Shown: positions 1 to 64,000 of the stretch, one piece after another
Position numbering within the stretch: position 1 is the first letter of the stretch
Layout of the letters: each line of letters starts with the position of its first letter
Assembly: GCA_014238205.1 (NCBI GenBank)
Contig: JABABM010000008.1
Coordinates: 1,615-65,614, forward strand
Reading direction: 5' to 3'
Source of the DNA: Phycisphaerales bacterium
Lineage (GTDB): Bacteria > Planctomycetota > Phycisphaerae > Phycisphaerales > SM1A02
DNA: 64,000 nucleotides
Notes under the pieces: generated by a model
What the model saw: only the letters and a program-made list of their open reading frames with translations
What the model was told of the DNA's origin: nothing
Database searches by the model: none
Made by a program: the position numbers and the translations under genes

Positions 1-1
1 C

Positions 2-61
2 TCGCTGGAGAAGTACATGTATGTTCATTCAGGGGGTCATGATATCTCGAAACTCAGGTAA
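2..61 (+). CDS. Possible 3' end of a gene truncated by the window edge
   Basis: Frame 2 is open from the window edge to a TAA at 59-61, giving 19 residues that end in SGGHDISKLR. It could be the C-terminus of an upstream gene on the plus strand. Nothing in so short a piece identifies a family, and chance openness is possible. Confidence 0.2.
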   Translation, partial: SLEKYMYVHSGGHDISKLR

Positions 62-91
62 TGCCCCTCAAATCTACTTGAAGGAACGCAC

Positions 92-211
92 ATGGACAGT
101 GATATATTGCCCCCTGTTGCCCTGATTGTAGAAGCCCCAGGCCTTGAAGCAACTATCCTTGCCCCCCAAGGCAACCCGGGAGAAAACCACAGCGAGGAGG
201 CTCATCGATGA
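92..211 (+). CDS. Possible 39-residue small protein overlapping dtd
   Basis: An ATG at 92 opens a 39-residue frame that ends at TGA 209-211, overlapping the dtd start (ATG 208) in an ATGA arrangement typical of translational coupling. A purine-rich AAGGAA lies 5 bases upstream of the ATG. The peptide starts [16 protein letters not shown] and has an acidic, His-containing tail. It has no membrane segment or motif I recognise. It may be a coupling leader for dtd or simply a chance frame; only conservation would tell. Confidence 0.25.
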
Positions 212-663
212 TTGCTGTCGTGCAGCGTGTACTTTCAGCCTCGGTCACAGTGGAGAAGCCCGCATACGGGTCCTCCATCGAACAGGGCTTGTTGATCCTG
301 CTGGGCGTCGAGACTACGGATGGTGAAGCCACCGCGGACTGGATTGCAGGCAAGTTGGCAAGGCTCCGCATTTTCAAGGACGAACAGGACCGCATGAATC
401 GATCGGTCCAGGATACGGGTGGCGAAGTCCTTCTCGTGAGCCAGTTCACCCTGCTTGGAAACACTGCCAAGGGAAACCGCCCAAGTTTCATCCAGGCTGC
501 TGGGCCTGTCCTCGGTGAAACACTCTATGAACGGGTTGCACTGCAACTACGGGATGCCCATGGCCTCAACGTCAAGACTGGCGTCTTTGGCGCCATGATG
601 CAGGTTCAACTCGTCAACGATGGGCCAGTGACCCTGATCGTAAACACACCCCCTTCTGGGTAG
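208..663 (+). CDS. dtd: D-aminoacyl-tRNA deacylase (DTD)
   Basis: This cytosolic proofreading enzyme removes D-amino acids (and glycine from mischarged tRNA-Ala) from tRNA. The 151 residues match the usual DTD length of about 145-150. The start MIAVVQRV is the family's typical N-terminus. The SQFTL motif that holds the catalytic Thr is at about residues 77-81, and the second signature (NDGPVT, the Gly-Pro loop entering the partner subunit's site) lies near the C-terminus, so the homodimeric active site looks intact. The start codon is fixed by the family N-terminus and by the ATGA overlap with a tiny upstream frame. The gene converges on the DUF2617-like gene. Confidence 0.95.
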
Positions 664-675
664 AAGAGGGTGTGT
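644..675. terminator. Hairpin spanning the dtd stop codon
   Basis: ACACACCCCCTTCT (644-657) pairs with AGAAGAGGGTGTGT (662-675) around a GGGT loop, with one mismatch. It sits between two convergent genes and covers the dtd stop codon. There is no strong T-run on either side, so it may be a 3' stabilising hairpin rather than a classical intrinsic terminator. Confidence 0.4.
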
Positions 676-702
676 GAAATACCTGAATTTTCAACCAGTT
701 GA

Positions 703-1281
703 TTAGTCGTTCTCATCCGACGAGGAATCATCCTCGCTCACTCCGGCCTGGAAGATCGACTGGGTACGAAGAACCATCGAGCAGTCACTTCGAAGATGGT
801 ATCCCTGCACGTGAACCTGGTCGCTGTAACGCTGGAGTTCGACAATGGTGAGGTTCTTCTGGCCATCGCTGTCACGCCAGTCAGTCACGAGGCAATTGGG
901 CCCCTGGGCATGCTCCGCCAACTCGTTGTAGGTGCCCAGATAGAGATGCTCTGTAAGCGTCTCGGTCTGGATCGATGTCATGTATGTAATTCGCTCGCCA
1001 AAGACCGACTCGTGATCCTTTTCACCTGCACAGGGGATCGTCGTGACAAGGCCACGGTCCGGCAGGCTGTTCAGGTCGGGGGTAACTACCTCGACAAGAC
1101 AAACCCCTTCAAACTCGAAAAGGCAGACATGGCCACCCTTGAAGTTCCATGCCTCGAACTCATACCCCATGTGCTCGATTCGCTTGCGACCCTCGATATT
1201 GAAGAATTCGGGGTGCACACCATTGCGAAAGAGCAACATGTTGTAGGACTGTAAAGTAGTTGTACGTGGTGCAAAACTCAT
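703..1281 (-). CDS. DUF2617-like conserved protein
   Basis: A 192-residue soluble protein without signal peptide or membrane segment. The order of blocks (HPEFF near residue 24, GGHVCLFEFEG near 50, the VEVVTPDLNSLP stretch, and a C-terminal block ending VLRTQSIFQ) resembles the DUF2617 family as I remember it from planctomycetes, where the function is unknown. The last 15 residues are an acidic Asp/Glu/Ser tail, which is probably disordered. It diverges from the uracil-DNA glycosylase gene across a 174-base intergenic region that should hold both promoters. The family call is from memory of the pattern and not from a search. Confidence 0.65.
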   Translation of the reverse strand: MSFAPRTTTLQSYNMLLFRNGVHPEFFNIEGRKRIEHMGYEFEAWNFKGGHVCLFEFEGVCLVEVVTPDLNSLPDRGLVTTIPCAGEKDHESVFGERITYMTSIQTETLTEHLYLGTYNELAEHAQGPNCLVTDWRDSDGQKNLTIVELQRYSDQVHVQGYHLRSDCSMVLRTQSIFQAGVSEDDSSSDEND

Positions 1282-1455
1282 GTGAGAGGGTCCAGTTTCT
1301 GTGATAGGTTCAAGGACAGTAGGTCAGTACACAAAACTCCCCTCTCTCCGGCGAGCATTGTTGCTATATGAGCCACAAAGGCAACAAAAATCTCTATAAA
1401 TTGTGACTGCTGAACTGTAAACCCCGTTTCTCAAAGCCACTAAATAGCACCACAT

Positions 1456-2217
1456 ATGGAGCCGACTACGCCCATGACTTCAGAACCTACCCAGCAGCAA
1501 CGACTTGCCAAACAGCAACTCGTAACCGAATCACTCCTGGGGATCGACTTCCTCCCGGCAAGCAACAACGACAATATTGAGGACAAGGGACCGGTAATCT
1601 CCACGAGTTCAGAAAGTGGAGGAAGTGGCAGCGAAAGGGCAGCTCTACTGGCGGTTTTGCAGAAACGGGTTGAAAAGGAATTCCCACTGTGCCAATCCCT
1701 TGCCGAGGCAACTCAACCCGTCTTCGGAGAAGGAGATCCTGACGCTCGATTGATGTTCATCGGAGAAGCACCTGGTGCTGAGGAAGACAGGACCGGTCGC
1801 CCATTTGTAGGTGCTGCAGGGAAGAAACTGGGCCAGATGATCGAGTCCATGGGACTGGCTCGCGAGGATGTCTACATCGCCAATATCCTCAAGGCCAGGC
1901 CGCCTGAGAACAGAACACCAACCTTGGAGGAGATAGAAGCCTCCGCCCCGTACCTCCGGGAACAAATCAAGATCATTCAACCGGCTGCCATCGTGACACT
2001 TGGAAATCCCTCGACCAAGTTCATCCTCCAGACAAAGGAAGGGATTACTCGACTCAGGGGCCGGTGGGCTTCTTGGGAAGATGAAGACCTGCAAGTTCCT
2101 GTCATGCCCACCTTCCACCCAGCGTATCTCCTGAGGAATTACACGAAGGAAACCAGGAACCAGGTCTGGAGCGATCTCCAGAAGGTCATGGAGCTCCTTG
2201 GGTTGAAGACAAATTGA
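1456..2217 (+). CDS. Family-4-type uracil-DNA glycosylase lacking Fe-S cysteines
   Basis: Excises uracil from DNA in base excision repair. The catalytic core begins near residue 90 (VFGEG) and shows motif [10 protein letters not shown] (about 104-111), the GRPFVG loop, NRTPT, LRGRW and motif B HPAYLLRN. Residues 1-70 are a low-complexity Ser/Gln extension. Family-4 enzymes hold a [4Fe-4S] cluster with four Cys spaced about 3, 69 and 16 apart. Here the equivalent positions are Phe76, Cys79, Ala147 and Ser163, and Cys79 is the only cysteine in the protein. The protein therefore cannot bind the usual cluster but keeps the catalytic motifs. A terminator follows at 2351. An ATG at 1474 is an alternative start. 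Confidence 0.88.
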
Positions 2218-2350
2218 AATGATCACTTCTTCAGGACTGGTGCAACCGCTGTTCCAGGTTGTTCGAAGAGCACAAGTGAGAGGCCCTGTGTTCACACCGC
2301 TGTCAGTTCATATTGACCACGGGTTTCTTCAACCTTGCCCCCCCCACAAG

Positions 2351-2385
2351 GAGCCCGTTCAGTTGCAAAACTGGCGGGCTCTTTT
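2351..2385 (+). terminator. Rho-independent terminator after the uracil-DNA glycosylase gene
   Basis: GAGCCCG (2351-2357) pairs with CGGGCTC (2375-2381). The arms extend inward through TCAGTT/AACTGG with a bulge, the loop is GCAA-like, and TTTT follows at 2382-2385. It ends the plus-strand gene before the convergent membrane-protein gene. Confidence 0.75.
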
Positions 2386-2419
2386 CTGCGCTTGGCAAGG
2401 AACAACAGGCTGACCGGGA

Positions 2420-3808
2420 TCAGTCATCCCTGCCCGGGCCGTCGGACAAGGTTCCCTGGACCATCCCCGGCCACCAGATCAGGTGCTCATCCTGTCCATC
2501 GCAGGCGTGTCGCATGAGGAGATAGATCCTCGTACTTGCCGCCATGACGTAGGAGAAGATCCATCCTGCTACGAGGTACTGCACGAGCATCATCCACACG
2601 GAGATGAGCCCGGCTGTCCATGTCGTGGTCCACATGCTTGATCCACCTGCAGATTCATATTCCACTGGGGCAAAGACACTGCCCATGCGACCTGCTTCCA
2701 GGATCGAGTCATTGAATGTTGCTGCGCCAATGGCTGACGAGGTGAGGTTGACCGTCATGATCGTCAGGATGTTCACAACGAAGAACCCCAATGCAAGACC
2801 TACGAGGGCCGTGATCAGGTAGACCAGCATGTGCAGTGGCTTGTTGAGTACGTAGGCCCAGGCTCGCTGCATGGCATCTGCACCTTCGCAGTTCTCGACT
2901 GCAACGGCAGGCACAAGCAGCGTGCTGCATGCCGAGTATCCAAGCAGAAGCAGGACGAGCATGAATCCCACCAGCAGGGCAAGTCCATACAACAGGCCGG
3001 TCACAATGTTCAAACCCGGGATATTCATGCCTGCAAATCCAATCAGGAGCAGGACGCCGTAGATGACCGCGGCAAGGAGCATCGGGACTATGAGTGCCAT
3101 CAGGAATCGTGGCCAGTACTCGATCGAATGATTCATGGCTTCACGCATGGTCAGACGCTCGTTGGCTGCACATTGGCATGCCTCCATGCGGGAAAGCGCT
3201 CCACCGCCAATGCCCACTACGAAGCAGAAGAACGTTCCGTAGATGAGGAGGAACCAGCACTGACCTGCATGCCAGAGACTCGCGGGCAGGTGATACACAG
3301 TCCCCACCACTGCATCGATGATCCTGCTGGGAGCAAGGTGCTCCATGCCGTCGACAAACTGGTTGAGGTTGCCGCCGAGTGATTCGACTGTTGCTTCAAA
3401 GGCGCCGCGGGGCCTGATCGCTTCGACCTGGTCGATCGTTCGGGTTATTGCCCGGACACGCTCATTGCTGTCACCGTCACTGATTGCAGTTGCCCTGGAT
3501 GCCTGGAGCAGTTCAAGCACCCGGGATGCCGAAGGTGTCGCCTCGTCATTGGACAGGTCGACCTGGCTCCACCTGCGAACCGAGCGTCGAAGCAGACCCT
3601 CATCCTCCAACCCATGCTCACCCGACCATGCACCTGCTTCAAGGCCTTGAGGGCTGACACCTGCTGGAACAAGTCCATCCCATATGCCGCCACCAAGCAT
3701 GAGAAGAGTGACCGTCAGCAATGCAATGACAAGCCGCCCCGGCTGGAGCGAGGTACCTACGGACTTGAGTATCTTGGGGAACTTCCACGAGCAATCGGGT
3801 GCGTTCAT
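2420..3808 (-). CDS. Polytopic membrane protein of unknown function
   Basis: A 462-residue protein with one hydrophobic segment near residues 25-45, a polar region of about 130 residues (probably extracytoplasmic or a cytosolic loop), and five or six further membrane segments from about residue 180 to 440 rich in Leu, Val and Gly. The tail is short and acidic. I chose the ATG at 3808 because GAGGAGG sits just upstream; a GTG two codons earlier is also in frame. It lies 63 bases downstream of rpmE on the same strand and could share its transcript. The alternation of hydrophobic helices and short loops suggests a DUF-type integral protein, but I recognise no family. Confidence 0.7.
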   Translation of the reverse strand: MNAPDCSWKFPKILKSVGTSLQPGRLVIALLTVTLLMLGGGIWDGLVPAGVSPQGLEAGAWSGEHGLEDEGLLRRSVRRWSQVDLSNDEATPSASRVLELLQASRATAISDGDSNERVRAITRTIDQVEAIRPRGAFEATVESLGGNLNQFVDGMEHLAPSRIIDAVVGTVYHLPASLWHAGQCWFLLIYGTFFCFVVGIGGGALSRMEACQCAANERLTMREAMNHSIEYWPRFLMALIVPMLLAAVIYGVLLLIGFAGMNIPGLNIVTGLLYGLALLVGFMLVLLLLGYSACSTLLVPAVAVENCEGADAMQRAWAYVLNKPLHMLVYLITALVGLALGFFVVNILTIMTVNLTSSAIGAATFNDSILEAGRMGSVFAPVEYESAGGSSMWTTTWTAGLISVWMMLVQYLVAGWIFSYVMAASTRIYLLMRHACDGQDEHLIWWPGMVQGTLSDGPGRDD

Positions 3809-3871
3809 GAGCACCTCCTCGGGGCATTCTCGCGTTGAACTGGAAGGAGTGTCAATGACCTTGGCGTACTA

Positions 3872-4093
3872 CTACTTCTTCTTCTTGAAATAGTCGCCTT
3901 GGTACTTCTTCTGGAACTTCTCGACCCGACCGGCAGTATCCACAAACGAGGATTTACCCGTGTAGAAGGGGTGTGAACCAGACCAGATTTCGACCGTCAT
4001 CTCCGGGACCGTCGCACCAAGCGTCATGACCTGCTCACCACGAAAGAAGACCTTCGCTTCTGGATAGTACTCAGGATGGATGCCTTCCTTCAT
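3872..4093 (-). CDS. rpmE: 50S ribosomal protein L31, zinc-free form
   Basis: Large-subunit protein at the central protuberance. The 73 residues begin [10 protein letters not shown] and contain HPFYTGK and [14 protein letters not shown], the signatures of type A L31. The four Cys that bind zinc in the C+ form are replaced (VFFRG and IWSGS occupy the usual Cys positions), so this is the C- version, which needs no zinc. The ATG at 4093 is preferred over an upstream in-frame ATG at 4159 because it gives the family N-terminus and has a GAGG sequence 5 bases upstream. The extra 22 upstream codons match nothing in L31. A hairpin at 4187-4210 lies in the probable 5' leader. Confidence 0.93.
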
Positions 4094-4186
4094 GACTGCC
4101 TCTTCGAGTATCCCTGGGGTCGCTGAAATCCAACTGCCCGCGGCTGCTGGAAGTCCCACATGGTAGGTTCGAGAGCGACAGATGCA

Positions 4187-4210
4187 AGCCCCCTCGTTGA
4201 CCGAGGGGCT
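4187..4210. other. Hairpin in the rpmE/tRNA-Asn intergenic region
   Basis: AGCCCCCTCG (4187-4196) pairs with CGAGGGGCT (4202-4210) with one bulged C and a TTGAC loop. No gene on either strand ends here, so it is not an obvious terminator. On the minus strand it would lie about 95 bases upstream of rpmE, where a leader structure could serve L31 autoregulation as known in Escherichia coli. That role is inference. Confidence 0.4.
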
Positions 4211-4236
4211 GGAGTACCGCTATTCTTCCCCGTTCA

Positions 4237-4309
4237 TCCCCTGTAGCTCAATTGGTAGAGCGAGCGGCTGTTAACCGCTAGGTTGCTGGTTCGAGTCCAG
4301 CCGGGGGAG
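4237..4309 (+). tRNA. tRNA-Asn (GUU)
   Basis: A complete cloverleaf of 73 bases. The acceptor stem is TCCCCTG with CGGGGGA (one G-T pair), the D stem GCTC/GAGC, the anticodon stem AGCGG/CCGCT around the loop CTGTTAA with anticodon GTT at 4270-4272, and the T arm GCTGG/CCAGC with TTCGAGT. The discriminator is G, and 3' CCA is not encoded. It decodes AAC/AAU. It stands alone, upstream of the PSD1 gene on the same strand. Confidence 0.96.
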
Positions 4310-4421
4310 TTGCCTGCAATCCGCCACAGAGGAGGGCCTGTCAGCAGTTCCTTCAAGTGATTGCCCCCTTTCCCACGGTGAAGACTTGTAGCGACCCTCT
4401 GGGCATCCTAGATTCGATCCT

Positions 4422-7400
4422 GTGAAACATCGTTTCAAGATCATTGTCGCTCCATTCATCGCCGGGCTGGTACCACTGGCAACCCTTGCCTCTGTCGATA
4501 CTGCCGTCAACAAGAGTGTTGATTTCAACAGTGACGTCCTGCCAATACTCACCAACAACTGCTTCGCCTGCCACGGACCGGATGAAAACACACGCAAGGC
4601 AGGCCTCCGGCTCGATACTCGCAGTGATGTCGTTTCAGCACGCACCTCCGGCCGGCCGGTCAACACTGATGATCCGAATGGGAGCCTGTTGCTGATTCGA
4701 ATCAGAGCTGAAGATGAAGATCGGATGCCTCCACCGGACGCCGGCCATGCCCTGACACCCGGCGAGATCCAGACACTGCAGCAATGGATTGAACAAGGCG
4801 CCGACTGGCCACGGCACTGGTCATTTCTACGACCGGTCTCCCCACACATTCCAAGTGTTCAACAAGTCGACTGGATCCGGAACCCAATCGACCACTTCAT
4901 CCTTGCCAGGCTGGAAACCGAAGGCCTTCCGCCCTCACCCGAAGCGGACCCGCGTTCATTGTTGCGTCGGGTGACATTCGATCTGACCGGTCTGCCACCG
5001 ACCGAGGAGGAGATGAATGCATTCCTCGCCGACGAGGCCTCGGACGCCTACGAACGACTCGTCGACCGACTTCTCACCTCACCCCGCTACGGCGAGCAGC
5101 AGGCTGTTCACTGGCTCGACATCGCCCGGTACGCAGACAGCCAGGGCTTTGAGAAGGATCGACCCCGAATCATGTGGAGATACCGTGACTGGGTCATTGA
5201 CGCATTCAACAAGGACATTCCCTTCGACGAGTTCACCCGGGAGCAGATTGCCGGTGACCTGCTTGATGACCCCACGCTCGAAAAGCAGATTGCAACAGGG
5301 TTTCACAGGAACACGCAGACGAACACCGAAGGTGGTACGGACAACGAGGAGTTTCGATCGGCTGCAGTCATAGACCGTGTCAACACGAGCATGCAATCCT
5401 GGATGGGATTGACAGCCGGCTGTGCCCAGTGCCATTCACACAAGTTCGATCCCCTCAGCCATGAGGAGTACTACGGCATCTATGCATTCTTCAACCAGAC
5501 GGAGGACGCCGACCTTGATGACGATGCTCCTTTCATCAAGGCGCCTACGAAAGATCAACAGGAACAACTTTCGTTGCTTGAATCCACGGTGGATTCGATC
5601 AATGCACGCCTGTCTCCACCGGATGAAGACGTCGTTGCCGCCGTTGAACGATGGGAGTCCCAACGTCCTGCTCCAACTTCGTGGGACATCTTGAGGCCGA
5701 CTCACCTGGAAACCGAATCAGGCGCCACCCTGACTCCAGGAGAAGACGGCGTGATCGTCGCCTCCGGAGACGTGCCCCTGGTCGACACCTACACCCTTGA
5801 ACTTGAACCATCCCTCAAGACCATTACGGCCCTTCGCCTTGAAGCCATCGAGGGACATGACGGACGAGGGCCCGGGCGGACGACCCATGGCAACTTCGTG
5901 GTCAATGATCTCCAGATCTCCACAACCGGAGAAGGTGCAACACCCGTCGAATTGCAGGACGCCGAAGCAACCTTCGAGCAGGTCGACTTCCCGGCCTCGG
6001 CCATCATCGACCCGGATGAGCCTGGGAAGACCGGCTGGGCGATCCATCCCGTGTACGACAAGGACCAAGCCGCGGTGATTCGATTCAGTGAACCACTGGT
6101 TCTTGAGGATGGACAACACCTGAAAATTACGATTCGGCAGTCGCATGGAACACAGCATGTTCTTGAACGGTTTCGACTTTCAGGAACCGACCATGCACAT
6201 GCCCACCTGCCCCTGCCACCTGGAATCGAGTTGATCACTGGCACGCCTGCAGAAGAACGTTCAGAAGCTCAACAGGAGACCCTGGCTCGGCATGTGCTCA
6301 AGCATGCACCTGAACTGGAAGCGATTCGAACTGAACTTGATGATGCAACCACCAAACGCGACGCCTTCATGAAGATGGTTCCGACCGCTCTGGTCATGCG
6401 GGAACTGCCCGAGGAGAAGCGGCGATCCACTCACCTCTTTCTTGGTGGCAGTTTCATGAACCCGGATATCGATCGAGGTGAGTTGGATGCCGATGTTCCG
6501 GCCTTTCTCCATGCATGGCCGGCGGACGCCCCAAGGAACCGCCTGGGATTCGCAGAGTGGCTCGTGGATCCCGGCAACCCCTTGACCGCTCGAGCACAGG
6601 TCAACAGGACCTGGTCCCGGATCTTTGGACATGGTCTCGTGGCGACTGTTGACGACCTGGGCGTCCAGGGGGAGCGGCCATCACACCCGGGGCTCCTGGA
6701 CTGGCTTGCCCTCCAATGGCAGGGTGAACTTGGTTGGTCTCAGAAGGAACTCCTGCGACTCCTCGTCATGAGCGCAACCTACAGGCAGGCGGCGCACAGT
6801 ACCGCGGAAGCTCGGGCCGTTGATCCGGACAACCGGTTCCTGAGCCATGCTCCAAGGCTGCGCCACGGGGCTGAGCAGATGCGAGACCAGGCACTCCTGG
6901 CCTCGGGGCTTCTGAAGTTCGATCGGATCGGTGGGCCTTCCGTAACGCCCTACCTGCCGAAAGGAATGCTTCCCCAGGCATTCGACAACTACATCCAGCC
7001 GGTCAGTACAGGCGATGACCTCCATCGACGAAGTCTCTATACGGATTGGCGACGAACCGGGCATTACCCTGCCTTCGCCACGTTTGATGCACCTTCCCGC
7101 GAATTCTGCACGATTGAACGTCAACGATCGAATACCCCGCTCCAGGCGCTTGTCATGCTCAACGATGCGGTCTTCATCGAAGCTGCACAGGCACTTGCAC
7201 GCAGGTGCATAGAAGAGGGAGGCATGGACATCGACGATCGACTGCGTGTCATCTTCCATCATGCACTGTCACGGCCACCTACTCCACGGGAAGAGAAGGT
7301 GCTCCATGAACTGTATGAGGATGCCATTGAATCATGCAGCAGGGACACGGAAGCGGCGCGACTTCTGGCAACACGCCCATTGGGAGATCTCCCTGATGGG

Positions 7401-7481
7401 ATGGATCCCTGCGATGCTGCCGCGATGACGGCGATCAGCAATGTCATCATGAACCTCGACGAGTTCGTGAATCGGCCATGA
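4422..7481 (+). CDS. PSCyt1-DUF1549-DUF1553 (PSD1) cytochrome c protein
   Basis: A 1019-residue planctomycete-type exported protein. After a short signal-like hydrophobic stretch (about 6-25) comes the PSCyt1 cytochrome c domain with haem motif CFACH near residue 47. The DUF1549 domain contains a second CxxCH (CAQCH, about residue 338), and the C-terminal DUF1553 domain begins around residue 690. The middle (about 410-600) is a beta-rich, jelly-roll-like insertion of unknown binding role. The start is GTG at 4422; no better ATG precedes the signal. The stop overlaps the next start (ATGA), so this gene and the DUF1501 gene are cotranslated. The pair is a hallmark of Planctomycetota. Its substrate is not established, and a role in carbohydrate turnover has been proposed for the family. 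Confidence 0.93.
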   Translation: MKHRFKIIVAPFIAGLVPLATLASVDTAVNKSVDFNSDVLPILTNNCFACHGPDENTRKAGLRLDTRSDVVSARTSGRPVNTDDPNGSLLLIRIRAEDEDRMPPPDAGHALTPGEIQTLQQWIEQGADWPRHWSFLRPVSPHIPSVQQVDWIRNPIDHFILARLETEGLPPSPEADPRSLLRRVTFDLTGLPPTEEEMNAFLADEASDAYERLVDRLLTSPRYGEQQAVHWLDIARYADSQGFEKDRPRIMWRYRDWVIDAFNKDIPFDEFTREQIAGDLLDDPTLEKQIATGFHRNTQTNTEGGTDNEEFRSAAVIDRVNTSMQSWMGLTAGCAQCHSHKFDPLSHEEYYGIYAFFNQTEDADLDDDAPFIKAPTKDQQEQLSLLESTVDSINARLSPPDEDVVAAVERWESQRPAPTSWDILRPTHLETESGATLTPGEDGVIVASGDVPLVDTYTLELEPSLKTITALRLEAIEGHDGRGPGRTTHGNFVVNDLQISTTGEGATPVELQDAEATFEQVDFPASAIIDPDEPGKTGWAIHPVYDKDQAAVIRFSEPLVLEDGQHLKITIRQSHGTQHVLERFRLSGTDHAHAHLPLPPGIELITGTPAEERSEAQQETLARHVLKHAPELEAIRTELDDATTKRDAFMKMVPTALVMRELPEEKRRSTHLFLGGSFMNPDIDRGELDADVPAFLHAWPADAPRNRLGFAEWLVDPGNPLTARAQVNRTWSRIFGHGLVATVDDLGVQGERPSHPGLLDWLALQWQGELGWSQKELLRLLVMSATYRQAAHSTAEARAVDPDNRFLSHAPRLRHGAEQMRDQALLASGLLKFDRIGGPSVTPYLPKGMLPQAFDNYIQPVSTGDDLHRRSLYTDWRRTGHYPAFATFDAPSREFCTIERQRSNTPLQALVMLNDAVFIEAAQALARRCIEEGGMDIDDRLRVIFHHALSRPPTPREEKVLHELYEDAIESCSRDTEAARLLATRPLGDLPDGMDPCDAAAMTAISNVIMNLDEFVNRP

Positions 7482-8944
7482 CTCCAAGCCCCGAACACAT
7501 CCCGCCGCTTGAACATGCCCGCACGGAGAGCCAGACTCGTCGTCATTTTCTTGGTCGAGCCACGTGCAGTTTCGGTGCAGCGGCACTCTCCGGCATGCTG
7601 AACAACGGGGTCATGGGATCGATGATGTCGACAGCGGCTGCCCCGGCATCCCTCCCCCACGGTCTTCCGAAGGCCAAGCGTGTCATCTACCTGCACATGG
7701 CTGGTTCGCCACCTCACCATGACCTCTTCGACTACAAGCCCCTGCTCAACAAGCGACATGGCGAACTGGCCCCGGTCGACTGCTACGCGGAGCGATCTGC
7801 TTTCGTGAAGCCGAATGCCATGGTTCTCGGCACGCCATTCAAGTTCCAGCAGGTCGGTGGAAATGACGCCTGGGTGAGCGAGTTGCTCCCACACTTCAAG
7901 GAAGTCATCAATGATGTCTGCATCGTGCGATCGATGTACACGGACCAGTTCAACCACGCTCCCGCACAGCTCCTTCTGCAGACCGGGCATGCCCTGCAAG
8001 GCCGGCCCTCGATGGGTTCCTGGCTTTCCTGGGGACTTGGAAGCGAAAACCGCGATCTGCCGTCCTTCCTCGTGCTCGTCTCCGGGGGAAAGAAACCATC
8101 AGCTGGAACATCCGCCTGGGACAGCGGGTTCCTCCCGACCGTGCACTCGGGTGTTCAATGTCGCAGTGGCGGTGATCCCGTCCTCGACGTGATGAATCCC
8201 CCGGGCATGAATCGTGAACTGCGGTCGAACACGATCGATGCCATCAACAGACTCAACCAGATGCAGGCCGATTCCTTCGGTGATCCAGAGATCCTGTCTC
8301 GGATCCAGCAGTATGAACTTGCCTTCAGGATGCAGACCGCGGTTCCTGGTGTCATGGACATCTCGATGGAATCACCTGAAACACTGGAACTCTACGGCGC
8401 TGAACCAGGAGCAGCCTCGTTTGCGAACAACTGCCTGCTGGCCCGCCGCCTGAGTGAATCAGGAGTACGCTTCGTACAGTTGTATGACTGGGGCTGGGAT
8501 GTCCATGGCACCGGGCCGGGTGACGACCTGATGAATCAACTTCCAGCCAAGTGTCGTGCCATGGATCGCCCCGTGACGGCACTCCTGCTTGATCTGAAAC
8601 GCCGCGGGCTGCTCGAAGAGACATTGGTCGTCTGGTCGGGCGAGTTCGGCCGGACCGTGATGAACGAGAAACGCAATGGAAGCACCTTCCTCGGCCGGGA
8701 CCACCATCCAGGCTGCTTCACGATCTGGATGGCTGGCGGAGGTACCAAGGCTGGCGCAGTCATCGGTTCCACTGATCCCTGGGGGGCCCACGTGGATGAG
8801 AACCCCATCAGTGTCTATGACCTCCAGGCGACCATGCTCCACGTGATGGGCATCGATCACGAGCGTCTGACATACAGGTCCCAGGGTCGGGACTTCCGCC
8901 TGACGGATGTGCACGGTACCGTGCGACCCGAACTGCTGTCCTGA
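7478..8944 (+). CDS. DUF1501 protein, Tat-exported
   Basis: A 488-residue partner of the PSD1 protein, starting inside its stop codon. Residues 21-30 (TRRHFLGRA) form a twin-arginine motif followed by a short Ala/Gly/Leu-rich stretch, so it is probably exported folded. The body has the alkaline-phosphatase/sulfatase-like fold proposed for DUF1501; WSGEFGRTVMNE and GRDHHPGCFTIWMAGGG are typical of the family C-terminal half, with His and Asp residues that could bind metal. The function is unknown beyond the constant pairing with PSD1 genes. prfA follows 18 bases later. Confidence 0.92.
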   Translation: MTPSPEHIPPLEHARTESQTRRHFLGRATCSFGAAALSGMLNNGVMGSMMSTAAAPASLPHGLPKAKRVIYLHMAGSPPHHDLFDYKPLLNKRHGELAPVDCYAERSAFVKPNAMVLGTPFKFQQVGGNDAWVSELLPHFKEVINDVCIVRSMYTDQFNHAPAQLLLQTGHALQGRPSMGSWLSWGLGSENRDLPSFLVLVSGGKKPSAGTSAWDSGFLPTVHSGVQCRSGGDPVLDVMNPPGMNRELRSNTIDAINRLNQMQADSFGDPEILSRIQQYELAFRMQTAVPGVMDISMESPETLELYGAEPGAASFANNCLLARRLSESGVRFVQLYDWGWDVHGTGPGDDLMNQLPAKCRAMDRPVTALLLDLKRRGLLEETLVVWSGEFGRTVMNEKRNGSTFLGRDHHPGCFTIWMAGGGTKAGAVIGSTDPWGAHVDENPISVYDLQATMLHVMGIDHERLTYRSQGRDFRLTDVHGTVRPELLS

Positions 8945-8962
8945 ACCTGGCCCGGGATCACC

Positions 8963-10045
8963 ATGACCAGCCTGCCTGAGAACCTGCTTCGAAAGCTCAC
9001 GGAGATCGAGGAGCAGTACGCGCAACTTGAAGCGGAACTGCTGGAGCCGGAAGTGCTCGCGGACCACAGGCGTGTTCGATCCTGCTCGATCAGGAAGGCT
9101 GCACTGGAACCTCTCGTCGAGCGGTTCAGGCACTGGACCCGCCTGCAACGGCGTATCGAGGAGGCAGGCAATGTACTCACCACGGAGTCCGAGCAGGAAC
9201 TCGTAGATCTGGCCCGTGGTGAACTGGATGAACTCGAGGATGAATCAGGGAAACTGTTCGACGAACTGCAGTCCCTCCTCGTGACTGCTGATGATCGTGC
9301 CATCGGCTCCCTTATCCTGGAAATCCGTGCCGGTGTCGGTGGCGACGAAGCTGCACTCTGGGCCGGAGATCTCGTCGAGATGTATCAACGGTTCGCAACG
9401 GAACGCAACTGGGTCTGCGAGGAACTTGATCGCTCGGACGGTGATGTCGGCGGGTGCAAGCTCTGCCTGCTTGCAATCGCCGGGGAAGGCGCATGGGCGA
9501 ACCTGTGCTTCGAGGGAGGCACCCACCAGGTCAAACGGGTTCCCGCGACCGAAACGCAGGGTCGGGTGCACACTTCGACGGCAACCGTCGCCGTGCTTCC
9601 AGAAGCGGAGGAAGTCGATGTGCACCTGGATCCGAATGACGTAAAGGAAATGATCACGACGGCAACCGGCCCCGGTGGACAGAACGTAAACAAGGTTTCA
9701 ACGGCCGTTCACCTGATCCATGAGCCCACAGGCATCGAGGTGCGGATGCAGGATACGAAGAGCCAGTCCCAGAACAGGGAGAAGGCCTGGAAACTCCTTC
9801 GTGCTCGCCTCTATGAACGACAGAAGGCGGAAGCGGATGCTGAACGGGCCGAACAACGCAGGAGCATGATCGGGTCCGGTTCCCGTGCAGAGAAGATCAG
9901 GACATACAGGGCCAAGGAGAATGTCGTCGTCGATCACCGTCTCGGCGAGTCATACAACCTTGAGAAGTCGCTTGCAGGCGGGTTGCAACCGATGATCGAC
10001 GCCCTCATGGAACTGGAGACGGCAAACAGGCTGGCTGATCTCTGA
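8963..10045 (+). CDS. prfA: Peptide chain release factor 1
   Basis: Recognises UAA and UAG stop codons and triggers peptide release. The 360 residues match RF1 length. The N-terminal coiled-coil domain is rich in Glu and Arg. The tripeptide anticodon PAT is in VPATETQGR (about residue 193), which identifies RF1 and not RF2. The catalytic GGQ is in GPGGQNVNKV (about residues 233-242). The region after GGQ (SQSQNREKAW, then SGSRAEKIRTYR) is the canonical RF1 order. The gene ends exactly where the next begins. No prmC methyltransferase gene follows in this window. Confidence 0.96.
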   Translation: MTSLPENLLRKLTEIEEQYAQLEAELLEPEVLADHRRVRSCSIRKAALEPLVERFRHWTRLQRRIEEAGNVLTTESEQELVDLARGELDELEDESGKLFDELQSLLVTADDRAIGSLILEIRAGVGGDEAALWAGDLVEMYQRFATERNWVCEELDRSDGDVGGCKLCLLAIAGEGAWANLCFEGGTHQVKRVPATETQGRVHTSTATVAVLPEAEEVDVHLDPNDVKEMITTATGPGGQNVNKVSTAVHLIHEPTGIEVRMQDTKSQSQNREKAWKLLRARLYERQKAEADAERAEQRRSMIGSGSRAEKIRTYRAKENVVVDHRLGESYNLEKSLAGGLQPMIDALMELETANRLADL

Positions 10046-10522
10046 ATGACGAACCACGTACCCGATCCCATCGGTTTCCATCCAGGCGACGTACCCGAAC
10101 CAACGCAGGTCCTGCCGATCATCGTCGGTGCCGGACCGGGCCCTGAACTGGGTGATCGCCCCCTGGCCAATGCGCTCCGGGATGCCATCCTCCAACAGGC
10201 TCCGAATGTCATGCCGGGCATTGATCTTCACCCCCTTGTCCTGACGGATCTCTGGTACCTCAATGACAGTGAACTGATGCTCCAACCAACCATGTCGATC
10301 GGCAGCCCCGGGAAGAATGCCGCTTCCGCCTTCCTCGCAACCCGGCTTCCCACCGCCTTTCTCGTGGAAGATCAATACCAGGTCCTCATGGACCAGGAGG
10401 CGGGCATCGGCCATGCCTGCTTCTGGGGAGAAAGCCACGAGGCTTCAGCACTGGCAACCTCCACCTTCATCGATCGTTTTCTGGAACCCTTCCTCAGGAA
10501 TGCGGCCCTGCGACAAGCATGA
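10046..10522 (+). CDS. Unknown protein cotranscribed with prfA
   Basis: 158 residues starting on the base after the prfA stop, so it is almost surely translated from the same message. No signal peptide or membrane helix. The sequence has a Gly/Pro-rich loop (VGAGPGPELGDRP, about residues 27-39), a central WYLNDSELML stretch and a C-terminal part ending in EPFLRNAALRQA. It resembles no family I can name. The alternation of short strands and helices suggests a small alpha/beta domain, with the Gly loop as a candidate ligand site. Its position suggests, but does not show, a link to translation termination. Confidence 0.7.
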   Translation: MTNHVPDPIGFHPGDVPEPTQVLPIIVGAGPGPELGDRPLANALRDAILQQAPNVMPGIDLHPLVLTDLWYLNDSELMLQPTMSIGSPGKNAASAFLATRLPTAFLVEDQYQVLMDQEAGIGHACFWGESHEASALATSTFIDRFLEPFLRNAALRQA

Positions 10523-10681
10523 CAGGGCTTCACTCCTGAAAATAAGCAGTTCCCACTGGCGAATCCCTGCCGCGAACGTAGACTGCTCTTGGCAGCGGGC
10601 ACGTGGAACGGGAACAGGCACGAATGTGCATGCGGCGAAAGGTTCGCCGATACGAGTTTCTTGTTGACCGGGACCACCCCA

Positions 10682-11767
10682 ATGAAACGACGCACCTTGA
10701 GGAAACACGCATTTACGCTTGTTGAACTGCTGGTTGTCATCAGCATCATCGCTGTCCTTGCCGGAATCCTGCTTGTTGCACTCAGTGGCGCAGCTGAATC
10801 CGCGAACAAGAGCAAGACATCGGCCACGTTGCAATCCTTTTCCGCTGCATGTGACGCCTTCGCCATGGAACATGGCAGCTACCCGAGTATCGTGCCCCCT
10901 CGCGTGCTTGGAGACGGAACCAACTTGACCAGCACCCAAAGCGCCCTGTTGCACTTGATGGGCGGGTACAGGGTCCGGACCAGTGATGATGCCAGTGACA
11001 GCAGCTCCTACGAGTCCTACGAGGAATTCAAGCTCAATGCCCGGAAGCCCGTAGAGATCAGCCTTGCAGACCCATCTTCACCAGGTCGCATGTGGGAAGT
11101 CATCATCGACCTGACCCGCGTCAGCGAAGGCCCTGTGATCAATGGAAAGCCATACCCCCCCTACTTTTCACCAAAGACCAACGAGATGATCAATCGGTGG
11201 AGCGACACTTCAAATCCCAACGGTACTGATGCCGCGGAACAGGGTTTCAACGCGCTGCCTGATCTCCAGGACTCCTGGGGCAACCCGATCGTATTCCTTC
11301 AGCAGGTTCGAAAGAGTGGACCACTGGTTGACGAGAGCGGCCCCAGCGGAAGCAGTGAAATGGGCCAGTTCAGCCCAAGTGGTCTTGGCCTGTACTTCCA
11401 GGCGAAGGCGCTCGGGGAGGATCGCCAACGACAGATGCAGACGTCTCTTTCGGGGAACGGAGCGATCGTCGGCAGTCGACTTGCAGGTGACAATGGCGAT
11501 GGAAATGATGTTGAACAACGGCGATGGCTGACCGTTCTCGTTGCACATCCTGCATTCTACGACCCTCCGGACGGGGACTCCGTCGCGTGGCAGTACGGCA
11601 CTGCACGAGGATCGTACGTGCTCCTTTCCGCGGGGCCCGACGGCGTCTTCCTGTCTCATCAGGACGGACCCCTGACCCCCGCTGGCGGTTACGAATCGGG
11701 TTGGGAAGACATCTCCCCGGAGGACATCGAGAAGTTCGACGATGTCGTGATCTACGGGGGCAGTTGA
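10682..11767 (+). CDS. Type II secretion/pilin-like protein with prepilin signal
   Basis: A 361-residue protein starting with a class III (prepilin) signal: basic MKRRTLRKHA, then the cleavage site A/FTLVELLVVI with Glu at +5, then a hydrophobic helix to about residue 35. The start at 10682 (not the in-frame ATG at 10589) puts the signal at the N-terminus. The soluble part is Ser/Asp-rich and includes the planctomycete-type phrase LSAGPDGVFLS near the end, which is common in DUF1559-like and pseudopilin proteins of this phylum. It would be processed by a prepilin peptidase that is not in this window. No other secretion gene is adjacent. Confidence 0.85.
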   Translation: MKRRTLRKHAFTLVELLVVISIIAVLAGILLVALSGAAESANKSKTSATLQSFSAACDAFAMEHGSYPSIVPPRVLGDGTNLTSTQSALLHLMGGYRVRTSDDASDSSSYESYEEFKLNARKPVEISLADPSSPGRMWEVIIDLTRVSEGPVINGKPYPPYFSPKTNEMINRWSDTSNPNGTDAAEQGFNALPDLQDSWGNPIVFLQQVRKSGPLVDESGPSGSSEMGQFSPSGLGLYFQAKALGEDRQRQMQTSLSGNGAIVGSRLAGDNGDGNDVEQRRWLTVLVAHPAFYDPPDGDSVAWQYGTARGSYVLLSAGPDGVFLSHQDGPLTPAGGYESGWEDISPEDIEKFDDVVIYGGS

Positions 11768-11790
11768 TCCTGCAGCCATCCAAAAACCAA

Positions 11791-11826
11791 AGGTGCCCAC
11801 GCCTGAGCGTGGGCACCTGTCGTTTT
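11791..11826. terminator. Bidirectional terminator between pilin-like gene and cysC
   Basis: A perfect 12-base stem: AGGTGCCCACGC (11791-11802), loop CTGA, GCGTGGGCACCT (11807-11818). TGTCGTTTTC follows on the plus strand; on the minus strand the stem is followed by TTGGTTTTTG. It serves both convergent genes. Confidence 0.8.
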
Positions 11827-11845
11827 CGGTATCAATGTCCGCAGA

Positions 11846-12466
11846 TCAGTCCACTTTCAACATGCCTCTTTCTTCGAGGCAGTCGAGGACGTCCTGGACG
11901 GACTCCTCAAGTGAACGCTCGGCCGTGTTGATGACCAGTTCCGCAGATTGAGGTTCCTCGTATGGATCGTCGATTCCAGTGAAACCCTTGATCTCGCCTG
12001 CACGCGCCTTCTTGTAGAGACCCTTGGGATCACGCTCCTCGGCAACCTCGAGTGGACATTCAACGTAGCACTCGATGAACTCGATGTCTGCATCAGCATG
12101 GAGCGCTCGAACCTGGTCACGATCCTCGCGATACGGGCTGATGAAGCTCGACAAGGTGATGACACAGGAATCAGCGAAGAGTTTGCAGACTTCACCGATC
12201 CTCCGGATGTTCTCCGCTCGATCCTCCGCGGAGAACCCGAGGTTCTTGTTCAGTCCCATGCGTACATTGTCGCCATCAAGTCGATAGGCAACGTGGCCTC
12301 GCTGGTACAGCACTTGCTCAAGGGCTACGGCGATCGTGCTCTTGCCGCTTGCGGAGAGACCCGTAAACCAGACGGTGCATCCCTTCTGCTTGAGAACTGC
12401 CTTCCGTTCGTCCCTGGTGACGGTTCCGTCGTGCCATGTGATGTTTGTAGCTACCTGTTCAGCCAT
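11846..12466 (-). CDS. cysC: Adenylyl-sulfate kinase
   Basis: Phosphorylates adenosine 5'-phosphosulfate (APS) to PAPS, the sulfate donor. The 206 residues carry the P-loop GLSASGKST (about 36-44), the [10 protein letters not shown] substrate motif (about 64-73), [25 protein letters not shown] and the late [13 protein letters not shown] lid, all typical of CysC. It lies 37 bases downstream of sat on the same strand, so the two make PAPS in sequence. A GGAG sequence lies 10 bases before the ATG. No PAPS reductase is visible nearby, while a sulfotransferase is present 5 kb away, so the PAPS is probably for sulfation. Confidence 0.96.
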
Positions 12467-12503
12467 GTGTTTCGTGCTCCTGATTCGTTAAGCCGTATTT
12501 TGA

Positions 12504-13697
12504 TCAGACTGCCGCAGCCGATTCAGCAGTCGCCCATTCGATGAGTACATCGGCTACCTCCGGTCGAGAGAACTCGGCCGGTGGCCGTTCGCCCTTGTCA
12601 AGCAGTTCGCGAACCTTCGTACCACTGAGGAAGATCTGGTCTCCCTTGATCTTCGGGAATGTCTTGCTGCTGACCATGCCCTGGGCCATGTTGCTCCATG
12701 CAGCATGTTCGAACTTCAGGGGAGTCACGGCAATCTCGCCCGTGTTGAACTCGTCGAAGATGTTCTGGGCATCGTAGGTTCCGTAGTAATCACCAACTCC
12801 CGCGTGATCACGGCCGACGATGAAGTGCGTAACACCGTAGTTCTGTCGAACCAGGGCGTGCAGGACGGCCTCGCGTGGGCCGGCATACCGCATGGCGGCC
12901 GGCATCACGGTCAACATGGTCCTGTCATCGACGAAGTAGTGTTCGATGATGGTCTCGTAGCATTGCATGCGTACATCAGCCGGAATGTCACCCGGCTTGG
13001 TTTCACCTACGAGCGGATGGATCAGAAGCCCGTCACAGATTTCCTGTGAGCATTTGCAGAGGTATTCGTGTGCACGGTGAATCGGATTCCTGGTCTGGAA
13101 CGCCGCAACCGTCTTCCATCCACGCTCGGCGAATGCAGCACGCGTTGCAGCAGGTGCAAGTCGATGCTCCGTGAACTGCTCCCCGGGTTCATGATCGGGT
13201 GTCACTGTCAGGACATGAATCGGACCTCCGACAAGCCAGTCGCCTTCCTCGAGAACGGCCTGAACGCCCGGGTGGGCGGGATCTTCCGTTCGGAAGACGC
13301 TGGGGAGTTCGAGTGCCTTGTCATGCTCGTAGATCGAGTTGATATCGATGACGCCCATGATCGTGCCATCGGCGTGAACGAGCGCCGCCTGCCCACCCTC
13401 GGCAAGCGTGTCCTTCGTCTCCGAATCGATTGCAAGCGTAATGGGGATGGGCCAGGGTGTGCCGTCCGCAGTCCGCATCGAGGTGCAGATCGACTTGAAA
13501 TCCTCTGGGCCGACGAATCCCGTCAGGGGACTGAACGCTCCAATGGCGATCATCTCCAGATCGCAGGCCTGCTTGAAGGTCAACGTAATGGCCGGCATCG
13601 AACCAGCGGCTTCCTTGAGTTGCTTGGCTTCATCGCCGGTGACGAACCTGTTAACCAATGTTCCACCATTTGGGGCAATCAGATCATGTGAGGGCAT
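12504..13697 (-). CDS. sat: Sulfate adenylyltransferase
   Basis: Activates sulfate with ATP to APS. The 397-residue protein is the homo-oligomeric Sat type, not CysN/CysD. It has the nucleotide motif RNPIHRAHEY (about residues 201-210), PLVGETKPGDIP, the GRDHAGVGDYYG motif and PLKFEHAAWSN near the C-terminus. The start has AGGAG 10 bases upstream. It is the first gene of the sat-cysC pair and is divergent from a glycosyltransferase gene across a 120-base intergenic region. Confidence 0.96.
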   Translation of the reverse strand: MPSHDLIAPNGGTLVNRFVTGDEAKQLKEAAGSMPAITLTFKQACDLEMIAIGAFSPLTGFVGPEDFKSICTSMRTADGTPWPIPITLAIDSETKDTLAEGGQAALVHADGTIMGVIDINSIYEHDKALELPSVFRTEDPAHPGVQAVLEEGDWLVGGPIHVLTVTPDHEPGEQFTEHRLAPAATRAAFAERGWKTVAAFQTRNPIHRAHEYLCKCSQEICDGLLIHPLVGETKPGDIPADVRMQCYETIIEHYFVDDRTMLTVMPAAMRYAGPREAVLHALVRQNYGVTHFIVGRDHAGVGDYYGTYDAQNIFDEFNTGEIAVTPLKFEHAAWSNMAQGMVSSKTFPKIKGDQIFLSGTKVRELLDKGERPPAEFSRPEVADVLIEWATAESAAAV

Positions 13698-13817
13698 CGC
13701 GACAGGGCTCCTGCAAGGGCTGGTTTGGAATGGATAAACCGGGAAACAGCCGATGGTAGTGACCTACACTGTCAAGGGCAACCTTTCATCACATGTTCCG
13801 TCGTTGAAGGCATTTGA

Positions 13818-14978
13818 ATGCATATTCTTCACGTCATCTCCTCACTCGACCCGGCTGAAGGCGGCCCTCCTGTTGTTGTAACACGCCTCGGAGCAGCGCA
13901 ACAGGAACGTGGACACGAAGTCGATGTCCTGGCTCATGCAGGAACGGATGACAAAAAACGCATCGACGACATGATCAGTTCACTTCCTTGCAATGGCCTG
14001 CAGAATGTGCACCTGCTGAACCGTGGAGGTCGAATCGAACGACTTCGAGCGAGCCATTCCAAGGCGTGGCTCCGTGAACATGTTGGAAGATATGAACTGG
14101 TCCACCTGCACGGCATCTGGGATCCAATCCTCAACAATGCAGCTCAAGCAGCCGCGCACGCAGGTACGGATTGGATCATCACCCCCCATGGAATGCTGGA
14201 CCCATGGTGCATGTCACAGGGACGCCTTCGAAAACGCATCGCATTGGCCGCCTGGGCCGGAAAAATGCTCTCAGGTTCCCGTTTCATCCACGCGCTGAAC
14301 CACGATGAAGAGCAGGGCATGAAACCGCACGTAGGTACGGCGCGGATCGAGGTGATCCCGAACGGCGTCTTCCTGGAGGAACTTGAACCTTTGCCGCCTG
14401 CTGGAACCTTTCGAAGCAGGCATGAAGACCTGTGTCTCGACGCGAAGCCATTCATACTCTTCCTGAGCAGGCTTCACTACAAGAAGGGCCTGGACATCCT
14501 GGTTGCAGCATTCGAGAGGGTCCATGAAGAGATTCCGGAATTGCAGGTGGTGATCGCAGGACCCGATGACGGGTACGAAGCAACATTGCGAACGCTCATG
14601 GAGGCAAGTCCTGCACGGAACAGGATGCATTGCATCGGACCGCTGTACGGCGAGGACAAGCTCGCTGCACTTGTTGACTGCAACTGTTTCTGTCTTCCAA
14701 GTCGACAGGAAGGATTCTCCATGGCGATCACCGAGGCGCTTGGGTGTGGAACCCCGGTCATCATCACGGATGCCTGCCATTTTCCGGAGGTCGCGGAGGC
14801 CGGAGCCGGACTGGTCACCTCACTGGATGCAACTGAAGTCGCCGAAGCCATGCTCCAACTCGTCCCCTCCCCGGAGACGTGTGAACAGATGGGCAAGGCA
14901 GGCGCTTCACTGGTTCGCGATGACTACACCTGGCCTGCAATCGCAGCGAGGTTGGATTCGGCACTCGGACTCGAGTGA
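13818..14978 (+). CDS. GT4-family glycosyltransferase
   Basis: A GT-B fold retaining glycosyltransferase, 386 residues. The N-terminal domain begins MHILHVISSLDPAEGGPP, with a Gly-rich acceptor-side loop. The C-terminal donor domain has LFLSRLHYKKGLDIL (about residue 215) and the E-x7-E signature in SRQEGFSMAITEALGCG (about 296-312). It probably adds one sugar of a surface polysaccharide repeat from a nucleotide-sugar donor at the inner membrane. The acceptor and donor cannot be read from sequence. GAAGG lies 9 bases before the ATG. It converges on the next glycosyltransferase. Confidence 0.9.
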   Translation: MHILHVISSLDPAEGGPPVVVTRLGAAQQERGHEVDVLAHAGTDDKKRIDDMISSLPCNGLQNVHLLNRGGRIERLRASHSKAWLREHVGRYELVHLHGIWDPILNNAAQAAAHAGTDWIITPHGMLDPWCMSQGRLRKRIALAAWAGKMLSGSRFIHALNHDEEQGMKPHVGTARIEVIPNGVFLEELEPLPPAGTFRSRHEDLCLDAKPFILFLSRLHYKKGLDILVAAFERVHEEIPELQVVIAGPDDGYEATLRTLMEASPARNRMHCIGPLYGEDKLAALVDCNCFCLPSRQEGFSMAITEALGCGTPVIITDACHFPEVAEAGAGLVTSLDATEVAEAMLQLVPSPETCEQMGKAGASLVRDDYTWPAIAARLDSALGLE

Positions 14979-14985
14979 GTAGCGG

Positions 14986-16128
14986 TCAGTCCGAGTAGAG
15001 CTGGATGTACAACTCCGCCACCCGGTCGGCATCCTGTTCACTGAGGACCCACTCGCGACCACGCTTCCCCATGGTGTCAAGCCGTGAGGGTTGATCAAGC
15101 AGTGGTTGGATGGCATCCGCCATGGCTCGAGCTGAACGCTCGACAATGACGGCGCCTCCGGATGCTTCCAGTTCAGGCCAGATGTCAACACTCCTGGTCG
15201 TCATGAGACCGGTCTCGCAGGCCAGTGATTCCAGGAGTACGAAGCCCCAGTTCTCCTGGTGAGTCGGCAGGACGAAGAGATCAGCAGCCTGGTAGAGGGA
15301 CACCTTCCTGGTTCCCGAAACGAAACCGATGAAATGAACGACATCCTCCATGCCGCATGATGCCACCTGCTCCTGGAGTCGTTCGACATAGGCAAGATCT
15401 CCCGTCCCGGCAATGGCAACACGGACCGATGCTCCCCGTGAATGGAGTTCAGCAGCCGTTGCAACCAGATGCTCGAGTCCCTTCTTCACATGGATCCTGC
15501 TGAGGAAGAGCAGAACCGGGGGGCCCTCGAACAGTGCCGGGAAGGCATCGTGTGCCTCTTCCGGACCCGGAAGAACCTTGTACTCATCGAGATCGAAGAC
15601 AAGTGGGACCACCCGTGCACGGTCTGGATTGAACCAGCGAGTCGCCTGCTGTCGTTCTCCTTCGGCAGTGCAGTGAACCGCCTTGGCATTGTTGAGCATG
15701 CGTCGACACCCCATTGCGAGGTAGAGGCGTTTCTTCAGCGACTTCTGTTTCATGCACCAGTCGTCAAGTACTCCATGTGGACTGACCAGGTATGGAATAC
15801 CTGCACGGAAGGCGGACTTTGACAGCTGGTAGCAGGCTGGATCCCAGACCCCGTGCAGGTGCAACGCATCGCACCCCTTCAACTCGGCCTCGATGCGTTC
15901 GAGGCTGGTCCCCTGAAGCGGTTGGCGGCGGCGGCCCGATGGCGTCAACTCAAGAACGGACCGATTGGAACCCTGCGACGTCCACATGGACTCGAGATCA
16001 GCCTGGTCGAATGTGGCGATGACCTGTTCATGCCCCCGATCCGCCATGGCCGCGGAGATGTCAAGGACAGCACGGACAACGCCGCCCATCTCAAGGTCCA
16101 TCGATCTGTACCAGTGAAGGACCTTCAT
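14986..16128 (-). CDS. GT4-family glycosyltransferase
   Basis: A 380-residue GT-B glycosyltransferase. It opens MKVLHWYRSMDLEMGGV; the donor domain has LFLSRIHVKKGLEHLV (about residue 210) and the E-x7-E pair in THQENWGFVLLESLAC. It resembles the plus-strand neighbour in order and length, including the SPHGVLDDWC block (PHGMLDPWC in the neighbour), so the two are likely paralogues acting on related acceptors. It starts inside the stop of the upstream glycosyltransferase (ATGA overlap), so both come from one message. Confidence 0.9.
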   Translation of the reverse strand: MKVLHWYRSMDLEMGGVVRAVLDISAAMADRGHEQVIATFDQADLESMWTSQGSNRSVLELTPSGRRRQPLQGTSLERIEAELKGCDALHLHGVWDPACYQLSKSAFRAGIPYLVSPHGVLDDWCMKQKSLKKRLYLAMGCRRMLNNAKAVHCTAEGERQQATRWFNPDRARVVPLVFDLDEYKVLPGPEEAHDAFPALFEGPPVLLFLSRIHVKKGLEHLVATAAELHSRGASVRVAIAGTGDLAYVERLQEQVASCGMEDVVHFIGFVSGTRKVSLYQAADLFVLPTHQENWGFVLLESLACETGLMTTRSVDIWPELEASGGAVIVERSARAMADAIQPLLDQPSRLDTMGKRGREWVLSEQDADRVAELYIQLYSD

Positions 16129-17294
16129 GCTGCACTCCCGGGAACGACATTAGTGTAGATGGTCGTGACATCATTGATGTAGTTGTCCCAGTTCCACCGT
16201 GCCGCCATGTCCTCGCTGGCAGCCCGTCCCATGGCCTCTGCTGCTCCAGGATCGGCAAGCAGGGTATCAAGGGCCTCCGTCAAGGCTGCCGCATCCCCCA
16301 CTGGAACCAGGCGACCGGTCACCCCTTCCTGCACCAACTCCCCGGTGGAACCCAGGTCGGAGGCGATCGTTGCGACACCGGCAGCAAGGCTCTCGGCAAT
16401 GACAAGCTGGGGGTTGATGGTCAATCGCCTCATCGGTTGCAGCACGCACAGGGAGTTCATCACGAGTCCCGGAAGCGTCACGCCATCGGAATAAGGAAAC
16501 CGGTAGACATGTACATTTTCATGTTCAGCTGCAAGTTCATCGATCCCCGGGATCGGATCCCAGTAGGGACGAATTGCAAAGTCAAAATCGAAACCGGGGT
16601 ATCGAGGTGCAAGTTCGCCGTATGCAGCCAGTGCAAGGTCTGCGCCATTTTCAATCGAAGGATCGCGCCAGAAGAGAACCCGCCTTCGTGAGGAACTGCG
16701 TTCACCCTTGAACTCGCTCTGCAAGTCCCGGATGAGTCCATGTCGAACCTGCTTGACATGCAATCCTTCCACCTCGTACGCCTCCTGCACGAATCGTGTT
16801 GCGGTCACAAGTGCATCGACCCGCTTCCAGAGCCTGCGCGTCAGCAGGCTGCATCGCTCCGGGAACACTCCTGCAAACACAGTGCATACCACCGGGCAGG
16901 AAAGGCCCATCAGTCTGAGACCACCACCGAGGTGTGCAGTTCGGTTGTACCCATGAAGGTGGAGGAGGTCGAACTGCTGCTCGTTGCAGATGCGTTTCAA
17001 CTGCCGTACCTGGCGACGAAGTGCCAGAAGCCGTACCCCGCGCCCCTGGTCGGAGGCCCGGGTGAGAATGCCTCCCCTGTTCCTTGAATCACTCACGAGG
17101 TGAACTGGAATGGATTGATCCAGGCAGGCTGGAAGTGATCGATCGCGTCCGTATTCATTCGTGACCAGGTGCACCTCGTGCCCGGCTTCCTTCAGTCGTC
17201 GCATCCCTTCCAGCGGAACCTGGATATGACCCGAAACGTTCTGCTCGAACCCGAGTTCTCCAGCTACCACCGATATGTAGTTGCCGATTCGCAC
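16125..17294 (-). CDS. GT4-family glycosyltransferase
   Basis: A 389-residue GT-B glycosyltransferase, read from the GTG at 17294. This start gives VRIGNYISVV, the expected first strand, and has GAGGAA at 17301-17306 six bases upstream. The longer frame from 17357 would run 53 bases into the sulfotransferase gene. The acceptor domain has GHIQVPLEGMRRL; the donor domain has LFWRDPSIENGADL and INPQLVIAESLAAG as the E-containing loop, in which the first Glu of the usual E-x7-E is not clear. It follows the sulfotransferase by 10 bases and precedes another glycosyltransferase with overlap: a three-gene operon. Confidence 0.88.
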   Translation of the reverse strand: MRIGNYISVVAGELGFEQNVSGHIQVPLEGMRRLKEAGHEVHLVTNEYGRDRSLPACLDQSIPVHLVSDSRNRGGILTRASDQGRGVRLLALRRQVRQLKRICNEQQFDLLHLHGYNRTAHLGGGLRLMGLSCPVVCTVFAGVFPERCSLLTRRLWKRVDALVTATRFVQEAYEVEGLHVKQVRHGLIRDLQSEFKGERSSSRRRVLFWRDPSIENGADLALAAYGELAPRYPGFDFDFAIRPYWDPIPGIDELAAEHENVHVYRFPYSDGVTLPGLVMNSLCVLQPMRRLTINPQLVIAESLAAGVATIASDLGSTGELVQEGVTGRLVPVGDAAALTEALDTLLADPGAAEAMGRAASEDMAARWNWDNYINDVTTIYTNVVPGSAA

Positions 17295-17304
17295 GCGGGC
17301 TTCC

Positions 17305-18126
17305 TCATTGATTCCAGTGCGACAGGTCACGTCCTGTCTGGGCAGCGAGTCGTTCATTCATTGGACGAAAGTGTTCAACCAGTTGCTCACGGGTCTGGGG
17401 GTGCATCGAATAGTAGCCTCTCCCCGATCGCTTCTTGCGCATGCGACGCATCGCATTGCCAACGGGTCCCTGGCTGAGAAATGCCAGCACTGGTCGAAGG
17501 CCCAGGGACTGGGCCGTTCTCCTGATCCGTGGGAACATGGCCGAGTTCCTGATCTGCCCGAACTGGCTTGATTCAATCGATTCATCCACTCCGAGAATAC
17601 GACACACCTCGACAAGGAAGGAACGATCGTCCTGTTCAAGGTCCTCCTGGAAGAGGACATGGACTCGTTCGGATGGCCAGTGGGAAAGGATGGCATCAAG
17701 CTGGTCCGCGTATTCACTCCTGGCAAGCAGGTCTGGATCCTCCTTGATGGCCTGCTCGAAGGAGCCCCACCCCTGTTCCTGCCTCCGAACCTGGTAATTG
17801 CTGTACACGCGATCGATGGGGTTACGCACGATGAGGAGCACGGTGATCTCCTTGAACACCCTTGCAACCTCTGGAACGATTCCCGGCAGGCAGTATCCAG
17901 TTGCCACCTCGCCAACCGCTGCATGTTCCGGTTGAACACCCTCGAATTGCGACAGGTACCAGTCCAGACCACGGTCCTGGTGGCGATCAAAGAAATAGGT
18001 CTGCTTCTGTGGAGGCAGGTATATCTCCGGATGTTCCCTCAAGGCAGCGTCCAGCCAGGTCGTGCCGCACCGCTGGCATCCAAGTACAAGAAACGTCAGG
18101 GGGTGTTCGTGTGAAACATCCGTCAT
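17305..18126 (-). CDS. PAPS-dependent sulfotransferase
   Basis: Transfers sulfate from PAPS to a carbohydrate or lipid acceptor. The 5'-phosphosulfate loop is LGCQRCGTTWLDAAL near the N-terminus. The 3'-phosphate motif is likely LLIVRNPIDRVYSNY (about residue 85), which has the typical Arg-x6-Ser arrangement. The chosen ATG at 18126 places the first motif 8 residues after the start, as in relatives; an in-frame ATG at 18165 adds 13 residues. It heads the operon with two glycosyltransferases, and the sat-cysC pair nearby would supply its donor. The acceptor is probably the polysaccharide built by the neighbours. Confidence 0.9.
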   Translation of the reverse strand: MTDVSHEHPLTFLVLGCQRCGTTWLDAALREHPEIYLPPQKQTYFFDRHQDRGLDWYLSQFEGVQPEHAAVGEVATGYCLPGIVPEVARVFKEITVLLIVRNPIDRVYSNYQVRRQEQGWGSFEQAIKEDPDLLARSEYADQLDAILSHWPSERVHVLFQEDLEQDDRSFLVEVCRILGVDESIESSQFGQIRNSAMFPRIRRTAQSLGLRPVLAFLSQGPVGNAMRRMRKKRSGRGYYSMHPQTREQLVEHFRPMNERLAAQTGRDLSHWNQ

Positions 18127-18201
18127 GGGGCTGGTCGACTCATGCTCCTCGCGTGCTGAAATCATCGGTTCGGGGGCGGGGATCAGTCCAGCACGGGCCG
18201 G

Positions 18202-19590
18202 TCAGGGGATGCAGGGACCCCAAGCGGAAAGGATGATCAGCAGGTCAATGATATCGACCTGGCCATCACCATTTATGTTCCCAGGCAGGTCGGGGTTCGT
18301 CCCCCAGTCGGACAGGACGATCAACAGGTCGCCCGTGCTTACCAGGTCGTCACAGTTGAGATCCTGTTCACAACCCGCTTCAAGAATGGACGAGTTGTTC
18401 AGGTGGACGGTGACTGAGCCGAAATTCTGGCCGGGGAACGAGTTAGCCATGACACCATCCATGTCACCGTCATCATCCAGGTCGGCGAAGGAGGCAAACT
18501 TCGGATCGACTCCGCCCCCCGTCGATCCCCTGTCCTCGAACTGCCCGGTACCGTCATTGATCAGCAGCCGCATCTGCCCGGTGTTCTTCACCACAAGAGC
18601 AATGTCCGTGTATCCATCGCCATCGATATCGACCGGTTGTGCAAGTTCGACACTCGTCTGGACGACCATCGTCTCCAGTGCAAGCATGCCCGTTCCATCA
18701 TTGACAAGCAGCGACAGTTCAGGCTGGCTCCGATGGGCAACGACAAGATCCATGTCTCCATCAAATTCTCGATCAAATGAACGAATGGAGCATGCCCCCC
18801 AAGTGACAGGTATGCTCACGAAATACTCCGACCCGAGCCACTCCTCATTCGCATCGACACCAGCGTTTTCGAAGACGTGGATAAAACCGCCGTTGAGCGT
18901 GGCACCGACGATCATGATCTCCGGATAGCCGTCACCATCAAGATCTGTTCCGTTGATGGAGATGCAGCGTGCGCCAAACCCCATGATCGTTTCCCTTCCC
19001 GGAGCAAAGGTGCCGTCTCCATTGTTGAGGAATGCATGCCAGCCGCCTGGAAGTTCGATGTCTCCGCCCATCTCTCCGAAGTCGGCGACAAGCATGTCAA
19101 GGTCTCCATCAAGGTCAAGATCCACTGCATCGATCCAATGGGGGTTGAATCCGGACGGATAGACCATGACAGGTCCGAACCCGAGCCATCCCCCGTCGAA
19201 ACCGGCATTCATGAAGACGGTGGCCCCTTCGGCTGATGCCGAGGCGATATCAAGAAGTCCGTCGCCATCAAGATCCTCCAGGATGACGATCCTGTTCCAA
19301 GCCCATGCGCCGGAAAAGACTGAGCCCCATTCTTCAAGGTTACCCTCGCCGTCGTTGAGTAGGATGACGATTTCCCCTCCATACCTGTCACTGGCAATGA
19401 CATCCGCGTCACCATCCGAGTCAAGATCACCGGTTGCAACGCAACGGATGAACGTGTGGTCATTCTTGGTCTCGACCTGGTACTGGACCGGGGCTTCGAA
19501 CCCGATGTGTTCACATGTACCCGCCTCGAGCTGGCTGCCTGAGAACACAACTACCGCCATGCCCAGTAGGTGCTTATTCAGGACAATCAC
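18202..19590 (-). CDS. Secreted FG-GAP/VCBS repeat protein with dockerin-like C-terminus
   Basis: About 460 residues. Several FG-GAP/VCBS repeats carry DxDxDG calcium loops (DLDSDGDADVI, DLDGDGLLDIASA, DLDLDGDLDMLVA, DIDGDGYTDIAL), giving a probable beta-propeller. The C-terminal 60 residues hold a pair of dockerin-like loops ending DLLIILSAWGPC, a common Phycisphaerae terminus. I read the start as GTG 19590 because GGAG at 19598-19601 lies 7 bases upstream and the resulting N-terminus (VIVLNKHLLGMAVVVF) is a signal peptide; ATG 19560 is an alternative. It overlaps the 71-residue upstream gene by 17 bases. A role in surface adhesion or polysaccharide binding is inferred. Confidence 0.82.
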   Translation of the reverse strand: MIVLNKHLLGMAVVVFSGSQLEAGTCEHIGFEAPVQYQVETKNDHTFIRCVATGDLDSDGDADVIASDRYGGEIVILLNDGEGNLEEWGSVFSGAWAWNRIVILEDLDGDGLLDIASASAEGATVFMNAGFDGGWLGFGPVMVYPSGFNPHWIDAVDLDLDGDLDMLVADFGEMGGDIELPGGWHAFLNNGDGTFAPGRETIMGFGARCISINGTDLDGDGYPEIMIVGATLNGGFIHVFENAGVDANEEWLGSEYFVSIPVTWGACSIRSFDREFDGDMDLVVAHRSQPELSLLVNDGTGMLALETMVVQTSVELAQPVDIDGDGYTDIALVVKNTGQMRLLINDGTGQFEDRGSTGGGVDPKFASFADLDDDGDMDGVMANSFPGQNFGSVTVHLNNSSILEAGCEQDLNCDDLVSTGDLLIVLSDWGTNPDLPGNINGDGQVDIIDLLIILSAWGPCIP

Positions 19591-19789
19591 CCCAGGTCTC
19601 CAGCAGTGCGAGCAGGTCGAGATTGCCATCCCGGTCGATGTCTGTGACCGCTACACCGGTCGTGTTCTGCCCACCCGAGAGGTACTGGACGTAGGGGTCC
19701 TGCTGCCCATACGCATTCGCAGACAGACAACCAGCCACCACGACAACTAGCAACGGAACACCCCATCCTCTTGCATTTCGGACGTTCAT
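19574..19789 (-). CDS. 71-residue exported FG-GAP/dockerin stub
   Basis: Starts MNVRNARGWG, followed by a hydrophobic core ending LVVVVAGC, which fits a signal peptide or a lipobox (VAGC). The remaining 50 residues hold one FG-GAP-like unit (VAVTDIDRDGNLDLL) that runs directly into LETWGDCPE, the dockerin-type end seen in the neighbouring FG-GAP protein. It looks like a full-length relative whose middle was lost by recombination between DxDxDG repeats. It could be a working small protein or a remnant. The 17-base overlap with the downstream gene suggests coupling. Confidence 0.55.
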   Translation of the reverse strand: MNVRNARGWGVPLLVVVVAGCLSANAYGQQDPYVQYLSGGQNTTGVAVTDIDRDGNLDLLALLETWGDCPE

Positions 19790-19966
19790 GAACCCTGAAA
19801 CCCTCCCGGGTAAACCTACCCCAGCCCCACGCTCAGCGGGAGGAGTATTCTGAAAAAACAGGCCCCTCCAGGACGTACAGACCCGCCAGGTGTACTCCGA
19901 GAGGGTTTCAGGGCCTAGGATGTCAGCCAGGAACCGCACGCAGCAGCACACCTGGAAAACACCTCG

Positions 19967-21616
19967 ATGTCCGAAGCCCGGCGTGGAGTCAAGCGAATAG
20001 CAGCGAACTACGGCCGACTTGCGTCGACCCTGTTGATTGGGCTGGTCCTGGTCAAGGTGCAATTCATGTGGGTCGGATCGGAGGGATTCGGCCTGCTTGT
20101 CGCGATTGGAGCGTCTGTCGGACTGGCCGCCATGCTCCAGGACGTGATGCGGCAAAGCATGATTCGGGAACTTGGCGTCGTCTGGCATGCAGCAGAGGCA
20201 CCGGATGCTCCAGGCAGCGCGGTCGAGCATTTCAGACGTGTGTATGCATCGTCATTCATTCTCTGTGGACTCGTGGCCCTCCTGACGGCGGGAGTGTTCA
20301 CCGCATTCTTCTTCCTTTTGAAGGAAGGAATCTGGCCATTCCATGAGATCCCCGACGACTTCCGAATCGGCGGGCTCTGGATACTCACCTGCGAAGGCAT
20401 CTCCATCTTCACGCTCGTTCTGCTCTCACCTGCATACAACATGTACATCGTGACGGAGCGTTTCTTCGAGAGCAACCTGTACTTCACTCTGAAGCGGGTG
20501 ACCTATCTCATCTCGGCAGTCGTGCTCTTTCTCGCATTGGGCACGAACCAGATCGAACTCAGCCTGAAACTCTACGGCGTATGCGCTGCAGGCATGGCCC
20601 TGCTCCTGCTTCTGTTTGCCGTCGTCAGGATCATGTTCATCGACGCAAGACTCAGGCCGAATCTCATGAGTGCCGACGGCAGCGCTCTTCGCGAAATACT
20701 CGGTACTTTTGGATGGAACAGCACCGTCGTCACGGCGATGAACCTCCATGAACGCATCGGGGCGTGGATCATGCTGGGCGTGTTCGGACTCCAGGGAAGT
20801 GCCATCTTCGGACTCGCTCTCCGCCTTGTCAGTTACGTTCGCATGGGAACTCTCGGCATGACATTCGGGCTTGACGCGGTCAGTGCAAGGCTCGTTTCGA
20901 CCAGGGAGAGCGACACACTCCAGGCTATTGCAAAGCACTCGACACGATTGCATGGCTACGTGGCGATTCCCTGTGCAATCACGATCTTCTTTCTCGCTGA
21001 ACCACTGCTTCGACTCTGGGTTGGCGGTGAGCTTGAACACGAGAACGCCAACTTCATTCCAGCAACTGTCGTTCTCGTGAGGATCATGGTGATCGGCCTC
21101 ATGAGCCGCGCGATCGCAGACGGTTGGATGAAACTGCTCTACGGTGCCGGGCACATCAAGCGGTATGCGCCCCTGATTCTTGCCGGCGGAATCGCAAACC
21201 CCGTACTCGCCTTCGTGCTGATCTACACACTTCCGGATTCAACGGAAGCCCTGTCTGGAACGATCCACTGGACGGAGAACTGGACGGGCCCAGCCTGGGG
21301 ATTCGGTCTTGCATTCCTCGTCGTCCACCTGCTCCTGTTGCCGGCGATCGCAGCCCCCAGGTTCGGCACAACCTGGCTCAGGCTGCTGGGGTTGCTCGGG
21401 CGACCACTGCTCATTTCCCTGGTTGCATCCCTGATCTACCTCGTCGTGCTCCTCTGGTCCGGACCCGCACCATGGCCAATCCTCCTCGGAGCGTGCCTCG
21501 GCTTCGCCGTGATCTATGGACTGCTGGGCTTCATGTTCGGGCTCGAAGCACCTGAACGCCAACGTGGGATCCGACTGGCGAAGTCACTGCTGAAGCAGCG
21601 GCATCAAGCCAGTTGA
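19967..21616 (+). CDS. Wzx-like polysaccharide flippase
   Basis: A 549-residue integral membrane protein with about 12-14 hydrophobic segments from residue 20 to 540 and short loops. The order and the long last segments match the MOP/Wzx exporter superfamily, which flips lipid-linked oligosaccharide repeats across the inner membrane. The N-terminus (MSEARRGVKRIAANYGRL) is basic, as usual. There are no sharp motifs, so this rests on topology and on the location next to glycosyltransferases, a sulfotransferase and a Wzy-like gene. It converges on the polymerase gene with a 13-base overlap. Confidence 0.8.
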   Translation: MSEARRGVKRIAANYGRLASTLLIGLVLVKVQFMWVGSEGFGLLVAIGASVGLAAMLQDVMRQSMIRELGVVWHAAEAPDAPGSAVEHFRRVYASSFILCGLVALLTAGVFTAFFFLLKEGIWPFHEIPDDFRIGGLWILTCEGISIFTLVLLSPAYNMYIVTERFFESNLYFTLKRVTYLISAVVLFLALGTNQIELSLKLYGVCAAGMALLLLLFAVVRIMFIDARLRPNLMSADGSALREILGTFGWNSTVVTAMNLHERIGAWIMLGVFGLQGSAIFGLALRLVSYVRMGTLGMTFGLDAVSARLVSTRESDTLQAIAKHSTRLHGYVAIPCAITIFFLAEPLLRLWVGGELEHENANFIPATVVLVRIMVIGLMSRAIADGWMKLLYGAGHIKRYAPLILAGGIANPVLAFVLIYTLPDSTEALSGTIHWTENWTGPAWGFGLAFLVVHLLLLPAIAAPRFGTTWLRLLGLLGRPLLISLVASLIYLVVLLWSGPAPWPILLGACLGFAVIYGLLGFMFGLEAPERQRGIRLAKSLLKQRHQAS

Positions 21617-22986
21617 CCTTCCGGCATGTCCCCGGGCTCGACATCGGCCCCCTCGTCGTACCAGTCAATCTCTTCAGGATCTGCTTCTTCATCAGGCAGT
21701 ACCCACTCCGAATCGTACGCCTCGAGATCATGTGCTACGGAGATGAAGAAACAGGCGAGGATGACGTGGAGGAAGGACCAGGCGTAGGTCGGCCAGTACA
21801 CCACCTGGTTGAACAGGCCCTGCACGTACATGGCGAGGAGCAGGGTGGCCAGTATCGAGATGAGCAGTGGATCGGTGCCGAGCATCAATCGATTCTGCCA
21901 GACCGATCTCGTCGACTGGATCGATTTCCAAAGGAGCCAGAGCATCGGCACCGTATAGAGCAGGCCTCCCATGTACATCATGTTGAAATACGCACTGTGA
22001 GGGTGCATCCCGACGACGCTGCTCTTGAATGCTTCTTCACCGCTCACACCCAGGAGGCCGAACAAGGGACGCTGCGAAAAGACATCTCGTATGTAGGCTT
22101 CCCAGATGTAGATTCGCTCGGATTCAAAGTCACTGAGACGCTCCACGGCGGTCGCATCCGCCATTCCCATGACGTAGGAAACCGCAAATGCCCCGACCGA
22201 CAGGGCGATGATGGTCATCACCGGCCGCTTGGAGAACTTGAACACAAGTGGAATCGAAACCATGAGGATCGCAAGCAGGGTCTGGCGTGAACCGGTAAGC
22301 AGTGCCATCCCCACCGTGATTCCGGCGGCTCCCAGGAGAATCGGCTTGAATACGACCCTGCGCGCAGTCAGTCCCTTGTATGCAAGCAGTGGCAATGCCA
22401 GTGCGAAGAGCATTCCGATCTGGTTCGAGTTCACTCCATAGGGCTCGAATCGATTGCCACCCTTCAGGAAGGAATCTCCGGGGAAGAGGATGAGCGCCGA
22501 AAGTGGAAGCGCCAGCGCAAGAAAACAGCCGAATGCCAGGGCATTGACAATGCGCATCAGGTCCTGTGCCGTGACGATCGTACGAGCAAGCATGATGGCG
22601 GCGAACACGAGGGTAAGCCACTGCAGTCGAAGAATGAGTGCGACCATTCGATCCTCGACCCGCAGCACGAAGAGGAATGCGACAACCGCCATGAAGAGGT
22701 AGAGCCAGACATAGCGAGGCAGGGTTCGCCTTGGACCCGGGTGCAGCATTGCTCCCAACCCGACGAATGAATAACCCAGGATGCTCGTGATCTTGGCGGC
22801 AGGAGGAAGCCACTGGATCTCGAACTCGGGCAATCGTGACATCGTCAGCCAGATTGGCATGATGGCCAGTGCAGCCGAGAGCCTGTACCTGCTGGGAATC
22901 GTAAGGAAGATGAAGATCGCGAAGAAAGCCCCAGCCACGGCGACTGGAAGCGGGACGATGTCGAGATAGATCTGAATGCGATCCAT
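21604..22986 (-). CDS. O-antigen polymerase/ligase-like membrane protein (Wzy/WaaL)
   Basis: About 460 residues with 10-12 membrane segments. A large periplasmic loop between roughly residues 285 and 350 contains FGLLGVSGEEAFKSS and GMHPHSAYFNMMYMGG; the H-x-x-Y-N pattern is typical of the O-antigen ligase/polymerase superfamily (PF04932-like). A GSRQT stretch is also typical. It probably links oligosaccharide units after flipping by the neighbouring Wzx-like protein. I chose ATG 22986 (GAGG just upstream) over an upstream in-frame ATG at 23022. The C-terminal 35 residues are acidic and cytosolic. Confidence 0.82.
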   Translation of the reverse strand: MDRIQIYLDIVPLPVAVAGAFFAIFIFLTIPSRYRLSAALAIMPIWLTMSRLPEFEIQWLPPAAKITSILGYSFVGLGAMLHPGPRRTLPRYVWLYLFMAVVAFLFVLRVEDRMVALILRLQWLTLVFAAIMLARTIVTAQDLMRIVNALAFGCFLALALPLSALILFPGDSFLKGGNRFEPYGVNSNQIGMLFALALPLLAYKGLTARRVVFKPILLGAAGITVGMALLTGSRQTLLAILMVSIPLVFKFSKRPVMTIIALSVGAFAVSYVMGMADATAVERLSDFESERIYIWEAYIRDVFSQRPLFGLLGVSGEEAFKSSVVGMHPHSAYFNMMYMGGLLYTVPMLWLLWKSIQSTRSVWQNRLMLGTDPLLISILATLLLAMYVQGLFNQVVYWPTYAWSFLHVILACFFISVAHDLEAYDSEWVLPDEEADPEEIDWYDEGADVEPGDMPEGQLA

Positions 22987-23130
22987 ATGTCCTCGTGCAA
23001 CTCCTTGAATCCTCAAATCCACCTTCAGTTGCTTCTTTTACAACTGCTCACCCTGATTTTCGGTGATCCCCGGGGGCCGACTTCAGGGCAATCCACGCCC
23101 TTGTCAAATCCAAGCGTAGGATAGGCACTC

Positions 23131-24078
23131 ATGAGGCTCTTGATCCCATTCCTGCTGCCCCTCCTGTCCTGGGCTCCCACACCTCTTCACGCACCCGAGG
23201 CGGCCTCGCCACTCGTCTATGACGCGATCAAGTACTCGGCGGAAGGCCAGGGAGAAGCCACTCGGCGAACCATTCACAGGCTGGGGATTCCAAGCATCCC
23301 CGCCGCCTATCACGGTGGTGTCGACTGGAACCAGGATGGGACGATCACCAAAACCGACCGGAAGCAGTTCAGGAAGTGGGTAGACCAGACCCTGCCCCTC
23401 CATGCAAGCGGGCCGGCCATGATGGACTACGAGCAGCCCTGGTGGATCGAGCTCAATGCGAAGGAACTCGACCCTGAACGCCTGAAGGAGATCATGGCCG
23501 TCTACGTTGATGGATTGGCCGAAGCCCAGGCGGCCAGGCCGGACCTCCAGTGGGGCTACTGGGGCCTGCCGACGATGCGCAACCTTTCAAAGGGGTGGAA
23601 GGAACAGGGTCTTTCAATCGAACCGATCATCGCCCGAAGCGGGGCACTCTTCCCCTCGGCATACGATTGCACGCCCGGTTAGAACAGCAATGATTTCAAG
23701 TTGCACACGCAACGCGTCCTGGAAGCGGTACGAGGAAGAAAACCCGTCATCGTCTACCTGAACATGCGCTATTGCGGGCAGGGAGGAGACAGGACCAGGT
23801 TCATGCCCCTTGATGAACTGCTTGCAAATGCACATGCCGTGCTTGATGCCAGGTGGACGTCGCCCGATGGCACGGTGCACCAGGCCGATGGGATCGCCCT
23901 CTGGGATCCATACATCTGGAGTGAAGAAGAAGACTGGGCTTCACTGGATCGGTTGCACGCCGATGCCTATGCAAAACTCCATGCCCTGGCCTCACGACTC
24001 CGGCCTCGAAGAGAGACTCCAACTGAAGAGCCTGCTCAATCTTCGCCGGAATCGCCATCCCTGCCGGGAGGCCCTTGA
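23131..24078 (+). pseudogene. Secreted hyaluronidase-like (GH56-like) gene with in-frame TAG
   Basis: The frame from ATG 23131 stops at TAG (23680-23682) after 183 residues, then stays open in the same frame to 24078, so the two halves would make one 315-residue protein. The first half starts with a signal peptide (LLIPFLLPLLSWAPTPLHA). GPAMMDYEQPWW looks like the catalytic Asp-x-Glu loop of GH56 hyaluronidases. GYWGLP, ALFPSAY, the post-stop PVIVYLNMRY and GIALWDPY follow the same order as in GH56 TIM barrels. The family call is by eye and tentative. The TAG is either a point mutation, a sequencing error, or a readthrough site. It lies next to the polysaccharide locus and overlaps the 3' end of the next gene by 43 bases. 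Confidence 0.6.
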
Positions 24079-25121
24079 CGAGGGGGAGCACCCTGGCCGT
24101 TTCGGCGGCGTTTCATGCGTTCGCGGATTCGCTCACGTTCCTCTTCGCTCAGATCCTCCATGTTGCCGCGACCGCCTGGCCTGCGTCCCCGTGAACGATC
24201 TGAATTCATCCCTTCCTGTCCGCCGGATGCGATGTTCTCCAGTGCGACTCGCATCTGTTCCTGCTGCTCAGTCGTCAGCAGCGTCCAGAGCGTCTCCTGG
24301 ACGGTTTCGAACTTCGGACGCTCCGCCTGGAGTCGCTCGAGTTCCTGCTTCATCGAGGCATTTGAAATCGTGTCATTTGAATCACGTGTTTCACGAATCT
24401 TCTGCTGCAACTCACGAAGTCGAGTCCGGTTCTTCTGGTCGTACTCTCCGTTGAGCTCCTGGTACACCTTCATCAGGGATTCGGCCTCGGTTCGCTGCTC
24501 CTCCGTCAGTTCCATTTGCAAGTAGACCTGGGCCCACTGGCGAGGTTGGATCCGCCTCTGTCGCCCCTGGGTGGGGCGAACGTCGGTCGGCGCACCGGAT
24601 TTGACCCACTCGACGATGACTTCGATCTCCGCCTCGGACAACGGACCGCCCTCCGGAGGCATGATGTCATCATGCCCCGCATCCAGTTGGATACGCTTGA
24701 CCAGTTCGCTGTTGGCTGGATCGCCCTTGAGAACAACCCAGTGCTTTTCCGAACCGCTGAAGACCATTTCAAGTGGCATCAACTGTATGCCACCCTTCTG
24801 GGAATCCGGACCATGGCACTTCTGGCACTTGGCGCTGAAGATGCTGAAGACATCCAGCTGCTGCATTCGTCCCTGGATCTCTCCACGGGGCTTTCCACCA
24901 CCTTGATTACTGACCGTGTTCGAGGGATCGACCGTGGGACCCGAGAGGAACCCCTCCTCGGGTTCCTTCCCCGCATCCTTGCCTTCTTCACGTTCTGCGA
25001 CCTGTTCCGGCGAGGTCGGGTCGAACGGTTCCTCATCATCAGCCGATGCGTTTGAAATCAAGACGAATGAAAGCAGCCCTGCGAGCAGGGATGTGTTGTT
25101 CAGGATGTCTCGAGCATTCAT
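24036..25121 (-). CDS. Exported PSCyt1 cytochrome c protein with LTxxQ-like helices
   Basis: About 361 residues. A signal peptide (about 1-28, ending ISNASA) is followed by an acidic low-complexity linker and one haem site CQKCH (about residue 98) in a PSCyt1-type domain with a distal Met-containing MPPEGG loop. The second half is helical and charged, with LTEEQR and LTTEQQ motifs like those of Spy/CpxP periplasmic proteins, then an Arg/Gly/Pro-rich tail. The start at ATG 25121 is preferred; an upstream TTG extends it by three residues. It is divergent from the Mrp gene. It is probably periplasmic; its electron partner is not evident. Confidence 0.85.
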   Translation of the reverse strand: MNARDILNNTSLLAGLLSFVLISNASADDEEPFDPTSPEQVAEREEGKDAGKEPEEGFLSGPTVDPSNTVSNQGGGKPRGEIQGRMQQLDVFSIFSAKCQKCHGPDSQKGGIQLMPLEMVFSGSEKHWVVLKGDPANSELVKRIQLDAGHDDIMPPEGGPLSEAEIEVIVEWVKSGAPTDVRPTQGRQRRIQPRQWAQVYLQMELTEEQRTEAESLMKVYQELNGEYDQKNRTRLRELQQKIRETRDSNDTISNASMKQELERLQAERPKFETVQETLWTLLTTEQQEQMRVALENIASGGQEGMNSDRSRGRRPGGRGNMEDLSEEERERIRERMKRRRNGQGAPPRQGPPGRDGDSGED

Positions 25122-25237
25122 TGCTGCCAATACCTCGATTGATGGTGTAAGGAGTTTTCCCGACTGCTATGATTCTACGTCTCCAAGGTCGTGGACATCC
25201 CCACGACAGCCTGAATGCCCCTGGAAGGCGATTCATC

Positions 25238-26332
25238 ATGCCCCTGACCCCAGATCGAATCAAAACTGCACTCTCCAGCGTCCTTGATCCCGACCTGGGG
25301 AAGGACCTGGTCACACTCGGCATGGTCAAGAACATCGATGTTGATGGTAACTCGATCAAGGTAGGAATCGAGTTGACGACCCCCGCCTGCCCCATGAAGG
25401 ACAGGATCAGGTCGGACATCGAGATGGCGATTCAAAGGGAAGCTGAACAAGGGGGGAATGCCTCGCCCTCAATCGAGGTCGACTTCACCGCGCGTGTTCG
25501 ATCAGCAGAAAACCCGGACAGGCCGAGTCCCCTTCCTGGTGTCAAGCATGTCATTGCCGTCGGGGCAGGCAAGGGTGGCGTCGGCAAGTCAACCGTTTCA
25601 ACGGTTCTTGCGACCGGACTTGCCAGGCTCGGGTCGCAGGTCGGACTGCTCGATGGGGATATCTACGGGCCTTCTCTGGCCACCATGCTTGGACTGGACG
25701 ACATGCAACCAACCGCCAAGGGCGACATCCTTGATCCTTTCGTAGTTGATGGGGTGAAGTGCATGAGCATTGCAAAGCTCGTTGATCCGGAGAAGGCGAT
25801 GATCTGGCGCGGCCCGATGGCGCACAAGGCCTTCTCGCAACTGGCACTTCAGACCGACTGGGGCGAACTGGACTACCTGATCGTGGACCTGCCTCCAGGC
25901 ACGGGCGACGTGCCTCTCTCGCTGGCCCAACTTCTTCCCTTGACCGGATCGGTTGTCGTCTGCACTCCACAGCGTGTTGCCCTGGAGGATGCACGCAGGG
26001 CAGTACGAATGTTCCAGCAACTCGACGTCCGTGTACTCGGAACGGTTGAAAACATGAGTTGGTTCGTGGGGAATGACGGTGTTGAATACGACATCTTCGG
26101 CCGAGGTGGGACGGAGAAGATGTCCGAGGCCATGCAGATCCCCTTCCTTGGGGCCATACCGATCCATGTGAAGATGCGGGAGCATGCCGATCAGGGAACG
26201 CCGTCATTGAACTTCCAGATCGAAGAGGAGTTGACGCAGAAACTTCTGGGCATGTGCGGCGAGCTGGCCCGGCAGGTTTCAATCGCCACTGAACTCGATC
26301 ACGGATCCAGACCGACGCTCAGCATCAGCTGA
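25238..26332 (+). CDS. Mrp/ApbC-type Fe-S carrier ATPase
   Basis: A cytosolic P-loop protein of the Mrp/NBP35 family that binds and transfers iron-sulfur clusters. Residues 1-95 are a DUF59 (MIP18-like) domain with the TPACPMKD motif. The ATPase follows with the deviant Walker A KGGVGKST (about residues 113-120), DGDIYGPS, the PPGTGD motif and VENMSWF. The usual CxxC is not seen (GNDGVEYDIFG is in its place), which would change how a bridging cluster is held. The start at ATG 25238 has GGAAGG upstream. It converges on the CPBP gene with 8 bases of overlap. Confidence 0.92.
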   Translation: MPLTPDRIKTALSSVLDPDLGKDLVTLGMVKNIDVDGNSIKVGIELTTPACPMKDRIRSDIEMAIQREAEQGGNASPSIEVDFTARVRSAENPDRPSPLPGVKHVIAVGAGKGGVGKSTVSTVLATGLARLGSQVGLLDGDIYGPSLATMLGLDDMQPTAKGDILDPFVVDGVKCMSIAKLVDPEKAMIWRGPMAHKAFSQLALQTDWGELDYLIVDLPPGTGDVPLSLAQLLPLTGSVVVCTPQRVALEDARRAVRMFQQLDVRVLGTVENMSWFVGNDGVEYDIFGRGGTEKMSEAMQIPFLGAIPIHVKMREHADQGTPSLNFQIEEELTQKLLGMCGELARQVSIATELDHGSRPTLSIS

Positions 26333-27770
26333 AGAGCAGCACCATCATCGTGATCATGATCCCGTTGTTGCAGGCGTGCATCGTCATCGACCCCACCAGC
26401 GAACCACGCCATTCACGCATGAGTGACATGCCGATGGCCAGCGAAGCCAAGGCTGGTATGGCGACCAGTCCCTGGGGATGGAGAGCCGCGAAGATCACGG
26501 AGACCACCAGCGTGCTGATTGTCACGCTCCAGGCCACACGCATCGAAGCGGTGGCTGAACGAAGTTGTCGATAGAGCATGCCGCGGAACACGGTCTCCTC
26601 GACAATGGGCGCCACGATGACCGCGACGAAATAGACCTGGATGATCATCCATACATTCCCTTCCGCGACGGAGAGCAGGATGGGATGAACAGGCTGCGGT
26701 GTCGTTTCGAATCCCGTTCCAGTCTGGCCTGAACCGGTCATGGCCATGAGGATGAGCATGACAAGGACTCCTCCTGCAAGCAGCGGAAGCATCATCATCC
26801 ATCCGCAGAACCCCCACCCGAGTTCCTTCCACAGGCCAGTGCCCCTGGTCAAACCCATTGCGGTTCGTACTGGAGTCCATCGCATCCCGCGAAACACCGG
26901 CCATGCGGCAGCGGCAAGGGTGGCAAGTTGAATGAGTCCGACAAGGAAGAGCGCATGGGGTTCCAGGGAAGGAATCAACACCAACACGAACCCGAGAAGC
27001 AGTTGCATTCCAAGGAACAGGATGATCCAGATGGCAAAGGCTTCTGCAAGAAGTCCATCTCCGGGTCCGGATGACCCCAGTCCATGGTGAAGACGACCCA
27101 TTGATGCAAACACGATCAAGATGATCAGGAGAACAAGTCCGATGAAGAACCCTCCACCGAATCCCACTACTGCGAAGAAGATTGCAATGCATGTTCGTAT
27201 CGCTGGCTCATCAACGGCGGCCATTTCAGACTGGTCGCTGCTTGAAACCGTTGCCAGTTGACCAAACCAGCCCAAATGCTCGACGAGGAATGATCGTCCT
27301 TCCTCACCGAGTACACCCGTTCCTCCCCCATCCTCCGCATAGCGAAGTTCGAGGAGCCGAATGACCTCCTGCTCGGAATCACTGGGCATGTACCCGGCTT
27401 CCTCCGCCTGCACCTCGATTCGGAGCAACGCATCGCGGGCTAGCTCACTTCCCTGCATCTGGCCACGGAGCACGACCCCCCGCAGCCGCCTGCCCATGCT
27501 GCCCTGGTCGAATCCCGGCAAGACAGCCCCCGCAAGCGTGGCATCACCCGTGACCAGCTTGATCCCAAATGCGTAACGACCTTCAACCTGTTCAAGCAGA
27601 TGCCGCTGCGCAACCTCGGTCCTGGCTCCAGCGCTGCTTGAGGCATCCAAGACGTGCAGCATCGCCACGGCCAGCGTCAAGAGGAGGATGAGCACCCAGG
27701 CAACTGATGGAAATGATCGAGGGGCCACTGAATCCTCAAGACTGTGTGAGTTGAACTTCTTGGAGTTCAT
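26325..27770 (-). CDS. CPBP-family intramembrane metalloprotease
   Basis: About 481 residues. The C-terminal half is a CPBP (CAAX protease/bacteriocin-processing) domain with EETVFRGMLYR (Glu-Glu-x3-Arg), a later FAALHPQG with the zinc His, and a final SMTMHACNN with another His. There is one N-terminal membrane segment, then a soluble region of about 170 residues, then a bundle of roughly eight segments. I chose ATG 27770. The frame runs to 27998, but the upstream part overlaps the likely rplM promoter (27829-27856). ATG 27827 is an alternative. The substrate is unknown. Confidence 0.85.
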   Translation of the reverse strand: MNSKKFNSHSLEDSVAPRSFPSVAWVLILLLTLAVAMLHVLDASSSAGARTEVAQRHLLEQVEGRYAFGIKLVTGDATLAGAVLPGFDQGSMGRRLRGVVLRGQMQGSELARDALLRIEVQAEEAGYMPSDSEQEVIRLLELRYAEDGGGTGVLGEEGRSFLVEHLGWFGQLATVSSSDQSEMAAVDEPAIRTCIAIFFAVVGFGGGFFIGLVLLIILIVFASMGRLHHGLGSSGPGDGLLAEAFAIWIILFLGMQLLLGFVLVLIPSLEPHALFLVGLIQLATLAAAAWPVFRGMRWTPVRTAMGLTRGTGLWKELGWGFCGWMMMLPLLAGGVLVMLILMAMTGSGQTGTGFETTPQPVHPILLSVAEGNVWMIIQVYFVAVIVAPIVEETVFRGMLYRQLRSATASMRVAWSVTISTLVVSVIFAALHPQGLVAIPALASLAIGMSLMREWRGSLVGSMTMHACNNGIMITMMVLLFS

Positions 27771-27828
27771 GATCGAGTCCAGAAACGCCCCGGGGGGCCT
27801 AAGGAGGGCTGAAAGAGGCTCCCTCATC

Positions 27829-27856
27829 TTGACAGAACCGTTCTTGCATGTATCCT
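27829..27856 (+). promoter_or_regulatory. Candidate promoter of rplM-rpsI
   Basis: TTGACA (27829-27834), a 16-base spacer and TATCCT (27851-27856) fit a housekeeping sigma promoter (6/6 and 4/6 to consensus). It would give a leader of about 110 bases before rplM, which could carry autoregulation. It is divergent from the CPBP gene. Confidence 0.45.
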
Positions 27857-27975
27857 CGCTCTTTCGCCTCATGGTCGCAAGCCATGGGGCGGTCCTGCAT
27901 GGGCTCGGCGTCCATGAAGGGGACTGGCAGGCGGATATCCGCATCAGGTTGTACCAAGCAAGGACAAGGTGAAGC

Positions 27976-28410
27976 ATGCCCCGGCAGACCACCTTCATGA
28001 AGACTGGTGAAGTGACTCGCTCATGGCATCATGTCGATGCCGAGGGGCAGGTCCTGGGCCGTCTTGCCGTCAAGGTTGCTCCGATTCTCATGGGCAAACA
28101 CCAGCCGTCCTATACACCACATGTTGATACGGGTGATTTCGTCGTGATTACGAATGCATCCAAGATCGTTCTGACAGGCCGCAAGGGTGAACAACGAATG
28201 CACCTGAGTTACAGCGGCTACCCTGGTGGGCTCAAGTCAAGGAGCATGAATGATCTCCTCGCCAAGCACCCAGAGCGTGTCATCGAGAACTCCATCCGAC
28301 GGATGCTTCCCAAGTCCAGGCTCGGCAGGGCGATGATCAAGAAACTCAAGGTCTACGCTGGGCCAGAACATGATCTGGGAGTCCAGGACATGACTGAAAT
28401 TACGATTTGA
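27976..28410 (+). CDS. rplM: 50S ribosomal protein L13
   Basis: One of the early-assembling large-subunit proteins. The 144 residues match the family. The block WHHVDAEGQVLGRLA (about 14-28), HQPSYTPHVDTGDFVV, the LSYSGYPGG motif and the MLPKSRLGRAMIKKLKVYAGPEH block are all standard L13. It is followed 34 bases later by rpsI, the usual bacterial L13-S9 operon. Confidence 0.97.
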   Translation: MPRQTTFMKTGEVTRSWHHVDAEGQVLGRLAVKVAPILMGKHQPSYTPHVDTGDFVVITNASKIVLTGRKGEQRMHLSYSGYPGGLKSRSMNDLLAKHPERVIENSIRRMLPKSRLGRAMIKKLKVYAGPEHDLGVQDMTEITI

Positions 28411-28444
28411 CAAAATCGATACAGGAATACGGCAACAGATACCC

Positions 28445-29170
28445 ATGACCGAAGAAGCAACAAACCCAACACCGGAAGAAACCACGGACGCTGCGCCGGA
28501 AACTGCCTCTGAAGCAACTTCCGAGCCGACGGCTGATGCTGCAGACGCAGCAAGTCCCGAAGTTGACAAGGCTCCTGCAAGTAAGAGTGAGCCTGTTGCT
28601 GAACCTGCTGCTGAACCTGTTGCTGAACCTGTTGCTGAACCTGCTGCTGAACCTGCTGCTGCACCTGTGGCTGCACCTGCTGCTGCACCTGTGGCTGCAC
28701 CTGCTGCTGCACCTTCGGACGAACCGAAAGCTCCTGCTCCCGAAGACTCCGTACTCGAGAAGGTGTCACTTCCCGCAGATGCACATGGGTGGTGGCGTGG
28801 TACAGGTCGTCGAAAGGCTGCCGTTGCCCGCGTCCGCATCAAGCCGGGAGAAGGCTCGTTCATAGTCAATCAGCGACCAATGGAATCGTTCTTCAACGAG
28901 GAGCGTGACCAGAAGAACCTCATGGCAGTCCTGGAGAAGACGAGCATGGTCGGATCCGTGGACATTCACGCCAAGGTCAATGGTGGCGGCTATACCGGTC
29001 AGGCCGGTGCCATCATCCTGGGACTTGGACGTGCACTTCGGAATTACGACGTTTCGCTGGAATCCACATTGCGTGAGAATGGGTTCCTCAGCCGCGATCC
29101 ACGTAAAGTCGAGCGGAAGAAGCCTGGTCAACCCGGCGCCCGCAAGAAGTTCCAGTTCTCGAAGCGTTGA
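28445..29170 (+). CDS. rpsI: 30S ribosomal protein S9 with long Ala/Pro/Glu N-terminal extension
   Basis: The S9 core occupies about residues 115-241: GTGRRKAAVARV, GSFIVNQRP, GGGYTGQAGAI, LGLGRAL, and the C-terminal tail KKFQFSKR, which in other ribosomes reaches the P-site tRNA. Residues 1-110 are an added acidic/Ala-Pro extension with tandem AEPV/AEPA and AAPV/AAPA units, encoded by a 12-base repeat. S9 usually has about 130 residues, so this protein is nearly twice as long. The tail is probably disordered and solvent-exposed. The ATG is at 28445, and no core-proximal start has a good ribosome site. Confidence 0.95.
   Translation: MTEEATNPTPEETTDAAPETASEATSEPTADAADAASPEVDKAPASKSEPVAEPAAEPVAEPVAEPAAEPAAAPVAAPAAAPVAAPAAAPSDEPKAPAPEDSVLEKVSLPADAHGWWRGTGRRKAAVARVRIKPGEGSFIVNQRPMESFFNEERDQKNLMAVLEKTSMVGSVDIHAKVNGGGYTGQAGAIILGLGRALRNYDVSLESTLRENGFLSRDPRKVERKKPGQPGARKKFQFSKR
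28592..28712 (+). repeat. 12-base tandem repeat inside rpsI
   Basis: About ten copies of a 12-base unit (gctgaacctgtt / gctgaacctgct, then gctgcacctgtg / gctgcacctgct) lie back to back, encoding AEPV/AEPA and AAPV/AAPA. Such repeats can change number by slippage in frame, so the S9 extension may vary in length between strains. Confidence 0.85.
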
Positions 29171-29191
29171 TCCCTCCCGGGAATCCACCTG

Positions 29192-30778
29192 CTACCACAT
29201 GAAGCTCCCGAGCCTTCGTTCGATTGCCGTGACTGTCGTCTCCTCGGATGCGGCCAGGCTGGACAAGGTGCATGGAGCTCCGCCATCAAGCCCGTACCGC
29301 CGACGGACCAGTGTGGCATCGACTGCCGGCATCGCATCGATCAAGGGCAAACGAAGAGGCCGTGGCATGAGGTGAGGCCAGGGTATGTATGACCAGTACA
29401 GTGTCTCCAGGTCGTCGACAGCATCATGAGAACGCACGGCCGCTCGCCTGGGCTGTGGAATGATGCCACGACGATCCAGCTCTGCATTCAGACGCTCTTC
29501 AACCGCCGGCATCAGTCGGGCTGCATCCATGGGATCGCTCCCGTCAATCCGATTGCATATCACTTCCAGCGAGATGGCACGGTAGAGCAATCGCGCCTCA
29601 CGTGGCATGGCTTCAACGGGTTGCTTCAAACGTTCCTCGATGATCCGACCAGCCGAGTTCCATATTTGAAGAACCAGGCGAAGGTGAAGCATGCTCGTCC
29701 AGCGAAGATCCGTCTCCACTGCGTCAAGTTGAGCGACGGATGGCGCCGCGGGCATGATCTCCATTCCTTCCGCTGCCCTGCCCTGGAGCAACTTCAAGGC
29801 CTCCATGTCACGCTGTAGATTTTCAGGCTTCATGTCATCTGCTCCTGTTGCTCCAAGGCAGGCGGGATGAGGGAGCCTGGTGCGACACATCTCCTCTTTG
29901 AGAATGGCGTTTCCTTCCGTGCCTGGCGAAGTCCATGGAAGTGGAATCGCAGCAAGTCGGCGTCGGCGAATCCGAAGCACGGCTCGATGAAGTGCATCCG
30001 GGCTCTTTCCGAAATGATCGGCTATGCGGCGTGTCGCCACCCCCCTGCGACGTGCACGAATAGCCAACTCGATGTCACGATCACGCAGTGGACCATGTTC
30101 CTTGAAGAGCGGAGCCTGGACCCTTGACTCGTTCCGGCGAAGCAGCCGGCGGATCGACTCATGACCTCGGCCTGATTCTGCTGCAAGACGAGCAGATATG
30201 TCATTGAGCGAGGCACCGGGGTCAACAGTGACCAGCTCCCCTGCCCTCTGGATCAACGAAGCACGTTCTTCCCGGCTCATCCGTGTCATGTTCGAAGCTC
30301 GGACGATGCGTTCTCCATGCCTGCCGAGAAATCGCTCGAGCGCATCAGGAAAGCAGGAAAGAATGCGTCGACCCGCCTCGCCACGTACCCAATGCATTAC
30401 AAGGCCGTCCTTGCGACAGCGTTGAAGCGTCCGACGGGAAACACCCCATCTTCGTGCCACCTCGTCCATCGGTACGGCACACCCGCGTGGCTGATCGGGA
30501 TCGAGTGCCAGGTCCCAACTGAGTCGCTGGATGAAGTTGACCAGGTCCCTGGACAGGGCGTTCCCGACAACGGATGTCGATGCGTCAGGTCGATCGGTCC
30601 TGTAGGACGTGATTCGGAACACGATGAAATCGTCTGGATAGAGGCGATCCGGCTCGATGTCTTCGAGGAGCTGCTCTGCGGCATTCATCTGTCGATGGTG
30701 GGTTTCATCCGGTGCATATTCAAGTTGCCTCAGGAGTTCCTGCAGGACGACGCTCGTGAAAGAAGCCGTTCGCGGCAT
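29192..30778 (-). CDS. Multi-HTH protein with sigma-70 region-4-like C-terminus
   Basis: A 528-residue cytosolic protein, read from the ATG at 30778 one base after the mqnA stop. I see at least four helix-turn-helix-like segments: 104-122 (MDEVARRWGVSRRTLQR), 190-213, 240-268 (RGVATRRIADHFGKSPDALH) and a C-terminal unit 490-525 (RRRYGLDGG, then TLSSLAA, then IERRLGSF) that closely follows sigma-70 region 4. No clear sigma region 2 (core-binding) is visible by eye, so it may be a sigma-derived regulator and not a complete sigma factor. A longer frame extends to 31054 inside mqnA. Its targets are unknown; coupling to mqnA is by position. Confidence 0.7.
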   Translation of the reverse strand: MPRTASFTSVVLQELLRQLEYAPDETHHRQMNAAEQLLEDIEPDRLYPDDFIVFRITSYRTDRPDASTSVVGNALSRDLVNFIQRLSWDLALDPDQPRGCAVPMDEVARRWGVSRRTLQRCRKDGLVMHWVRGEAGRRILSCFPDALERFLGRHGERIVRASNMTRMSREERASLIQRAGELVTVDPGASLNDISARLAAESGRGHESIRRLLRRNESRVQAPLFKEHGPLRDRDIELAIRARRRGVATRRIADHFGKSPDALHRAVLRIRRRRLAAIPLPWTSPGTEGNAILKEEMCRTRLPHPACLGATGADDMKPENLQRDMEALKLLQGRAAEGMEIMPAAPSVAQLDAVETDLRWTSMLHLRLVLQIWNSAGRIIEERLKQPVEAMPREARLLYRAISLEVICNRIDGSDPMDAARLMPAVEERLNAELDRRGIIPQPRRAAVRSHDAVDDLETLYWSYIPWPHLMPRPLRLPLIDAMPAVDATLVRRRYGLDGGAPCTLSSLAASEETTVTAIERRLGSFMW

Positions 30779-30779
30779 T

Positions 30780-31604
30780 TCATGCCCCTGGGAAACAAAG
30801 CGGCCTGCACTGTTCGACGAGGCCGTGGGCTGCTGCAAGTTCGAAGAATCGTTCGAGTCCCTCCCGCTGAAGTTGCCCGAACTCATAGCGGATGCCGGAT
30901 GAAAGGTATTCCTCTGCCGTGTCCTGTGGCCAGTTTCTTGCCCGGCTCTCCCTGCCGACGAGGGTTTCGGAATGCACCCTGTTGTAGCGGTGCTGTCGAT
31001 CAAGGATGCTGACAATCCTTCGTGCATCGTCAGGATCCAGATCGGCTCCGGCAAGCCAGATCCCGAACAGGAATGGAAGCCCGGTCAACTCATGCCACGC
31101 TTCCCCCAGATCCATCTGGTACGGGTAGCGGCCTGGAGGTGGTGAACCGGAAATGACCTTGTCTCCGATCAACATGACTGCCGGGGGCCATTCAACATTT
31201 TCGACTGCGGCATCGAAAGGAACGACATTCACTTGCCGTGCATATCCTTCTCGGAGGAGTACCTGGAGCAGTACGACCGACGTGTGGCTGTCCGAGTCGC
31301 AGGAAACCTCGTCAAGAGTTTCGAATGGCATGGTTGAATACAGGCGAACGGTCTTCGTTGCGCCGATGCAGCCAAGCGAAGGCGCCGGCAGAATGACCAG
31401 TGGCGCCGTGGATTGCTGGTAATCGATCGAAGAGCAGAGGGCTGCATCAACCTCGCCCTGTTCAAGCAGGTTGATCAATCTGCTTGGAACCGCCTCGGTC
31501 AGGCAGATGTCATCACAGACCTCAAGCCCCGAGATGATGGGCTGGGTATTGAGGAACCTTACGACTCCAAGCCGGAGTGGCTGCACGAGCGACTTCGCTT
31601 CCAT
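30780..31604 (-). CDS. mqnA: Chorismate dehydratase (MqnA), futalosine menaquinone pathway
   Basis: Turns chorismate into 3-[(1-carboxyvinyl)oxy]benzoate, the first committed step of futalosine-route menaquinone synthesis. The periplasmic-binding-protein-like fold shows LRLGVVRFLNTQPI at the N-terminus, EVDAALCSSIDYQ, the SHTSVVLLQVLL motif, and LPFLFGIWLAG. The chosen ATG at 31604 gives 274 residues, close to the family; an in-frame ATG at 31664 adds 20 residues without match. No other mqn gene is in the window. The HTH/sigma-like gene follows directly on the same strand. Confidence 0.9.
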   Translation of the reverse strand: MEAKSLVQPLRLGVVRFLNTQPIISGLEVCDDICLTEAVPSRLINLLEQGEVDAALCSSIDYQQSTAPLVILPAPSLGCIGATKTVRLYSTMPFETLDEVSCDSDSHTSVVLLQVLLREGYARQVNVVPFDAAVENVEWPPAVMLIGDKVISGSPPPGRYPYQMDLGEAWHELTGLPFLFGIWLAGADLDPDDARRIVSILDRQHRYNRVHSETLVGRESRARNWPQDTAEEYLSSGIRYEFGQLQREGLERFFELAAAHGLVEQCRPLCFPGA

Positions 31605-31913
31605 CGTCACAGTATATGCGGGTATCCGACGCTTCCCGACAGCCTGGCAACCACCCCCTTGCACAGCAGGGAATGGGCCGGCATCGGTTCATGAGTCGTC
31701 GAGCCCGGGAAGCGCGAGAGCAAGGTGGTGCGGCCCGCAGGCGGCTCCGCGTTTTCGTCTCGCTTCCAGGGCTCGAGGATCATGAAATGCCACGCTCGGC
31801 GCCGGACTGTCTATCGGTCTGCTGCACCAGCTGCACCAGCAATTGCAGAGCAGGGCTGGTCCATTTCAAATCAGCTGAATTATCGCACCTTGCACGGTAT
31901 CCGGACGCTGGAG
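31605..31913. other. Intergenic region between mqnA and alr
   Basis: 309 bases without a convincing gene. It lies downstream of alr and upstream of mqnA, both on the minus strand, so it should hold the alr 3' end and the mqnA promoter. A short CACCAGCTGCACCAGCA near-repeat is near 31825. Plus-strand frames here look like antisense noise. Confidence 0.5.
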
Positions 31914-33149
31914 TCAGCCGGTAGCCATCCGTTCTTCCGGACCAACTGTCTCAATGAAGGCGACATCACCCTCATACCGACGTGGGATCCGTGCATGAAG
32001 ACATGAAAGCAGGGCATGCGGTTTCAGCCCGGCCGATTCGGCAAGTGAAAGGAGTCCATTTGGCGCATCCTGCTTGCGAGAAAGCAGTTCGACACCCACC
32101 CCAAGTCCCTCCCCCCCCAGAAGTGGCAGGAGGTCCGTGAGATCGATGATCACCTGATCCATGCTGACTGTACCGACCACAGGCGCGTACCCGATCAGTT
32201 GATCCTGTTTCATCAGGCCCACGACACGTTGCTGCTGCACGTCGACTGACTCCAGTGGTATCAGGGGATACCCGTCGGCATATCCGACCGGGACGACTCC
32301 GAGCATGCTGTTGCGCCTTGCCTGCCATTGACCGTCATAGCCGACGCATTCACCTTCTTCGACTTCTCGAACCTGGATGACACGGCTTGTCCAGCGAGCA
32401 ACAGGTTCGAGTGTCTTCGCTTCGGGGCTGGCATCTCGTACAGGACCCGGAGGACAGGCTCCTGCCCACGCCAGCCCGACGCGAACCATTGACCTGTGGA
32501 AGGCCGGCCCACGAAATACTGCAGCAGTGTTTGCACAATGAACCAGGCAGTCACTGTCGATTCGATCAATACAGGCATCGAGGACTGCATCGAAGATCGC
32601 CCTCTGCTGGACCGTTGTCTCCTCGCTGCTTCCTGATGAACTGAAATGTGTACACACCCCGGCAAGATGCAGTTGCTTGTGATCCACGATGCGGTCAAGA
32701 AGTGTGGGAGCGGATTCGGCAGGACATCCACCACGGTGCATTCCCGTATCAACCTTCAAATGAAGGTGCAGCAACTGGCCCAACTCCATGGCAAGTTCCT
32801 GGAGGCAGTCGAGGTGGTCTGCATCATGCACCACGAAATGGACCTGGCCCGTACGAACGCCTTCATGCAGATCATCGACAGGAGACACATGTCGAACAGG
32901 CATGAGAATGAGGATCGGCAATCGACTCACAGGTGAAATCAACTCAGCCGCTTCACGAGGTGTATAGACGGCAAGCATTCTTGCCCCAGCTGACTCCATG
33001 GCCGGAGCGATCCTCCTCGCTCCCAGCCCATAGGCATCTGCTTTCACCACTGGACAGAGACGGCATGCTGGACCGATCACCTGCCGCAATCTCTGGAGAT
33101 TGCGAGTAACTGCGGAAAGGTCGATATCGAGTCGGCTCAGTTCATCCAT
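31914..33149 (-). CDS. alr: Alanine racemase
   Basis: PLP enzyme that makes D-alanine for peptidoglycan. The 411 residues have the PLP-lysine motif VVKADAYGLG (Lys about residue 36), HLHLKVDTGMHRGG, the second catalytic Tyr region VPVGYADGYP, and VGTVSMDQVIIDLTDL in the C-terminal domain. The N-terminal TIM barrel and C-terminal beta domain are both complete. It is divergent from the DEAD-box helicase gene. Together with ftsW and murG downstream it shows that this planctomycete retains peptidoglycan genes. Confidence 0.95.
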   Translation of the reverse strand: MDELSRLDIDLSAVTRNLQRLRQVIGPACRLCPVVKADAYGLGARRIAPAMESAGARMLAVYTPREAAELISPVSRLPILILMPVRHVSPVDDLHEGVRTGQVHFVVHDADHLDCLQELAMELGQLLHLHLKVDTGMHRGGCPAESAPTLLDRIVDHKQLHLAGVCTHFSSSGSSEETTVQQRAIFDAVLDACIDRIDSDCLVHCANTAAVFRGPAFHRSMVRVGLAWAGACPPGPVRDASPEAKTLEPVARWTSRVIQVREVEEGECVGYDGQWQARRNSMLGVVPVGYADGYPLIPLESVDVQQQRVVGLMKQDQLIGYAPVVGTVSMDQVIIDLTDLLPLLGGEGLGVGVELLSRKQDAPNGLLSLAESAGLKPHALLSCLHARIPRRYEGDVAFIETVGPEERMATG

Positions 33150-33279
33150 GGAGGGAAAGTGGGAGCATCCTTGCTCCTCCCTTGTATCGTCAACGCCATG
33201 ATCCTACCATGTCCGACTCTTCAAGGGGCGTGAAGCAACTATCGACCCCAACAACAGCAACAGCAGTAGTAACAGCAAC

Positions 33280-34623
33280 ATGAGCGAAATCTTTTCAACA
33301 TCAACCTCATTCGCTGACCTCGGCCTGCGACCTGAGATCCTCCAGGGGATCGAGGACCAGGGGTTCGAGTTCCCAACGATGATCCAGGCGACCCTGATTC
33401 CCCCCGCCTTGGAAGGCAGGGATATCCTGGGCCAGTCCAAGACCGGCACGGGCAAGACCGCCGCGTTCGGCCTGCCAGCCCTCCAGATTGCTGACAAGGG
33501 GTCACCCTTCGCCTGCCTCTGCCTTGTTCCTACCCGTGAACTGGCCATCCAGGTTGCTCGGGAATGCAGGGAACTTGGTCAGCACACGGGCCTGAAGGTT
33601 CTTCCTGTCTACGGTGGTCAGTCAATCAATACCCAGGCCGAGAAGCTGAAGAAGAAGCCACAGATCATCATCGGCACCCCCGGACGCGTCATGGACATGA
33701 ATCAGAGAGGCCTCCTTCCATACGACCAGATCAAGTTGGCCATCCTTGATGAAGTGGACCGAATGCTGGACATCGGTTTTCGCGATGACATCAGGAAAAT
33801 CCTGGGAACGATGAAGCAGAAACACCAGACGATCTTCGTCTCAGCAACCATCTCGGACGAGATCGAGCGACTTGCACGAAAATACATGAACGATCCCGTT
33901 GAACTGTCCGCAGTTGATGCGTCGAGTCTCACTGTTGCACAAGTGGACCAGTCCTGCGTCGGTGTCCAGGAATGGGACAAACGCAGCCTGCTTGAACACG
34001 TGATCAGGGTTGAAAAACCTGACCTTGCACTCGTGTTCTGTCGCATGAAGGTCACAGTGGACAGGGTCGCAAGTTCCCTGCAGAAGAAGAACATCGATGC
34101 CGTGGTCCTCCATGCCAATCTCCACCAGGGTGCGAGAAACAGGGTGATGGACAAGTTGCGAAAACGAGAAGTACACGTTGTCGTTGCATCTGATCTTGCC
34201 GCAAGAGGGATTGATGTCGATGACATCACGCATGTCATCAACTACGACGTCCCCGAGGATCCGGAGGTCTATGTTCACCGGATTGGTCGTACGGCACGGA
34301 AGGGAATGAAGGGGAAGGCCATCATGTTCGTCACGCCCGACCAGGCCGACCTTCTCTCGAACATCGAGAAACTCACCAACGTCGAAATTCACCAGACTCG
34401 TTACGAGGACTTCAAGCCCGGCCCAGAGCCTCGACGTGTCGTCGAAGAACGGGAAAAGGTGGAAGCCCAGCGTGAAGCTTCCAGGAAGACCAAGGGCCGC
34501 GTCGTCGACACCGTTCCCGACAAGGACCAGGGCGTGGATGCAACCAAGTTTCCAGGCGGAATCGTGCCCAAAGCCCTGCCGAAGAAACGACTGGGCGGAC
34601 GCATTCGAACGCGAAGGTCCTGA
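33280..34623 (+). CDS. DEAD-box-family RNA helicase (motif II DEVD)
   Basis: ATP-dependent RNA helicase, 447 residues. It shows the Q motif (FPTMIQATLIPPAL), Walker A SKTGTGKTAAF, PTRELA, TPGRV, motif II DEVD (DEVDRMLDIGF, where DEAD is usual), SAT, then ARGIDVD and HRIGRTARKG in the C-terminal RecA domain (HRIGRTGR is usual). The catalytic Asp-Glu pair of motif II is kept. The last 80 residues are a basic, probably disordered tail. The leader (33243-33279) is an AC-rich CAACAGCAACAG run with no clear Shine-Dalgarno. psuG follows 8 bases later. Confidence 0.93.
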   Translation: MSEIFSTSTSFADLGLRPEILQGIEDQGFEFPTMIQATLIPPALEGRDILGQSKTGTGKTAAFGLPALQIADKGSPFACLCLVPTRELAIQVARECRELGQHTGLKVLPVYGGQSINTQAEKLKKKPQIIIGTPGRVMDMNQRGLLPYDQIKLAILDEVDRMLDIGFRDDIRKILGTMKQKHQTIFVSATISDEIERLARKYMNDPVELSAVDASSLTVAQVDQSCVGVQEWDKRSLLEHVIRVEKPDLALVFCRMKVTVDRVASSLQKKNIDAVVLHANLHQGARNRVMDKLRKREVHVVVASDLAARGIDVDDITHVINYDVPEDPEVYVHRIGRTARKGMKGKAIMFVTPDQADLLSNIEKLTNVEIHQTRYEDFKPGPEPRRVVEEREKVEAQREASRKTKGRVVDTVPDKDQGVDATKFPGGIVPKALPKKRLGGRIRTRRS

Positions 34624-34631
34624 GCCTCACC

Positions 34632-35651
34632 GTGGCCGAGATCATCCTTCATCCAGAGGTCGAAGCCGCGCTGGCCGCTGCCTCTCCGATCGTTCTCCTG
34701 GAAACAGCTGTTCTGACGGCAGGCATGCCTGATGCACCATGGCGTGACGAATGGGCACTCGATGCACTGGAAACTGCAGTCCCCGGATGGGATCCAACCG
34801 TATCACTGGCGCTGGAACTAGGTCGACGGATGGAAGCCTCCGTCCGTGACCATGGGGCCATACCGTGTACGACCGCCATCATTGATGGAAATCTGCACCT
34901 GGGCCTTGAGCAGGAGTCACTTGCAAGACTCATCAAGCGTGGCCACGGCGCAAAGGCGAGCATGACGTCCATTGCGCATGTCATGCAAGCCGGTCGATGT
35001 GCCGGGACGACTGTCTCCGGAGCACTCCTGGCATGCAGGGTACTGAACCATTGCCACGATGAAGACGCCAGTTGGGCACCAACTCTGGCCACAGGAGGCA
35101 TCGGTGGTGTCCACCGCAACTGGCAGGACTCTCCGGATGTCTCCGTGGATCTCCATGCAATGTCGACAACAAGAGCCTGCATCGTCGCATCTGGAAGCAA
35201 ATCGATCCTTGACACGTCTGCGACGCTCGAAGTACTTGAATCACGTGGAGTGCCGGTGCTGGGCTGGCAGACTGACCGATGGCCTGCGTTCATCACGAAA
35301 ACCCAGAGTGAGGCACCACGAATCACCCGCGTCGAAGATGCAGCGGAAGTAAAGCGCACCTGTTCAACTCAATGGGATGTATTGAATCTGGAAGCCTCCA
35401 TCCTCCTTGCCAATCCTCTTGATGATGCTCTGGCTCTGGATACACAGTTGCACGATCAGCACGCAAGTGCTGCAGAACATGCAGCTGCTGATCGGAATGC
35501 AACAGGCATAGATCGAACCCCGTTTCTCCTGGGCTACATGGCCGACGCCACGCAAGGCCGATCTGTCGCAGCGAACCTCGCCCTTCTTCTCGACAACGCC
35601 TCCCGGGCTGCGGAGATATCCTGCCTCCTCGCAGGGCCACACCTCGCTTGA
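34632..35651 (+). CDS. psuG: Pseudouridine-5'-phosphate glycosidase
   Basis: Cleaves pseudouridine 5'-phosphate to uracil and ribose 5-phosphate in RNA salvage. The 339 residues show IVLLETAVLTAG (catalytic Glu region), CTTAIIDG, KRGHGAKAS (Lys), TTVSGALLACR, ATGGIGGVHR, GSKSILDTSATLEVLESRGVP (split here: the Lys in GSKSILD forms the Schiff base in E. coli PsuG) and an Asn/Ala-rich late loop. The start shown has the codon GTG at 34632. It is probably cotranscribed with the helicase (8-base gap). No pseudouridine kinase (psuK) is adjacent. The rho gene follows after 186 bases. Confidence 0.93.
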   Translation: MAEIILHPEVEAALAAASPIVLLETAVLTAGMPDAPWRDEWALDALETAVPGWDPTVSLALELGRRMEASVRDHGAIPCTTAIIDGNLHLGLEQESLARLIKRGHGAKASMTSIAHVMQAGRCAGTTVSGALLACRVLNHCHDEDASWAPTLATGGIGGVHRNWQDSPDVSVDLHAMSTTRACIVASGSKSILDTSATLEVLESRGVPVLGWQTDRWPAFITKTQSEAPRITRVEDAAEVKRTCSTQWDVLNLEASILLANPLDDALALDTQLHDQHASAAEHAAADRNATGIDRTPFLLGYMADATQGRSVAANLALLLDNASRAAEISCLLAGPHLA

Positions 35652-35660
35652 AATCCAACC

Positions 35661-35689
35661 TTGACACCCCCCCCTCGGGCTGTTCTACT
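35661..35689 (+). promoter_or_regulatory. Candidate promoter of rho
   Basis: TTGACA (35661-35666), a 17-base spacer containing a C-run, and TCTACT (35684-35689) match a sigma-70-type promoter (6/6 and 4/6). It would leave a leader of about 145 bases before rho, where Rho genes are often autoregulated. Confidence 0.4.
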
Positions 35690-35837
35690 CTGCCTGTGGA
35701 TACGGGTCGCTCCTGGTGGGCTGACTCGGCTCCGCATCAACCAGTGAAACACCAGAACTCTTCCCTGGATTCACGGCGAGTCCTGCATTCCTGCACCGTG
35801 CAGCCTGCAGCAGAGTCGATCCAACACGAGACCTTGC

Positions 35838-36968
35838 ATGAGCACGACGTGCACCGGCATACTTGAATGGCTTTCCGCCACCGAATGTCGAATTCGACAG
35901 TTCGACAACGGGATCATCAAGGACAGCAATGATCCGCTCGTCCCGCCACAGATCTCGGAGGAGTACGGCCTGAAACCAGCCCAGGAAGTTACCGCAACGG
36001 TCGTGGAGAAGAGGCCCCGGCGACGCTCCGGGCGGAAGCGTGGCTCACCACGCCCCGTCGTGGAAACGATTCTCTCCATCGAAGGGCTTGACCCCGAGGA
36101 AGCAACCGACCGAACCTCGTTCGAAGACCTCACGGCAATCGACCCTCAACCAAGGCTGTCCCTCGAGCACCCCGGCTGCCCACCCGCCTGCAGGCTCATC
36201 GATCTCTTCTGCCCACTGGGATATGGAACAAGGGGACTCATTGTTGCTCCGCCAAAAGCAGGCAAGACGATCCTTCTCCAGAACATAGCCTCAGGCATCA
36301 AGATCAATCATCCCGAGGTCGAACTGGTTGCACTTTTGATTGATGAACGACCGGAGGAGGTCACGGACTTCCGTCGAAATGTGCCTGCTCATGTTCTTGC
36401 ATCATCAAACGACCAGGACATCGATCGCCATATCGAACTTGGAATGCTGGCGATAGACAGGGCCAAGCGCATGCTCGAAATGGGGCATGACGTCGTCGTG
36501 CTGCTGGACTCGCTGACCCGGCTTGGTCGTGCATTCAACAACTCGCGTACCTATGCCAACAGTGGTCGAACAATGACCGGGGGTCTCGATTCAAAGGCCC
36601 TCGAGATTCCCAAGCAACTCTTCGGATCCGCACGAAATGCCGAGGGAGGCGGGTCGTTGACCATCATTGCCACGTGCCTCATCGATACGGGCTCAAGAGC
36701 CGACCAGATCATCTACGAGGAATTCAAGGGAACCGGGAACATGGAACTCATTCTAGATCGTTCCATTTCCGAACAGCGGCTCTTCCCCGCTATCAACCTT
36801 GCCGCATCAGGGACAAGGAAGGAAGACCTGTTGATGCCCGAGCAGGAACTGAAGACCGTAACGGCACTTCGAAGACGCTTGATCAACATGAAGCCTCCGA
36901 CCCAGATCGAGCAGTTGCTTGGCGCCCTGCAACGATTCGAGACCAACGAAGACCTGGTCAAGGGGTAA
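35838..36968 (+). CDS. rho: Transcription termination factor Rho, short and divergent N-terminus
   Basis: Hexameric RNA-dependent ATPase that ends transcription. The motor domain is clear: Walker A APPKAGKT (about 137-144), Walker B VVVLLDSLTR, the Q-loop SGRTMTGGLDSKAL, and IYEEFKGTGNMEL. The protein is 376 residues against about 420 in E. coli. It lacks the N-terminal helix bundle, and the cold-shock-like domain lacks the usual GFGFLR primary RNA-binding motif (it has ATECRIRQF there), with a basic insertion RPRRRSGRKRGS at 59-70. No earlier in-frame start is convincing. RNA loading may therefore differ. Confidence 0.93.
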   Translation: MSTTCTGILEWLSATECRIRQFDNGIIKDSNDPLVPPQISEEYGLKPAQEVTATVVEKRPRRRSGRKRGSPRPVVETILSIEGLDPEEATDRTSFEDLTAIDPQPRLSLEHPGCPPACRLIDLFCPLGYGTRGLIVAPPKAGKTILLQNIASGIKINHPEVELVALLIDERPEEVTDFRRNVPAHVLASSNDQDIDRHIELGMLAIDRAKRMLEMGHDVVVLLDSLTRLGRAFNNSRTYANSGRTMTGGLDSKALEIPKQLFGSARNAEGGGSLTIIATCLIDTGSRADQIIYEEFKGTGNMELILDRSISEQRLFPAINLAASGTRKEDLLMPEQELKTVTALRRRLINMKPPTQIEQLLGALQRFETNEDLVKG

Positions 36969-36972
36969 TACC

Positions 36973-38445
36973 ATGGCACGTTCAGGCAATGCAAAGGCCA
37001 TTGCCACGCTTCTCTATTCAGGCGCCCTGGCCGAGGCAGTCGCTGCATGTGAGGAGTCTCTTCAGAGGCACCCGAATGATGATGAGGTCCTTGCCCTGCA
37101 CGGACAGTCTCTTGCCCAACTTCGACGAAGAGATGAGGCCATGGCCAGCATCATGAAGGCCATCCGGCTTGAGCCGAAGCGACCCGAATACACCACGCTC
37201 CTTGGCGAGTTGTACATGAACAGTGGTCGCTACCGGGATGCGCTCATTCAATACGACAGGGCGATCAAGTCGCACCCCCTGTATGACCCCGCCTGGGCAG
37301 GAAAGGCTTCGACCTATCTTCGGATGAGCAAGCCGGAGAAGGCTCGAAAGGTCATAGAGCAACGTGTCGAATCCGATGACATCACGCCATCAATAGCAGT
37401 GCTCCATGCACGCGTGCTGGTCAAACTGGATGAAGCCGATACTGCAGTGGAAGTCCTTCAACCCTATCTGGATGACACGTCCATCCCTATTGAAAACCAG
37501 CGAAGCGTCTGGTTCACACTTGGAAGTGCCCACGAGAAGGCTGACCGGCTCCCTGGTGCATTCGAGGCGTATTCGAACGCCAACGGTTTGATTGGCAAAC
37601 GTTGGAACAGAACGATGCAGGCCGGCATGCATGATCTGACAGCCGAGCAGTGCAGCCGAGCCGAACTGCAGGGAGGCGCACGCTCTGGAGCAGATGGCTC
37701 GCGGATGGTGTTCATTGTTGGGCTGCCTCGTTGTGGATCTACACTCACAGAGCAGATCCTTCACAGCCACGAGAAGGCTCATGGCATTGGGGAATCTGAA
37801 CTGCTGCCGATCATCGCTGCCCGATTCCATGAGCACGGTGAAGATGGAACTCCTCGTCCGATGTCGATGAAGGACCTTGATGGAGAATCGCTCACCGCTG
37901 CAGCAATGGAATACCTCGAGAAGGCGACACTCAATGCAGGAGATGCCGCCAGGGTCATCGACAAGCAACTGGGCAACTACCTCTACCTGGGTTTCATTGA
38001 GAAAGCCTTTCCTGGAGCACGAATCATCCATTGCAGAAGAAACCCGATGGACCAGTGCCTCTCGGCCTGGTCAAGGCAGTTCCCCCCGGGCACGAACGCG
38101 TGGGCCGATGAACTGGAGTCGGCAGGTGAGCTGTACTGCATGTACGAGGGCCTCATGGATCACTGGCGAAATACCCTGTCCGCCCCGATGCTCGAACTTC
38201 GATACGAAGATCTCGTCCAGGACACGGAAACCCTCTCGAAACGGATCATTGAGTTCTGCGACCTGGAATGGGACCCGGCATGCCTCAAGTTCTGGGAGAA
38301 CAAGAGGACTGTCCTGACAATGAGCAGCGACCAGGTGCGGCAGCCCATCTACGACACGGCCCGGAACCGACATCGAGCGTGGGGTGAACTGCTTGACCCC
38401 CTGGCAGGTGCCCTCGGCGGCGCAGTCGAACGATACGGTTCCTGA
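36973..38445 (+). CDS. TPR-sulfotransferase fusion
   Basis: A 490-residue protein. Residues 1-210 form about five tetratricopeptide repeats (for example YTTLLGELYMNSGRYRDALIQ). The rest is a sulfotransferase domain with the PAPS phosphosulfate loop VGLPRCGSTLTEQIL (about 249-263), the IIHCRRNPMDQCLS 3'-phosphate motif and LRYEDLV. This architecture is common in bacteria; the acceptor may be a protein or glycan. The ATG at 36973 lies 4 bases after the rho stop, and AAGGGG is the ribosome site. An earlier in-frame ATG at 36919 lies inside rho and adds 18 residues. It is a second user of PAPS besides the one at 17305. Confidence 0.92.
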   Translation: MARSGNAKAIATLLYSGALAEAVAACEESLQRHPNDDEVLALHGQSLAQLRRRDEAMASIMKAIRLEPKRPEYTTLLGELYMNSGRYRDALIQYDRAIKSHPLYDPAWAGKASTYLRMSKPEKARKVIEQRVESDDITPSIAVLHARVLVKLDEADTAVEVLQPYLDDTSIPIENQRSVWFTLGSAHEKADRLPGAFEAYSNANGLIGKRWNRTMQAGMHDLTAEQCSRAELQGGARSGADGSRMVFIVGLPRCGSTLTEQILHSHEKAHGIGESELLPIIAARFHEHGEDGTPRPMSMKDLDGESLTAAAMEYLEKATLNAGDAARVIDKQLGNYLYLGFIEKAFPGARIIHCRRNPMDQCLSAWSRQFPPGTNAWADELESAGELYCMYEGLMDHWRNTLSAPMLELRYEDLVQDTETLSKRIIEFCDLEWDPACLKFWENKRTVLTMSSDQVRQPIYDTARNRHRAWGELLDPLAGALGGAVERYGS

Positions 38446-38462
38446 TTGCGCCAGTACTCGAA

Positions 38463-38497
38463 GTAAAAGAAATCGCCCCGAGCAAGCTCGGGGCGAT
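38463..38497 (-). terminator. Terminator between TPR-sulfotransferase and PEP-CTERM-like gene 1
   Basis: ATCGCCCCGAGC (38472-38483) pairs perfectly with GCTCGGGGCGAT (38486-38497). Read on the minus strand it is followed by TTCTTTTACTT, so it mainly ends the minus-strand gene; it may also end the convergent one. A (GT)7 run (38499-38512) lies next to it, and an identical (GT)7 run (39600-39613) follows the terminator of the next paralogue. Confidence 0.8.
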
Positions 38498-38562
38498 CGT
38501 GTGTGTGTGTGTGGTGCGACTGCTGGTCAACAAGACCCAGTCGCGGAGCAGGATAAACCTGC

Positions 38563-39201
38563 TCAGGCGCGGCGGCGTCTACGACCAGCGATGCCAGCGA
38601 GACCCAGCAGGGCGAGAGCGCCCGGAGCTGGAAGCCACTGGTCATTAGCTGACCATGTATTGCCGTCTGCATCCTTGCCTTGGAAGTTGAGACTTCCATA
38701 GAGGTCTGAATCAGAGCCTCCACCGGAAAGCGTCAACTGGGCAATAAGAACTCTACCACCGTTTTCTGCACCCTGAGCATCGTCAGGAGTGACATACCAC
38801 GAACCATTGGACGTGGTTACTTCGTCACCGAAGGCTGAGAAATCGACACCCTGCTGTGCAACTACATTTCCGCCGTCACTGTCAGCCAGGCCAATCGTGA
38901 CCCAACTGTCGTGAATTAGACTTGGAAATGCGCCGTACAGCAATGGATTGATGTTGGTGGACATGTTGCCACCAAAAGCATTCTGGTAGAGGGCTGCCCC
39001 TCCAAGATGCAGTGGGTTGTCTGCGCTGCCAAAGACAGCGTCAAGACGCGCACCTGCGTCAAGGTCCACGTAGATTCGGTACGTATCGCCGTAAGCGGAT
39101 TGCGCATGCAAATCAGCTGACATACCTTGGTATGCAGCAGATGCGGTGCCCGCTAAGAGCAACATCCCGACTCCGGAACCAACCGAAATCATTCTGTTCA
39201 T
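38563..39201 (-). CDS. PEP-CTERM-like secreted protein (family member 1)
   Basis: A 212-residue exported protein. Signal peptide (VGSGVGMLLLAGTASA), a beta-rich body (DTYRIYVDLDAGARLDAVFG, SWVTIGLADSDGGN, SWYVTPDDAQG), and a C-terminal sorting signal WLPAPGALALLGLAGIAG followed by RRRRRA, the Phycisphaerae form of PEP-CTERM. Such proteins are usually anchored and cut by an exosortase. GGGAGGAAAC precedes the ATG at 39201. It is the first of three tandem relatives, and the middle of the gene is nearly identical to that of member 2. Each has its own terminator. Confidence 0.88.
   Translation of the reverse strand: MNRMISVGSGVGMLLLAGTASAAYQGMSADLHAQSAYGDTYRIYVDLDAGARLDAVFGSADNPLHLGGAALYQNAFGGNMSTNINPLLYGAFPSLIHDSWVTIGLADSDGGNVVAQQGVDFSAFGDEVTTSNGSWYVTPDDAQGAENGGRVLIAQLTLSGGGSDSDLYGSLNFQGKDADGNTWSANDQWLPAPGALALLGLAGIAGRRRRRA
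38770..39180. repeat. Near-identical duplicated segment, copy 1
   Basis: This stretch matches 39875-40285 at an offset of 1105 bases with only scattered differences (three in a 165-base sample). Identity stops near the signal-peptide start on one side and falls off gradually toward the 3' ends of the genes, which suggests a recombination tract within the paralogues. Confidence 0.85.
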
Positions 39202-39423
39202 GAGATAGTTTCCTCCCTCTCTGTACAGAGTTAGTAGTGCGCAGCCCTTCTCATTCAGGAGGTCTTGTACCAGCCATGTGCGCCACCGTCTGCACACCAG
39301 CACGGCGGACCAGTACCGCCTCCAACATTTTCTTCCACCCCCCAAGTTATCTCAGCCGACTGTCTCGTCAATGGCAAACTCCGTATTCATTCTCAATTTC
39401 TGGCCATTACCAAATCGCTGATT

Positions 39424-39443
39424 AACAGGCTTTAAAGCCTGTT
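39424..39443. promoter_or_regulatory. Perfect 20-base palindrome, candidate operator
   Basis: AACAGGCTTTAAAGCCTGTT is fully self-complementary, without a spacer loop. It lies about 225 bases upstream of PEP-CTERM-like gene 1. It could be a dimer-binding operator. No T-run follows, so a terminator is unlikely. I did not find an equal palindrome upstream of members 2 and 3. Confidence 0.4.
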
Positions 39444-39560
39444 GACCTTGGATAAAGACCTCTCCAAAGGCCATTACAACTCGAGTTCAACCTGTCAACA
39501 TCTATTTTGAAAGTGAAGTCGCGTTTACATGCTCTTCAAGGCCATGTGCATCCATTCGTC

Positions 39561-39598
39561 ACTAAAAGAAATCGCCCTGGGACATGCCCAGGGCGATT
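39561..39598 (-). terminator. Terminator after PEP-CTERM-like gene 2
   Basis: ATCGCCCTGGG (39571-39581) pairs with CCCAGGGCGAT (39587-39597). On the minus strand the T-rich TTCTTTTAGT follows. An identical (GT)7 run lies on its gene side, as for member 1. Confidence 0.85.
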
Positions 39599-39667
39599 CG
39601 TGTGTGTGTGTGTGAACGTGACCTGTTGCCTACGAGGCTAAATCACGTCGAACGATCACATGACCGT

Positions 39668-40306
39668 TCAGGCGCGACGTCGCCGGTGACCGGCGATCCC
39701 CGCAAGACCCAGAAGGGCAAGTGCCCCAGGTGCTGGGAGCCACTGATTCGTTGCACCCCAGTTGCTTCCATCAGCAGTCTTGCCTTGGAAGTTGAGGTTG
39801 CCATACAGATCAGCATCTGTTCCACCACCGGAAATCGTCAACTGGGCAATCAATACCCTGCCACCGACTTCTTCACCCTGAGCATCGTCAGGAGTGACAT
39901 ACCACGAACCATTGGACGTGGTTACTTCGTCACCGAAGGCTGTGAAATCGACACCCTGCTGTGCAAGTACATTTCCGCCGTCACTGTCAGCCAGGCCAAT
40001 CGTGACCCAACTGTCGTGAACTAGACTTGGAAATGCGCCGTACAGCAATGGATTGATGTTGGTGGACATGTTGCCACCAAATGCATTCTGGTAGAGGGCT
40101 GCCCCTCCAAGATGCAGTGGGTTGTCTGCGCTGCCAAAGACAGCGTCAAGACGCGCACCCGCGTCAAGGTCCACGTAGATTCGGTACGTATCGCCGTAAG
40201 CGGATTGCGCATGCAAATCAGCTGACATACCTTGGTATGCAGCAGATGCGGTGCCCGCTAAGAGCAACATCCCGACTCCGGAACCACATAGGTAATAGGT
40301 CTTCAT
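39668..40306 (-). CDS. PEP-CTERM-like secreted protein (family member 2)
   Basis: 212 residues, the same length as member 1. It differs at the first seven residues (MKTYYLC against MNRMISV), is almost identical from GSGVGM to the NGSWYVTPDDAQG block, and then diverges up to the C-terminal signal LPAPGALALLGLAGIAG + HRRRRA. The start is ATG 40306 (AGGAG about 9 bases upstream); the frame extends six codons further. One Arg of the terminal cluster is His here. The gene has its own terminator and an upstream region unlike that of member 1, so it may be expressed separately. Confidence 0.88.
   Translation of the reverse strand: MKTYYLCGSGVGMLLLAGTASAAYQGMSADLHAQSAYGDTYRIYVDLDAGARLDAVFGSADNPLHLGGAALYQNAFGGNMSTNINPLLYGAFPSLVHDSWVTIGLADSDGGNVLAQQGVDFTAFGDEVTTSNGSWYVTPDDAQGEEVGGRVLIAQLTISGGGTDADLYGNLNFQGKTADGSNWGATNQWLPAPGALALLGLAGIAGHRRRRA
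39875..40285. repeat. Near-identical duplicated segment, copy 2
   Basis: The counterpart of 38770-39180. Differences include one in the codon that gives Val instead of Ile (SLVHDSW), a few third-position changes and a run of changes toward the 3' end of the gene. Confidence 0.85.
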
Positions 40307-40755
40307 TGACCGTCTCCTCTTCACTAGAAACTGCAGTTATGTGCGAGGTTCTTCTCTCAGAGGTGTCAGCAGATCGGGTCACCACCAGGTTCGCACTGGC
40401 TGGCGGATCACACGATCACACCTCATCGCTTCCAGTAGTGAAGATACCCCCGTATCGGGCTTGGTCAAGTTGCTGTAAGCACACAAGTGAAACAAGGGGC
40501 GATATTTAAAGCCCGACTTGAAATTACGACCTTAAGACTATTGCAAAGGCATTTTTATCTTTCTTTGAATGTGATTTCGCTGTGGATGACAGGTGTGATC
40601 TTGGTGAATTCACCAGACTTCGCCTGGCATTCTCCACGTGTCCAAAGCCCGAGCTTTCAACTGAAAAAAGACATCGCCCCGGCCAAAGGCCGGGGCGATG
40701 CAGTACTTCAGAGTGAAGCTGATGTCTTCCCTGGGGAAGGCACCGCTTGCCGCAC
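40307..40755. other. Intergenic region between PEP-CTERM-like genes 2 and 3
   Basis: 449 bases. It holds the upstream region of member 2 and the terminator of member 3 near 40662-40700. No gene or known RNA is apparent; an AT-rich patch lies at about 40500-40600. Confidence 0.6.
40661..40700 (-). terminator. Terminator after PEP-CTERM-like gene 3
   Basis: CATCGCCCCGGCC (40672-40684) pairs perfectly over 13 bases with GGCCGGGGCGATG (40688-40700), loop AAA. On the minus strand TCTTTTTTCAG follows: a strong intrinsic terminator. Confidence 0.9.
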
Positions 40756-41409
40756 TCAGGCGCGACGTCGACGACGTCCTGCGACACCAGCAAGACCCAG
40801 AAGGGCCAATGCACCAGGTGCGGGCAGTGCGAACTCGTACGAGACGCTCTCAGCGGTCCAGTTGCTTCCATCGGCGTTCTTGCCCTGCATGGAAACGGTG
40901 CCCACGAGGAGGGAATCGCTGCCTGAGGTCGTAAACTGCGCGATAAGGACGCGTCCGCCAACTTCCTGACCCTGGGCATCATCCGGGGTGACGTAGAAAG
41001 AACCATCGCTGGTGCTTGTTTCGTCGGCTCCGAAGTTCATGCCGATGTCGGAAAGTGCGTTGTCTACTTGGTCTTCAAGGCCGATCGTGACCCAGCTGTC
41101 ATAGACAAGACTGGGAAACGCGGAATAAAGAGCCGGGTTGATCGCTGCGGAGGTATTTCCTCCGAACGAGTTCTGGTAGAGCGAGCTAGTTGTGCCCATG
41201 CTCAACGGATTGGAACCATTGCCGTAGACCGCATCAAGACGATCGCCAGCACCCAATTCCGCATAGATTCGAGCTGTCCAGTGGCCAGAAATGCCATCCG
41301 CCATATTAGACGTAACGTCATAACTCAGGCCATTGAGAGCAGCACCGGCAGCCGAAGCAAGGAGGAGGGATGCTCCACCAGCCAGGACTGATACATGCTT
41401 TACATTCAT
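40756..41409 (-). CDS. PEP-CTERM-like secreted protein (family member 3)
   Basis: 217 residues. Signal peptide MNVKHVSVLAGGASLLLASA, a body with the same blocks as members 1 and 2 (YAELGAGDRLDAVYG, SWVTIGLED, FYVTPDDAQGQEVGGRVLIAQF) and the C-terminal LPAPGALALLGLAGVAG + RRRRRA signal. It is clearly homologous but much more diverged, so it was duplicated earlier. The ATG at 41409 has AGAAAGG upstream; the frame runs 18 codons further. The function of the family is unknown. Expression could be high, given the strong private terminators. Confidence 0.88.
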   Translation of the reverse strand: MNVKHVSVLAGGASLLLASAAGAALNGLSYDVTSNMADGISGHWTARIYAELGAGDRLDAVYGNGSNPLSMGTTSSLYQNSFGGNTSAAINPALYSAFPSLVYDSWVTIGLEDQVDNALSDIGMNFGADETSTSDGSFYVTPDDAQGQEVGGRVLIAQFTTSGSDSLLVGTVSMQGKNADGSNWTAESVSYEFALPAPGALALLGLAGVAGRRRRRA

Positions 41410-41836
41410 GGTAGTTACCTTTCTCTTCTCAACATCGAACCTTGGATCCAAAGTGTTACCCACCCACTACTTCCTACTCTCGAGTTGGGACTCTCAATCA
41501 TGTGTCCCGTAGGAGCATCTGCTTCAGGCGTGCGACCGGTTCGTCCAAAAGCCGCCTGCCTTCCCACAAAACCAGTTGGGTAGTGTTGTGAACAGGTCAT
41601 TAAACGTGTTGTCATAGGAGTTTGCAAGTCCTATTTACGCAGTCCATCAAGCAATCTCCGCATTTGAAATTACCCCCCAGAGGTGGTCAGTCAAGTTTGT
41701 TTTTGGAAGCAGGAGCCTAATTTCTGCCCATCAACCCACCTGAAAGGGCAAAAAAACCGCGACAAGCCCTACAAACCGACCCCTTTGCCCATTCCAAATC
41801 ACTGCATCCCCCTTCAAAACTGTCCTGTATTGAGCT
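41410..41836. other. Intergenic region between PEP-CTERM-like gene 3 and miaB
   Basis: 427 bases upstream of member 3 and downstream of miaB, both on the minus strand. It should carry the member 3 promoter and the miaB 3' end. It has a C-rich and A-rich half (about 41660-41830) and no frame with coding character. I recognise no riboswitch or small RNA. Confidence 0.6.
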
Positions 41837-43393
41837 CTATCTGCCCTGAATATATTCCAAAGAGTGTTTCATACCAGTGAGAATAAGATCTCCTCGAAGC
41901 AGCCTGGGAGCTGATCCCTCGATCTGAACAGGAAGAATCCTTCCCAGGTACTGCTCTGGATCATGCCCCTCCGGGGCATCAAACACGGTTATCAAGTCAC
42001 CCATGGTCCGCCCAGACAACTGGGCCCTGGGCCGTTCCCAGCCCAGTTCAACCTTGCCCTGTATCCGTCGCTCATGGGGGCTGACTCGTTCAACAAAGAC
42101 ATCCATTCTTCGGCCGACGTATCCCGCATGCACATCCGCACTGACCTCGCCCTGGATGGCGAGGAGTTCATTGCAACGTCTACGCTTGACCGGCTCCGGA
42201 ACATCATCTTGAAATCGCTTGATCGCAACCGTGCCAGGGCGTGGAGAGTACTTGAAGACGAAGTTGTTCTTGAATGGAACACGTCGAACAAGATCGCAGG
42301 TCGCCTGAAAATCCTGCTCTGTTTCACCCGGGAATCCCACGATGAGATCACCTGCGATCGATGCATCGGGGAGTTTCGTGAAAACACGATCAACGAATCG
42401 CAGGTAGGTCTCAACGTCATATCCGCGATTCATGTCGGACAGGATCCGATCCGACCCTGATTGTGCCGGAACATGGAGATATGGACAGATCCTTGGTGAA
42501 GACGACATGACGTCCAGAACATCATCACCGAAATCCCGTGGATAGCTTGTTACAAAACGAAGTCGGCGTATTGCCGGTACTTCCTCGTGAATACGATGGA
42601 GCAGTCCCGCGAACGTCGTAACACCCCTGCCATGACCGGCCTCATGGCTGCTGGAAACCGAACCTCCAACCTGCGGAAGTTCACGTCCATCGTCTCCAAT
42701 GGCCGTTCCATGGACATATCGATAGTGATTGACCGTCTGACCGAGAAGTGTCACTTCCAGGACACCCTGTTCTGACAACCGCCTGCATTCCTCCACGATG
42801 GCATCAGGCGATCGGTGAACCTCCGCACCACGTGTCGCTGGAACTACACAGTAGGTGCAGAACTTGTTGCAACCTCTGGTAATGCGTACATAAGCGGAAC
42901 GCCCACCTGCAACACCGCCATCTGGATCAAATGCCCGCGAGAGATCCAGCGACTCGAGATTGTCTTCCGCCGCAGTGAGGGTCGTTGTTCGCCGTGCGGT
43001 ATTTCCCTGGAGCGCGATGCGTTCTTCCCGTTGAACACCCTCGACTCGCATTGCGTTGTCTATGAGCATCGGCACACTGTCGAGATCGCCGGGGCCACAG
43101 ATGAAATCAACCTGGGGTACTCGTTCCAGCAGGCCGGGACCTTCTCGTTCAGCCATGCATCCAAGCACACCGATGATGACATCCCTGCCTTCTTTCCGCT
43201 CCCGTGCAAGGAGTCCAAGGCGGCTCAGAACCTTGTTCTCAGCCTGCTGTCTCACGGAACAGGTGTTGTAGAGAATGATGCCTGCTTCTCCGGCATCCTG
43301 TGTAAATCGATACCCCATGGCCATGAGATGACCCCGCACGAGTTCACTGTCCAACTCGTTCATCTGGCACCCGAAGGTCTCCAGGTACACCAT
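41837..43393 (-). CDS. miaB: MiaB-type tRNA methylthiotransferase
   Basis: Adds a methylthio group to i6A37 of tRNAs using radical SAM chemistry. The UPF0004 N-terminal domain begins MVYLETFGCQMNELDSE, with Cys at FGCQ, YNTCSV and GVLGCMAE for the auxiliary cluster. The radical SAM motif is CNKFCTYC (about residue 187). A TRAM domain closes the protein. The protein is longer than usual (518 against about 440-460) because of inserts at about 130-175 and 240-275 (the latter His/Gly-rich). The ATG at 43393 gives the family start; frames to 43435 (ATG) and 43468 (TTG) are open. Confidence 0.92.
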   Translation of the reverse strand: MVYLETFGCQMNELDSELVRGHLMAMGYRFTQDAGEAGIILYNTCSVRQQAENKVLSRLGLLARERKEGRDVIIGVLGCMAEREGPGLLERVPQVDFICGPGDLDSVPMLIDNAMRVEGVQREERIALQGNTARRTTTLTAAEDNLESLDLSRAFDPDGGVAGGRSAYVRITRGCNKFCTYCVVPATRGAEVHRSPDAIVEECRRLSEQGVLEVTLLGQTVNHYRYVHGTAIGDDGRELPQVGGSVSSSHEAGHGRGVTTFAGLLHRIHEEVPAIRRLRFVTSYPRDFGDDVLDVMSSSPRICPYLHVPAQSGSDRILSDMNRGYDVETYLRFVDRVFTKLPDASIAGDLIVGFPGETEQDFQATCDLVRRVPFKNNFVFKYSPRPGTVAIKRFQDDVPEPVKRRRCNELLAIQGEVSADVHAGYVGRRMDVFVERVSPHERRIQGKVELGWERPRAQLSGRTMGDLITVFDAPEGHDPEQYLGRILPVQIEGSAPRLLRGDLILTGMKHSLEYIQGR

Positions 43394-43614
43394 GGATCCA
43401 AGGGGGCTGCGTGCTGTCACTGTCAGTTCAATCATGCAGGAGAGGCATGGTATCGCTGATTCAGGCAATGGGGTTCATTCCGGTCCGAGAACAAACCGGT
43501 TGAATGGCACATACCGGGGATAGCGTGATTTGAAACGATCTCCCTGCATGGGCATTACGTAGCAGGTCGATGAAGGAATACGAGTTCAACATCCCCCCAG
43601 ACGAGAACAGCCCC

Positions 43615-43872
43615 ATGTCTCGACATTGGACCAGATTGATGCAACTGAGTATCGCCATCTTCCTGGCGATGGTGGTCAGCATGAATACCGGGGGATGCAC
43701 CCAGCGCCAGATTGCCGGCCGGGCTCCGACCGCACCTGCCCTGCAGCCGGTCAGTACACGCGTCTATTCAGTTCGGCTTGGAACCCTTGAATCTCCAGCT
43801 GGTCAGAAACCTCCCACCAGGTACGACCAGGAGTTCCCGAACGAATCCGTAGCAGCCACTCCACAGGACTGA
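43615..43872 (+). CDS. Small exported or lipoprotein-like protein
   Basis: An 85-residue frame from ATG 43615. The N-terminus is basic (MSRHWTRL), then a hydrophobic core LSIAIFLAMVVSM and NTGGC, a weak lipobox (Thr at -3). The rest is Pro/Thr-rich with no fold that I recognise. The frame is open from ATG 43570, but that start would place an acidic tail before the signal. It lies upstream of ftsW in the same direction, with 60 bases between. Confidence 0.5.
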   Translation: MSRHWTRLMQLSIAIFLAMVVSMNTGGCTQRQIAGRAPTAPALQPVSTRVYSVRLGTLESPAGQKPPTRYDQEFPNESVAATPQD

Positions 43873-43932
43873 TCCACCAGGCCTCCATGGAAAGAATGGA
43901 ACTGCTGGACACTGCTCGTCGATATCCACTTC

Positions 43933-45090
43933 ATGCTGCGTTCAGGCCAGGCACTTCTGCTTCTCCTCATGAGCCTCCTCGTAATCGGGGTCGTTGGAGT
44001 CCACTCCGCGGGTGTCAGGGTTGCCAGTGGCGCAAACCTCGAGTTCTCCTCCCTGGTGGCCTCCCGCACAACACTCCTGGCACTCCTGGCTGTTCTTGCT
44101 GCCTGGGGAGCCTCACGGGTACCTGTACGGGAACTGGCCCTGGGCAGTACAGGCCGTTGGCTTGCCCCGACCCTGCTCTGCTCCTCCGTTGCACTGCTGA
44201 TCCTCGTTCATGTTCCAGGTCTTGGACGTGAAGTCAACGGGGCCAGCCGCTGGCTCAGTTTCGGGAGTTTCAGCTTTCAGCCCAGTGAAATTGCAAAGTG
44301 GAGCCTGGTCCTGGTACTTGCCTGGCATGTTGCTCGCAATGCTGGTTCACTTGAACAGTTTCGAAAGGGATTCCTTCCCGGGCTCGGGCTCATTCTCCTG
44401 CTCGTGTTCCCGGTTGTCCTGGAAGACCTTGGAACAGCGGTCCTGATGCTCGGCATCGGGATCCTGCTGTTGCTGGCAGCGGGGTGTCGAATCGTGCACG
44501 CACTCTGCCTGCTTCCATTGGCGCTGTGCGGATTCATCGCAGCTGTATTGGTCAGTCCGTACAGGGTTGATCGACTCCAGGCATTCATGGATCCCTATGC
44601 AGACCCGCAGGGAACCGGATACCACATTCTCCAATCCATGGCTGCAATATCCAGCGGTGGACTTACGGGTCGAGGCCTGGGAAACAGTGTCCAGAAGCAC
44701 GGGTACCTCCCTGAAGACACGACGGATTTCATCTTCGCAATTCTCAGCGAGGAACTGGGCATCGTCGGTGTCCTTGTCGTGATCTGTCTCTATGTACTTC
44801 TTCTTGTCCTTGGATTGTCCGTCCTGCGGAGAGCTGCAACGATCTTCGAAAAGACCCTTGTCCTTGGCGTAACCCTGACGATCGGTCTCCAGGCACTCAT
44901 GAACATCATGGTCGTCACTGGAATGGCGCCTACAAAAGGCATCGCACTTCCACTGCTCTCCTCCGGTGGAACTGGGTGGATACTGACCGGGGCGGGGATC
45001 GGACTGATCATCGCCGTTGACCGCGCCACGGCGAAGGATGAATCAAGTACCCCTCCAGTACCCAACATGGATTGCGCGCTGCCACGATGA
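43933..45090 (+). CDS. ftsW: FtsW/RodA-family (SEDS) peptidoglycan glycosyltransferase
   Basis: 385 residues with about 10 membrane segments. Typical SEDS blocks: GASRWLSFGSFSFQPSEIAK (about residues 98-117), LEDLGTAVLML, the FAILSEELGIVG extracytoplasmic loop (about residue 270), and LPLLSSGGTGW near the end. It polymerises lipid II at the septum or side wall. The stop overlaps the murG start (ATGA), so lipid II synthesis and use are encoded together, as in a dcw cluster remnant. FtsW or RodA cannot be told apart by eye; the neighbour murG favours ftsW. Confidence 0.92.
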   Translation: MLRSGQALLLLLMSLLVIGVVGVHSAGVRVASGANLEFSSLVASRTTLLALLAVLAAWGASRVPVRELALGSTGRWLAPTLLCSSVALLILVHVPGLGREVNGASRWLSFGSFSFQPSEIAKWSLVLVLAWHVARNAGSLEQFRKGFLPGLGLILLLVFPVVLEDLGTAVLMLGIGILLLLAAGCRIVHALCLLPLALCGFIAAVLVSPYRVDRLQAFMDPYADPQGTGYHILQSMAAISSGGLTGRGLGNSVQKHGYLPEDTTDFIFAILSEELGIVGVLVVICLYVLLLVLGLSVLRRAATIFEKTLVLGVTLTIGLQALMNIMVVTGMAPTKGIALPLLSSGGTGWILTGAGIGLIIAVDRATAKDESSTPPVPNMDCALPR

Positions 45091-46208
45091 GCATGACAAT
45101 TCTCTTTGCAGGAGGTGGGTCTGGAGGACATCTCAGTCCCGGACTGGCCATCGCCGAACGGCTGATGGAACGCGCACCGGACACGACCTGCCGCTTTGCC
45201 TGTTCAGATCGGGACATCGATCGGACGATGCTCGAGGAAGCAGAGGTCGATTTCATCGCCCTCCCGGCCCGCGGGTTCTCGATGGCACCCCTTGGCCTGC
45301 TGAGGTGGTGGAAGGGATATCGACAGACTGTTCTGCCCATGCGAGGAATCCTCCGATCTGAACGCTGCGATCTTGTTGTCACGCTCGGCGGATTCGTTGC
45401 CGCTCCAGTCAGTGCTGCAGCCTCTTTTGAGAAGGTACCCGTTCTGCTGCTCAACCTTGATCGCGTTCCCGGCAAGGCGAACCGATCGATTGCGCGGCGT
45501 GCCCAGCAGGTCCTGTGTGCCGTCCCCCTCCTCAAGCCTCGCAGCAACTGGGAAGTCGTCGGCATGCCGATACGGCGAGCAGCACTGGCGCCGACTTCAC
45601 GAAACGAATGCTGCAAAGCACTTGGACTGCACCCGGATCACAAGGTTCTCCTGGCCACGGGCGCATCACAGGGAGCGCGTACACTGAACAACGCCCTGCC
45701 CCTTGCAGCCCTGCAACGTCCCGAAGCCTTCAGGGGATGGCAGGTGCTCCACCTCTGCGGGGAACATACCCCGGTCGATTCGGTTGAAGCTGCCTGGAAG
45801 AAAACCGGTGTGCCTGCACAGGTCCGACCGTTCCTTCATTGCATGGGGCAGGCCTGGGGCGCAGCAGATGCGTGTGTAAGTCGAGCCGGCGCCTCCTCCG
45901 TCGCCGAAGCTCGCGCAAACATGGTTCCGACGGTCTTTCTTCCCTATCCACATCACAGTGATGATCACCAACGACACAACGCACAACCCATGGTCGATCT
46001 TGGCGGAGCCTCGATCGTCGTTGATGAAATCGATCCCGAGCGAACTGCACTGCAACTGGGCAATACCCTTGAGACCATGCTTACGTCCGAGAAACTCCTC
46101 GAAACCATGCGTGATGCACTTGGCAGAACACCCCTGAAGGATGCGGCTGATCTCGTTGCAGAACGAATCCTTGCCCATGGGGACTGGAAACGCCCTGCAT
46201 TGACCTGA
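45087..46208 (+). CDS. murG: UDP-GlcNAc:lipid I N-acetylglucosaminyltransferase
   Basis: Makes lipid II from lipid I at the cytosolic face of the membrane. 373 residues. The N-terminal Gly-rich loop is AGGGSGGHLSPGLAIAE (about 7-23); the second is LGGFVAAPVSAAA. The UDP-GlcNAc-binding part has GASQGARTLN (about 193-202) and the C-terminal SRAGASSVAEARAN, which matches the MurG signature. I start at ATG 45087, overlapping the ftsW stop; the frame is open five codons earlier. The C-terminus is the usual length. Confidence 0.95.
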   Translation: MSMTILFAGGGSGGHLSPGLAIAERLMERAPDTTCRFACSDRDIDRTMLEEAEVDFIALPARGFSMAPLGLLRWWKGYRQTVLPMRGILRSERCDLVVTLGGFVAAPVSAAASFEKVPVLLLNLDRVPGKANRSIARRAQQVLCAVPLLKPRSNWEVVGMPIRRAALAPTSRNECCKALGLHPDHKVLLATGASQGARTLNNALPLAALQRPEAFRGWQVLHLCGEHTPVDSVEAAWKKTGVPAQVRPFLHCMGQAWGAADACVSRAGASSVAEARANMVPTVFLPYPHHSDDHQRHNAQPMVDLGGASIVVDEIDPERTALQLGNTLETMLTSEKLLETMRDALGRTPLKDAADLVAERILAHGDWKRPALT

Positions 46209-46261
46209 TTTCATGCATTTCCAATAGCCGCTTCAAGACTGGGGGGTACTATTGAACATCG

Positions 46262-46753
46262 GTGGATGAGGTTGAAATGACAATGCAGACCGAAGACATG
46301 CCCATGGCACCTTGCGTGGTTCTGGTGCCGCACGAACATGCGATCAATGAACAGTTGCCACGACTGCTCTCAGATCGTGGGTGGTCGCCACGCCTGGAAC
46401 ATGACCCTCGGATGGCCATGGCGGAAGCCTGCCTGGTCAGGCGTGAACTTCAAATCCACAATGCATGGGAAACAGAACCGGTACCCATTCCCGGCCTCAT
46501 CGTGGTTGAACCTGATTCCATCCCGGACTGGAAGGAATTTCGATCTGCGATGGTGCACCATGTCCCGGATATCCCGATCTGGCGATGGAATGGAACAGAA
46601 CTGGAAGTTGAACATGATGCCTCGGCCTCGAGGCCGGAGGAACCGCCGCCGCCTTCACCACTTCCGTTCAAGCCTGAACCGCTCAGTCATGAAGAAGTCT
46701 CGATGCTCCTTCATGGAGGACCCGAGGATACGGAACAAACGGATCAATCATGA
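46262..46753 (+). CDS. Unknown protein coupled to a diguanylate cyclase gene
   Basis: 163 residues, or 158 from the ATG at 46277. No signal or membrane segment. The first 110 residues look like an alpha/beta receiver-like or CheY-like layout (CVVLVPHEHAINEQLPRLL, then LIVVEPDSIPDWKEF), but the phospho-acceptor Asp is not evident. A Pro/Glu-rich linker and a short helix follow. The stop overlaps the start of the GGDEF gene. It could be a degenerate receiver that feeds the cyclase; this is inference. Confidence 0.65.
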   Translation: MDEVEMTMQTEDMPMAPCVVLVPHEHAINEQLPRLLSDRGWSPRLEHDPRMAMAEACLVRRELQIHNAWETEPVPIPGLIVVEPDSIPDWKEFRSAMVHHVPDIPIWRWNGTELEVEHDASASRPEEPPPPSPLPFKPEPLSHEEVSMLLHGGPEDTEQTDQS

Positions 46754-48108
46754 GCACGGCCCCTTCAACTCGATCAACGCGGAGCAGGATCCTGGCAGTC
46801 GGACCAGTGCACGTCCTGCCCGGAGAGGGGGCCCCGGCAATTGAACAGATGGACTCCATCTTCGAGGCGCTGGGGACGATTGCAGTCTGCCCTGCCTCCC
46901 GCCCGGTTGAAGCCGTACTGCTTGCACCAGAAGAATCTGAAGATCCCGGGGAACTGGTGCACTCCGCCGAGGCGCTTCGTCGACTTGATGCGACGGTCCA
47001 GGTCGTGATCGTCAGCGCCCAACCGATTTCGCCTTCGATCGCGAACGCCTTTGATGGACACCTTGCGCCGCCGGTAGATGCGCCGCCCCTGCTCGATCTT
47101 CTTGGAGTAAGGATCGATGCCAAGCAGCCACCGCCGCCTCCACTTGTCGAAGCGCCACCGACGAAAGACGCATCGATTGGATCTCCGACTTCAACCGGGG
47201 ATCTGGATGCAGTCGTCCCGGTGCAGTCGAACGAAGAAGGCATGCATCAACTTGGTGATACCGATCTTGTCGAAGCAATGCTCCATGACGCCAGAGGCGT
47301 ACGCCCGTTGGCGTTGCGACTGATCATGCAACAGACGGGATGGACCGAGTGCCTCATCGACATCGAAGGGAAGGGCGAACCCATTCAATTCGGTGGCGGT
47401 GAATACGGCTCGCTGGTCGTTCCGGGCAGAAGTCCCGATGAAATCCGTCCATGGGCAAGTTGGATCGCACGGTGGCTCGCGCTTGACGAAGCCCAGCGGG
47501 AACTCAGGGACATGGCATTTCGTGATGAACTGACCGCTGCATGGAATCGCAGGTACCTCGCTTCCTTCCTTGAAGATGCAATCGAGGAAGCTCGGCAGTT
47601 ACGACGCCAATTGACGGTGATGGTCTTCGACATCGATGATTTCAAGTCCTACAACGATCGATTCGGGCACGCCGCCGGGGACATCATTCTCCGGAATACG
47701 GTGCAACTGCTGAGTTCGGTCATCCGTGACGGTGACCGCGTCTGCAGAACCGGTGGCGATGAATTCGCCGTCGTGTTCGCCGACATGCAGGCCCCGAGAC
47801 AACCGGGATCTGCTCATCCAGATTCCGTGGAGACGATTGCTCGACGTTTCCAGGAACAGGTATGCAACATGAGATTTCCAGAGCTTGGACTCGATGCTCC
47901 CGGCACGCTCAGCATTTCCGGAGGGCTTGCCTCCTTTCCATGGGATGGACATGACGGCAATACCCTGCTGAGACGAGCCGATGAACGGGCAATCGAATCC
48001 AAGAGACGAGGCAAGAACTGCATGACGATCGGCCCAGGGGCACGGCAAGATTGGCCTGAAGATGACGGCACAGCCGAAGAAGATCCCAGCCGGCAAGATG
48101 CCGACTGA
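46750..48108 (+). CDS. Diguanylate cyclase (GGDEF) with N-terminal regulatory region
   Basis: 452 residues, cytosolic. The N-terminal 125 residues look like a degenerate receiver, then a Pro-rich linker, a middle domain (about 170-240) and the helical entry LRDMAFRDELTAAWNRRYL typical of the GGDEF entrance. The catalytic GGDEF is at residues 335-339 and the inhibitory RxxD (RDGD) lies five residues before it, so product feedback is expected. VFDIDDFKSYNDRFGH carries the metal-binding Asp. The Pro/Glu-rich tail is short. It makes c-di-GMP and is coupled to the unknown gene upstream. Confidence 0.93.
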   Translation: MSTAPSTRSTRSRILAVGPVHVLPGEGAPAIEQMDSIFEALGTIAVCPASRPVEAVLLAPEESEDPGELVHSAEALRRLDATVQVVIVSAQPISPSIANAFDGHLAPPVDAPPLLDLLGVRIDAKQPPPPPLVEAPPTKDASIGSPTSTGDLDAVVPVQSNEEGMHQLGDTDLVEAMLHDARGVRPLALRLIMQQTGWTECLIDIEGKGEPIQFGGGEYGSLVVPGRSPDEIRPWASWIARWLALDEAQRELRDMAFRDELTAAWNRRYLASFLEDAIEEARQLRRQLTVMVFDIDDFKSYNDRFGHAAGDIILRNTVQLLSSVIRDGDRVCRTGGDEFAVVFADMQAPRQPGSAHPDSVETIARRFQEQVCNMRFPELGLDAPGTLSISGGLASFPWDGHDGNTLLRRADERAIESKRRGKNCMTIGPGARQDWPEDDGTAEEDPSRQDAD

Positions 48109-48120
48109 TCCTGCACGACG

Positions 48121-48927
48121 ATGAAACGAATCCTGATCCTGAGCGATCTCCACTTCGGACTGCCCTCGCGACGAACGCCCGGCACATCCATGCTGCGCCC
48201 ACTCTGGCAGGATGTCGACCATCTCCTCCTCAACGGCGACACGGCCGAACTGCACTCCCCTTCCATGATTGCGTCTGCGGCAAGGGAGTTGGAACTGCTC
48301 CTTTCGGCCTGTGAACAGGACGGCATCGGCCTGTCCTGTACCGCTGGAAACCACGATCCCTTCCTGAGCCCGTTGCATTCCTGCGCATTGGCTGATGGGC
48401 GGGTGCTGGTTGTACATGGACACAGGATTCACAGGATCCAGCCACGACCACTCGTACCCGGCCAGGTGCTTGAACATGGAGATACCGGATCACTTGGTGG
48501 TCGTCACCGCATGGATGCCTCGGCGCTCGAAGATGGTCTTGCACGGTCTCGCCGATTTACCCCCCCCGATGAGGAACTGCAGGCTCCCCAGACATTCCTG
48601 GAATCGATTCCATGCGTCATCCGGAAGCCCCTGATCGTGCCGAAGATATTCCGTTTCTGGAAGAGGTTCCCGGGACATGCAGACACCTTCGCCAGCCACG
48701 TACTGCCGGGAGCCAAGGTCGTGCTTGTCGGGCACAGTCACCGACAGGGCATCTGGAGATTTCCCGATCGCCTGGTAATCAATACCGGGAGTTGGACGTG
48801 GCCGGGTCGACCCTGGGGGATCCTGGTCGAAGGAACGATGGTACGGGTTCATGAAATCCTGGTGAAAGGTGAGCAGCTGCGTCTTTCGGAATCACCTCGC
48901 CTGGAATTCGACGTTTCTCAGGATTGA
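48121..48927 (+). CDS. Calcineurin-like metallophosphoesterase
   Basis: 268 residues. All metal motifs are in order: DLHFG (Asp/His, about 9-13), NGDT, GNHDPF (about 77-82), HGHR, and the late GHSHRQG. The order and length match UDP-diacylglucosamine or other small phosphoesterases, but the substrate cannot be told. It starts 12 bases after the diguanylate cyclase gene and probably shares its transcript. It overlaps the end of the convergent HMG-CoA lyase gene by 10 bases. Confidence 0.9.
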   Translation: MKRILILSDLHFGLPSRRTPGTSMLRPLWQDVDHLLLNGDTAELHSPSMIASAARELELLLSACEQDGIGLSCTAGNHDPFLSPLHSCALADGRVLVVHGHRIHRIQPRPLVPGQVLEHGDTGSLGGRHRMDASALEDGLARSRRFTPPDEELQAPQTFLESIPCVIRKPLIVPKIFRFWKRFPGHADTFASHVLPGAKVVLVGHSHRQGIWRFPDRLVINTGSWTWPGRPWGILVEGTMVRVHEILVKGEQLRLSESPRLEFDVSQD

Positions 48928-49820
48928 GAAGCCATTGCCATGCCGGTGATCGATGCCGGACCTCGTCCAAGTTCATCTTCGATTCCAGCTGCAGCTTCAC
49001 GGATCGCCGCGAGGTTGACGCCCGTGTGGACACCCAGCAACTGGCAGCAGCGAACCAGGTCTTCGGTGGCAAGGTTTCCCGAGGCGCCAGGCGCGAAGGG
49101 ACATCCGCCAAGTCCACCGCAGGATGTATCGAAGCTGTGTACACCCAGATGCATGGCATGAAGACAACATGCGAGTGCTCCCCTGCCCGTGTCATGCAGG
49201 TGAAGTGTCAGGTCGCCCGGCTCTACGACCGAGGAACAGGACTCGAGCAGACGCTCGATGTCCTCCGGGGTCGCCACGCCGATCGTGTCACCCAGATCAA
49301 TCTCATCGACACCCATTTCAAGCAATGATGAGACCAGGTTGACGACCGCATCCGGATCAACAGGGCCCTCATGAGGACAGGCAACGGCGCAACTGACGTA
49401 GGCCCGCACCGGGATGGATGCCGAACGAGCAGCACGAACAACAGGAACGAAACGCTCAAGACTCTCGGCGATGGAGCAGTTGATGTTGCCCATGCTGAAA
49501 CTCTCGCTCGCCGATGTAAAGACCGCAATCTTGTCGACTCCCGCTGCCTGGGCGGCTTCCCATCCACGCTCGTTTGGAACAAGCGCTGAACGGAGAACGC
49601 CCTCGACACGCTCTATTCCGTCGAATACCTCGCTGGCATCTGCCAGTTGCGGGATGCGATCAGGACGAACGAAGCCGCTGACTTCAACTTCCGCAACCCC
49701 AGCATGCTGCAGTCGATCGACAAGCTGCACCTTCGAAGCAGTGGCAACCGACTTCGGCTCGTTCTGAAGCCCGTCGCGTGGCCCGACGTCGGTGATTCGG
49801 ATGGTTCCAGGCAATGCCAT
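48918..49820 (-). CDS. Hydroxymethylglutaryl-CoA lyase
   Basis: Splits HMG-CoA to acetoacetate and acetyl-CoA, the last step of leucine breakdown. 300 residues, TIM barrel. DVGPRDGLQNE at the N-terminus holds the catalytic Arg-Asp; VEVSGFVRPD, the IDLGDTIG block, LHLHDTGRGA (metal His) and the GGLGGCPFAPGASGN loop with the active-site Cys are all present. The ATG at 49820 is the family start. It follows the 42-residue membrane protein by 21 bases and belongs to the same operon as ygfZ and the amidotransferase. Confidence 0.95.
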   Translation of the reverse strand: MALPGTIRITDVGPRDGLQNEPKSVATASKVQLVDRLQHAGVAEVEVSGFVRPDRIPQLADASEVFDGIERVEGVLRSALVPNERGWEAAQAAGVDKIAVFTSASESFSMGNINCSIAESLERFVPVVRAARSASIPVRAYVSCAVACPHEGPVDPDAVVNLVSSLLEMGVDEIDLGDTIGVATPEDIERLLESCSSVVEPGDLTLHLHDTGRGALACCLHAMHLGVHSFDTSCGGLGGCPFAPGASGNLATEDLVRCCQLLGVHTGVNLAAIREAAAGIEDELGRGPASITGMAMASQS

Positions 49821-49841
49821 GTCTTCATGGTACATCGCTGA

Positions 49842-49970
49842 CTAGTCCTCCCTGGAAGCCCGCACCAGGATGAAGATGATGAAGCACAGGACCAGCAGTG
49901 TCAGTACACCACCGAACGCGAGCAACGCGATCTCCCAACCAGTGATCTCAAGGAGGCCCTGGGATTTCAT
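49842..49970 (-). CDS. 42-residue single-span membrane protein
   Basis: A frame too short for most gene finders. It reads MKSQGLLEITGWEIALL, then a hydrophobic span (LAFGGVLTLLVLCFIIFILV), then a basic-acidic tail RASRED. That gives one membrane helix with a positive C-terminal end. Its ATG (49970-49968) overlaps the ygfZ stop (TGA 49969-49967), so it is almost certainly cotranslated, and HMG-CoA lyase follows after 21 bases. Its frame is tightly packed on both sides, which supports a real gene. Role unknown. Confidence 0.65.
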   Translation of the reverse strand: MKSQGLLEITGWEIALLAFGGVLTLLVLCFIIFILVRASRED

Positions 49971-51154
49971 GAGCCGGCCTCCAATCCCTCTCCTCCAGCT
50001 CGCAAGGGCCCGGTACACCCTTCGTGCAGATCTCCTTCATCATGAATGCGGATATTCGTCCCCGGCTCGGATAGTGCCGTCCGCATCATGGCAAATCCGA
50101 TCGATGCCGAGCCAAGCATCGGAGACAGACAACTGGACGTCACGACCCCGATGGGAGTCCCCAGGTCACCTTCTCCGGAAGCGAAGACCTGCGCGCCGGC
50201 GACGGGAAGTGCTCCGCTCTCCATTCGGAACCCACGCAGGATCTGCTTGGGTTTGCCAAGGTGCTCCATTCGGGCCACGATCTCCTGCCCCGGGTAGCAC
50301 CCCTTGCCGAAACTTACCCGCTGATCGACCAGTGCTGTTTCGTGCGGAAGCGTGTCTGGCCCGAAATCAACGTTGCACAGTGGTGTTCCCCCTTCGATCC
50401 GAGCCATGTTGTAGGCGTACCACCCGACTGTCCCGCAATCAAGCCCCTCCCAGGCCGCCGCAGCATCATCAAAGGGCACGAAGATGACGAAGCCGGGACT
50501 TCCAATGCGATCGACCCTCGTGACATGAACCTGCACACCGCCAAGTTCGGTTTCGAGTACTTCCAGCGGTTCGACACCGCTGAACTTCTCGATGGCACCG
50601 GGTCCATGGCAACCAAGCCGATGCCAGGCATTGCTGGCATTGCTGAGCCGGACGTCCTCGGAGAAGATGAAATGCTCAAGTGCCTGGAGTGTTGCTTCCA
50701 CCTGGTGGATGTCCAGGTCGATGAGCACACCCTGTCCAGTGCAGGCAAGAAGCAGATCCGCCTGGATTCTCCCCTTGCGGTCCACGAGGAATGCCATGGC
50801 TGCCTGTCCTGGTTTCATCCCGGCAAGTTTCTGGGACAGCATCCTGTCGAGAAAATCGATCGCGTCCTCACCTTCGACCAGGATAGTCCCCCGTGATGAG
50901 TCATCAATGCGACCACAGTCCCGGCGAAGGTGTGCGTATTCAATCTCAACCGATCCCAGGGTTGCAAGAACTTCACATGACTGGTCTCCCCCGGGAACAG
51001 GAGGACCCCACGGAATGTATTCAGGCTCAGGTCCGCTCGGGACGGAACCAGTTGCTGCGCCGGGCCTCTGGGATCCTTCCGGCGCACCTCGATCAACAAG
51101 GAGGCGGCGAGCCTCTTCAAGGTGAATCTCTTGCAGTGGAGTGTCGTGCAGCAT
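49967..51154 (-). CDS. ygfZ: Folate-binding Fe-S cluster protein, YgfZ/GcvT-like
   Basis: YgfZ-type protein that uses tetrahydrofolate in the repair or assembly of iron-sulfur proteins. It carries the diagnostic KGCYPGQE motif (about residue 285) and the GcvT-fold blocks FLVDRKGRIQADLL and YNMARIEGG. The N-terminal 90 residues are longer than usual (395 residues in total, against about 330 in E. coli). It lies 29 bases after the glutamine amidotransferase gene, and its stop overlaps the next small gene. It is not GcvT proper, because the glycine-cleavage partners are absent. Confidence 0.92.
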   Translation of the reverse strand: MLHDTPLQEIHLEEARRLLVDRGAPEGSQRPGAATGSVPSGPEPEYIPWGPPVPGGDQSCEVLATLGSVEIEYAHLRRDCGRIDDSSRGTILVEGEDAIDFLDRMLSQKLAGMKPGQAAMAFLVDRKGRIQADLLLACTGQGVLIDLDIHQVEATLQALEHFIFSEDVRLSNASNAWHRLGCHGPGAIEKFSGVEPLEVLETELGGVQVHVTRVDRIGSPGFVIFVPFDDAAAAWEGLDCGTVGWYAYNMARIEGGTPLCNVDFGPDTLPHETALVDQRVSFGKGCYPGQEIVARMEHLGKPKQILRGFRMESGALPVAGAQVFASGEGDLGTPIGVVTSSCLSPMLGSASIGFAMMRTALSEPGTNIRIHDEGDLHEGCTGPLRAGGEGLEAGS

Positions 51155-51183
51155 GCGTGCGACACAGGGTACTTCAGGTGGGA

Positions 51184-51840
51184 TCAGGTCGCAGCCGCAG
51201 CATGCACAAGTCGATCAAAGAGAGCCATGCCCAGTTGCGAGTCCGATGTCCGTTCCGGATGCCACTGGACACCAAGGTACAGGCACCGGCCAGGAGCCTC
51301 GACGGCCTCAATGACTCCATCAGAAGCCGTTGCCACGACTTCAAGGGATCCCGCATTGGCCAAGGCCTGCCTGTGACGACTCCAGACCCGTCCATCCCCC
51401 AGCGAACCAGAGACATCGTGTTCCTGCCCATCCCAATGATCGGATGCAGTAGGGAGCGTCTCGGGGAGATACTGGTCAAGAGATCCCCCGGCGTGCAACC
51501 CCATCATCTGCATGCCAAGGCAGATACCCAGGACCGGCTTGTCCTCCTGATCATCCAATGCCTCCAGAAGGGCTCGCTCGAAAGCCTGCCTCCGGGGGTC
51601 AATTGGCGTAGCACACGGGTGGGTTGAAACCCCGAAGCCCTCCATGATCGGGTCATCACCGCCGGTGAACACGAAACCATCACATTGCTCAACCAGGTCG
51701 GATGCATCTGCAGGATCACAGGACAGGATCACGGGCAGACCACCCGCCTGCCGGATGGAGTCCAGATACGAGGGGCGGAGGGCGATACGGCCATCAACAA
51801 CATCCGGAGTCAGGCCAATCAGGGGGCGATGAGTTGCCAT
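51184..51840 (-). CDS. Class I glutamine amidotransferase (PuuD-like)
   Basis: Likely a gamma-glutamyl-gamma-aminobutyrate hydrolase-type enzyme. 218 residues. The nucleophile Cys is in GICLGMQMM (about residue 107), the FTGGDDP loop precedes it, and the catalytic His/Glu pair is in GVQWHPE near the end. It opens the operon with ygfZ, the 42-residue gene and HMG-CoA lyase. Its exact substrate is uncertain. Confidence 0.9.
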   Translation of the reverse strand: MATHRPLIGLTPDVVDGRIALRPSYLDSIRQAGGLPVILSCDPADASDLVEQCDGFVFTGGDDPIMEGFGVSTHPCATPIDPRRQAFERALLEALDDQEDKPVLGICLGMQMMGLHAGGSLDQYLPETLPTASDHWDGQEHDVSGSLGDGRVWSRHRQALANAGSLEVVATASDGVIEAVEAPGRCLYLGVQWHPERTSDSQLGMALFDRLVHAAAAT

Positions 51841-51913
51841 GTCCCATACATCGGCTCCAGGTCGAGATTCCTCCCCCCGTTTTCCTCTGCCTAGGCCTTG
51901 GAGGCTGCATGCC

Positions 51914-51942
51914 TTGAGTGGAAGGCCCTTGACAGGTACACT
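51914..51942 (+). promoter_or_regulatory. Candidate promoter of rpsR
   Basis: TTGAGT (51914-51919), a 17-base spacer and TACACT (51937-51942), each 4/6 to consensus. It would start a short leader about 65 bases before the GTG of rpsR, and it is divergent from the amidotransferase operon. Confidence 0.35.
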
Positions 51943-52013
51943 GCCTCGTTCGTCGCCCCCGACAAACCGAGGGCTGCCGAATGGTCGGTATCCAGGACGA
52001 GAGGAGATTTCAC

Positions 52014-52244
52014 GTGTACGGACGAAAACAGCGTCGAGGCAACTTTCTCAAGACAGGCATCAAAGAATGCGTCTGGGTCGATTACAAGTCAGTGGATGAA
52101 CTCCGCCGGCTGATGACCCCGAACGGGAAGATCTACTCCCGCAAGCGACTGAGTACATCGGCAGGTGAGCAACGCAAGGTCGCCAAGGCGATCAAGCGTG
52201 CGCGGCACATGGCCCTCCTGCCCTACACCAGTGGCACGCTTTAA
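52014..52244 (+). CDS. rpsR: 30S ribosomal protein S18
   Basis: 76 residues, with RKQRRGNFLKTGI, VWVDYKSVDELRRLM, GKIYSRKRLSTSAGEQRKVAKAIKRARHM (in two parts) and LLPYT, the standard S18 order. I start at GTG 52014 because AGGAG (52002-52006) lies 7 bases upstream, and this gives the normal S18 length (75 in E. coli). The in-frame ATG at 51981 would add 11 residues that match nothing in the family. It stands alone on the plus strand between two minus-strand operons, not next to rpsF or rplI as is usual. Confidence 0.93.
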   Translation: MYGRKQRRGNFLKTGIKECVWVDYKSVDELRRLMTPNGKIYSRKRLSTSAGEQRKVAKAIKRARHMALLPYTSGTL

Positions 52245-52292
52245 GCGGCACAGGGCACACATTCATTCCTTGAACTGGTTTCCGCAGGGTTC

Positions 52293-53642
52293 TCAGGTTT
52301 CGCTGCGCGATCGAATACCCAGCCTGGCGAGGCATATCTTGATCCAGAGCCTCACCCGAAGTCGCCTGAGATCCTCGTCGTGTGGATGGTGCTCGAGTCC
52401 CTTCGACAGCCACCCTGCAGCGAGTTGGAATCGCTCCTGCTTGAAACTGGCAAGTGCAAGATTGTGAATGGACCGAATGCACCCTGGTTCCATTCTCAGC
52501 ACCCTCCGACTTGCCTTCCAGCCTTCTCTGGGATGACCGCTTCTGAATGCTGCCAATGCCAGGCCTCGCAGTCGTTCGACGGATACACCGCTTCGTTCAA
52601 TGCATTCACGCACCGTGGTCATCGCCTCGGCATCTCGACCGATTGCAAGCAGGAGCGTTGCCAGCCGATCCAGGGGCGAGGGATCCAACCGGCTTCGACG
52701 GCATGTCGTGTCCCGCCTCTTGTAGACGTGCTCAATCATCAAGCAGGCGTCGTCCCTCCTGCCGATTGAAAGCAGTGCCTCTGCAAGGCCGAGCATCGAC
52801 GGGCCATGAACAGGATGGAGGCGCAGCACGAGTTGGTACTCGAAGATGGCACGATCAAAATGTCTTGTTCGCAAGGCGATCGATGCAAGGAGTTCATGTG
52901 CGTCAAGATGCAGTGGATCGAGGCGGAGCAGTCGCTCCAGCCGCTCGATGGCCTCGGGCCATCGAGACAGTTCATCAAGCAGTGTTGCAGAAGCAAACAG
53001 GGCTTCCAGATCTTCCGCGTTGTCTCGCAGTACACGGTTCAACATGGTCATGGCCTGATCGCCACGACCTGTGCGTGCAAGTACCAGAGCCAGGCGACCC
53101 CTCAGTTCTGGCAACTGGGGATCGATGCTCAAGGCTGTTCGAAGGCAGGATTCCGCTCGTTTCCAATCCAACTGTGACATCAGGCCATGAGCCATGGCTG
53201 CATGGCAGAGAGCACTTGGCTCCTCCAGCGACCACTCCGCCATATAGAAGGTTGCTTCGGCCTCATCGTGGTCGGCCAGGCCGTTCCATGCTTCAATCAG
53301 GCCGGCGTAGGAATCCTCACTGTTGGCATCATGCCTGCGAGCCATTTCAAACCAGGACCTGGCCTTCTCCCACTCTTCCTCTCGAAGGCTCATTGAGCCT
53401 GCCGCGAGCATCGGGTGCAACTGGCTTGGGGCAAGCTCCGCCGCACGCTCAAATCGCTCCAGGGCTTCTCCATCACGGCCACTGGCCTCGAGGGTCAAGC
53501 CGAGGTTGTAGTGCCAATCCGCGTTGTCCGGGTGGATGGAAAGTGCCTGCCGCAACTCATGTTCGGCTTCAACAAGGCGACCCCTGTCGAAAAACTCGAG
53601 CGCCCTATCTGCATGTTGCTCAGCTCGTTGCCATTCATTCAT
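52293..53642 (-). CDS. TPR-repeat protein
   Basis: 449 residues made of about ten tetratricopeptide repeats (for example ALSIHPDNADWHYNLGLTLE and AALSIDPQLPELRGRLALV), helical throughout, without signal or membrane span. It is probably a cytosolic scaffold. I chose ATG 53642 (MNEWQRAEQHADRALEFF) because the repeat starts there; the frame is open 13 codons upstream. It is divergent from the HEAT-repeat gene. The partner is unknown. Confidence 0.88.
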   Translation of the reverse strand: MNEWQRAEQHADRALEFFDRGRLVEAEHELRQALSIHPDNADWHYNLGLTLEASGRDGEALERFERAAELAPSQLHPMLAAGSMSLREEEWEKARSWFEMARRHDANSEDSYAGLIEAWNGLADHDEAEATFYMAEWSLEEPSALCHAAMAHGLMSQLDWKRAESCLRTALSIDPQLPELRGRLALVLARTGRGDQAMTMLNRVLRDNAEDLEALFASATLLDELSRWPEAIERLERLLRLDPLHLDAHELLASIALRTRHFDRAIFEYQLVLRLHPVHGPSMLGLAEALLSIGRRDDACLMIEHVYKRRDTTCRRSRLDPSPLDRLATLLLAIGRDAEAMTTVRECIERSGVSVERLRGLALAAFRSGHPREGWKASRRVLRMEPGCIRSIHNLALASFKQERFQLAAGWLSKGLEHHPHDEDLRRLRVRLWIKICLARLGIRSRSET

Positions 53643-53775
53643 GCTGGAGTTCAACCTCGGTCGTGGGCATACCTGGAACAAGGGCTGCTGGGGGGAAAGT
53701 GTAGCCGCTGATCAGGCGTCAGCCTACTCCTCTCCGACGTACAATCCCAATCCAATGGCGGGTACTACGCGAATC

Positions 53776-55911
53776 ATGTCGATTTCACGGTTTTGGACTG
53801 ATTTCATCGGGTCCATGGCAATCACATGTGCCTTGTTCACTTCAAGCACCCTCGGCGATGTCCCACGGGACCATCGGCAACGGGACCTGGAATCCCGGGA
53901 ATCACGCGTGCTGGAGCAAGCCTCCGAGGTACTGCTTCAACCAGCGGGCGCTGTCGATCTTGATGCAAGATCGGAAGCCGCCAGGCAACTGATGCTGCTT
54001 GACCACGAAGATGCAACAGTCGTGCTCGAGGAGGCGGTACGACGCAGCGATACCCCACCCCTGCTTGCCGTGCTCTCTGCTTCTTCAACTCTGGAAACAC
54101 CCTCGGATGCGCTGCGGACATCTTTCCTCGATGTTCTCCCAGGCACTTCTTCTGGAATGCATGAACCCCTTGGAGTCGAGCTTGCCCGGTTCCAGGAGAG
54201 GTTTCCATCAACGCTCCTGACGATCAGGACACTTGCACTCGATCCGTCAAAGATGGATACCCCCAGGATCGCAGCCATCAAGGCACTGCCCGGCTTCAGA
54301 TCCCATGGTGATGAAGCCATCGAGACGGTGATGGTCCTGCTCGACAGGCACGAGATGGAAACCGATGAAATAGTCAACGCTGCGATCGAAAGCGCCGAAT
54401 CACTGACCGGGCTTCCATCAATGGAACAACCGGCGGACTGGACGGCATGGTGGTCGATCAACAGGCGGCGGTCGATGGTTGATCGAATGCGGAACGTACT
54501 GGAAGCAATGAATCGTCGGGTACTGCAGATCGAGGTCGAATCAGAACATGCAAGAAACGACTCCCGTCTTTCGTCTGATCGACTGATCGATGTCTATCGT
54601 GATCTCTTTCCAATGCTGACACTCCTGCAACAGCAGGAGAAACTGCTCGAACTCCTGGAAGACCCACGTGCCGATGTCCGCCTGTTCGCAATCGAGCGCG
54701 TTGCGATGATGCTCCGGGATGGAAACGATACACCTCAACTCCGCACTGCCACCATGTCGCTGCTTCGTGACCCAGATCTGAAGGTTCGAAGAATGGCAGG
54801 ATCGATGCTCGGGGAACTTGGACACGAAGGCATCGAGACGATCGTCATCGAGAGCCTGGAAAATGAAGAGGATCCCGAGGTTCTAGCCCATGCCCTGGCT
54901 GCCATCGATGTACACCCGACACTTGCTGCGGTTCCAGCAGCACGCAAACTCCTGGCCATCGAATCGGCCAGGGATCAGGCTGCTCGTACCCTTCTTTCGA
55001 TTCTGAAGTCCGACATGCGTGTTGATGCCACGGTCCGGATGGAGATCGCCTCAGCCGCAAGGGAAGCGATTCGTGAATCCAGCGATCCCTCGATTGCAGC
55101 GCTGCTGGTTCTGACTGGCAATACAACCGACCTCGATCAACTCGTGCTGCTCCTCGATGTCGAGGATGAAGCAACACGGAAGATGATCGCCGAAGCCCTC
55201 TTGCAACGAGGCCGTCATGCTGAACTTCTCGCCCGGGCTGATGACGAAGTGCTCTATCCGTATGCCCTCCGTGCCGGTGTTACCGGGCAGGCTGGAGACA
55301 TCCGCCGCCTGCTGGCGATGGAACCACCCACGGAAAATCTGGCGGAAGCGTGGATGAACTCCGTAGCCGAGCTTGCTGGAACTCTGCCCTCCGAGAGGAT
55401 TCTTGAACTGGATGACATGGTTGGCGCAACACCCCATGCGACGGACATGCTGCGAGCCCGCCTCCTGAGTACAGCGGTTGCCGATGCCGAACTCGATGTT
55501 CAACTGCATCGCCGGATACTCAAGCGACTCATTCCCATGCTTCTCGAGCAGGATGCAGCTGCCTCGGCCCTGACGCATATCCGGGGCCTGGATGAAGCGG
55601 CCCTCGACGAGGAACTTCGAAACCTGAGTTTCATCTCTGCAATTCGTGCCCGGCTCTACGACGAAGCGGTTGCGGTGCACGATGACCCCGGCATGTGGGT
55701 CACCGCATTCGAAGACACGGTTGCCAGCAGACCGGATTCTTCAATAGATCTGCGAAACGAGATCGTGCGTCGATTCAGCGAATCCCTGACTCCACCAATG
55801 AGAACCCGGTTGGGACTGGCGGAGGATCCCCTGATGCAGGCGGAAGAAGAAGAGAACCCGACCGATGATGAAACCGATGGGGATGAATCCGACACGGACG
55901 CAACTCCATGA
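53776..55911 (+). CDS. Exported HEAT/ARM-like repeat protein
   Basis: 711 residues from ATG 53776 (an ATG at 53755 is also in frame). A signal-like N-terminus (MSISRFWTDFIGSMAITCALFT) precedes a long helical repeat region, with HEAT-like units such as LLRDPDLKVRRMAGSMLGEL at about 330-350 and others through residue 650. The last 30 residues are strongly acidic. The stop overlaps the sirtuin start (ATGA), so both are cotranslated although one looks exported and the other cytosolic. The function is unknown; repeats of this type bind other proteins. Confidence 0.85.
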   Translation: MSISRFWTDFIGSMAITCALFTSSTLGDVPRDHRQRDLESRESRVLEQASEVLLQPAGAVDLDARSEAARQLMLLDHEDATVVLEEAVRRSDTPPLLAVLSASSTLETPSDALRTSFLDVLPGTSSGMHEPLGVELARFQERFPSTLLTIRTLALDPSKMDTPRIAAIKALPGFRSHGDEAIETVMVLLDRHEMETDEIVNAAIESAESLTGLPSMEQPADWTAWWSINRRRSMVDRMRNVLEAMNRRVLQIEVESEHARNDSRLSSDRLIDVYRDLFPMLTLLQQQEKLLELLEDPRADVRLFAIERVAMMLRDGNDTPQLRTATMSLLRDPDLKVRRMAGSMLGELGHEGIETIVIESLENEEDPEVLAHALAAIDVHPTLAAVPAARKLLAIESARDQAARTLLSILKSDMRVDATVRMEIASAAREAIRESSDPSIAALLVLTGNTTDLDQLVLLLDVEDEATRKMIAEALLQRGRHAELLARADDEVLYPYALRAGVTGQAGDIRRLLAMEPPTENLAEAWMNSVAELAGTLPSERILELDDMVGATPHATDMLRARLLSTAVADAELDVQLHRRILKRLIPMLLEQDAAASALTHIRGLDEAALDEELRNLSFISAIRARLYDEAVAVHDDPGMWVTAFEDTVASRPDSSIDLRNEIVRRFSESLTPPMRTRLGLAEDPLMQAEEEENPTDDETDGDESDTDATP

Positions 55912-56624
55912 CATTGGACGCTGCGAGGCGTTGCATCAGTGGAAGCAGGGTCATCACATGTTTTTCAGGTGCAGGTCTCAGTGCACCCTCGGGCGTGGGC
56001 ACTTTCCGGGACCCATCTGGTGGATGGTGGACGAAGTACGACCCGATGCAAATGGCTTCACCGGGAGGTTTTCGCGAGAATCCAGAACTCGTGATGGACT
56101 GGTACGCGGAGCGTCGCCGCCAGATCGGGCATGCAGAACCCAATGCAGCCCATCTTGCCCTTGCCGCATGCCCCGACATCGTGCAGGTCACGCAGAACAC
56201 GGACAACCTCCTTCAACGGGCAGGGTGCAGTGATGTCATCCAGGTCCATGGGTCCATCTGGGCTGACCGGTGCCATGGACGATGTGGCCATGTCGAACCC
56301 ATCGATCTGAAGGAACCTCCCGGACTCAGGGCCTGCCCATGCGGACGATCTTCACTTCGACCGGACGTGGTCTGGTTCGGTGAACCCCTTGTCAAGGATG
56401 TATGGGACCGTGCCGAAACTGCCTGCACGAACTGCGATGTCCTTCTCGTGGCCGGCACCAGCGCAGGCGTCTATCCCGCAGCGGGGCTCATTACCCTGGC
56501 ACGACAGAACGGGGCGGAGATTCTGGTCATCAATACGAACTGGAGTGAAGCCAGTGGCATGGCCGACATCGAGTTGATTGGATCAGTCGATGATGTACTC
56601 CCCGATCTGCTGCGATCGGATTGA
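55908..56624 (+). CDS. Class III-type NAD-dependent protein deacylase (sirtuin)
   Basis: 238 residues. NAD-binding GAGLSAPSGVGTFRD (about residues 21-35), TQNTDNLLQRAG, catalytic His in QVHGS, and the late GTSAGVYPA and NTNWSEASG blocks. WYAERRRQI supplies the Tyr-x-x-Arg pair of sirtuins that remove acidic acyl groups (succinyl, malonyl). The zinc site is CHGRC and CPC: two Cys pairs with non-standard spacing. It probably removes acyl marks from metabolic enzymes. It is coupled to the HEAT-repeat gene; fumC follows at 56731. Confidence 0.93.
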   Translation: MTLDAARRCISGSRVITCFSGAGLSAPSGVGTFRDPSGGWWTKYDPMQMASPGGFRENPELVMDWYAERRRQIGHAEPNAAHLALAACPDIVQVTQNTDNLLQRAGCSDVIQVHGSIWADRCHGRCGHVEPIDLKEPPGLRACPCGRSSLRPDVVWFGEPLVKDVWDRAETACTNCDVLLVAGTSAGVYPAAGLITLARQNGAEILVINTNWSEASGMADIELIGSVDDVLPDLLRSD

Positions 56625-56730
56625 TTCACGGCTCGATTCCGTCGGCGGCGCTATGATTCTGGCAGGACACTCCGACGCCGGGTACCCTGCCATCCAACGC
56701 GGTTGAGCGGCACACATGGAGTTCAAGGCA

Positions 56731-58179
56731 ATGGCCAAGAAGCCTTCCAAGTCCGGGACACGAACCGAACGCGATTCCATGGGAACAATGACCGTTCCCA
56801 AGAACGTCCTCTACGGGGCAAGCACGCAGCGGGCGGTGTTGAACTTCCCGATCTCAGGTCGCTCAGTCGGTCACGAGGTCATCCACGCCTTCGCGCTGCT
56901 CAAGCAGGCTGCAGCCGAAACGAACCATGGCCTGGGTCGACTCACGCAGAAGCGAAGACGACTGATCGCCAGAGCCTGCACGAAGATCACAAGTGCCCTG
57001 GAAGGCGACGAGGCTGATCGAGCCGCGATGATGCTCAACTTCCCCGTCGACGTCTTCCAGACCGGCTCGGGCACCTCCACCAACATGAATGTCAATGAGG
57101 TCATCTCGAACATGGCCTGCCTGGCCGCTGGATCGAAGATCGGTGCCCAGGATCCGGTGCATCCCAATGACCACGTCAACCTCGGCCAATCGTCCAATGA
57201 CACCTTTCCTACGGCCATGCAGGTGGCCGCATGCGTTCAGATCAAGGAAGCCCTCCTGCCGGCACTGAAGAAACTGGCCAAGGAGTTGCGACGGAAGGCA
57301 CGCAGTTTCGACGGCATCGTGAAGATCGGTCGCACACACCTGCAGGATGCGACACCCATTCGGCTCGGGCAGGAATTCTCGGGCTACGCAGCCCAGGCCT
57401 ACAAGGCCGTAGAACGAGCAAAACGTGCAATGGAGGCGATGGCGACGAACCTGCCCATCGGCGGCACGGCTGTTGGAACCGGCATCAATACGCACCCACG
57501 GTTCGGCCGTGGCGTTGCATCAAGTCTCTGGAAGGCGACGGGTATCCGCTTCAAGGAGGCAGCCAACCATTTCGAGGCGCAGGCCACGCGTGACTGCGTG
57601 GTTGAGGCCCATGGGCTGCTCCGTACCATATCGATCAGTCTCTCGAAGATCGCCAGCGACATCCGGCTGATGGGTTCAGGCCCCCGCTGCAGCTGGGGAG
57701 AACTCATCCTTCCGGAATTGCAGCCTGGTTCCTCGATCATGCCCGGGAAGGTCAACCCCGTCCTCGTCGAGACCGTCATGCAGGTCTGCGCACAGGTCGA
57801 AGGCAACGATGTCACCGTCGGCGTAGGCGCCATGGGTGGCGTCGGTTCTCTGATGGAACTCAATGTCTCCATGCCGTGCATGGCCGAGCGACTGCTCGAG
57901 AGCATCCGTCTGATCGCCAACGCAAGTGATGCCTTTGCCGACAACTGCGTTGCAGGACTGAAAGCTGACCGCAGGAAGATCGCAGCCATGGTCGAGCAGA
58001 GTCTCATGCTCGGCACAGCCCTTGCGCCGGTCATCGGCTACAACAAGGCGGCGGAGATCGCTCACCACGCCTACGAAAGTGGACAGACCATCCGCGAGTA
58101 CTGCCTGGAGCATGACATTCTTGATGAGAAGACGCTTGAGAAGGTGCTCGATGTCAGCTCGATGACTCGTCCACACTGA
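56731..58179 (+). CDS. fumC: Fumarate hydratase, class II
   Basis: Tetrameric TCA enzyme, 482 residues. TRTERDSMGTMTVP at the N-terminus, GSGTSTNMNVNEV, HPNDHVNLGQSSND (about residue 155), GRTHLQDATP and the catalytic loop GSSIMPGKVNPV (about residue 337) are all typical of FumC. I start at ATG 56731 because GGAG and AAGG lie just upstream; an in-frame ATG at 56716 adds five residues. It overlaps the 3' end of the alpha/beta-hydrolase gene on the other strand by 26 bases. Confidence 0.96.
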   Translation: MAKKPSKSGTRTERDSMGTMTVPKNVLYGASTQRAVLNFPISGRSVGHEVIHAFALLKQAAAETNHGLGRLTQKRRRLIARACTKITSALEGDEADRAAMMLNFPVDVFQTGSGTSTNMNVNEVISNMACLAAGSKIGAQDPVHPNDHVNLGQSSNDTFPTAMQVAACVQIKEALLPALKKLAKELRRKARSFDGIVKIGRTHLQDATPIRLGQEFSGYAAQAYKAVERAKRAMEAMATNLPIGGTAVGTGINTHPRFGRGVASSLWKATGIRFKEAANHFEAQATRDCVVEAHGLLRTISISLSKIASDIRLMGSGPRCSWGELILPELQPGSSIMPGKVNPVLVETVMQVCAQVEGNDVTVGVGAMGGVGSLMELNVSMPCMAERLLESIRLIANASDAFADNCVAGLKADRRKIAAMVEQSLMLGTALAPVIGYNKAAEIAHHAYESGQTIREYCLEHDILDEKTLEKVLDVSSMTRPH

Positions 58180-58903
58180 GCGAACCCGTCCACCAGGGTT
58201 TCCGGGGAACCGGCTCATCCACATCAACGATTCGAACCCGGTCACCTGGAACATCGACAGGCGGTTCCAACGGCCGACGCTCCGTGATTCGCAGCACGAA
58301 CATCGCAAGATGACGCAACGGCCAGGTCGGGATGCCCCGCCGACGCATCTCCAAATCAAATCGGACTCTTGAAGACGGATATGGATCGATCCCCCATACG
58401 GGAATATCGTCATTTCGACGACACGCTGCATCGATTGCAAGCACGGCTCCGAATCCACGCCCACCAAGCATGACCGGCTCGTTGCCGATGCACTCGAGCA
58501 TGCGATCCACGTCACCTGGCTCCCTTGCTCCCAGCGAACTTGAACCTGGTGCATCACCATGCCCACGCAGATCGACAAGAACCACCCGACCACACCATGA
58601 CATCCATTCTGCAAGCTGGTCGAGATCCGAAAGCCTGGATCCCCCATGATCATGAAGCCAGAGCATCGTCGGTCCATCTGCTGCACCTTGCACATCCCAG
58701 GCAGGCAGGACCAGTCCGTCCTCGCTGCGGCATGTCCAGGATTCGAAGGAAAGCCCCAGGTCACCGGGAGTTGTCGGCAGGTCAAGTGCAAGCGCCTTTC
58801 CAAGCCCCTCCCGAGCGGGCGAGATGGCGGAGTGCACGACCACGATGACCGAGAGGATCAGCAGGAGCAGTGCGGCAATGATGAAGAGGAGGAGAAGACC
58901 CAT
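58154..58903 (-). CDS. Membrane-anchored alpha/beta-hydrolase-like protein, nucleophile lost
   Basis: 249 residues. An N-terminal membrane anchor (LLLLFIIAALLLLILSVIVV) precedes an alpha/beta-hydrolase body with the oxyanion loop LHDHGG (about 83-88), DLRGHGDAPGSS, and a nucleophile elbow GRGFG at 148-152, in place of G-x-Ser-x-G, so the nucleophile position is Gly150. It is therefore probably not a normal esterase. The next gene, for the FlK-like thioesterase, starts 32 bases away on the other strand. It may bind a ligand or act as a scaffold. Confidence 0.8.
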   Translation of the reverse strand: MGLLLLFIIAALLLLILSVIVVVHSAISPAREGLGKALALDLPTTPGDLGLSFESWTCRSEDGLVLPAWDVQGAADGPTMLWLHDHGGSRLSDLDQLAEWMSWCGRVVLVDLRGHGDAPGSSSLGAREPGDVDRMLECIGNEPVMLGGRGFGAVLAIDAACRRNDDIPVWGIDPYPSSRVRFDLEMRRRGIPTWPLRHLAMFVLRITERRPLEPPVDVPGDRVRIVDVDEPVPRKPWWTGSLSVDESSS

Positions 58904-58935
58904 GGGAGATGTACCAAGGGGGTAGACTACCGCCC

Positions 58936-59346
58936 ATGCAGCCCGGGTTGAAGGTGGGTAATACGGCAGAGATCGAGGTCGAAGTGACGGAGGACATGTG
59001 CCCCGCATTCGATGGGGTCGTTGTCCACAGGGTCTACTCCACCTGGTCGATGGCTCACCACATGGAATTGGCTGCACGGAGGGTTCTGGCACCCCACCTG
59101 GATGACCACGAGGAGGGTATCGGCTCCCACCTCTCGATCGACCACATGGCCCCTTGCCCCGTCGGCTGCACCGTCAGGGTCCATGCCGAGGCCGTGGAGT
59201 TGGAGGACACGACCCTCGTCTGTACCGTGTCTGCATGGCACGGGGAGCAGTTGCTTGGCAAGGGAACGCAGGTCCAGCGAGTGCTTCCGAAGGAAACCCT
59301 CGCTCGACTCATCGAACGGGCTGGAGAGGAAGGTGAAACGACATGA
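58936..59346 (+). CDS. FlK-like hotdog thioesterase
   Basis: 136 residues. It follows fluoroacetyl-CoA thioesterase (FlK) closely: the triad Thr36-Glu44-His70 has exactly the 8- and 26-residue spacing of FlK (Thr42, Glu50, His76), and the block VLAPHL, EEGIGSH, DHMAPCPVG follows the same order. I start at ATG 58936; an upstream ATG at 58909 is in frame. It opens the operon with paaF/G-type crotonases, so it may release CoA from a dead-end or toxic acyl-CoA of the pathway, as PaaI does elsewhere. FlK-like, not PaaI, is a notable choice. It overlaps the next start (ATGA). Confidence 0.85.
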   Translation: MQPGLKVGNTAEIEVEVTEDMCPAFDGVVVHRVYSTWSMAHHMELAARRVLAPHLDDHEEGIGSHLSIDHMAPCPVGCTVRVHAEAVELEDTTLVCTVSAWHGEQLLGKGTQVQRVLPKETLARLIERAGEEGETT

Positions 59347-60119
59347 GTGATGAACCCATCCTGTTGACTGAACGTGACGGACACGTCGCCATCGTTCGCA
59401 TCAACCGACCGAAAGTCCTGAATGCATTGAACCTCGAGTTGATGGAACAGCTTGGGGATATGTTCGAGCAATACGACGCCGATGAGGACGTTCGTGTCAT
59501 CCTGCTTGCCGGTGGCGAGCGAGCCTGGGCTGCAGGCGCCGACATCGGCGACATGGCCACCCTCTCGGCCGAGGAGATGGCTCAGCGAGATCAGTTTGCG
59601 CAGTGGGAACGGATCAAGAACATTCGGACACCCATCGTCGCTGCCGTCAGTGGCTTCGCTCTTGGAGGCGGATGTGAACTGATGATGCATTGCGACGTGA
59701 TCATTGCCTCCGAGACAGCAAGAATCGGGCAACCCGAGATCAACATCGGGGTCATGCCGGGCGCCGGTGGCACCCAGCGGTTGACCCGTGCAATCGGAAA
59801 GGCCTTGGCCATGGATGTCGTCCTCACGGGCCGCTTCCTCACCGCAGCCGAGGCTGAACGACACGGCCTCGTCAGCCGGGTTGTTCCCAGGGAACACTGG
59901 TTTGCAGAGGCCTTGAAGGTCGCGCACACCATGGCTGCACTTGGACCCATCGCCTTGAAGAATGCCAAGGAGTCCATACTCAACTCAGAGGAACAGTTCC
60001 TTTCCGACGGGCTGAAACGGGAACGACGCCTCTTCTACGATCTGTTCGACACAGAGGACCAGAAGGAAGGCATGGGCGCCTTCCTCGAGAAACGAAAACC
60101 GACCTTCACCGGTCGCTGA
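59343..60119 (+). CDS. paaF: Enoyl-CoA hydratase (PaaF-like)
   Basis: Crotonase fold, 258 residues. GGERAWAAGADIGDM (oxyanion hole), ALGGGCELMMHCDVIIA and the Glu-containing EINIGVMPGAGGTQRL block hold the two acidic residues used for hydration of trans-enoyl-CoA. Its place in the phenylacetate operon suggests 2,3-dehydroadipyl-CoA hydration (PaaF), but similar proteins serve general beta-oxidation. The start lies inside the stop of the thioesterase gene. A gap of 10 bases separates it from the next crotonase. Confidence 0.88.
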   Translation: MSDEPILLTERDGHVAIVRINRPKVLNALNLELMEQLGDMFEQYDADEDVRVILLAGGERAWAAGADIGDMATLSAEEMAQRDQFAQWERIKNIRTPIVAAVSGFALGGGCELMMHCDVIIASETARIGQPEINIGVMPGAGGTQRLTRAIGKALAMDVVLTGRFLTAAEAERHGLVSRVVPREHWFAEALKVAHTMAALGPIALKNAKESILNSEEQFLSDGLKRERRLFYDLFDTEDQKEGMGAFLEKRKPTFTGR

Positions 60120-60129
60120 GAAGCCCCCC

Positions 60130-60939
60130 ATGACCAGCACCACGACGGACTACACCGCTATTGAATGCTCCACCAAGGGTGGAGTGCATACGATCACCAT
60201 GAACCGGCCTGATGTGCTCAATGCATTCAATGGTCCCCTTCTGTCTGAACTCACGTCCGCATTGAAAGCGGCGGAAAAGAATCCCGAGGTCCGCGTCATC
60301 GTTCTCACGGGTGCGGGCCGGGCCTTCAGCAGCGGGCAGGATCTTGCCGACCTGAAGGAGAAATACGTTCCAGGACACATCCCCGCCCTCGGAGCGGACC
60401 TGAAGAAACGATATGACCCCTGCATCAAGTGCATCCGGCGCATGGGCAAACCGGTGATCGCGGGTGTCAATGGAGTTGCCGCCGGCGCGGGATGCTCCAT
60501 TGCGATCGCCTGCGATTTCCGCATCGCTTCGGAACACGCCATGTTCATCGAGGTCTTCGTCAATGTCGGCCTTGTGCCTGATTCGGGAAGCACCTGGACG
60601 CTCCCACGGATCATCGGCTGGGGCCGAGCCATGGAACTCTGCTGCACAGGACGACCGGTCAAGGCCGAAGAGGCATTGACCATGGGACTCGTCAGCAGCG
60701 TCGTTCCCGCGGAGGAGTTCGAAGCCGCCCTGTCCAAGTTCGCTGCGAAGCTTTCCGGGATGCCACCGAAGGCTCTTGACCTGACCAAGCGCCTGCTCAA
60801 CGTGTCCTACATGAACACACTCGAGGAGCAGCTGGACGCGGAATCATTCGCTCAGGACACTGCTGGACGCACAGCCGATCACTTTGAAGGTGTGACCGCA
60901 TTCCTCGAGAAACGAACAGCGGAGTTCACCGGACAGTGA
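60130..60939 (+). CDS. paaG: Enoyl-CoA hydratase/isomerase (PaaG-like)
   Basis: 269 residues, a second crotonase. GAGRAFSSGQDLADL and GVNGVAAGAGCSIAIACDFRIA form the CoA site, and EVFVNVGLVPDSGSTW has Asp in place of the second Glu, as in PaaG-type isomerases that act on the epoxide/oxepin-CoA intermediates. It is likely the isomerase that handles 1,2-epoxyphenylacetyl-CoA. Its stop overlaps the next GTG start (GTGA). Confidence 0.88.
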   Translation: MTSTTTDYTAIECSTKGGVHTITMNRPDVLNAFNGPLLSELTSALKAAEKNPEVRVIVLTGAGRAFSSGQDLADLKEKYVPGHIPALGADLKKRYDPCIKCIRRMGKPVIAGVNGVAAGAGCSIAIACDFRIASEHAMFIEVFVNVGLVPDSGSTWTLPRIIGWGRAMELCCTGRPVKAEEALTMGLVSSVVPAEEFEAALSKFAAKLSGMPPKALDLTKRLLNVSYMNTLEEQLDAESFAQDTAGRTADHFEGVTAFLEKRTAEFTGQ

Positions 60940-62135
60940 GCAGGGTCGCAATCATCGGGGCAGGTGCCATGGGTGCCGGAATCGCCCAGGTCGCTGCGCA
61001 GCACGGCTGGGATGTCCATCTCCAGGATGTCAATGACGATGTCGTCTCCGATGCGATTGCGGGAATCGGCAGACGCCTTGATCGACTGGTCGAGAAGGAT
61101 CGCATCAGTGCAGAAGATGCAGCGGCAGCTGCTGATCGACTGCAGGTCGTCGGCGATGCGTTTCCCGACTGTGAACTGGTCATCGAAGCCATCGTGGAAG
61201 ATCTCGATGCGAAGGCTGATGTGCTCGGCGCCATCCTTTCCCAACTCAATGCTGATGCCATTGTCGCCACCAACACCTCATCGCTCTCGGTGAGTGATCT
61301 CGGTGATCGTCTCGGAATCGGCAATCGCTGCTGCGGCATGCATTTCTTCAATCCGGCTCCGATCATGAAACTTGTCGAAATCGTCCGGGGAAGGGATACC
61401 GATGAGGCCGTGCTCGATCGAGTTGCCGAAATCGCCGGCGACTGGGGAAAACAGGTGGCACGCTGCGCCGATACACCGGGGTTCATCGTCAACAGGGTCG
61501 CACGCCCCTACTACCTTGAAGCCTTCCGGATCGTCGAGGAAGGCATGGCCGGGCCCGATGACATCGATGCAACCATGAAATTGCTCGGCGGCTTCCGCAT
61601 GGGGCCCATGGAACTCACCGATTTCATCGGGCATGATGTCAACACGGCCACGACGCGAACGGTCTGGAACCAGTGGGAACAACCTGATCGTCTTGCCCCC
61701 AGCTGGTTGCAGGAGTCGCTTGTTGCTGAAGGACACCTCGGAAGGAAGAGTGGCCGGGGTATCTACGATCATGCAGGTGACACCCCGAGATGCGTCGTGC
61801 AGGTCGCAACTCCCAGGCCCGAGATCCCCGCCGATGTACGTGCAGCGGCATCGACATTCACCTCGGCAGCAACCGACGTCGAACACGATGATGACCAGGC
61901 CGTGATCTTCGCACGAATCCTCGGTGCCCTGATCAATGAAGCCACCTGGGCGGCTCATGATGGCGTCGCCTCGGAAGCGGACATCGACACGGCTGTGCGT
62001 TACGGCGTGAATTACCCACGGGGCCTCTTTGAATGGAGAAATGCGATCGGGGCCAAGCCCGTTGAAGCCCTGCTTGCTGCGATGGATGCCTGGAGCGAGG
62101 ATCATCGATTCCAGGCAGCGCCTTCCACAGCCTGA
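60936..62135 (+). CDS. paaH: 3-hydroxyacyl-CoA dehydrogenase (PaaH-like)
   Basis: 399 residues. The start is GTG at 60936, inside the paaG stop. Rossmann loop GAGAMGAGIAQVAAQHG (about 7-23), then VEKD, NTSSLSVSDLGD, and the HFFNPAPIMKLVEIVRG substrate block of 3-hydroxyacyl-CoA dehydrogenases. A C-terminal 3HCDH domain follows, with a long linker. In the phenylacetate pathway it would oxidise 3-hydroxyadipyl-CoA to 3-oxoadipyl-CoA with NAD+. Confidence 0.9.
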   Translation: MSRVAIIGAGAMGAGIAQVAAQHGWDVHLQDVNDDVVSDAIAGIGRRLDRLVEKDRISAEDAAAAADRLQVVGDAFPDCELVIEAIVEDLDAKADVLGAILSQLNADAIVATNTSSLSVSDLGDRLGIGNRCCGMHFFNPAPIMKLVEIVRGRDTDEAVLDRVAEIAGDWGKQVARCADTPGFIVNRVARPYYLEAFRIVEEGMAGPDDIDATMKLLGGFRMGPMELTDFIGHDVNTATTRTVWNQWEQPDRLAPSWLQESLVAEGHLGRKSGRGIYDHAGDTPRCVVQVATPRPEIPADVRAAASTFTSAATDVEHDDDQAVIFARILGALINEATWAAHDGVASEADIDTAVRYGVNYPRGLFEWRNAIGAKPVEALLAAMDAWSEDHRFQAAPSTA

Positions 62136-62161
62136 GCCCGCGACCAAGGTACAATCACCAC

Positions 62162-63370
62162 ATGCCTGAACGTCGTGCAGCAATCGTCACAGCTCTTCGT
62201 ACCCCCTTCGGCCGCTACGGCGGCGCCTTGTCGAGCGTTCGCCCAGATGATCTGGCAGCGCTCGTCATCAAGGCCGTAGTCGATCAGTCTGGCATCGACC
62301 CGGCATCCATTGCAGACATCTACATGGGCGCCGCGAACCAGGCTGGTGAAGACAACCGGAATGTCGCCCGCATGGCGGCGCTGCTGGCGGGCCTGCCCGT
62401 GACCGTCCCAGGCAGCACGGTCAATCGCCTGTGCGCATCGGGACTTGAAGCCGTCAACATCGCAGCCAGGATGATCGAAGCAGGGTGCGGTGATACATAC
62501 ATAGCCGGCGGAACTGAAAGCATGAGCCGTGCACCCTTTGCGCTTGCAAAGTCCTCCACGGCATTCGCACGCCAACCGGAGATGCACGATACGACCATAG
62601 GGTGGCGATTCACCAACCCGAAACTGGCGGAACTCCACCATCCCTTCTCGATGGGTGAGACTGCGGAGAATGTTGCACGCCAGTTCACCATCTCCCGGGA
62701 GGAGCAGGATCGCTATGCAGTCCTGAGCCAGCAGCGATGGGCCCTGGCGAACGAGATGGGCTTCTTCGATGATGAACTCGTCTCCGTCGAAATACCCCAG
62801 CGAAAGGGAGACCCGGTCACCGTCGACACCGACGAACACCCTCGACCTGATACGACTCTTGAGAAACTCTCGAAACTGCGGCCTGCCTTTTCCTCCGAGG
62901 CTGATGCAACGGTCACGGCTGGCAACTCTTCCGGCGTCAACGATGGCGCCGCTGCACTGCTCCTCATGGAAGTTGGTGCTGCAGAGCAAGCGGGGCTTGA
63001 ACCCCTTGCACTGGTCGGACCGCATGCAGCTGCCGGCGTGGATCCCTCCATCATGGGAACCGGCCCCGTCTCTGCATCCCGCGCAGTCCTTGATCGTGCT
63101 GGACGCTCCATCGACGAAATCGACCTGGTCGAACTCAACGAGGCCTTTGCAGCACAATCGATTGCATGCATCCGGGAACTTGGTCTTGACATCGAGAAGG
63201 TCAATGTCAACGGTGGCGCCATCGCTATCGGCCATCCACTTGGCGCATCCGGTGCCAGGCTTGCAGCAACACTCGCCCACGAAATGAAAAGGCGTGATTT
63301 GAAGCTCGGGCTGGCTACACTGTGTATCGGGGTCGGCCAGGGACTGGCAACGATCCTTGAGCGACCCTGA
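62162..63370 (+). CDS. paaJ: 3-oxoadipyl-CoA/acetyl-CoA acyltransferase (thiolase)
   Basis: 402 residues. The catalytic Cys is in NRLCASGLEAVN (about residue 84), the His in IAIGHPLGASG and the second Cys in TLCIGVGQG. YIAGGTESMSRAPFALAK fits the PcaF/PaaJ type, which splits 3-oxoadipyl-CoA into succinyl-CoA and acetyl-CoA. It follows paaH by 26 bases and precedes paaA by 37 bases on the same strand. A general acetyl-CoA acyltransferase is the alternative. Confidence 0.92.
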   Translation: MPERRAAIVTALRTPFGRYGGALSSVRPDDLAALVIKAVVDQSGIDPASIADIYMGAANQAGEDNRNVARMAALLAGLPVTVPGSTVNRLCASGLEAVNIAARMIEAGCGDTYIAGGTESMSRAPFALAKSSTAFARQPEMHDTTIGWRFTNPKLAELHHPFSMGETAENVARQFTISREEQDRYAVLSQQRWALANEMGFFDDELVSVEIPQRKGDPVTVDTDEHPRPDTTLEKLSKLRPAFSSEADATVTAGNSSGVNDGAAALLLMEVGAAEQAGLEPLALVGPHAAAGVDPSIMGTGPVSASRAVLDRAGRSIDEIDLVELNEAFAAQSIACIRELGLDIEKVNVNGGAIAIGHPLGASGARLAATLAHEMKRRDLKLGLATLCIGVGQGLATILERP

Positions 63371-63407
63371 GAGCACAGGCAGGCCAACCTGCCAGGAGAT
63401 GATCGCC

Positions 63408-64000
63408 ATGAGCGGTGCCGCAAACCCGGTAATGAATATCGATCCTTCACTCGAGGATCAGGACAAGCTGGCCGAGTTCGAACAGCGGATCGCCGATGGC
63501 GTGCTCATCGAACCTGGCGACTGGATGCCCGATGCATACCGCATCGGCATGCTGAAGATGGCCGAACACCACGCCAACAGCGAAATCATCGGCGCCCTCC
63601 CCGAAGGTGAATGGATCACCCGGGCCCCGAGCCTTCGACGAAAGCTTGCCCTGACTGCAAAGGTGCAGGACGAGGTCGGCCATGGTCAGATGCTCTACCG
63701 CGTATCCCAGGACCTGGGCAAACCTCGCGAGGAGATGCTCAGGGACCTGATCACCGGCAAGACCAAGTACCACAACTGCTTCAACTACCCGGCCCCGACC
63801 TGGGCCGACATCGCCATGATCCAGTGGTTGATCGATGGCGCTGCCATCATGAATCAGAAGACCCTGGCCGATGGCGCCTTCGGGCCCTACGTCCGGACGA
63901 TGCACAGGATCAACATGGAGGAAGCCTTCCACTTCAAGAGTGGCGAGGACATGGTCTTGACCCTGATGAGTGGAACGAAGAAGCAGAAGGCCATGACGCA
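63408..64000 (+). CDS. paaA: 1,2-phenylacetyl-CoA epoxidase catalytic subunit A, 3' truncated by window end
   Basis: Epoxidises the ring of phenylacetyl-CoA with O2 (di-iron monooxygenase). About 197 residues are present. The start is ATG 63408, with AGGAG 9 bases upstream; the frame stays open to the window end. Blocks: DWMPDAYRIGMLKMAEHHA, GEWITRAPSLRRKLALTAKV, the iron ligand region QDEVGHGQMLY, FNYPAPTWADIA, LIDGAAIMNQ and the EEAFHFKSGEDM motif (second Glu-x-x-His). The other epoxidase subunits would be expected just downstream. Confidence 0.94.
   Translation, partial: MSGAANPVMNIDPSLEDQDKLAEFEQRIADGVLIEPGDWMPDAYRIGMLKMAEHHANSEIIGALPEGEWITRAPSLRRKLALTAKVQDEVGHGQMLYRVSQDLGKPREEMLRDLITGKTKYHNCFNYPAPTWADIAMIQWLIDGAAIMNQKTLADGAFGPYVRTMHRINMEEAFHFKSGEDMVLTLMSGTKKQKAMT

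What the first reader, a model, noticed from the sequence alone, without database searches (positions are those of the whole stretch)
29192..30778. Large multi-HTH protein with a sigma-4-like tail next to mqnA
The 528-residue protein has at least four HTH-like segments and ends in a unit like sigma-70 region 4 (RRYGLDGG, then a Ser-rich helix-turn-helix), but I see no region 2. It starts one base after the mqnA stop. It may be a new class of sigma-derived regulator tied to menaquinone synthesis.
Basis: partly seen in the sequence, partly recalled or inferred. Interest (0 to 1): 0.6.

Follow-up and report, generated by a model that had tools for sequence, protein, structure and literature searches.

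The report
Sigma factor turned DNA-binding regulator
This gene encodes a protein descended from a bacterial sigma factor (the subunit that tells RNA polymerase where to start) that kept, and strongly conserves, an added set of DNA-binding domains while losing the parts that open the DNA, so it probably works as an ordinary regulator rather than as a sigma factor.

Summary
The ORF is real: 528 aa, minus strand, ATG one base after the mqnA stop. It is a single-copy gene in 58 of 61 related genomes, and homologs occur across Planctomycetota. Four helix-turn-helix units are confirmed: three in the N-half and one sigma-4-like at the C-end. Region 2 is not absent but eroded. AlphaFold (pLDDT 90) puts residues 308-441 on sigma regions 1.2-2.4 (3.6 Å over 128 residues). 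In other classes, and in one family of the same order, the same protein passes Pfam cut-offs for Sigma70_r2 and Sigma70_r4. So it descends from a sigma factor with an added N-terminal HTH module. In nearly all other Phycisphaerales the core-binding and -10 motifs are gone, yet the C-half stays under purifying selection.

mqnA adjacency holds in 63 of 80 species loci. But six genomes without any mqnA/mqnD-family gene keep the protein, and sampled loci outside the order are not mqnA-linked. So a dedicated menaquinone role is not supported.

Best reading: a DNA-binding transcription regulator built from a retired sigma factor. This is a new variant of a known kind; function is untested. Side finding: a covarying ~95-nt hairpin RNA, not matched by Rfam, just upstream of mqnA.

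The parts
29192..30778 (-). sigma-derived multi-HTH regulator, 528 aa (P0001), ATG start at 30778
   Evidence: single copy, 58/61 relatives
30509..30778 (-). N-terminal cap (residues 1-90), conserved motif YPxDFVVFRITGYRP
   Evidence: alignments; model
30299..30481 (-). winged MerR-like HTH (residues 100-160); T117, R120, R122, G125, L126 invariant in A1, R120/R122/G125 still invariant in the 60-sequence A2
30098..30283 (-). tri-helical HTH 2 (residues 166-227)
29939..30085 (-). tri-helical HTH 3 (residues 232-280)
29456..29857 (-). degenerate sigma region 1.2-2.4 fold (residues 308-441), conserved IETDLRWA helix; core-binding and -10 motifs lost
29195..29371 (-). degenerate sigma region 4 (residues 470-528), RRYGLDGG
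30780..31664 (-). mqnA, upstream neighbour, stop one base before the regulator's ATG
   Evidence: PF02621 E=1.8e-45
31690..31784 (-). conserved ~95-nt hairpin RNA candidate upstream of mqnA (side finding; not shown to be part of the system)

Best explanation
A DNA-binding transcription regulator that evolved from a sigma-70-family factor. SHOWN: the ancestral architecture is an N-terminal module with three HTH units joined to a sigma body (regions 1.2, 2 and 4); in nearly all Phycisphaerales sampled, including this genome, the sigma body keeps the fold but has lost the motifs that normally grip the RNA polymerase clamp (2.2) and recognise and melt the -10 element (2.3/2.4), while the N-module is strongly conserved. 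INFERRED: the N-module binds specific promoter DNA; the protein no longer makes a competent holoenzyme, and acts as an activator or repressor whose sigma-like C-half is a docking or scaffolding surface (possibly weak contact with RNA polymerase or with another sigma). Its targets are unknown and probably wider than menaquinone genes.
For: Phylum-wide homologs with the same N-module and an intact sigma body; the f32 and f5 forms pass Pfam cut-offs for Sigma70_r2 and r4 and NCBIfam sigma70 TIGR02937. Against a region-2 HMM built from RpoD/group-2 sigma factors, intact forms score mostly 47-87 bits (lowest f5 member 32), while 98 of 101 loci of the order score under 10 (the 3 over 10 are the f5 loci). 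The AlphaFold model (pLDDT 90) aligns to sigma-70 regions 1.2-2.4 and 4, with every listed VIA-align row a sigma factor. Some groups kept the N-half while losing still more of the sigma part: f6 lost region 4 altogether, and L124 in another class is eroded and truncated. dN/dS in the window genus: 0.10 for the N-half, 0.25 for the sigma half, so both are constrained and the N-half more so. The genome has its own RpoD and 14 other region-2 sigma factors.
Against: No DNA binding, RNA polymerase binding or regulon was tested. The sigma half is still under purifying selection, so it does something, perhaps sigma-like. VIA-align Z of 8-9 is modest for a helical protein; the structural claim leans on homologs as well. 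Foldseek itself gave no match with E<=0.001.
Confidence: 0.62

Rival explanations
1. It is still a working, very divergent sigma factor that recognises promoters mainly through the N-terminal HTHs and uses a non-standard region 2.
For: Fold of regions 1.2-2.4 and 4 retained; C-half under purifying selection; homologs are real sigma factors; f5 relatives at the same mqnA locus have intact sigma regions.
Against: The FSTYA..W-type melting motif, the region 2.2 motif (SEGN/SDGN) and the region 4 recognition helix are all lost in f1-f4; f6 has no region 4 at all.
Confidence: 0.15
2. It is one half of a split sigma system: it supplies promoter recognition and works together with the HTH-less paralog sigma (G000:C8:12752-13789, L188), which kept intact regions 2 and 4.
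For: The HTH-less paralog is found in 60 of 61 relatives and falls in one clade with HTH-sigma apart from RpoD and other sigmas, SH-aLRT 90; it shares the linker motif preceding region 1.2. Two-part sigma factors exist (B. subtilis SigO-RsoA, PMC10141391).
Against: The paralog is also present in f5 genomes, where the mqnA-linked protein has an intact sigma body, so its presence does not track erosion; no genomic linkage; no test of interaction.
Confidence: 0.12
3. It is a dedicated regulator of the mqnA operon or of menaquinone synthesis.
For: mqnA directly upstream on the same strand in 63 of 80 species loci and across the f1-f6 groups; 52 of 52 genomes with a PF02621 gene have it, and the 3 genomes without it also lack PF02621.
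Against: Six genomes without any PF02621 gene keep it; the intact orthologs in other classes are not mqnA-linked; one of the three double losses is a 70%-complete genome.
Confidence: 0.1
4. The C-half is a decaying remnant with no function; only the N-module matters.
For: Higher dN/dS in the C-half (0.25 against 0.10) and repeated truncation in f6 and L124.
Against: dN/dS clearly below 1 in all close pairs with usable dS (0.04-0.35) and a conserved new motif LDxIETDLRWA.
Confidence: 0.08

Closest known systems
Sigma-70 family, group 1-3 (RpoD/SigA, RpoS; Pfam PF04542, PF04545)
   Same: Fold of regions 1.2-2.4 and 4; homologs pass both Pfam cut-offs; LRYGLxGxxP turn in region 4 retained.
   Different: Here neither Pfam domain is detected, melting and core-binding motifs are gone, and a ~285-residue module with three HTHs is added at the N-end.
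HTH-bearing sigma factors of other Planctomycetota (this report's far group, e.g. L119-L136)
   Same: Same N-module and domain order, mostly single copy; these are the intact homologs.
   Different: They keep FSTYASW and VTKERIRQIE; not next to mqnA.
MerR-family regulators
   Same: The first HTH is a winged MerR-like domain (55-56 residues at 2.0-2.5 Å to 3gpv and 5d90).
   Different: Single domain in a larger protein; MerR Pfam score below its cut-off; no MerR sensor domain recognised.
Two-part sigma SigO-RsoA of Bacillus subtilis
   Same: Sigma functions distributed over two proteins would be the parallel, if the HTH-less paralog is the partner.
   Different: No evidence of partnership; here one protein carries both eroded regions.

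Membership tests
Sigma-70 family | Detectable region 2 (PF04542) at curated cut-off | tested here: not met
   Window protein: no hit. Homologs L120, L157: met.
Sigma-70 family | Region 2 fold | tested here: met
   Residues 308-441 align at 3.6 Å over 128 residues to 6p1k_L, Z 8.6; all listed rows are sigma factors. Modest Z for a helical protein.
Sigma-70 family | Region 4 (PF04545) | tested here: inconclusive
   Window protein: no PF04545 hit; 11 bits against the local region-4 HMM. Family: 17 of 21 members at E<=1, best 2.3e-11; profile hits SigA region 4 at 1e-6.
Sigma-70 family | Region 2.2 core-binding and 2.3/2.4 -10 motifs | tested here: not met
   Alignment: SEGN/SDGN and FSTYA..W motifs absent in f1-f4 and f6, present in most of f5, f9, RpoD and most of the far group.
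Sigma-70 family | Binds core RNA polymerase and directs initiation | not testable with these tools
   Needs biochemistry.
MerR family | MerR N-terminal winged HTH at curated cut-off | tested here: inconclusive
   PF00376 20.3 bits, cut-off 28.2; fold match to MerR proteins over 100-160.
MerR family | Dimerising coiled coil and C-terminal sensor | tested here: inconclusive
   No MerR-type C-terminal domain recognised in Pfam or in the model; H144-165 is a long helix after the wing.
Two-part sigma (SigO-RsoA type) | Physical pair that together forms holoenzyme | not testable with these tools
   A candidate partner exists; interaction untested.

The most novel reading that the evidence does not exclude
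A whole bacterial order has retired a sigma factor: one ancestral HTH-bearing sigma lost its promoter-melting function yet stayed a conserved single-copy gene, and it now works in trans with the HTH-less paralog that kept the working sigma body, a split sigma system made of a promoter reader and a promoter opener.
Probability: 0.1. Interest if true: 0.82.

Novelty: new variant of a known kind. Interest (0 to 1): 0.52.

Why it matters
Sigma factors are usually thought of as interchangeable initiation subunits. Here a clear series is preserved in living species: intact HTH-bearing sigma (other classes, and f5 of the same order), eroded form (f1-f4), and form without region 4 (f6), with the DNA-binding module conserved throughout. 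That makes it testable how a sigma factor becomes an ordinary regulator, and what the sigma body is still good for once it cannot melt DNA. No description of this family turned up in the open-access papers searched, though this does not show that none exists.

Tried and rejected
Plus-strand reading of the coordinates: has stops. Pfam/NCBIfam on the single window protein: only weak generic HTH hits, uninformative alone. phmmer against the PDB with the single sequence: chance hits; the profile was needed. Foldseek alone: no E<=0.001; the second look by VIA-align was needed. An idea that HTH2+HTH3 of the N-half are themselves a sigma3-sigma4 pair: the rows span residues 166-283 on sigma factors but with ~20 Å overall rmsd and Z about 6, so only two common HTHs are matched; not claimed. 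Search of the Planctopirus essential-gene paper for this gene: only the housekeeping sigma factor is named. Autoregulatory DNA site upstream of mqnA: no operator found; what is conserved there is a hairpin RNA. That hairpin as SRP RNA: the genome's SRP candidate is elsewhere (C10, 35.6 bits, slightly below cut-off). The repeat finder missed the hairpin because its arms have a mismatch. A first script mislabelled overlapping mqnA ORFs as 'down'; corrected. Genomes outside Planctomycetota could not be searched by profile; the collection-wide pattern scan kept only the best 80 loci, all Planctomycetota apart from two probably mislabelled bins and one titled only 'bacterium'.

Full report
WHAT IS THERE. 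The finding's coordinates hold a real gene on the minus strand: 528 aa, ATG at 30778, stop ending at 29192. mqnA itself is secure (PF02621, E=1.8e-45). The protein has one homolog, almost always exactly one, in 58 of 61 related genomes (27-71% identity), and in 51 of 294 genomes drawn from the whole phylum with a single-sequence query.

ANATOMY. An AlphaFold model from 60 related sequences has mean pLDDT 90, and a model of the N-half alone has 92. The N-half carries a helical cap with the family motif YPxDFVVFRITGYRP, a winged HTH like MerR proteins (residues 100-160), and two tri-helical HTHs (166-227, 232-280). The C-half aligns with sigma-70: residues 308-441 lie on regions 1.2-2.4 at 3.6 Å over 128 residues (6p1k_L, Z 8.6), and the end lies on region 4; every listed row is a sigma factor. 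The tool warns that Z under about 13 can be a common arrangement for helical proteins, so this is not the only leg of the argument. The family profile also hits solved SigA/RpoS region 4 by sequence at E=1e-6, and 17 of 21 members match Sigma70_r4.

WHERE IT CAME FROM. In other classes of the phylum the same protein, with the same N-module, is an unmistakable sigma factor: [50 protein letters not shown], and a region 4 ending VTKERIRQIEARALNKLR. One such protein (L120) and one from family f5 of the same order (L157) pass the Pfam cut-offs for both Sigma70_r2 and Sigma70_r4 and the NCBIfam sigma-70 superfamily cut-off; the window protein passes none.

EROSION. I built a region-2 HMM from RpoD and group-2 sigma factors and scored every homolog. 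Forms outside the order score 54-87 bits (one exception, L124, is itself eroded and truncated). Five f5 members score 47-58 and one 32. All other members of the order, 98 of the 101 loci, score under 10, the window protein with no hit at all. f6 has also lost region 4. On a tree of the N-half, members of the order form one clade (SH-aLRT 98) with f5 inside it; parsimony asks for two changes, but starred branches do not rule out one. The C-half is not junk: dN/dS against the nearest relative is 0.25 for the sigma half and 0.10 for the N-half, and the helix LDxIETDLRWA has become strongly conserved.

HOW IT MOST LIKELY WORKS. Shown: a DNA-binding-type module under strong constraint joined to a sigma fold whose core-binding and -10 motifs are gone (that these motifs do those jobs is established knowledge of sigma-70, not tested here). 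Inferred: it binds specific DNA through the N-module and no longer forms a competent holoenzyme; the C-half serves as a docking or scaffolding surface. The genome has a normal RpoD and 14 other region-2 sigma factors, so this protein is not needed as the housekeeping sigma. An HTH-less sigma factor from the same clade (G000:C8) is found in 60 of 61 relatives. A partnership is possible but unproven: it is equally present in f5, where the mqnA-linked protein is still an intact sigma factor.

MENAQUINONE. mqnA lies directly upstream on the same strand (-30 to 200 bases) in 63 of the 80 species loci (81 of all 101 loci counted, with duplicates). The link survives in families where the rest of the neighbourhood has changed, so it is not mere shared background. 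But G003, G017, G018, G027, G033 and G041 have no PF02621 gene and keep this one, and none of the sampled loci outside the order has mqnA beside the gene; 8 of 20 such genomes have no PF02621 gene at all. There is a mild association the other way: all 52 genomes with PF02621 have the gene, and the three that lack it lack PF02621 too, though one of these is only 70% complete. I conclude operon linkage without exclusive function.

SIDE FINDING. The alr-mqnA gap holds a ~95-nt hairpin with strong covariation: 16 of 26 pairs change on both sides, covariation score 0.494 against 0.237 in shuffles and 0.16 at best for slid structures. It occurs in 22 of 81 relatives, all in family f1, is a single place in this genome, and has no Rfam match above a cut-off. 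In one clade it is inverted relative to mqnA. In G010 it sits just upstream of a relocated mqnA-family gene, in G022 it follows alr on another contig, and in G033, which has no mqnA, two copies remain upstream of the regulator. This pattern fits a stand-alone RNA gene better than an mqnA leader. No expression data exist here.

LIMITS. Many genomes are draft assemblies. No binding, transcription or genetics was tested. The literature check covers open-access papers only.

Noticed in passing
window 31690-31784, minus strand: A ~95-nt hairpin RNA candidate upstream of mqnA with a covarying outer stem (16 of 26 pairs change on both sides) and a conserved core GGGACCGCC..GGGCCGACCCAC; present in 22 of 81 relatives, all family f1; no Rfam family fits; it flips orientation and moves with either alr or mqnA, which suggests a stand-alone RNA gene.
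   Followed up: partly
G000:C8:12752-13789 (L188): An HTH-less sigma factor from the same clade as the HTH-bearing sigmas, intact regions 2 and 4, found in 60 of 61 relatives, so a Phycisphaerales core sigma factor.
   Followed up: partly
L124 (G331), another class: A separate case of the same erosion: N-module kept, region 2 degenerate and region 4 missing (461-aa frame).
   Followed up: partly
window 28445-29170, plus strand: Ribosomal protein S9 (rpsI) ORF with a long, acidic, Ala/Pro/Glu-repeat N-terminal extension of about 100 residues.
   Followed up: no
window 38563-41463, minus strand: Three tandem, closely similar secreted-type proteins ending in a PEP-CTERM-like LPAPGALALLGLAGxxGxRRRRA tail.
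   Followed up: no
L065 (WYBR01000070.1), L115 (QWIH01000006.1): Two bins titled Vicinamibacteraceae and Leptolyngbya (both isolate PLA1) carry this planctomycete gene; the record titles are probably wrong.
   Followed up: no
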